DNA of 23,030 bases from the IMG/VR virus record IMGVR_UViG_3300009128_000652, positions 1 to 23,030 of that record; one strand, given 5' to 3'. Position numbers and translations under genes: made by a program. The DNA comes from a virus. The number at the start of each line of letters is the position of its first letter. Within the stretch, counting starts at the first letter, position 1. The notes under the pieces were generated by a model, which was not told the origin of the DNA, searched no databases, and saw only the letters and a program-made list of their open reading frames with translations. Of the stretch, positions 1-23,030 are shown one piece after another.

Positions 1-69
1 ACACCAAATGGAGTAAGAAGCACAAGAAAAATAATAGAATTAGGAGGTAAAAAGTATGTTAAATTATAG
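1..69 (+). CDS. C-terminal end of an upstream gene (partial)
   Basis: Frame 1 is open from the window edge to a TAG at 67-69 and encodes 22 residues ending GGKKYVKL. The composition (Lys, Ile, codon choice AAA/TTA) resembles the neighbouring genes, so this is probably the tail of a gene that starts outside the window. Too little is present to assign a function. Confidence 0.5.
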   Translation, partial: TPNGVRSTRKIIELGGKKYVKL

Positions 70-70
70 G

Positions 71-96
71 AATATTAAAAAAAGGGTGTTAATATT
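71..96. repeat. Perfect 8-bp inverted repeat upstream of the annealing-protein gene
   Basis: AATATTAA (71-78) and TTAATATT (89-96) are exact inverted copies separated by 10 bases. The element lies between the upstream stop codon and the ATG at 117 and overlaps a -7-like TAATATTG at 90-97. It could be an operator or an RNA hairpin controlling the recombination operon. The arms are pure A/T in AT-rich DNA, so chance is a real alternative. Confidence 0.3.
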
Positions 97-116
97 GGAT
101 TCCAAAAAAAACAGAT

Positions 117-707
117 ATGGATATAAAAGACATTATAAAGAAGTTAAAACATTTAGACGTTTCTAGTAAAACAGAAACTAAACAAAAACTAACTTATTTA
201 AGTTGGACGTGGGCATGGGATGAGGTATTAAAGAATTGCCCACAAGCTACTTATGAGGTTGTAAAACAAGAGAACGGTTTACCGTATGTTTATGATGAAT
301 CAACTGGTTACATGGTTTTTACAAAAGTAACTATTGAAGGTTTAACTCATGAAATGTGGCTTCCTGTTATGGATGGAGCAAATAAAGCGATGAAAGATAA
401 ACCATATTCTCATGAAGGAAATGGATGGGAAAACGGTAAAAGAGTAAAAGTGACAAAAACAGTTGAATCTGCTACAATGTTTGACATCAATAAAACTATA
501 ATGAGATGTTTAACAAAGAACTTAGCTATGTTTGGTTTAGGTCTTTATATTTATGCGGGTGAGGATTTACCAGAAGCATTGAACGAACTAACTAAAGATA
601 GGTTTGAAAGTGCTTTAAAAGCATTAGGAGAAGGGAAAACAACTAAAGAAAACATTTTAAAGTTTGACCTTACCAAAGAACAAGAAGAAAAATTAAATAA
701 AATCTGA
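117..707 (+). CDS. Sak-type single-strand annealing protein (DUF1071 family)
   Basis: This 196-residue protein matches what I know of the Sak/DUF1071 phage recombinases: an N-terminal LSWTWAWDEVLKNCPQATYE block (about residues 28-47), a central region with WLPVMDGANKAM and an ESATMFDINKTIMRCLTKNLAMFGLG segment (about residues 117-142). Family members are Rad52-like proteins that anneal complementary ssDNA during phage recombination and replication, working with an ssDNA-binding protein. Fittingly, the next gene encodes an SSB-like protein with an acidic tail. The ATG at 117 is the first in frame and is preceded by an A-rich stretch with no Shine-Dalgarno, as is normal in Bacteroidetes. The length is normal for the family, and no catalytic residues are expected. 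The family assignment is from recognised motifs and was not verified by a search. Confidence 0.85.
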   Translation: MDIKDIIKKLKHLDVSSKTETKQKLTYLSWTWAWDEVLKNCPQATYEVVKQENGLPYVYDESTGYMVFTKVTIEGLTHEMWLPVMDGANKAMKDKPYSHEGNGWENGKRVKVTKTVESATMFDINKTIMRCLTKNLAMFGLGLYIYAGEDLPEALNELTKDRFESALKALGEGKTTKENILKFDLTKEQEEKLNKI

Positions 708-727
708 ATTATAATTAAACAATTATT

Positions 728-1093
728 ATGAGTTACGAAATAGAAGGAAAATTAATTGAAAAGTTTGATACAGTAGAAGTATCTGATAAGTTCAAAAAAA
801 GAGAGTTTGTAATAGAAACCATAAGCAACGCTAATGGTAGCGTTTACACTGAAAACATTAAATTTCAGTTAGTACAGAACAGTGTTGAAAAGTTAGACTA
901 TTCTAACGTAAACGATATGATTAAAGTTAAATTTAATATTAGAGGTCGTAAGTGGGAAAAAGATGGTAAAACAAGTTATTTCAACTCTTTAGATGCTTGG
1001 TTTATTGAAAAGTTAGGAGATTCACAACCAAAAGGAGAAACACTAGAAGCAGTAATCCCAGAAACAGACGTAGAAGACGATTTACCGTTTTAA
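728..1093 (+). CDS. DUF3127 / OB-fold single-stranded-DNA-binding-like protein
   Basis: The protein has 121 residues. The N-terminal part (MSYEIEGKLIEKFDTVEVSDKF and FVIET) and the central VKFNIRGRKW and FNSLDAWFIEKL segments are typical of DUF3127, a family widespread in Bacteroidetes and their phages and predicted to adopt an OB fold. The last residues, VEDDLPF, closely resemble the acidic tip of bacterial SSB (DDDIPF), which recruits partner proteins. It sits 20 bases behind the Sak gene and probably binds the ssDNA on which Sak acts. Seen directly: the SSB-like tail and the gene pairing. Inferred: ssDNA binding in vivo. The ATG at 728 is the first in frame after the upstream stop. Confidence 0.8.
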   Translation: MSYEIEGKLIEKFDTVEVSDKFKKREFVIETISNANGSVYTENIKFQLVQNSVEKLDYSNVNDMIKVKFNIRGRKWEKDGKTSYFNSLDAWFIEKLGDSQPKGETLEAVIPETDVEDDLPF

Positions 1094-1094
1094 T

Positions 1095-1262
1095 ATGGAT
1101 AAACCATTAGTAATAATAAAACTATACATAGCCCTTGCGATATTCGCAGGGGTTTTATATCAAACAAAAGCAATTTTTAATTATGAGAACTTACATAATT
1201 CAACACAGCTTCGACAAAGAGTGGATAGTGAAAATAGAAGCTATAAACTCGGAGGTCGTTAA
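1095..1262 (+). CDS. Possible 55-residue small membrane protein
   Basis: An ATG one base after the SSB-like stop opens a 55-residue frame. Residues about 5-22 (LVIIKLYIALAIFAGVLY) form a hydrophobic segment suited to a single transmembrane helix, followed by a polar basic tail ending KLGGR. The 1-base spacing to the previous gene and the use of otherwise empty DNA at 1095-1182 favour a real gene. Against it, the last 80 bases overlap the next gene in another frame, and there is no recognisable family. If real it is an inner-membrane phage micro-protein of unknown role. Confidence 0.4.
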   Translation: MDKPLVIIKLYIALAIFAGVLYQTKAIFNYENLHNSTQLRQRVDSENRSYKLGGR

Positions 1263-1365
1263 CTATTGCCATGAATTTTATATTAAATGTGATGATGGGA
1301 GTTTATTAACTGCTAGATACCCAACAAGAAATTGGCAAATAATAGAGGTGGTTTATGGAGATTAA
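1183..1365 (+). CDS. Hypothetical small protein (60 residues)
   Basis: I place the start at the ATG at 1183 (MRTYIIQHSF...), preceded by an A/T-rich leader. The frame is open further upstream from a TTG at 1135, but that part overlaps the preceding small gene and reads unlike phage protein. The product has an alternating beta-like pattern (WIVKIEAINSEVV, FYIKCDDGSLLTARY, WQIIEVVYGD) with two cysteines and no motif I recognise. It overlaps the next gene by 11 bases, so the two are probably translationally coupled. Confidence 0.55.
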   Translation: MRTYIIQHSFDKEWIVKIEAINSEVVNYCHEFYIKCDDGSLLTARYPTRNWQIIEVVYGD

Positions 1366-1756
1366 AGAATATTTTGATAAGCAACAAGAAATTTGCAACT
1401 ACCTACTAGAAAAAAGAAGAGACAAAAACACGCAACACGCAACACTAAAATATAACGGTTTTTCTTTTTGGGAAGCTTCTTTGATATTAGAAACTAATGA
1501 TAATTTTGTTATTAAAAAGAAGTGTAATAAATGTGGTAAAGAGAAACTTTTAAGGCAATTTCACAGAGATAAAACAAATAGATTGAAAGACAATCATAAA
1601 GGAACTTGCAAAGTTTGTAGAAAAGAAGAGAATAAAAAATACTATTATAAAGACCACGAAAAAACAAAAAAACACAAAATAGAAGCAAGAAATAGACATC
1701 AACAAAAAAAGAACGATCCTAAAGAAAAATTTGAACATTATTGGAGCAAAATATGA
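1355..1756 (+). CDS. Zinc-ribbon protein with very basic C-terminal tail
   Basis: The protein has 133 residues. Residues about 55-90 carry CNKCGKEKLLRQFHRD and, some 30 residues on, CKVCRKEE, giving two CxxC pairs that form a probable zinc ribbon. This arrangement is common at the N-terminus of phage HNH endonucleases, but the HNH core is missing and the remainder is a Lys/Arg/His-rich helix of about 40 residues. It may bind nucleic acid; whether it is a shortened HNH-family protein or an independent regulator cannot be told. Start: ATG at 1355 inside the end of the preceding gene. The last four bases form an ATGA overlap with the next gene. Confidence 0.65.
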   Translation: MEIKEYFDKQQEICNYLLEKRRDKNTQHATLKYNGFSFWEASLILETNDNFVIKKKCNKCGKEKLLRQFHRDKTNRLKDNHKGTCKVCRKEENKKYYYKDHEKTKKHKIEARNRHQQKKNDPKEKFEHYWSKI

Positions 1757-2328
1757 TATACACACAACACCCAGATAGAAAAATAGGTTTGACTTATCCA
1801 GTTCAAACACAAAGAACTATAACAAACGAGAACTTAGCTTTTACCATAATATTCACAGCATACGTCGAAGCGATGTTTGATGATTTACAGTACGTTTTAA
1901 ACTCTAAGGTAGATCAATCTGTTAAGAAAAAACTAAGGTTGCTAATATCAAGATTTGACCATAGTAATCAAAATTGGTTATCATCAGACTTAACAGCTCA
2001 ACTACATTTTAATCTTTGTTCTCAAATAGAGAACCACAGAAATAAAGCAAAGAAAAAGATACTTTCTAAAAGAGAATCATTAAATGATTTTATGATGTTT
2101 TTAAGTTATGAAATTTACATTCTAAGCGATAGAATTAAACAACTTGACACATCATCAATATCACCGTATAGAAACACTTTGATAGGGCTTTTAAATAGCT
2201 TTAATAACTACTTAGATAAAAATAATTACCAAGATAAATTAGATATTCACAAAAAAAGGAATGATATTCAAAAAATCTTTTTAGGATGTGAAGAAGATTT
2301 TGCAAAGGAGTATAAAAAAGTAAAATAG
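1753..2328 (+). CDS. Hypothetical alpha-helical protein (191 residues)
   Basis: The ATG at 1753 is part of an ATGA overlap with the preceding stop, which makes it a better start than the TTG at 1741 in the same frame. The product begins MIYTQHPDRK and is mainly helical, with long amphipathic stretches rich in Lys, Leu and Asn and no signal peptide, membrane segment or metal motif. I do not recognise the family. Its stop (2326-2328) is directly followed by the ATG of the DUF3310 gene, so it belongs to the same operon. Confidence 0.6.
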   Translation: MIYTQHPDRKIGLTYPVQTQRTITNENLAFTIIFTAYVEAMFDDLQYVLNSKVDQSVKKKLRLLISRFDHSNQNWLSSDLTAQLHFNLCSQIENHRNKAKKKILSKRESLNDFMMFLSYEIYILSDRIKQLDTSSISPYRNTLIGLLNSFNNYLDKNNYQDKLDIHKKRNDIQKIFLGCEEDFAKEYKKVK

Positions 2329-2541
2329 ATGAACAATAAAGACAATAACCACCATTTACAATGGGAAGGAGTAGATAGTAGCGATATTATTAAATCTTAT
2401 CTAACCATTGAAGAGTATCAAGGATTCTTAAAAGGTAATTTGTTAAAATACCAGTTAAGACTAGGTAAAAAAGATAGCATAGAAAAAGACATGGCAAAGA
2501 TTGCGGATTACAGAAAAGAAATAAATAAAAATAGATTATGA
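2329..2541 (+). CDS. DUF3310 family protein (possible phage nucleotide-kinase-type fold)
   Basis: The 70-residue product has the hallmarks of DUF3310: HLQWEGVDSSDIIKSYLTIEE, then the GFLKGNLLKYQLRLGKKDSIEKDMAKIADY block in which GNLLKYQLR and the D..K...Y spacing are most conserved. The family is almost exclusively viral; to my recollection T7 gp1.7, described as a nucleotide kinase, is related, but enzymatic activity here is only a possibility. This copy is short and contains just the core. It abuts the previous gene without spacing and overlaps the next by ATGA. The nearby MazG-like gene supports a nucleotide-metabolism setting. Confidence 0.75.
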   Translation: MNNKDNNHHLQWEGVDSSDIIKSYLTIEEYQGFLKGNLLKYQLRLGKKDSIEKDMAKIADYRKEINKNRL

Positions 2542-2774
2542 TACAGTTAATTGACTACACGAAAAACAATGAAGAGGTAACTCATTTCTTTATTGACAAC
2601 AATAATAAAAATGTAAGATACGCGTATTCTAGTGAGGAAGATATGTATTCAGATATTGAAGCCAATAAATCTGATGATTTTGAATCTGGAGATATTAGAT
2701 ACATAGGTAAAAAATGGGAACTTACAAACAAATGGCAGGTTAAAGGAGGAGAAACAAGAAAAAGAAAAGACTAA
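2538..2774 (+). CDS. Hypothetical small acidic protein (78 residues)
   Basis: This begins at the ATG of an ATGA overlap with the DUF3310 gene and ends one base into the next ATG. The sequence is polar, with an acidic middle (SSEEDMYSDIEANKSDDFESGD), a short GKKWELTNKWQV strand and a basic tail. No motif was recognised. The tight overlaps on both sides are the main evidence that it is real. Confidence 0.55.
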   Translation: MIQLIDYTKNNEEVTHFFIDNNNKNVRYAYSSEEDMYSDIEANKSDDFESGDIRYIGKKWELTNKWQVKGGETRKRKD

Positions 2775-2941
2775 TGACAAATCAAAAAAGTCCAAACAAA
2801 GACAGGTTTTTAAGAAATGGGTGTTACTACGATTCAGAAGATAGTAAAATGGTTGTGGCTATTAACCCTTACAACTTCATAAAAACAAACAATTTAAAGA
2901 GTAATAATTACGAAGCACAAAGACATATAAAAGGATTATGA
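2774..2941 (+). CDS. Hypothetical small protein (55 residues)
   Basis: The ATG at 2774 shares its first base with the preceding TAA, and the TGA at 2939-2941 forms an ATGA overlap with the MazG-like gene. The product (MTNQKSPNKDRF...RHIKGL) is basic with a short RFLRNGCYYDSED segment. No family was recognised. The perfect fit into the chain of overlapping genes and the absence of another frame across 2775-2937 are the evidence for it. Confidence 0.55.
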   Translation: MTNQKSPNKDRFLRNGCYYDSEDSKMVVAINPYNFIKTNNLKSNNYEAQRHIKGL

Positions 2942-3357
2942 GTAAGTTAACAGTAGTAAAAAATTGGATGATTAAATTTAAAGTGCCTATGAATAATGTA
3001 ATAGGCACAATTTCAAAAGATCGTTATCAACTTAGATATGATCTAATGAAGGAAGAAAATGAGGAGTATTTAGAAGCTTGTAAAAACAATGATTTAGTAG
3101 AGATATTAGACGCTATAGGTGATAAAATGTTTATTCTTTATGGTACAGCCGTAGAGCATGGGATACCTTTGCTACTATTAGATAGGGTTTTCAACGAAAT
3201 AAAAGATTCTAACTATTCCAAACTAGACGACAATAAAGAGCCTATATTTAGAGAGGATGGAAAAATAATGAAGTCTAAGAACTATTTTAAACCTAGATTA
3301 AAAGGTATTATAAATGAGTACATGGCGAATAAAGAAAAAAGATCAGAAGAAAGGTAA
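2938..3357 (+). CDS. MazG-like / phosphoribosyl-ATP pyrophosphohydrolase-like NTP pyrophosphatase
   Basis: This is a 139-residue protein of the all-alpha NTP-pyrophosphohydrolase superfamily. The metal-binding pattern is visible as EENEEYLEA (about residues 40-48) and DAIGDKMFILYGTA (about residues 58-71), followed by the characteristic FNEIKDSNYSKLDDN and a GKIMKSKNYFKPRL segment. Family enzymes hydrolyse (d)NTPs to NMPs plus pyrophosphate; phage versions are thought to clean or adjust the nucleotide pool or interfere with alarmone signalling. Substrate cannot be read from sequence. It starts in an ATGA overlap and its end overlaps the next gene by 44 bases. Confidence 0.8.
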   Translation: MSKLTVVKNWMIKFKVPMNNVIGTISKDRYQLRYDLMKEENEEYLEACKNNDLVEILDAIGDKMFILYGTAVEHGIPLLLLDRVFNEIKDSNYSKLDDNKEPIFREDGKIMKSKNYFKPRLKGIINEYMANKEKRSEER

Positions 3358-3529
3358 CAACTTTAGAATACCCAAAATAGGAGAACTTAAAAAAGGCGAT
3401 GTTTATTACTGGGGTGCTTTTTATCATGACAGAATCTTAAATGAACTAAGATACGATGTAATAAGCCCTCATTATGTTGAAAACATAAATAAACAGATAA
3501 AAAACGGTCTTATATGGGTTAAGAAATAA
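3314..3529 (+). CDS. Hypothetical small basic protein (71 residues)
   Basis: The only reasonable start is the ATG at 3314, which puts the first 15 codons inside the MazG-like gene. The product has a basic N-terminus (WRIKKKDQKKGNNF) and a compact beta-rich remainder (GDVYYWGAFYHDRILNELRYDVISPHYV). No family was recognised. It is the last gene before a terminator-like hairpin and therefore probably closes the first operon. Confidence 0.55.
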   Translation: MSTWRIKKKDQKKGNNFRIPKIGELKKGDVYYWGAFYHDRILNELRYDVISPHYVENINKQIKNGLIWVKK

Positions 3530-3533
3530 ATTT

Positions 3534-3566
3534 AAAAGGGTGGTAAAAAAATATCACTCTTTTTTA
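3534..3566 (+). terminator. Rho-independent terminator closing the first operon
   Basis: AAAAGGGTG (3534-3542) can pair with CACTCTTTT (3555-3563) over 9 bp including one G-U pair, with a 12-base A-rich loop. The 3' arm runs into a T tract ending at 3565. It starts five bases after the preceding stop codon. Confidence 0.55.
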
Positions 3567-3597
3567 TTGACTTTATAAAATGATGGTATTAACATTG
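3567..3597 (+). promoter_or_regulatory. Candidate Bacteroidetes-type promoter for the helicase-methyltransferase operon
   Basis: TTG (3567-3569), 20 bases, then TAACATTG (3590-3597) resembles the Bacteroidetes -33/-7 pattern with one mismatch in the -7. The same TTG-N20-TAnn(T/A)TTG geometry recurs at 7059 and 18794. If used, transcription would begin near 3604 and the ATG at 3619, not 3580, would be the helicase start. Confidence 0.35.
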
Positions 3598-4986
3598 CAG
3601 AAACAAAAACAAATAGAAATGAAAACAGATTATCAAAAGTTTTTAGAAAGTAAGAAACACCTGTTAGGTAGTTTTGGTTTTGAACCAAATTTCATACCAA
3701 ACATGGCTTTTGACTTTCAAAGAGAAATTATCAAAAGAGCTACCTTAAAGGGTCGTATGGCTGTTTTTGCTGATACCGGATTAGGTAAGACCTTAATACA
3801 GCTATCACTAGCTCAAAACGTTGTTAACCATACAAAAGGCAAGGTTTTAATATTAACCCCTTTAGCTGTTGCTTTTCAGTTTATAATAGAAGCTGAAAAG
3901 ATGGGTATTACAGATATTGAATACAGCAAAGACGGAACACATAGTAAAAGTATTGTTATATGTAACTACGAACGTTTACACTACTTTAACAAAGAAGATT
4001 TTCAAGGAGTTATATTAGACGAATCTAGTATATTAAAAAACTTTGAAGGTAAGATAAAAAACGAGGTTACAAGATTTGTTAAAAAGATACCTTATAGATT
4101 CCTTTCAACTGCTACACCTTCTCCTAATGATTTTATTGAATTGGGTACATCTAGCGAGGCTTTAGGGTATATGGGTTATACTGATATGTTAGGCAAATTC
4201 TTTAAGAACAACAACAACTCAATAGACCCCAAACACGCAGGAGAAAAATGGTATCTAAAACCACACGCAGAAAAAGACTTCTTTAGTTGGGTTAATCAAT
4301 GGGCTATTATGGTGAAAATGCCTAGCGATTTAGGTTTTTCAGATGATAAATACATTTTACCAGTATTAAACATTAACACTCATAAGATAAAAAACAATTC
4401 TTTATTAGCTGTTGATGGTCAGATACAAATGTTTAACAAAAAAGCTAAAGGGTTTAACGAGGTTAGACATGAAGTAAAACAAACAATAAAAGAACGTTGT
4501 GAAAAAGCTGTTGAACTAGCTAAGGGTAAAACGTCTGTTTATTGGTGTAACCTAAATGAAGAAAGTAAACTAATAAAGTCTTTAGATGGTGAAGCTGTTG
4601 AAATCATTGGTAGTCAATCAATGGAGAAAAAAGAACAGATATTACTAGACTTTGCACAAGGTAAAATTAAGAGAATAATTACTAAAGCTAAGATGACTGG
4701 TATGGGTTTAAACTGGCAACACTGTCAACACTCTGTATTTTTCCCTACTTACTCTTATGAGCAGTATTACCAATCTATTAGGCGTTTTTGGAGATTTGGT
4801 CAAAAGAAAGACGTTACTATTGATATGGTTATTTCAGACGGTCAAGAAAGTGTATTAGAGTCTTTACAGGTTAAGACTAGAAAAGCTCGAGAGTTACATG
4901 AAAACTTAGTAAAAGATGTAAACAACTCTTTTAACAACATAACAAAAGAATTTAATCAAGAAATTAAACAACCTAAATTTATTTAA
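3580..4986 (+). CDS. SNF2-family DEAD-like helicase / ATPase
   Basis: The protein has 468 residues with both RecA-like lobes. Seen: Walker A ADTGLGKT (64-71), Walker B DESS (147-150), motif III STATPSPND (about 176-184), and in the C-terminal lobe TKAKMTGMGLNWQHC and the motif VI-like QSIRRFWRFGQ arginine finger region. These identify an SNF2-type translocase of the kind many phages carry beside a DNA methyltransferase. It likely remodels or unwinds DNA during replication or recombination. DESS in place of DEAH is usual in the phage branch. Three ATGs are possible (3580, 3583, 3619); the third, MKTDYQKFLESKKHLLG, fits the candidate promoter better. The stop is followed after one base by the methyltransferase ATG, implying one transcript. 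Confidence 0.85.
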   Translation: MMVLTLQKQKQIEMKTDYQKFLESKKHLLGSFGFEPNFIPNMAFDFQREIIKRATLKGRMAVFADTGLGKTLIQLSLAQNVVNHTKGKVLILTPLAVAFQFIIEAEKMGITDIEYSKDGTHSKSIVICNYERLHYFNKEDFQGVILDESSILKNFEGKIKNEVTRFVKKIPYRFLSTATPSPNDFIELGTSSEALGYMGYTDMLGKFFKNNNNSIDPKHAGEKWYLKPHAEKDFFSWVNQWAIMVKMPSDLGFSDDKYILPVLNINTHKIKNNSLLAVDGQIQMFNKKAKGFNEVRHEVKQTIKERCEKAVELAKGKTSVYWCNLNEESKLIKSLDGEAVEIIGSQSMEKKEQILLDFAQGKIKRIITKAKMTGMGLNWQHCQHSVFFPTYSYEQYYQSIRRFWRFGQKKDVTIDMVISDGQESVLESLQVKTRKARELHENLVKDVNNSFNNITKEFNQEIKQPKFI

Positions 4987-4987
4987 A

Positions 4988-6001
4988 ATGACAAAAGAAC
5001 AATTACACACCGATAACTACAGTATTTATAATTCAGACTGTATGGAGGTAATAAAAGCTATGGCTAATAACAGTATTGATTTATCTGTTTATTCTCCACC
5101 GTTCGCAGGACTTTACAACTATTCAAGCTCTGAAAGAGATTTTAGCAACTGTGAGACTAAAGAACAGTTTTTAGATCAATATGAGTTCTTAATAAAAGAA
5201 ATGGCTAGAGTTACTAAAAAAGGTCGTATTAATGCTGTTCACTGTACAGATGTCTTTGATAATACGTGTAGGCTTTGGGACTTTCCTCATGAAATCATAA
5301 GACTACATGAAAAGTACGGTTTTGAATATCGTAACCGTATAACTATTTGGAAAGAGCCTTTAAAGGTTCGTATGAGAACTATGGTACAGAGTCTTATGCA
5401 CAAGTTTATAGTAGAAGATTCTACAAAGTGTTTTACCGCTATGCCTGACTATGTTTTAATATTCACTAAAAAAGGTGAAAATGAAGTACCAGTAACACAC
5501 AAAAACGGACTAAAAAAGTATGCAGGAGCTACACCAATATTACCTAATATTTTAACAGCTTGGAATAACGCTAACGGAACTAAATTAAACGAGGATGAAT
5601 TATGGGAACACTTAAACAAAGAGTTTAAAGATCACACAGACCCAAAAAGCAACAAACTAAGTCATTATATATGGCAAAGATATGCTAGTTCTGTTTGGGA
5701 TGATATTAGAATAGATAACATTTTACCATACAAAGAAACTAAAGAAGAGGACGATGAGAAACACGTACACCCTCTACAATTAGATGTAATTGACAGAATA
5801 GTAGAGTTATATTCTAACCCTAACGAGGTTGTTTTTACTCCTTTTATGGGTGTAGGTAGTGAGGTTTTTAGCCCTGTTTCTTTAGGTCGTAAGGCTATCG
5901 GAGTAGAACTAAAAGATAGTTATTATAAACAAGCTATATTAAACGTTAAAGAAGCTAAAAAGAGATTTAAAGAAGAAGTAAAACAAACTTCTCTATTCTA
6001 A
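4988..6001 (+). CDS. DNA methyltransferase, beta class (N4-cytosine or N6-adenine)
   Basis: The 337-residue enzyme has motif IV SPPF (36-39) near the N-terminus and the AdoMet-binding motif I TPFMGVGSE (284-292) near the C-terminus, followed by GVELKDSYY (305-313). This IV-before-I order defines the beta class. Ser in the first position of SPPF is more frequent in N4-cytosine than in N6-adenine enzymes, so m4C is a reasonable guess. HPLQ (261-264) is another conserved element. No restriction endonuclease is adjacent, so it is an orphan phage methyltransferase. It may protect phage DNA from host restriction or mark DNA for the partnered helicase. It is co-transcribed with the helicase (1-base gap) and ends at a strong terminator. 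Confidence 0.87.
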   Translation: MTKEQLHTDNYSIYNSDCMEVIKAMANNSIDLSVYSPPFAGLYNYSSSERDFSNCETKEQFLDQYEFLIKEMARVTKKGRINAVHCTDVFDNTCRLWDFPHEIIRLHEKYGFEYRNRITIWKEPLKVRMRTMVQSLMHKFIVEDSTKCFTAMPDYVLIFTKKGENEVPVTHKNGLKKYAGATPILPNILTAWNNANGTKLNEDELWEHLNKEFKDHTDPKSNKLSHYIWQRYASSVWDDIRIDNILPYKETKEEDDEKHVHPLQLDVIDRIVELYSNPNEVVFTPFMGVGSEVFSPVSLGRKAIGVELKDSYYKQAILNVKEAKKRFKEEVKQTSLF

Positions 6002-6067
6002 AAAACAATAATCAAAAAGCCGTAATCTAAATAAACACAAACCAGATTACAACTAATATTTACACTT

Positions 6068-6096
6068 AGACGGGTTAGGCTTCCCGTCTTTTTTTT
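6068..6096 (+). terminator. Strong Rho-independent terminator after the methyltransferase gene
   Basis: AGACGGG (6068-6074) pairs perfectly with CCCGTCT (6083-6089) around an 8-base loop and is followed by an uninterrupted T tract to 6096. Confidence 0.85.
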
Positions 6097-6105
6097 ATCT
6101 TTACC
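6096..6105 (+). promoter_or_regulatory. Candidate -7 element TATCTTTACC
   Basis: TATCTTTACC overlaps the end of the terminator T tract, 27 bases before the exonuclease ATG. It differs from TAnnTTTG by one base. A near-identical TATTTTTACC stands 28 bases before the portal ATG. No good -33 TTG is present at the expected distance, so this is a weak call. Confidence 0.3.
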
Positions 6106-6122
6106 AAAATCAATATTAAGGC

Positions 6123-7046
6123 ATGAAAAAGGTAAGAAAAAGATTAAAACCAAACGAAGCTAAAGCATTAGGGTTAAATGTTAAAGATAGGGAGTATTAC
6201 AGCCCTAAAAAGAATCCTAGATACAACATAACACCTCAACAATGGCACAAAGTAAAAGAGATTAGAGAAAACACTAAAGAAGCACCTAAAACAGCTAAAA
6301 TATTAATATTCGATATTGAAACAGCACCAACAAAAGCTTATGTTTGGGGTAAATGGAAACAAAACATAAATGATTGCCAGTTAATAAATGATTGGTTTTG
6401 TCTTACATGGTCTGCTAAGTGGTTATTTGATGATTATGTATTTAATGATAAGCTAACACCTAAAGAAGCGTTAGAACAAAACGATAGACGTATAATGCTA
6501 TCTATTTGGAGCTTATTAGATGAAGCGGATATTATCATAGGTCACAACATTAAAAAGTTTGATATAAAGAAGCTAAATACTAGATTCTTATTACATGGTC
6601 TTAATAGTCCTTCAAGCTTCTTAATGATTGATACTTTACACCATGCTAGAAAACAATTTGCATTTCATTCTAACAAATTAGATTTTATTGCTCAACAGTT
6701 AGGAGTAGGTAAAAAAGTAGAACATGAGGGATTTGATATGTGGGTAAAATGTCTTGAAGGGGATAAAGAAGCATTAAAAAAAATGCAAGTTTACAATGAT
6801 GGTGATATATTAATTAATGAAGAGGTTTACTTGAAATTAAGACCTTATATCATGCCGCATCCTAACCTATCTTTATTTTTAGATACTGATAAATTAGTTT
6901 GCCCTTCCTGCGAATCCGAAAAAATAAAACCTATTAGCGATTATACAACTTATGCTAATGTCTATACTGAATACAGATGTGATAACTGTGGTAACAGATG
7001 CAGAAGCAATAAAAAAGAAACTAAAATAACTCCACTACCTAGATAA
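6123..7046 (+). CDS. DnaQ/RNase H-like 3'-5' exonuclease with C-terminal zinc ribbon
   Basis: This is a 307-residue protein. After a basic 55-residue N-terminal extension, residues 61-68 read LIFDIETA, the Exo I DxE signature (D64, E66). GHNIKKFD (140-147) supplies Exo II (D147), and YNDGD (224-228) matches Exo III (D228); MID at 170 is another conserved acidic position of this fold. The C-terminus has four cysteines in two pairs (C260/C263 and C286/C289) forming a zinc ribbon. Such enzymes remove nucleotides from DNA or RNA 3' ends with two metal ions. In this replication module it probably processes DNA ends for recombination or proofreads. It is not a full polymerase; no polymerase domain is present. 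It lies alone between a terminator and a promoter. Confidence 0.8.
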   Translation: MKKVRKRLKPNEAKALGLNVKDREYYSPKKNPRYNITPQQWHKVKEIRENTKEAPKTAKILIFDIETAPTKAYVWGKWKQNINDCQLINDWFCLTWSAKWLFDDYVFNDKLTPKEALEQNDRRIMLSIWSLLDEADIIIGHNIKKFDIKKLNTRFLLHGLNSPSSFLMIDTLHHARKQFAFHSNKLDFIAQQLGVGKKVEHEGFDMWVKCLEGDKEALKKMQVYNDGDILINEEVYLKLRPYIMPHPNLSLFLDTDKLVCPSCESEKIKPISDYTTYANVYTEYRCDNCGNRCRSNKKETKITPLPR

Positions 7047-7058
7047 TTAACTTTTATC

Positions 7059-7089
7059 TTGTGATAGTTTAACCAGTTTTATACATTTG
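7059..7089 (+). promoter_or_regulatory. Bacteroidetes-type promoter (TTG-N20-TACATTTG)
   Basis: TTG at 7059-7061 is followed after 20 bases by TACATTTG (7082-7089), a perfect match to the TAnnTTTG -7 consensus. It precedes the ATG at 7104 and begins the short operon containing the lipoprotein gene. A ten-base TATCTTGTGA that includes the -33 TTG recurs at 8099-8108 ahead of the terminase genes. Confidence 0.6.
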
Positions 7090-7103
7090 AAAAAAAAACA
7101 ATT

Positions 7104-7277
7104 ATGATAAACGCAAAACAAAGATTTAATTACAGCTGTGATTCTAAAGACACTTATAAAAAAGAAGTCGAAAAAATTTTAAACAGAGATTTAGATAAAT
7201 ACAATACATTACATTTTGAAGAGTGTTTTAGTATGGGTATAAATCCAATAGTAGCAGTAGAACTATATTTAAAATGA
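7104..7277 (+). CDS. Hypothetical small protein (57 residues)
   Basis: The ATG at 7104 lies 15 bases after a perfect -7 element and the stop forms an ATGA overlap with the next gene. The product begins MINAKQRFNYSCDSKDTYKKE and ends GINPIVAVELYLK. It has charged helices and two cysteines and no family I recognise. Promoter proximity and translational coupling are the evidence that it is real. Confidence 0.6.
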   Translation: MINAKQRFNYSCDSKDTYKKEVEKILNRDLDKYNTLHFEECFSMGINPIVAVELYLK

Positions 7278-7582
7278 AATACTTATTAATAACCGCGTTA
7301 TTCTTTTCATGTCATAAAAAAGATTATGGACTAGAACCCGCACCAAAAGAATGTAACAGTTACGAATATAAACACCCTGTTATAAAACAAATAAAACCTT
7401 TTCACCCCAATATCGACAATGATATAAAAATAAGAAGGTTTATAGTTAATGGCGGTTGTTATTATGGAGAACTAGACGGTTATGGGCGTACTCCTTTCGC
7501 TTATGGAGGGATAGCAAACAACCCGAAAGATCAAGAAACTATAAAAAAATTAATAAGAGAAGTATTAAACGAAAAAAAATGA
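7274..7582 (+). CDS. Probable phage-encoded lipoprotein
   Basis: The 102-residue product starts MKYLLITALFFSCHKKD. A lysine, a short hydrophobic stretch and a cysteine at position 13 preceded by LFFS look like a minimal lipoprotein signal (lipobox ending in Cys), followed by charged residues typical of exported Bacteroidetes lipoproteins. The mature part holds further cysteines (C27, C62) and a GGCYYGELDGYGRTPFAYGG segment. Phage lipoproteins of this size often block superinfection or act at the envelope during lysis; which applies here is unknown. It overlaps its neighbours by ATGA on both sides. The signal is short, so a cytoplasmic protein is possible. Confidence 0.55.
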   Translation: MKYLLITALFFSCHKKDYGLEPAPKECNSYEYKHPVIKQIKPFHPNIDNDIKIRRFIVNGGCYYGELDGYGRTPFAYGGIANNPKDQETIKKLIREVLNEKK

Positions 7583-7941
7583 GTTTAGAGAAACAATTAG
7601 AAGAAGCAAAAAAAAGAAAGTTAGACACTGAAATAGAAATAGAAAGAATAGAAGATTCTATATTTTCAAGAGACAAGAAACAAGCTAGAGATAAAATAAA
7701 CGCTTTACAGTTAAAGTGGTTAAAAGACGACAACACTTATTATTTTATATACAAGATAATAGATAATACAGTTTTTTATATGAACTATTGGGAGGGGATG
7801 GACTCTTTTAATTCAGACAGTAAACACGTAGATTTTTTTAATACAAATATGAATCTAGTATCACATGGAGAGAGAGATTTTTTAAGATCAAAACTAAAGC
7901 ATCATATAACAATATTAGATTCAATAGGTAAAAACACTTAA
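7579..7941 (+). CDS. Hypothetical protein with N-terminal coiled coil (120 residues)
   Basis: The start is the ATG at 7579, in an ATGA overlap with the lipoprotein gene; the open frame further upstream is only a shadow of that gene. Residues about 3-45 (SLEKQLEEAKKRK...DKINALQLKW) form a charged heptad-like helix, followed by a compact beta-type segment (NTYYFIYKIIDNTVFYMNYWEGM) and a helical end. No family was recognised. It is the last gene before a promoter/terminator zone and the terminase genes. Confidence 0.6.
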   Translation: MSLEKQLEEAKKRKLDTEIEIERIEDSIFSRDKKQARDKINALQLKWLKDDNTYYFIYKIIDNTVFYMNYWEGMDSFNSDSKHVDFFNTNMNLVSHGERDFLRSKLKHHITILDSIGKNT

Positions 7942-7978
7942 ACGAGTATAATGTTATGTTTATAGAATTATATAACTA

Positions 7979-8005
7979 TTTGATATTAAACATATTGTAA
8001 TTTTG
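7979..8005 (+). promoter_or_regulatory. Candidate promoter for a short transcript ahead of the terminase genes
   Basis: TAATTTTG (7998-8005) is a perfect TAnnTTTG -7 element. TTTG at 7979-7982 is a possible -33, but the 15-base spacer is shorter than the usual 17-23, which lowers confidence. Predicted start of transcription is near 8012. Confidence 0.35.
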
Positions 8006-8011
8006 GTACAG

Positions 8012-8097
8012 TATTTGTAACTTGTTAAAAATCAAATTGCCTTGATGATAAAGCTTAATACGCTTTTAAACCCTTTCTGAATAGTTAGGGTTTTTTT
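8012..8097 (+). ncRNA. Candidate small structured RNA (about 86 nt)
   Basis: Between a perfect -7 element and a terminator, no open frame is present, but three successive hairpins can form. They are ATCAA-6 nt-TTGAT (near 8031-8046), AAAGC-7 nt-GCTTT (near 8050-8066) and the terminator hairpin (8068-8093). Size and layout (own promoter, compact hairpins, T7 tail) resemble a phage small RNA. It could equally be the 5' leader and terminator of the preceding or following operon. The first two stems are only 5 bp, so support is modest. Confidence 0.3.
8068..8097 (+). terminator. Rho-independent terminator before the terminase genes
   Basis: AAACCCT (8068-8074) and AGGGTTT (8087-8093) form a perfect 7-bp stem with a 12-base loop, followed by T bases to 8097. 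It separates the early-type operon from the packaging genes. Confidence 0.75.
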
Positions 8098-8102
8098 GTA
8101 TC

Positions 8103-8131
8103 TTGTGAATTGATTAAACAATTTATTTTCA
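8103..8131 (+). promoter_or_regulatory. Weak candidate promoter for the terminase genes
   Basis: TTG (8103-8105), inside the repeated TATCTTGTGA, is followed after 18 bases by TATTTTCA (8124-8131), which shares only the TA and part of the T run with the -7 consensus. It is the best candidate between the terminator and the terminase start. Confidence 0.2.
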
Positions 8132-8132
8132 A

Positions 8133-8474
8133 TTGGAAGACCAGAGAAAAAACAACGGAGGAGCTAGAGAAGGAGCAGGAAGACCAAAAAAGATAGATGA
8201 AGAAAAAACATCTATACTAGCTATTAAAGCTATGGTTAAGAAGTGGGGTAGTGAAGGAGGTGCATTTGAGAGGTTAGCAGATTTTGCTGATGAAGGATCA
8301 TACAACCACTTTAAATCACTTTTAGAGTATGGTTTCGGTAAGCCACAAGATAAAATAGACGTAACAACTAATGGAGAGTCTGTAGATATACCTGTTATTG
8401 GTTGGGTTAACGGTAGTAAGAAAGGTATTGAATCATTAGAGGATAAATTTAAAGACTTAGATAGTGGGGCTTAA
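8133..8474 (+). CDS. Terminase small subunit (probable)
   Basis: This is a 113-residue protein. Its start EDQRKNNGGAREGAGRPKK is the classic opening of Bacteroidetes phage small terminases, with an RPKK AT-hook-like segment, followed by a helical region (FERLADFADEGSYNHFKSLLEYGFGKPQDKIDV) typical of the DNA-binding and oligomerisation core. Small terminases recognise the packaging site on phage DNA and load the large subunit. There is no usable ATG: the frame opens after a TAA at 8115-8117 and the most plausible start is the TTG at 8133, which is unusual for this genome and may limit expression. The gene overlaps the large terminase gene by 11 bases, supporting the role. Confidence 0.7.
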   Translation: MEDQRKNNGGAREGAGRPKKIDEEKTSILAIKAMVKKWGSEGGAFERLADFADEGSYNHFKSLLEYGFGKPQDKIDVTTNGESVDIPVIGWVNGSKKGIESLEDKFKDLDSGA

Positions 8475-9723
8475 TAGTATTGATGAATCTTATGAGCCTT
8501 TATATTATTCAAATAAAAGATATTTTTTTGTTACAGGGGGTAGGGGTTCTTTAAAATCTCATTCAACTCATGACTTTATATTAAGGCTTACATACGAAAA
8601 AGGAGAAGGCGTTTTATTTTCTCGTTATACAATGTCGTCAGCTGAAAAATCTATTATACCAGAATTTAAAAAAGCAATTGAAAGGTTAGGGTTAGATAGT
8701 AGTTTTCACATCACTAGAACACATATAATAAACCTTAAAACAAATTCCTTTATATGGTTTACTGGTATCAAAGCATCATCAAAAAGTAATACAGGTAATC
8801 TTAAATCTTTGTCAGGTATAACAACATGGGTAATAGAAGAAGGTGAAGACTTTATTGATGAAGCTGAATTTGATAGAATAAATAAATCTATACGGTCAAA
8901 AACAAAACAAAATAGGGTTATTTGGGTTATGAACCCTGTTACACCAGAGCATTTTATTTATAAGAAATGGGTGTTAGGTCATGAGAAATATGTAGATATA
9001 GACGGTTTTAAAGTTTTGGTATCTAATCATCCTAAAGTTGAGCATATTCATACGACATATTTATTAGGTGTTGATTACTTAGATGATGATTGGTTAGAAG
9101 AAGCTTTTGTTTGTAGAGTAAAAGCTAAAAAAGGAATAGACCCATATACTAAAAAGTCACTAACAGAACATCAACAAAAAGAAGCTATTAAAGAATATGT
9201 AAACACATATTTAGGAGGTTGGTTAGATAAAGCAGATGGTGTAATATTTGAGAACTGGGAAACAGGAGAATTTGACAACTCGCTCCCTTTTATATTTGGG
9301 GCTGATTGGGGTTTTGCTAACGATCCATCAACAATAGTTAAAGTAGCTGTATCAAAGAATAAAATATATCTAAAGGAAATACTATACGGTAAACATTTAG
9401 GTACTAAAGAGCTTACACAGGCTTTTATCACTAAATGTGGAAAAAATAACATAATAGCAGATAACAGCGAACTAAGACTAATAAACGAGATAAGGGGGGC
9501 AGGTTTAAACATTTATCCAGTAGTTAAGAAACCTAACTCTATTTTAGCAGGGATTAAGAAAATGCAATCTTATCAATTGATAGTATCACCTGACTCTACC
9601 AACCTAATTAAAGAGCTTAATAACTATGCTTGGATAGACAAAGGAACTAAAACTGTACCTATTGACGATCACAACCATATCATTGATGGCATCCGTTACG
9701 CCCTCACTCATCTAATACCTTAG
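8464..9723 (+). CDS. terL: Terminase large subunit (PBSX/Terminase_3 type)
   Basis: The 419-residue packaging motor has an N-terminal ATPase with Walker A-like GGRGSLKS (25-32) and Walker B TWVIEEGE (121-128). Its C-terminal RNase H-like nuclease has acidic residues at GADWGFANDPS (D281), IIADNSE (D333) and HNHIIDGIRY (D408). This combination is diagnostic of large terminases that translocate DNA into the prohead and cut concatemers. The start is a GTG at 8464 overlapping the small-subunit gene; no in-frame ATG occurs near the N-terminus. A charged insertion at about 217-245 separates ATPase and nuclease. Length is normal for the PBSX group. Confidence 0.93.
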   Translation: MGLNSIDESYEPLYYSNKRYFFVTGGRGSLKSHSTHDFILRLTYEKGEGVLFSRYTMSSAEKSIIPEFKKAIERLGLDSSFHITRTHIINLKTNSFIWFTGIKASSKSNTGNLKSLSGITTWVIEEGEDFIDEAEFDRINKSIRSKTKQNRVIWVMNPVTPEHFIYKKWVLGHEKYVDIDGFKVLVSNHPKVEHIHTTYLLGVDYLDDDWLEEAFVCRVKAKKGIDPYTKKSLTEHQQKEAIKEYVNTYLGGWLDKADGVIFENWETGEFDNSLPFIFGADWGFANDPSTIVKVAVSKNKIYLKEILYGKHLGTKELTQAFITKCGKNNIIADNSELRLINEIRGAGLNIYPVVKKPNSILAGIKKMQSYQLIVSPDSTNLIKELNNYAWIDKGTKTVPIDDHNHIIDGIRYALTHLIP

Positions 9724-9732
9724 TTTAACAAA

Positions 9733-9770
9733 ATAATATTTTGTATTTTTACCGAATAGCAAAATATTAT
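9733..9770 (+). promoter_or_regulatory. 11-bp perfect inverted repeat over a -7-like element upstream of the portal gene
   Basis: ATAATATTTTG (9733-9743) and CAAAATATTAT (9760-9770) are perfect inverted copies separated by 16 bases. The spacer contains TATTTTTACC (9744-9753), one base from the Bacteroidetes -7 consensus, and the repeat ends one base before the portal ATG at 9772. It could be an operator covering the promoter or an RNA hairpin at the start codon. The stem is A/T-rich, but 11 consecutive pairs are unlikely by chance at this exact place. Confidence 0.5.
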
Positions 9771-9771
9771 A

Positions 9772-11043
9772 ATGAATATATTAAAAAAGCTATTCAATAA
9801 TACTACTCAAAAAAAATCTATTAGCGGGTTGGGTTCTTCTGTCGTAATAGGGGAATCAATTAATAATCATTTTTCTTTTAATGGATTACAAGAAGACAAT
9901 AAGCTAATAAATGAAGGTTATGTATCTAATCCAGATGTTTATCCTATCATAAAAAAGATAGCAGAAGTAGGAAAAGTAATTCCTTTTGTTGTAGAGCAAA
10001 AAACCCCTGACGGATGGGAGATAGACGAAGAAAGCTCATTAAACATATTGGTTAAAAACCCTAGCTCATTAATAAAAGAAGAAGACTTTAGGTTTGATAC
10101 TATGGTTTACCTCCTTAATACAGGGGATATATTTTGGAAAAAGTTAACATCTTCTTTTGATCTAGTTACAGAGCTTGAATTATTAGAGTCTAACTTGGTT
10201 GATTTGCTTTATAATTCAGACCAATCTATACAGCGTTATCAATATGCTAAGTTAGATACCACATTAATAGACTATATGCCAGAAGAAATAATACATAACA
10301 AGTATTTAGACCCTTCTATACAAGGCATTAAATCACAAAGAGGGTTAAGCCCTTTACAAGCTGCTTACAACACGTTAAAGAGTTCTAATAATAGAAGTTT
10401 AGCTACTGCATCAATGTTGTCAAATGGTGGAGCTTCCAATGTTATTTCTAGTGGTACTGATCTTATAATGACAGAAGACCAAAGGCTAGAGATTCAAAAA
10501 AATACAGATAAGTTATTAGGCGGGGCTGATAAGTTTGGTAAAAACATTGTTAGTAGTGCTAATCTTAATGTTGCTAGTCTTGGTATGTCATCTCAACAAA
10601 TGCAGATGATTGAAGGCGGTTATGTTGATATGAGGACTTTGTGTAATGCTTTTAGTGTTCCTTCTGTATTGTTTAATGATTGGGATAATGCAACATTAGA
10701 CAACTTAAAGATAGCTGATAAAAAGCTTTATACCGATGCTGTAATCCCTAATAATAACAAGATAATTAGAGGGTATGATTCTATTATACCTGCTTATAAT
10801 TCTTTTGAAAACAAAGAGCTTAGAATAGTACAAGATTTATCTGGTATTGATTCACTTCAAGAAGATCAAAAGACTAAAGCAGAAAAAGACAAGATTAATA
10901 TTGAAGCTATTACTAGCGTGTTAACATCTCCAATATCTAATGAGTCTAAGATAGCTACTTTGGTAGAGGTAATGGGATATGAAGAAGAAAAGGCAATAAT
11001 GATTGTAGGAACTGAAATAGTAGATAATAATGAAACTGTTTAA
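9772..11043 (+). CDS. HK97-type portal protein
   Basis: The 423-residue protein fits the Phage_portal (HK97) family. Visible family features are an N-terminal NPDVYPIIKKIAEVGKVIPF segment, PEEIIHNKYLDP (about residues 175-190), the GLSPLQAAYNTLKSSNNRS block and the C-terminal region SVPSVLFNDWDNATLDN. The portal dodecamer forms the vertex through which the terminase pumps DNA and to which the neck attaches. Position between large terminase and protease agrees. The C-terminus is acidic and Lys-rich (EEDKAIMIVGTEIV-like), and its last 14 bases overlap the protease gene. Confidence 0.9.
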   Translation: MNILKKLFNNTTQKKSISGLGSSVVIGESINNHFSFNGLQEDNKLINEGYVSNPDVYPIIKKIAEVGKVIPFVVEQKTPDGWEIDEESSLNILVKNPSSLIKEEDFRFDTMVYLLNTGDIFWKKLTSSFDLVTELELLESNLVDLLYNSDQSIQRYQYAKLDTTLIDYMPEEIIHNKYLDPSIQGIKSQRGLSPLQAAYNTLKSSNNRSLATASMLSNGGASNVISSGTDLIMTEDQRLEIQKNTDKLLGGADKFGKNIVSSANLNVASLGMSSQQMQMIEGGYVDMRTLCNAFSVPSVLFNDWDNATLDNLKIADKKLYTDAVIPNNNKIIRGYDSIIPAYNSFENKELRIVQDLSGIDSLQEDQKTKAEKDKINIEAITSVLTSPISNESKIATLVEVMGYEEEKAIMIVGTEIVDNNETV

Positions 11044-11674
11044 TACAAAGTCTTCTATTGAAGATATAGACGAAAAAGGGATAGTTAAAATTCGTGTGAG
11101 TGCTTTTGGTAACATTGATTCTTACGGGGATATAATGGATGAAAAAGCATTTAACCAAACTATATCAGTTTTTAATAGTGGTAAAAGGACACGTATTAAA
11201 CACCTTCAAGACCATGATTGGAGTAAATTGGTAGGTTTACCTATTGAGATAACAAAGAGTTCGTCAGGGCTTGATATTGTATCTAAAATGAATATTGAAA
11301 AACAGTTTGTTAAAGATATTTATTCAGATTATAAATTCATGGCTGACAATGGAGATACTTTAGAACATTCGATAGGGTATGTAACAGTCAAAGAACAAAA
11401 GAGCGAAGAAAAGAAAGCTAACATTCTTAAAGAAGTAGACCTAAAAGAGTATAGCTCTTTAAACTTCTTAGGTGCTAACGGTGAAACACCTTTACTAGAT
11501 ATTAAACAGATGCTAGAAAAAGGAGAGTATTCAGATGAAAGATGTAAACAATTAGAATTAAAAATAAAAGAACTAGAAGAACAGTTGAAATCATTTGAGC
11601 AGGTTAAAGCCACTCAAACAGATGAAGGTAAAGAGGTTCAAATTAAATCGAGTATAAACCCTTTATTATTTTAA
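11030..11674 (+). CDS. HK97-family prohead protease with scaffold-like C-terminal tail
   Basis: The protein has 214 residues. The N-terminal half carries the peptidase U35-type signature: FGNIDSYGDIMDEKAF (26-41), the catalytic histidine in KHLQDHDW (H58 or H62) and the serine in LEHSIGY (S114). From about residue 155 the chain becomes a charged helix (ERCKQLELKIKELEEQLKSFEQ), a probable coiled coil that could act as an internal scaffold. The enzyme would cleave the N-terminal delta domain of the capsid protein during head maturation. It overlaps the portal gene by 14 bases and is followed after one base by the capsid gene. Confidence 0.9.
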   Translation: MKLFNTKSSIEDIDEKGIVKIRVSAFGNIDSYGDIMDEKAFNQTISVFNSGKRTRIKHLQDHDWSKLVGLPIEITKSSSGLDIVSKMNIEKQFVKDIYSDYKFMADNGDTLEHSIGYVTVKEQKSEEKKANILKEVDLKEYSSLNFLGANGETPLLDIKQMLEKGEYSDERCKQLELKIKELEEQLKSFEQVKATQTDEGKEVQIKSSINPLLF

Positions 11675-11675
11675 A

Positions 11676-12932
11676 ATGGAATTTGTAAAAAAATCTATCG
11701 AAGAAGTTTCAGCTATGACAGCAGAAGCACAAACAGAATACTTAAAAGCTAAAGAATCTTTTGAGTCTGAAATGAAATTAAAAGAAATCAAAAAAGTATC
11801 TGATCTTGAAGCTAAAACATCAGAATTAGAGACTAAACTTAAATCTTCACAAGAAGAACAAATTAAATTAGGTACAGAAGTAGCTAAAATGAAAGAAGTA
11901 AAGTCTGTTGAAAAACCTAAAGGTGCTTTAGATGAGGTTTTTGAATCTAAAGCAACAGAATTAGAGGCTATTTCTAAAAAGGCTGATAATGCTAAATCTG
12001 TTAAGTTTGAGGTGAAAACAACAGCTACTTATGGAGATATTGATAGTGGTTTAGATTTCGCTCCAATGAGATCAGGAATTACAGACATCCCTAAAAAGAA
12101 GACTGTATTTGTTGATTTGTTTAGACGTATTAATTTTGGTGGTGAGTTCTACAAATACGCAGAGCAAGAAACAGTAACTAGAGATGCTCAAAACGTGGCT
12201 GTTTGTTCTCCTGTTACTTCTACAACAGGAGAAACAATTAAAACGCAAAACATCAGCACTAAGAAAATCAAAGATACTTTGAAGTTCTGTTCTGATTATG
12301 CTAATGATTATTCATTTGTTCAAGGTAGATTACAAACTTTGATTAATGATTCTGTATTGTTTAGACTAGATCAACAAATTTTATTAGGATCAGGAACAGG
12401 AGAAGAGTTAAATTCTATTGATTCAGTATCTTCTGAATTTGATGCTGATAACACTGATGCTCCTATCGGTGCTACTATCAAAGACGCTAACTTTGTTGAT
12501 TTGTTGGGAGCAATGCAAACTCAAATATTTGTATTAGGTAAAGAAAATTCTTACCAACCAGATACGGCAGTAGTAAACGTTTTAGATTGGTTCAAGTTTG
12601 TTAACTCTTATAAAGATGGAGATAATAACTATATGAATTACAGAATGACTACTGTGAACGGTGTACCAATGGTTAACGGTATGAAGATTATTACTTCGCC
12701 AGAGGTTGCTGCTAATACTTGTTATGTGTTTGATTCTTCAAGAGCTGAATTACTTGTTAATCAATCTTATGAAACATCAATAGCTTTTGAAAACGATACT
12801 GATTGGGAGTCTGATTTAGTTGCTTTGAAAGCTTCTATTAGAGCTAACCTTTTAGTTGAAGCTAACAACGTTAATGCGTTTATGAAGTGTTCAGATGTTG
12901 CTACTGCGATAGATAACATCACAGAGGTATAA
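11676..12932 (+). CDS. Major capsid protein (HK97 fold)
   Basis: This is a 418-residue protein. Residues about 5-80 are a highly charged coiled coil (Glu/Lys/Ser), the delta/scaffold domain expected to be removed by the upstream protease. The mature part begins around residue 100 and shows the HK97 pattern: TATYGDIDSGLDFAPMRSG, a long helix region FVQGRLQTLINDSVLFRLDQQILLGSGTGEE, and the C-terminal A-domain ending VNGVPMVNGMKIITSPEV with EANNVNAFMKC. It assembles the icosahedral shell. Frequent GCT, GGT and ACA codons and two terminators behind it suggest high expression. The major cleavage site cannot be fixed by eye. Confidence 0.92.
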   Translation: MEFVKKSIEEVSAMTAEAQTEYLKAKESFESEMKLKEIKKVSDLEAKTSELETKLKSSQEEQIKLGTEVAKMKEVKSVEKPKGALDEVFESKATELEAISKKADNAKSVKFEVKTTATYGDIDSGLDFAPMRSGITDIPKKKTVFVDLFRRINFGGEFYKYAEQETVTRDAQNVAVCSPVTSTTGETIKTQNISTKKIKDTLKFCSDYANDYSFVQGRLQTLINDSVLFRLDQQILLGSGTGEELNSIDSVSSEFDADNTDAPIGATIKDANFVDLLGAMQTQIFVLGKENSYQPDTAVVNVLDWFKFVNSYKDGDNNYMNYRMTTVNGVPMVNGMKIITSPEVAANTCYVFDSSRAELLVNQSYETSIAFENDTDWESDLVALKASIRANLLVEANNVNAFMKCSDVATAIDNITEV

Positions 12933-12936
12933 TATT

Positions 12937-12957
12937 AGGGGTGTAAAAACCCCTTTT
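12937..12957 (+). terminator. First terminator after the capsid gene (weak)
   Basis: AGGGGT (12937-12942) pairs with ACCCCT (12949-12954) around a 6-base loop, followed by only a few T bases before an A. It could reduce read-through or protect the 3' end of the capsid mRNA. Confidence 0.5.
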
Positions 12958-12972
12958 AGTTAATTTATTGGG

Positions 12973-13015
12973 GCGGTTTGAAGGGTTTTAAATAATCCTT
13001 TTAACCGCTTTTTTT
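12973..13015 (+). terminator. Second, strong terminator after the capsid gene
   Basis: GCGGTT (12973-12978) pairs with AACCGC (13003-13008). An inner stem AAGG (12981-12984)/CCTT (12997-13000) extends it across a small internal loop, and T bases run to 13015. It separates the head genes from the fibre genes. Confidence 0.8.
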
Positions 13016-13034
13016 AAACTTTAAAATTTATTAA

Positions 13035-16000
13035 ATGCCATTTACTTACGAGTTTATTGATAATGGTAAATCTTTAGGTATTAATTTTAACGATCAAGGC
13101 TATACAGCGGGTAAAAATTTAGTAGAATTAACTATACCAGATTTAGCAGAAAACAACGTATTAAAAATTAGGACTAATTCAGCTAGACCTACAGAATTTG
13201 ATATAAATATAGGCGTAGATACGATATTAGGTGTCGGAGCAGGTAGCACAACAGCAACAGAATTAAGAGATGCTTTAGAGCTAATTTTTTTTTTAGATGA
13301 CAACGGTGGAGGTGGTGGTTCTGTTGACTGGGGAGATATTGAAGGAGATATTAATACTAATCCAGATCTACCATTTACACAAACTCAAAGCTTAGTAACA
13401 TTTGATAGAGATGTTCAATTTCCTAACCAATCTGTATTTCTTGGAGGTGGAAAGTCTTTAGGTTCTACAAATGAGCTTTTAGTAGCTACAAATGTAAACA
13501 ACGGGAATAGCTTTAACTATTTGCCAGAGGTGGTAGTAGAAAATAAGTTATCAAAAGGTTTATGTTATGTTGATGCTTATGAAGCTTTTGATAAAAATAG
13601 CCCACAAGGACAAGCACAACCAAGCCAAACAACTACTATATTAAGTCAACCTTTTATAGAAGATATAACAGGTACAACAAAACACTTTATATCTGTTATT
13701 ATACCGTCAGCTTTAGGTGATATTATTACTTATAATTGGTATTTAAGATCGTCTACAGGGTTTGTAAATGGGTATCTTAAAGCTTTTAAAAGTATTAATT
13801 TAAACCCTAATTCTACTGATTATGTTTGGAGTACAGCAACTATAAACGATGTTAAATCTTTTAGCGGTCAACCTTCAAGTGCGGAAAATGTTTTAATCAA
13901 TGAATCACCTAGTGTTAATGCAGATATTCAGATTCCATTATTAAGGGATGGTTTTTTTCAGAAAAACGGTGAGACTTTAACTTTTTTGTTAGTTTGTGAT
14001 AATGCTTTTGAAGTAGAAGCGGGGGATTTGCCAGATGGTCAAGGTGGAACATTCACTTATCCTTATATAATTGTTGACGGTGTAAAGTGGAGAGAGATTC
14101 AAACAGCAGATATAGACCCATCTACAGGTAAAATACCTATTGATTTAATACCTAGTACAGTTGAGGGAGGTTTAAAGGTTGTTGGTTATTGGGATGCAGA
14201 CACAAATACACCAGATTTAAGTACAATTACACTAGAACAAGGCGAAGCATACCAAGTAAGTGTAGCAGGTAACACAAGTTTAAACGGTTATGATGAATGG
14301 AATGAATTTGATTTAGCTGTTTGGATTGATACTGTTGCGGGTAATTGGTTCAGAATTGTAAGTACAGAAAAAGTATTGTCTGTTAATGGTAGAAAAGGAG
14401 ACATTGTAATTAATAAAACAGATCTAGGTTTAGGTAATGTAGATAATACAAGTGACTTAAATAAACCAATATCAACAGATACACAAACAGCTTTAGATAA
14501 CAAAGTAGATGTAGGCGGAGATATTACAGACTTAAACAATAACGCAGGATACATTAATACTGTTTTAGTTGATGGTACTACTGTTACAGGTGACGGGGTT
14601 AACACTCCTTTAAGTTCTATCGGTAGCGGTGGTGGTCAATCTTTTTTGATTAAAACAAATGTATTAGATAATATATTAGTTAATGCTACAGTAAATAATG
14701 GTTTTGAGCCTTTGAACTGTATAGGGGGTGTTGAATTTTCAGAGGGTTCTGTTTGGAATTTAGATAGTCAAGGTGTAGAAGTTCCAGAAGATGGAGTTTA
14801 TAATGTTTCTTTAGGTATTGTATTTGACTCAACAGGTCAAAGACCTACGCCAGTTGTTAGTTTATCTGTTGATGGTGTTTTAGTTGGTGACGAAAGTGGT
14901 AACGCTTACATTCGCGGTAGTGGTTCAGCTATCAATTCAGCATCGTGTAACTTATCAACTTCTATAAACTTAACAGCAGGTCAAAAGGTAGGTTTACAAG
15001 TTAGAAGAGAAGGAGGGGTTACAGCAGCTTTAAGGACTGTTTCAACTGGTAGTTTTCTTACTTTAGAAAAAGCTTCTAGCCCTGTTGAATCAATAGGTGT
15101 TTCTAGTTTAGATGATCTATCAGACGTTTCTTTTGATGTACCACCTCAAATAAACCAAGTATTAAAATATAATGGTAACGTGTTTACTGCTGCTGACGAA
15201 AGCGGTGGAGGCGGTGGTTCTGTTGAGGTTATTGATAAAGAGGTTAATATAACACAAGGCTCATGGAATGGTAATACTAATTATGTTTATGCTAACATAC
15301 CTGTTACTGGTGTTGAAGTTGGTCAATTATGTATAATTTATCCTAATCCTATAATATGGCAAACCATACAGGCTAACGCGGCTACTTGGGATGGTTACGC
15401 TTATTGCTTATCAGATGGTTTAGTTAATGCTGTTTGTCGTGTATCTTCTTTTATTGGTATACCTCCTTTATCTACATTTCATATAAAAATAATTGAATCT
15501 GTATCTAGTTTTCAAGCTTTATCTAGTTATAACTATAACACGCAAGATATAGACGTTGTTCAATCGGTGTTAACTGTTAATGAATTAGACCATGATAAGT
15601 ATTTTAATATAGTATCAGACTCTAATTATAATGTTGTTTTACCTGATTTAGACTTAGTTGATGTAAAGTATATCTATAAGTTTAAGAATCTTAAAAACTC
15701 TTTTGTTAGGGGTGTTTTTACTCCTTTAACTGGTCAATTAATAGAGGGTAACAATGACTTTAAGTTATATGGTAAAGGGTATTTAACCATAAAAAAGAAA
15801 GTTGTTAACGGTGTTTCTTCTTGGTCTATTACAGATGTTTCAAGTTTATTCGACCATTTAGGACATGGAAGGACTAAAGAGGTACAATTTACAGATCACA
15901 TGGGTATTTATGAGGTAGTTCATAATTTAGGATATAAGCCTATTGTAGAAATAGATACTGCTGATGGTTTTGGAGGTTTTTCTGAATCAGATGTAGATAT

Positions 16001-16076
16001 AGACCACAACGACAACAATAACAGCTTTATTGTTAATATGGAGGGTCTTAATAGTGGATTTATTAGATATGTATAA
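13035..16076 (+). CDS. Large modular fibre/appendage protein with C1q/TNF-like domain
   Basis: The protein has 1013 residues. An N-terminal module (1-88) is followed by a GGGGGSVDWGD linker (91-101) and beta-rich sequence. The KTDLGLGNVDNTSDLNKP segment (about 462-480) is a hallmark of phage tail fibres, and a C1q/TNF-like jelly-roll lies at about 535-680 (VPEDGVYNVSLGIVF, VSLSVDGVLVG, TGSFLTLEKAS). Then come LDDLSDVSFDVPPQINQVLKYNG, a second GGGGGSVEV linker (about 723) and a C-terminal domain with HNLGYKPIVEID. Such modules usually trimerise and bind sugars or cell-surface structures. Gene position directly behind the capsid gene allows either a capsid-attached fibre or a tail/receptor-binding protein. 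A T10 run at codons 84-87 is a potential slippage site. Confidence 0.7.
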   Translation: MPFTYEFIDNGKSLGINFNDQGYTAGKNLVELTIPDLAENNVLKIRTNSARPTEFDINIGVDTILGVGAGSTTATELRDALELIFFLDDNGGGGGSVDWGDIEGDINTNPDLPFTQTQSLVTFDRDVQFPNQSVFLGGGKSLGSTNELLVATNVNNGNSFNYLPEVVVENKLSKGLCYVDAYEAFDKNSPQGQAQPSQTTTILSQPFIEDITGTTKHFISVIIPSALGDIITYNWYLRSSTGFVNGYLKAFKSINLNPNSTDYVWSTATINDVKSFSGQPSSAENVLINESPSVNADIQIPLLRDGFFQKNGETLTFLLVCDNAFEVEAGDLPDGQGGTFTYPYIIVDGVKWREIQTADIDPSTGKIPIDLIPSTVEGGLKVVGYWDADTNTPDLSTITLEQGEAYQVSVAGNTSLNGYDEWNEFDLAVWIDTVAGNWFRIVSTEKVLSVNGRKGDIVINKTDLGLGNVDNTSDLNKPISTDTQTALDNKVDVGGDITDLNNNAGYINTVLVDGTTVTGDGVNTPLSSIGSGGGQSFLIKTNVLDNILVNATVNNGFEPLNCIGGVEFSEGSVWNLDSQGVEVPEDGVYNVSLGIVFDSTGQRPTPVVSLSVDGVLVGDESGNAYIRGSGSAINSASCNLSTSINLTAGQKVGLQVRREGGVTAALRTVSTGSFLTLEKASSPVESIGVSSLDDLSDVSFDVPPQINQVLKYNGNVFTAADESGGGGGSVEVIDKEVNITQGSWNGNTNYVYANIPVTGVEVGQLCIIYPNPIIWQTIQANAATWDGYAYCLSDGLVNAVCRVSSFIGIPPLSTFHIKIIESVSSFQALSSYNYNTQDIDVVQSVLTVNELDHDKYFNIVSDSNYNVVLPDLDLVDVKYIYKFKNLKNSFVRGVFTPLTGQLIEGNNDFKLYGKGYLTIKKKVVNGVSSWSITDVSSLFDHLGHGRTKEVQFTDHMGIYEVVHNLGYKPIVEIDTADGFGGFSESDVDIDHNDNNNSFIVNMEGLNSGFIRYV
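13304..15226 (+). repeat. Direct repeat encoding the two Gly-rich linkers
   Basis: Positions 13304-13327 and 15203-15226 are 24-base copies with a single difference (T at 13313 versus C at 15212). Both encode GGGGGSV followed by an acidic residue. They flank the internal domains of the fibre gene and could serve as recombination points for domain exchange. A shorter Gly-rich linker occurs near 14623. Only the two 24-base ends are repeat, not the whole interval. Confidence 0.6.
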
Positions 16077-16106
16077 TTTTAACGGTTAATTTTAATTTGT
16101 ATTAGT

Positions 16107-18710
16107 ATGGCGATTACTAAAAAACAGCACTACAGAGGTAGTGACTTTAACAACAAAGAGCTAAAAGATGCGAAGTCTTTACAGCTTAATGAGGATGCTA
16201 TAAACGCAGATGAAGCGGTTAGGTTATCTCAATCTGAATCTATTGCAGATCAGGCGGCACAAGATATATTAGTAGAAAGCGGTGCTAGTTCTAGTACTAC
16301 AACCGCATTTACTTCTGCTTCTATGGTGTCATTTCTTGCAGCAAAGCAGGATAATTTGTCTATTCATTCAAGTTCTACGGCATTCGCAGAGTTTGTTAAT
16401 GGTACAGAATTAAAGATTAATAGATTAGTTACAAATGAAGTAGCTATTGATAGCACTTCTACAACTTTAGCAGCTTGTTTAGGTGTTGGATGTATATTTG
16501 GGGGTGGTGTTTGGTCTGTTGGTGGTGTTCCGTTGCAAGTTGGTGATGTTCTTATTTTAGAAAATGCTACATCTTCACAGGAACGATCTTGGATTCTTAA
16601 CGGAAACACTAACGGAGATTCAGGAGACTTTACAAGATTACAAACTGATTATGATGAGTCTGTAATTAAGGCAATGTTTAGCGGTTCTACTTTCTTAGAT
16701 TATGACGCTAATGCAGGTGTTTATACTCTTAGATTAGGGTTAAGTTCTACGGAATTAGGGGCTCAAACTTTGCCAATGGACGCAACTAAGTTTAGTGTTT
16801 TAAGTACTTCACAAGACAACCAAGAAAAAGTAAACCTAGCTTTAGAATCATTGATTGTATCAGTTGATAATAGTGCTTCTAGTGGTTCTACTACTCTATC
16901 TTTAAGGTTAGATAACTTATCAGGTGTTACAGGTTCTAATTTAGGCTCTTTTAACGGTTCTACGTTTTCATCTAACCAAAGCATTAAACAAGTATTACAA
17001 GAATCGGAAACTAAACACGAAACGGCTGACGCTGATCGTGCTGCGGTTCGTTCTGAGTTTGCTAGTGCTGATGCTACTTTAGATGCTAAAATTGACGCTG
17101 AAACTGTAAGGGCTTTAAGTGCTGAGGCTTCAGAATCAAGTGCTAGACAGTCAAGCGATAATGCTTTGCAAAACCAAATTAACGGTTTAGCTTCTTCTTT
17201 AGCTTATGAATCTTCAACCCGTGCGAGTGCTGATAGTGCTTTAGATGGTCGTTTAGATACTGTTGAAGGTGATGCTAGTACTGTTGGTTCGATTGCTCAC
17301 GGTGTATCAGAATCTCAATTATACACAGATTCAAAAGTAGCTATTGAAGCAACAGCTAGACAGCAACAGGATGCAGTTTTAAACCTTAAAATTGATAACC
17401 TAGCAGAAGGGGATATTACTTTTGTAGGTCAGATTGATGCAAGTGGTGATGTTTCTATTCGTCAAGATAGAATTGCAGCAGGTGATACTCGTAACGGTCA
17501 AGACTTGATGGCTATTGACTTACTAGCAGGTGAGACTTTCGTTTTTTCTGTTGATGCTTCATTGACTTATACAGATGGTTCAACTGTTGCTTATGAGGCA
17601 GGTGATAAGATAATGTTAGTTGATGATGTTGCTAGTGGTTCTTTAGTTGAGTCTAAAATTAACGCTGTACCTGCAAACGCAACAGGTCTAAGTGTTATTA
17701 ATATAGGTTCTTCTACTATTGAGATTGACGGAAGTGATAAACTAGGTGTAATTGGTGATTCTATCACACGTTCAGAGTTATCAGCATCAGTTGAATCTGA
17801 TATTGATGACAAAAGAAGCTTGACGGCTAATAATGTTATGACTTCTGATTCAGACACTCATTTCGTCACAGATGCAACAACGGGAGCGGCTCAAAACATA
17901 TATTATAAGCGAACATCTAACACATCGGATGCTTTAACAGATACAAAAAGAGCTATTTTAGGAGAGTTGTATGTATCTTCTAACGGTTCGGGTAACCCAT
18001 TAGATCCATCTTTTGCTCACACTGGTACGTTTAGCACTCATTATAACGGTACTTCTATTGATATGTCTATGGCTATCGGTGGAGGTAACTTTGAGGCAAA
18101 TGTAACTAACCCTTCTGCTGCTGTTTATGCTACGGGTGTTTATGCTTTAGCTCAATCTAATCAATTAGGTATTAACTCTGCTGTTACAGGTGTAGCACAA
18201 AACGCAGGTATATCTAACATTGGTATTACTGGATTTGGTAAAGCAGGAGGTATTGGTAAAGATAGAGGTGGTGTTTTCTCACTATCTGATTTAGAGTTTC
18301 TAAGTTATGCAGGATACAGGAGTGCTAATCCTATTTCTTATCCTGACGTAGCTTTATTAGCTGATGCAGGTACGAGTGCAACAGGAAAAGCTTTAGTTGT
18401 TGTTGGTGACGCAATATTTGAAAGTGGTTCTGTTACCGTTCCTAGTGCTGTTGCTGATACTGATGCTGTTAATTTAGGTGATGTAAAAGCTAAAGAAGTT
18501 TATGTATCTATTACAATAGGTGCTAACTCTAGCGAAACTATCAATCATGGACTAGGAACTAAGAAGATAGACCCTGTTATATGGGTTGATGATGAATTAT
18601 CTACTAGTGCTTTTGATGTTGAAAGAAGCGGAGATAATGCGATGGTTATCTATAATGATACTGCTTCTAGTGTTGATGTTGAAGTATTGATTAAAGGCTA
18701 CTTTATCTAG
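16107..18710 (+). CDS. Second large fibre-type structural protein with coiled-coil shaft
   Basis: The protein has 867 residues. The N-terminus (MAITKKQHYRGSDFNNKELKDAKSLQLNEDAINADEAVRLSQ) is typical of virion fibre attachment segments. Residues about 300-430 consist of repeating Ala/Ser/Asp/Glu-rich heptads (ADATLDAKIDAETVRALSAEAS, QIDASGDVSIRQDRIAAG) that predict a trimeric coiled-coil shaft. The C-terminal half is Ser/Thr/Gly-rich beta structure ending with INHGLGTKKIDPVIWVDD, which parallels the HNLGYKPIVEID tip of the preceding protein. It is probably a tail or head fibre acting in adsorption, paired with the upstream gene (30-base gap). Exact virion location is not deducible. A terminator follows. 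Confidence 0.7.
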   Translation: MAITKKQHYRGSDFNNKELKDAKSLQLNEDAINADEAVRLSQSESIADQAAQDILVESGASSSTTTAFTSASMVSFLAAKQDNLSIHSSSTAFAEFVNGTELKINRLVTNEVAIDSTSTTLAACLGVGCIFGGGVWSVGGVPLQVGDVLILENATSSQERSWILNGNTNGDSGDFTRLQTDYDESVIKAMFSGSTFLDYDANAGVYTLRLGLSSTELGAQTLPMDATKFSVLSTSQDNQEKVNLALESLIVSVDNSASSGSTTLSLRLDNLSGVTGSNLGSFNGSTFSSNQSIKQVLQESETKHETADADRAAVRSEFASADATLDAKIDAETVRALSAEASESSARQSSDNALQNQINGLASSLAYESSTRASADSALDGRLDTVEGDASTVGSIAHGVSESQLYTDSKVAIEATARQQQDAVLNLKIDNLAEGDITFVGQIDASGDVSIRQDRIAAGDTRNGQDLMAIDLLAGETFVFSVDASLTYTDGSTVAYEAGDKIMLVDDVASGSLVESKINAVPANATGLSVINIGSSTIEIDGSDKLGVIGDSITRSELSASVESDIDDKRSLTANNVMTSDSDTHFVTDATTGAAQNIYYKRTSNTSDALTDTKRAILGELYVSSNGSGNPLDPSFAHTGTFSTHYNGTSIDMSMAIGGGNFEANVTNPSAAVYATGVYALAQSNQLGINSAVTGVAQNAGISNIGITGFGKAGGIGKDRGGVFSLSDLEFLSYAGYRSANPISYPDVALLADAGTSATGKALVVVGDAIFESGSVTVPSAVADTDAVNLGDVKAKEVYVSITIGANSSETINHGLGTKKIDPVIWVDDELSTSAFDVERSGDNAMVIYNDTASSVDVEVLIKGYFI

Positions 18711-18728
18711 TCCTTTTTAATTTTATTT

Positions 18729-18765
18729 TGAGCCGTTTAATTTTATTATTCGGCTCATTTTTTTT
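18729..18765 (+). terminator. Rho-independent terminator after the fibre genes
   Basis: TGAGCCG (18729-18735) and CGGCTCA (18751-18757) form a perfect 7-bp stem with a 15-base A/T loop and an 8-base T tract (18758-18765). Confidence 0.85.
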
Positions 18766-18793
18766 AAATATCTAAACTTTTTTAAGATAGTTC

Positions 18794-18824
18794 TTGTATA
18801 ATCAAAACGAGGGTATTAGTATTG
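18794..18824 (+). promoter_or_regulatory. Bacteroidetes-type promoter (TTG-N20-TAGTATTG)
   Basis: TTG (18794-18796) and TAGTATTG (18817-18824) are separated by exactly 20 bases, the same geometry as at 3567 and 7059. The -7 has one mismatch from TAnnTTTG. It lies downstream of a terminator and 20 bases before the ATG at 18844. Confidence 0.45.
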
Positions 18825-18843
18825 TATAACAAACAAGAACAAT

Positions 18844-19008
18844 ATGAAAAACTTAATCAAAAAATATACAACAGAGCAAGGTCAAAAAGGTTTATGGTTT
18901 GTTGATCCTAAAATGGCAAACTTAACAGAATCTATGGCTATATTTATGGCAAGAACAACAGGCAGTGATTTTGTTGTAGAAGGCAACACAATTAGAAAAG
19001 TATATTAA
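18844..19008 (+). CDS. Hypothetical small protein (54 residues)
   Basis: The gene has its own promoter and an ATG 19 bases after the -7 element. The product begins MKNLIKKYTTEQGQKGLWFVDPKM and continues with a helix (LTESMAIFMARTTG) and a short strand-rich end (DFVVEGNTIRKVY). The composition is balanced and protein-like, with no family I recognise. It lies between a terminator and the noncoding zone, outside the structural operons, which suggests separate regulation. Confidence 0.6.
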   Translation: MKNLIKKYTTEQGQKGLWFVDPKMANLTESMAIFMARTTGSDFVVEGNTIRKVY

Positions 19009-19026
19009 TAGAAAAACAAAAAAGAC

Positions 19027-19110
19027 ATGACACCAATAGAACTAATAACAACTATCTTTATAATAACCTCTATTTGTGGGGGGTATTATAGATTTGCTAA
19101 GAAAGTATAA
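19027..19110 (+). CDS. Possible 27-residue membrane micro-protein
   Basis: The ATG at 19027, 18 bases after the preceding stop, encodes a 27-residue peptide. About residues 5-17 (ELITTIFIITSIC) are hydrophobic and the end is basic (RFAKKV), as in single-span membrane peptides with a cytoplasmic basic tail. Its last part overlaps the -33 region of the RNA promoter at 19093. Very short frames occur by chance, so this is tentative. Confidence 0.35.
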   Translation: MTPIELITTIFIITSICGGYYRFAKKV

Positions 19111-19123
19111 TTTTGTATCTTTG
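19093..19123 (+). promoter_or_regulatory. Near-perfect Bacteroidetes promoter driving a small RNA (TTTG-N19-TATCTTTG)
   Basis: TTTG (19093-19096) and TATCTTTG (19116-19123) both match the -33/-7 consensus exactly with a 19-base spacer, the best promoter match in the window. Transcription should begin around 19128-19132, just at the start of the RNA's 5' pairing segment. Confidence 0.7.
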
Positions 19124-19129
19124 TTTTAT

Positions 19130-19217
19130 ACGGTCGCACGTAATAGTATAAAGCATTATAATAACTACCAACTAGTTATGTAAACCTTCAAGAAGTGCGA
19201 CCCTTGAGGGTTTTTTT
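19130..19217 (+). ncRNA. Predicted structured small RNA with 5' end complementary to its terminator loop
   Basis: This is a transcript of about 88 nt set by its own promoter and terminator, with no open frame. Three elements are seen. GGTCGCAC (19132-19139) is exactly complementary to GTGCGACC (19195-19202). ATAACTA (19161-19167) and TAGTTAT (19173-19179) form a perfect 7-bp hairpin with loop CCAAC. The terminator stem is 19183-19192 with 19203-19212, and its 10-nt loop (19193-19202) contains the whole GTGCGACC. The 5' segment and the terminator stem share no bases, but full pairing of both is sterically difficult because no nucleotides connect 19202 and 19203. The RNA may therefore switch, pair partially, or pair with a second molecule. 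I recognise no known family. The RNA itself is a strong inference; its function is unknown. Confidence 0.6.
19183..19217 (+). terminator. Terminator of the small RNA
   Basis: AACCTTCAAG (19183-19192) pairs with CTTGAGGGTT (19203-19212) over 10 bp including one G-U, with a 10-nt loop and T bases 19211-19217. Confidence 0.8.
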
Positions 19218-19224
19218 ATCTCCT

Positions 19225-19252
19225 TACAATAGTTTAAACAGGTTCTATTGTA
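19225..19252. repeat. Inverted repeat 1 (8-bp arms, ACAAT-N16-ATTGT core)
   Basis: TACAATAG (19225-19232) and CTATTGTA (19245-19252) are perfect inverted copies around 12 bases containing TTTAAA. The ACAAT...ATTGT core has a 16-base gap, the same as in inverted repeat 2. It lies directly behind the small-RNA terminator and is a possible operator or element boundary. Confidence 0.5.
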
Positions 19253-19450
19253 TTATGTCAGAGTTAAAAACCTTATTACCTTATGAGGTAGTAAAATAGT
19301 TTGACACAAACCAACATCGGAAATTTTGAGCAATGTCTTACCCGTGACAACTCAAGACCTACAAGCCGAAAGGAATTAGATGTTGAGGGTTGACCTTGGA
19401 GTTTTTACTTGGCTCTTGTTTGTTCTTCGCTAGACTAACCACACAAAAAT

Positions 19451-19482
19451 TAAACAATTTTGTATATTTATTTAATTGTTTA
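19451..19482. repeat. Inverted repeat 2 (9-bp arms, ACAAT-N16-ATTGT core)
   Basis: TAAACAATT (19451-19459) and AATTGTTTA (19474-19482) are perfect inverted copies. The ACAAT (19454-19458) and ATTGT (19475-19479) cores are 16 bases apart, as in inverted repeat 1. The spacer holds TATATTTA, one base from a -7 element, so a repressor site over a promoter for the 19546 operon is possible. Confidence 0.5.
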
Positions 19483-19545
19483 GTGATTACTTGTAGGGAT
19501 ATAGACGGGTTACACCCAAAATAAAAATAAAAAACATTATTAGGT

Positions 19546-19806
19546 ATGAAAGTAATAATAAAAAAAGATTCTTTGCTATACGATCTTTTAGAAGAAAACG
19601 AAAAAGATTTAAAATATGACATAGTAGATATGGTCGTATTTGGTAAAGAGGGGATATATTATGTTTTAGAATCATTAACTGATAACTATGAATTAATTAT
19701 TAAAAACGCACTACCAGAAGAAGTAGAAGAAGTTAAGTTAACATTTGGAGAATCAATATTAGAAGAAGTAAAAGAAGAAGTAAACCTATTATTAGAAACA
19801 TTATGA
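19546..19806 (+). CDS. Hypothetical acidic protein (86 residues)
   Basis: ATG at 19546 is the first in frame; a TAA lies 18 bases upstream in frame. The product is strongly acidic (many Glu in LLEENEKDLKYD and the C-terminal EEVEEVKLTFGESILEEVKEEVNLLLETL) and largely helical after a short beta hairpin (VVFGKEGIYYVLESL). No family was recognised. It ends in an ATGA overlap with the secreted-protein gene, so they are translated together. It follows the noncoding region and may be controlled by it. Confidence 0.65.
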   Translation: MKVIIKKDSLLYDLLEENEKDLKYDIVDMVVFGKEGIYYVLESLTDNYELIIKNALPEEVEEVKLTFGESILEEVKEEVNLLLETL

Positions 19807-20138
19807 GAAAAACAATTTTAACATCTGTATTAGTATTAGTATCTATATTATCATTTAGTCAAATGACATTGATCGAAACAGATACACTTAATCAAGGAAA
19901 CTTAATAACACAATCAAACTATCAATTTTATTATAGTGATAAGTTTATGATGTTTGGAAAAGAAGAAGAGAGCGAAGACAATTATACTATGTTCAAGTTT
20001 CAAGACTCAAAACAAAAAAGTATAGGTGGATGTATTTATGAAATACACAAAACAGATTCTAGTGTATATTTATACTTATCTAAAGATTGTGGTACGGTTA
20101 TGATAAGTGAAGGAGATAAAACGTTTATATTTTATTAA
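19803..20138 (+). CDS. Secreted/periplasmic protein with signal peptide (111 residues)
   Basis: The N-terminus MRKTILTSVLVLVSILSFSQ is a clear Sec signal peptide: basic start, hydrophobic core and an SFSQ end, typical of Bacteroidetes. The mature 90-residue domain is polar with two cysteines (GGCIYEI and KDCGTVM) that could form a disulfide outside the cytoplasm, and beta-type alternation (SVYLYLSKDC, KTFIFY). Function is unknown. A phage protein exported to the periplasm or surface suggests envelope modification or superinfection exclusion. It starts in an ATGA overlap with the acidic gene. Confidence 0.65.
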   Translation: MRKTILTSVLVLVSILSFSQMTLIETDTLNQGNLITQSNYQFYYSDKFMMFGKEEESEDNYTMFKFQDSKQKSIGGCIYEIHKTDSSVYLYLSKDCGTVMISEGDKTFIFY

Positions 20139-20167
20139 ACTGGCTCAATATTTGGTACTAATGCGAT

Positions 20168-20500
20168 ATGAAAAAAATAATATTAGTATTAGGGTTAATT
20201 GTTGCTTTTAATGTCTCTTACAGTCAAAAAAAGTATGTTAAAAAGCTAGAAACAGCTAAAAAAACGTTTTTATTTTATCAAGATTCACCATTTAAAAGAG
20301 TTTTAAAAAAGTCTGGAAGGTATAAGAAAAACACAATATTTATAGAAAAAAGATGTGATGGGGTGTTTTTAATAATACAAACTAAAAAGATAAAGCAAGA
20401 TAGTTATTATTACATATCTAAAACGTTTGAAGAGATTGAATTTGACAACGTAGAAGATATTAATAAATTTATTTATAACTTGCAGTATGAAAAAGATTAA
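20168..20500 (+). CDS. Second secreted/periplasmic protein with signal peptide (110 residues)
   Basis: MKKIILVLGLIVAFNVSYSQ is another classic Bacteroidetes signal peptide with cleavage after SYSQ. The mature part is very basic at the start (KKYVKKLETAKK) and has a short beta-rich core (NTIFIEKRCDGVFLIIQTKK) with one cysteine. Size, signal type and location match the preceding secreted protein, but the mature sequences are not obviously related. It overlaps the next gene by 14 bases. Its presence among virion-type genes is odd. Function is unknown. Confidence 0.65.
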   Translation: MKKIILVLGLIVAFNVSYSQKKYVKKLETAKKTFLFYQDSPFKRVLKKSGRYKKNTIFIEKRCDGVFLIIQTKKIKQDSYYYISKTFEEIEFDNVEDINKFIYNLQYEKD

Positions 20501-20690
20501 GATTAAGTTTATAGATGACTATTTAGATGGTGTTTATCCTAAAGGTAAAGTATTATTAACGTCTTTTAATAATGCACAAAATCTAATATCTTTAGGTGTA
20601 GCAGAAGAAGTAAAAGAAGAAGAGAAACCTAAAAGAGGACGTAAACCAAAAAACAAAGCTGAATTAAAAGATAGTATTGAAACAAAATAG
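20487..20690 (+). CDS. Small protein with basic AT-hook-like tail (67 residues)
   Basis: The N-terminal 40 residues (KIKFIDDYLDGVYPKGKVLLTSFNNAQNLISLGVAEEV) have the layout of small phage proteins commonly found between capsid and neck genes: a short beta domain followed by a helix ending in GVAEE. The tail EEEKPKRGRKPKNK contains an RGRK core resembling an AT hook. Role is unknown: a head-completion or DNA-binding accessory protein is possible. It overlaps the secreted-protein gene by 14 bases and directly abuts the next gene. Confidence 0.6.
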   Translation: MKKIKIKFIDDYLDGVYPKGKVLLTSFNNAQNLISLGVAEEVKEEEKPKRGRKPKNKAELKDSIETK

Positions 20691-21476
20691 ATGTTTAACT
20701 ACCTAAGGGCTATATTTAAAGACAAAAAAGAACCTTTTACGGTTGGTGATTCTTGGAATGACTACCCGTTTAAGGTTTTTATTGATTATAACGAAATCTT
20801 AGAAGATGATAAACCAAACAAAAACGAGCGTATTTATTCCTTGTTTACTGGTTTAGATTTAGATTGGTGGTTAAAACCTCATAAACCAGAGTTATTCCAA
20901 TCTTTAAACGCTCAATTAAACTTTATTAGTGAAGAACCTAAATGTAAATTACCTACCGATATAAAAAGGTTAACTACTGGTACTTATCACAGGATAAATA
21001 AAGAGTTTAAGGAGATTAAAGCAGGAAGGTATTATAATATACTAAATGCTGTTAGTTCGTTAAGTGATGAGTCTAAAACAAGGGAAAAACTAGAAGTGAT
21101 GGCTACTTGTATTGCTGTTTGTGGTTTGGATATTGTTTACGACACAGAAGACTATGAAGAAGTGTTTAACGAGGTATTAGAAACTATGCCTACTGATGAA
21201 GCTTATACTTTAGGTTGTTTTTTTTTGAACAAACTGCAAGAATTGAACGGGAACACGCAGAAAATATGGTCAATAAAAAGCCTGACGATGCGTATTATCA
21301 AGCTAGGTTTGATTTACTTGGTAGCAAGTGGGGTAACTTTAGCAACATATATTCGTTATCCGAGGGAAATATTAAGGATTCCCTCAAGGTTATGGAGTTT
21401 TCTATTGGGTTTGTTTACGCTTGGGAGGAGTATAGTAGTGAGCGAAATAGGTGCGAAGAAATATACAGAGATTTAA
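20691..21476 (+). CDS. Frame-0 product of a probable frameshift gene (261 residues; tail-chaperone-like)
   Basis: ATG at 20691 directly follows the previous stop. Residues 1-178 are a soluble helical domain (DNKPNKNERIYSLFTG-like, LEVMATCIAVCGLDIVYDTEDYEEVFNEVLETMPTDEAYTLGCFF). Its end, CFFLNKL, coincides with a run of nine T bases. In frame 0 the chain continues to 21476 with a basic, hydrophobic section (MRIIKLGLIYLVASGVTLATY, RLWSFLLGLFTLG) that could include membrane-like helices. Gene layout (long N-terminal domain, poly-T slippery site, alternative C-terminal extension in the -1 frame) is that of tail assembly chaperones (G/GT type), although its position before the neck-type genes is unusual. 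The frame-0 tail may be a genuine alternative end or the silent frame. Confidence 0.6.
   Translation: MFNYLRAIFKDKKEPFTVGDSWNDYPFKVFIDYNEILEDDKPNKNERIYSLFTGLDLDWWLKPHKPELFQSLNAQLNFISEEPKCKLPTDIKRLTTGTYHRINKEFKEIKAGRYYNILNAVSSLSDESKTREKLEVMATCIAVCGLDIVYDTEDYEEVFNEVLETMPTDEAYTLGCFFLNKLQELNGNTQKIWSIKSLTMRIIKLGLIYLVASGVTLATYIRYPREILRIPSRLWSFLLGLFTLGRSIVVSEIGAKKYTEI
21218..21224 (+). promoter_or_regulatory. Programmed -1 ribosomal frameshift site (T TTT TTT)
   Basis: In the frame of the upstream domain the codons are TGT TTT TTT TTG, so 21218-21224 reads T TTT TTT, a canonical X XXY YYZ heptamer within a run of nine T bases (21218-21226). Slipping back one base opens a frame of 89 codons. Only a weak downstream stem (CTGC near 21234 with GCAG near 21257) was seen. 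Transcriptional slippage on the T9 run would have a similar effect. Confidence 0.6.
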
Positions 21477-21490
21477 AAACTAAAAGATGA
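21224..21490 (+). CDS. -1 frame extension of the frameshift gene (fusion product 266 residues)
   Basis: After a -1 slip the fusion reads ...GCFFFEQTARIEREHAEN and ends at a TGA at 21488-21490, giving 266 residues in total (20691-21224 joined to 21224-21490). The extension looks like a genuine soluble domain: PDDAYYQARFDLLGSKWGNF, IYSLSEGNIKDSLKVMEF and FVYAWEEYSSERNRCEEIYRD. The SEGNIKD...FVYAWEEY pattern resembles the T part of phage tail chaperones. Its stop forms an ATGA overlap with the next gene, which supports real translation of this frame. It overlaps the frame-0 reading for about 250 bases. It has no own ATG until residue M45 of the frame, so frameshifting is the likely route to expression. 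Confidence 0.6.
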   Translation, partial: FEQTARIEREHAENMVNKKPDDAYYQARFDLLGSKWGNFSNIYSLSEGNIKDSLKVMEFSIGFVYAWEEYSSERNRCEEIYRDLKTKR

Positions 21491-21960
21491 CATCATTAGA
21501 GTATATTTTAAAATTGTTTGAGGTTTCAGCTAAACAGCTTCACATTGATTATGTAAAAGAAACGCCTACAAGGCTTCAAAAGTGGGCTTCAAAGAATAAA
21601 CCGCCATTTATAGCCTTGTTAGATTTAAACACAACAGGAGCTTTAAATGATGCTCAAAACAACTTAATAACTTATGATGTTTCTTTTGTTGTGGTATCAG
21701 ATAATAAACGCGACCCTTCAACAGAAGAAAAGGAAGAGATAGAAAAAGAAGCTAACAGGATAGCTTTACAATTCTTGTATTTAGTTAAACAAAACCAAGA
21801 TACCAACCTTAACGGTTGGACTATGTCGGAGTTTTTTAGAGACGGTTCTTATCTTGGAATAGGAAAAGGATTAACTATTAATATAACTATTGGAGATCAA
21901 CAAGATTACTGCGACTTATTTTGTAACGAATCAACTAAAATTATAGATTGCAACAGTTAG
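21487..21960 (+). CDS. Probable virion neck/tail protein (157 residues)
   Basis: The start is the ATG at 21487 inside an ATGA overlap. The sequence has an N-terminal helix, a beta section (PPFIALLDLNTTGALND, NLITYDVSFVVVSDN), a charged helix (STEEKEEIEKEANRIALQFLYLVKQ) and a Cys-containing end (DYCDLFCNES). The alternating helix/strand layout and its place next to an HK97 gp10-like protein suggest a tail-terminator or head-tail joining role, but I recognise no signature. It overlaps the next gene by 13 bases. Confidence 0.5.
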   Translation: MTSLEYILKLFEVSAKQLHIDYVKETPTRLQKWASKNKPPFIALLDLNTTGALNDAQNNLITYDVSFVVVSDNKRDPSTEEKEEIEKEANRIALQFLYLVKQNQDTNLNGWTMSEFFRDGSYLGIGKGLTINITIGDQQDYCDLFCNESTKIIDCNS

Positions 21961-22379
21961 ACCAAATATTAAAAATAGAAGGAGAGAAGGGAGTTCAATT
22001 ATACCGAAAATCATTAACAGATAACAATAGGGTAGTAAGCGGACAAACTTCTCAATCTATTAAATATACTGTTAAAGGTGATACTTTAGTATTTACTGGT
22101 GACGATCATATAACAGCATTAGAAGACGGAAGAAAACCAAGTGAGTCAAGCGGTGGTAGAGGATTTTTTGAACAGATAGAACAATGGGTATTAGATAAGG
22201 GTTTACCTATAAAAGCTGCTTATCCAATATACAGAAAGATAAATAGAGAAGGTTATAAGGGTACAGAAGGACTTTTAAGCGTACCTAGCGATGAGATTGT
22301 AGAAAACACAAAAGAAGCAATAGGAGAAAGTATATTAAACAATATACGGGTTAGCTTCAAAACATTCAAAAATAAATAA
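21948..22379 (+). CDS. HK97 gp10-like neck/tail completion protein (143 residues)
   Basis: The product shows the layout of HK97 gp10-type proteins: an N-terminal helix, SGQTSQSIKYTV (about residues 32-43), DDHITALEDGRKPSESSGG (52-70) in which the glycine and proline cluster is typical, and a helix-rich C-terminus (GFFEQIEQWVLDKGL, YPIYRKINREGYKGTEG). These proteins cap or join head and tail. The only plausible start is a TTG at 21948, since no early in-frame ATG exists, and it lies inside the upstream gene. Assignment rests on pattern recognition only. Confidence 0.6.
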   Translation: MQQLDQILKIEGEKGVQLYRKSLTDNNRVVSGQTSQSIKYTVKGDTLVFTGDDHITALEDGRKPSESSGGRGFFEQIEQWVLDKGLPIKAAYPIYRKINREGYKGTEGLLSVPSDEIVENTKEAIGESILNNIRVSFKTFKNK

Positions 22380-22395
22380 TAACTATATTTGTGTT

Positions 22396-23030
22396 ATGGC
22401 TATAACAGTTGTAACACGACCAGAAAAAACATTATCAAACGGGTTTTTATCTACTTGGAACAGTTCAGAGTTACCTTTAAGGTTTAAGTTTGAAAATGAT
22501 CTGTATCCAATTAACAAAGTAGATACAATAGAAGATATTCAAGGAGTTGCTTATGCACCTGACAAACAAGGTACAGTTATTACTTTTAGTTTTAGTCCTA
22601 GTATATTTTGGACTGTAAACGATTTTGTTCAAATCACAAACACAGGAACAGATTTAGACGGTGGGTTTTATAAAGTCAAAGAGTTAGACGGGGCGTTTGA
22701 CATGATATTGGATGTTTCAACAGAAGACACTTCAAGTACTGGCAACTGTCAAAAGTTTTATAGAAACTATACAGGATTAGTTAAAGTTTTTGCGGGTGCT
22801 AGAGATGGACACCCTTATAATTTAGACGGGTCTAAACCTTTACAGGAAATAGGAACTATTGAGGTAGATTTTAAAGAAGATAACGGGGATAATATAGGTT
22901 ATGCTAATGTTAAATCATTTGTAAAACCAGATATAACAGCAGATTTTGATTACGATTATGAAAACAGTCATTTTGGTTGGTCTTCTTTTCATATTCAAAC
23001 GGCTGAAAGTTATGATGATGTAGTAAATGG
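22396..23030 (+). CDS. Start of a structural protein gene (partial, runs off the window)
   Basis: ATG at 22396 opens 211 codons that reach the window end without a stop. The product begins MAITVVTRPEKTLSNGFLSTWNSSELPLRFK and is rich in beta strands and aromatic residues (FSFSPSIFWTVNDFVQITNTG, GLVKVFAGARDGHP). Low charge and soluble beta character fit a virion protein, for example a tail or baseplate component, consistent with its position behind the neck genes. No family was recognised. TATATTTG at 22384-22391 matches a -7 element but lies only 4 bases before the ATG with no -33, so it is probably fortuitous. Confidence 0.65.
   Translation, partial: MAITVVTRPEKTLSNGFLSTWNSSELPLRFKFENDLYPINKVDTIEDIQGVAYAPDKQGTVITFSFSPSIFWTVNDFVQITNTGTDLDGGFYKVKELDGAFDMILDVSTEDTSSTGNCQKFYRNYTGLVKVFAGARDGHPYNLDGSKPLQEIGTIEVDFKEDNGDNIGYANVKSFVKPDITADFDYDYENSHFGWSSFHIQTAESYDDVVN

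Follow-up and report, generated by a model that had tools for sequence, protein, structure and literature searches.

A predicted phage RNA of about 90 nt whose 5' end is complementary to the loop of its own terminator

Terminator loops are usually regarded as irrelevant to termination. What, then, is to be made of a short phage transcription unit in which the terminator loop contains the exact complement of a segment near the predicted 5' end of the same RNA? The window analysed here, a viral contig from IMG/VR, has a length of 23,030 bases and a G+C content of 32%. Riemerella and Nonlabens phages encode large terminases that share 42-44% identity with that of the window, and as the promoter of the unit also fits the Bacteroidetes consensus, a host within the Flavobacteriia is likely. 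Judged from its sequence, the locus appears to be a promoter-to-terminator unit for a predicted RNA of ~90 nt in a Flavobacteriia-type phage contig, and it comprises the following features:

19093-19123, plus strand: promoter, an exact consensus match (TTTG, N19, TATCTTTG), predicted +1 at A19128
19128-19217, plus strand: predicted ~90-nt RNA, deduced from promoter and terminator, fold z-scores -2.3 to -2.9
19132-19139, plus strand: 5'-proximal segment X, GGUCGCAC (DNA GGTCGCAC), at +5 to +12
19161-19179, plus strand: 7-bp hairpin AUAACUA-CCAAC-UAGUUAU, -4.0 kcal/mol alone
19183-19212, plus strand: terminator hairpin, -11.8 kcal/mol
19195-19202, plus strand: segment X', GUGCGACC (DNA GTGCGACC), in the terminator loop
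19211-19217, plus strand: terminator U-tract, T7, the first two T also paired
19546-19806, plus strand: next downstream gene, 86 aa, possible read-through target

The exact match to the Bacteroidetes consensus that the initial annotation had claimed can be read directly from the DNA: TTTG at 19093-19096 is followed by a 19-nt spacer and by TATCTTTG at 19116-19123, in agreement with the sigma-A pattern of this phylum (TAnnTTTG at -12 to -5, TTTG or TTG at -33). Exact matches with spacers of 18-21 nt occur twice in the window, about one being expected by chance. Since the flavobacterial -7 box occupies positions -12 to -5 (PMC9723704), transcription is predicted to start at A19128, and the promoter-to-terminator RNA is thus slightly longer (about 90 nt) than the 88 nt originally given. 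The terminator has a 10-bp stem (19183-19192/19203-19212) that includes one U-G pair and can be extended by A19182-T19213 (10/11 bp), and this G+C-containing stem is directly followed by the U-tract, as in intrinsic terminators. Its loop of 10 nt (19193-19202, AAGTGCGACC) carries X' behind a 5' linker of 2 nt (AA) and with a 3' linker of 0 nt, i.e. X' is flush with the 3' stem strand. X' is indeed an exact 8-nt complement of X, and the 7-bp hairpin (arms 19161-19167/19173-19179, loop CCAAC) lies between them as described. For X, the predicted RNA offers only weak 4-bp local hairpin options, and the folding model suggests that X may reside in such a 5' hairpin. The promoter overlaps a 27-aa ORF at 19027-19110, which has an A-rich leader upstream, a hydrophobic stretch and KK near the C-terminus (MTPIELITTIFIITSICGGYYRFAKKV); its product could be a small membrane peptide.

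Is the complement more than chance? The X/X' pair is unique in the window, where shuffles expect none, and neither arm occurs a second time within the 23-kb contig. An 8-nt loop complement arises with a probability of 0.0006 in mononucleotide shuffles of the upstream sequence, of 0.0012 in dinucleotide shuffles, and of 0.0006 in random sequence of the window's composition. These values of 0.06-0.12% bear out the claim that eight G/C-rich complementary bases are very unlikely to match by chance, but as they concern a pair that was picked by a reader from the whole window, i.e. from many features, they are strong statistics and not a proof. A comparison with 145 terminators with loops of at least 8 nt, taken from 298 kb of 14 flavobacterial-phage sequences, identifies the window pair as an outlier: with -13.9 kcal/mol it is the strongest loop/upstream complement, the next one having -8.6 kcal/mol, and none of 5,800 null draws reached its duplex energy. 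The terminator at 8068-8093 was considered as a second example (AACTATT, 7 nt), but it is A+T-rich, has no matching promoter, and was judged to be a chance match. Coincidence is thus an unlikely source of the X/X' complement. The broader view, that this is an ordinary small RNA or terminator and that the complement merely emerged because many sequences were scanned, appears rather improbable to us: although a chance of about 0.1% per such terminator has to be weighed against the many terminators that were inspected, although the scanned flavobacterial phages contain no other G+C-rich example, and although the RNA is not conserved in sister phages, the match is G+C-rich in DNA of 32% G+C, is positioned at +5 to +12, abuts the 3' strand of the stem, attains an energy absent from the null draws, and belongs to a layout that is backed by covariation in unrelated RNAs from rhizobia.

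Homologues of the window RNA itself were sought in several ways. Rfam searches at the gathering score and at E-values up to 5 gave chance-level matches only, and blastn against named phages and plasmids did not find a homologue. In the IMG/VR scan, the exact X...X' pair was present in 101 stretches, none of which had the segment in a terminator loop, and the exact terminator had no match when the window's own record was excluded. Two sister phage contigs, L002 and L003, encode flanking proteins that are 79-91% identical to those of the window, and there a 95-aa gene (5250-5537 in L003) replaces the RNA together with a further noncoding stretch, so that this site evidently exchanges its cargo. 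Relatives with a similar portal protein were found in IMG/VR as the same-species contigs L109 and L110, which end before the RNA, and none were found in genome contigs. As no homologue of the window RNA was recovered, covariation support is limited to the rhizobial RNAs described below.

The surroundings of the RNA have features of their own. The accessory-gene block begins after a terminator at 18729-18765 (TGAGCCG...CGGCTCA-T8), which follows a tail-fibre-like gene and is kept in the sister phages, and the block has its own promoter-like sites. Downstream of the RNA terminator, a structured noncoding stretch of ~330 nt (19220-19545; z -3.7 for 19260-19379) includes a domain closed by CAACAUC/GAUGUUG with a possible GAAA loop; this stretch is absent from the sister phages and has no match in Rfam. 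The 86-aa protein encoded behind it has no relatives in the IMG/VR scan, while two small proteins with signal-peptide-like starts (19803-20138 and 20168-20500) are conserved in the sister phages and belong to no Pfam or PHROG family.

When 1.06 Mb of viral contigs were scanned for loop/upstream complements, two strong cases besides the window were detected, both in the IMG/VR contig L070, which is unrelated to the window contig, and the two differ in sequence. DNA similarity and protein searches starting from L070 led to elements of Sinorhizobium meliloti (pSymB, L137 and L138) and S. medicae (L139) and to further Rhizobiaceae genomes (L147, L149, L150). The leader RNAs of these elements each carry a 5' segment of 9-12 nt whose complement is found in the terminator loop, where it directly adjoins the 3' strand of the stem. 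The genes that follow the leaders include a helicase-like and a terminase-like one, names that are our interpretation, as these genes have no Pfam match. Each mobile element has one to three such leaders, in which X is also part of a long local hairpin; the sites are 5223-5422 and 8483-8692 in L070 (minus strand, plus-strand coordinates), 2290-2460, 3990-4155 and 6280-6465 in L137, 1900-2085 and 3975-4140 in L138, and further ones in L146, L147, L149 and L150. In an alignment of nine sequences, 97.9% of the cells of the tail/loop helix are paired, and 10 of its 11 pairs have changes on both sides. The covariation score is 0.747 (0.229 in shuffles), and none of 500 shuffles matched either this score or the percentage paired, while sliding the partner by 1-3 columns reduced pairing to 17-48%; the aligned rows are related, however, and their base changes are not independent events. 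At least six different X/X' codes are represented. The leaders have no Rfam match, their covariance model hits only 1 of 397 Rhizobiales genomes, and the IMG/VR scan for their promoter-like string returned nothing new beyond L070. They are candidates for a new RNA family in their own right, and they are the strongest evidence for a tail/terminator-loop type of RNA.

How does the window RNA relate to these leaders? Common to both are a 5'-proximal X, an X' in the loop that is perfectly complementary to it and flush with the 3' strand (8 nt with linkers of 2 and 0 nt in the window RNA), a hairpin between the two, a promoter-like sequence directly upstream, and the setting in a mobile element. 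The leaders differ from the window RNA in that their X is part of a long hairpin formed locally, which the window RNA lacks, in that X' has 9-12 nt, and in that genes follow closely downstream. There is no sequence similarity, the phylum is a different one, and as the covariance model of the rhizobial set (R1) has no match in the window up to E=10, the window RNA was rejected as a member of the rhizobial family. The two thus seem to share an architecture and not a demonstrable ancestry. The initial statement that nothing known has this layout needs to be qualified in the sense that unrelated rhizobial elements share it, although Rfam has no match to them either. That RNAs pairing their 5' end with their own terminator loop are a recurrent, independently evolved switch of phages and mobile elements, with fast-diverging private codes in Bacteroidetes phages and rhizobial elements, is a possible but rather doubtful generalization.

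What could the pairing do? The idea of a switch, which had already been put forward, is sensible and agrees with the folding of the nascent RNA, while the direction of its effect and its function are predictions. In nested models, the hairpin closed by X:X' (-13.1 kcal/mol) is nearly matched in stability by the terminator (-11.8 kcal/mol). X' emerges from the polymerase shortly ahead of the terminator's 3' arm, and if 14 nt are taken as covered by the polymerase, the probability of X:X' is 0.46-1.0 with the RNA 3' end at 19213-19217 and 1 at 19216-19217; the terminator prevails only once about 19212 is exposed. This folding model considers nested structures and ignores pseudoknots and contacts with the polymerase. 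In the model, the flip from X:X' to the terminator after the U-tract would represent the decision window of an attenuator. We favour, at somewhat less than even confidence, the reading that the RNA is a built-in antiterminator or attenuator, in which X:X' pairing sets how often transcription stops at 19217. X:X' would be the favoured nested pairing while the polymerase sits on the U-tract; if X is free, its formation would delay or block terminator closure and thereby cause read-through into the genes at 19546-20500, whereas capture of X would permit the terminator to close and the 90-nt RNA to be released. The natural captor may be the loop X' of a released copy, which would result in a negative feedback like that of P4 CI, but this is the weakest step of the scheme. 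It speaks for such an attenuator that no other terminator-like hairpin was found between 19217 and 19546. Against it speak the gap of 328 nt to the next gene, which contains a weaker promoter-like site (one mismatch), the lack of a strong local hairpin for X, which the rhizobial RNAs possess, and neighbouring genes that give no functional clue.

Alternatively, both helices may coexist in a pseudoknot, with X:X' stacked on the 3' strand of the terminator stem and AA crossing the deep groove. The initial annotation held that both pairings cannot form completely, since 19202 and 19203 are immediate neighbours. This is doubtful, as the same flush junction recurs in the covarying rhizobial RNAs. 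In H-type pseudoknots and loop-loop complexes, it is usual that a helix stacks directly onto the 3' strand while a 5' linker of 2-4 nt passes over the deep groove, and because a 3' junction of 0 nt together with a short 5' linker is normal stacked-pseudoknot geometry, the steric objection is weak and the pseudoknot is plausible. If it forms completely, X:X' could stabilize the terminator, and the effect on termination would be of opposite sign.

The same complementarity could serve interactions with other molecules. A free-standing phage small RNA might act in trans with X or X' as seed, which X:X' pairing would mask while also protecting the 5' end. Its own promoter and terminator, the distance to the next gene and a compact fold (z down to -2.9) fit this proposal, and X:X' closes the molecule in nested models, as a pseudoknot presumably could too. 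Yet the 8-mer has neither a second copy nor a complement elsewhere in the 23-kb contig, and predicted pairing with the transcript of the neighbouring 27-aa ORF is no better than that of shuffled RNA, for which reason an antisense role towards this ORF was rejected; we regard action in trans as fairly unlikely. Copies of the RNA might also pair with each other, either by the tail X of one and the loop X' of another or by a 6-nt GUCGCA/UGCGAC loop-loop contact, and thus form functional dimers or chains. A 5' hairpin UACG-GUCGCA-CGUA can indeed display six of the eight X bases in its loop, and the linkers of the terminator loop suit a kissing contact, but at low RNA concentration intramolecular pairing is favoured, and we consider such assemblies very unlikely to be the function.

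A terminator loop that reads the 5' end of its own RNA would be an RNA-only switch of <100 nt that needs neither ligand nor protein. Tail/terminator-loop RNAs are not an established family, but the mechanism is plausible, and in the covarying rhizobial set the contact has been kept by evolution while its sequence changed, which renders the idea testable with ordinary in vitro termination assays.

Among known systems, the P4 CI RNA comes to mind, which pairs with seqA, located upstream of it, and with seqC, located downstream, and thereby causes premature termination (PMC4825925). Like the window RNA, P4 CI and the C4-type immunity RNAs (RF01695) are phage-encoded and have self-complementary segments, but control of premature termination by this leader RNA is a prediction in the case of the window RNA, and P4 CI arises by processing of a longer leader and acts in lysogens, where it represses replication genes. 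RF01695 has no match in the window at the gathering score or at E<=5. In the HMP-PP riboswitch (thiS motif), a very compact RNA with a terminator-embedded aptamer, a 5' segment likewise competes with terminator closure, and a comparable decision window of one or two nucleotides has been described (PMC6478431). That riboswitch differs in binding a ligand, in its widely conserved loop and in its association with thiamin genes, and it is P1 that disrupts the stem, while in the window RNA an 8-nt segment pairs with the loop. The window has no thiS-motif match in Rfam, and its RNA is flanked by phage genes without assigned family. Loop-loop complexes serve plasmid copy control in ColE1 RNA I/II and genome dimerization in the HIV DIS. 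They are, unlike the window RNA, not formed with terminators of the same molecule, but in these complexes, as in pseudoknots and as predicted here, the helix made by a hairpin loop is stacked on the stem and bridged by short linkers.
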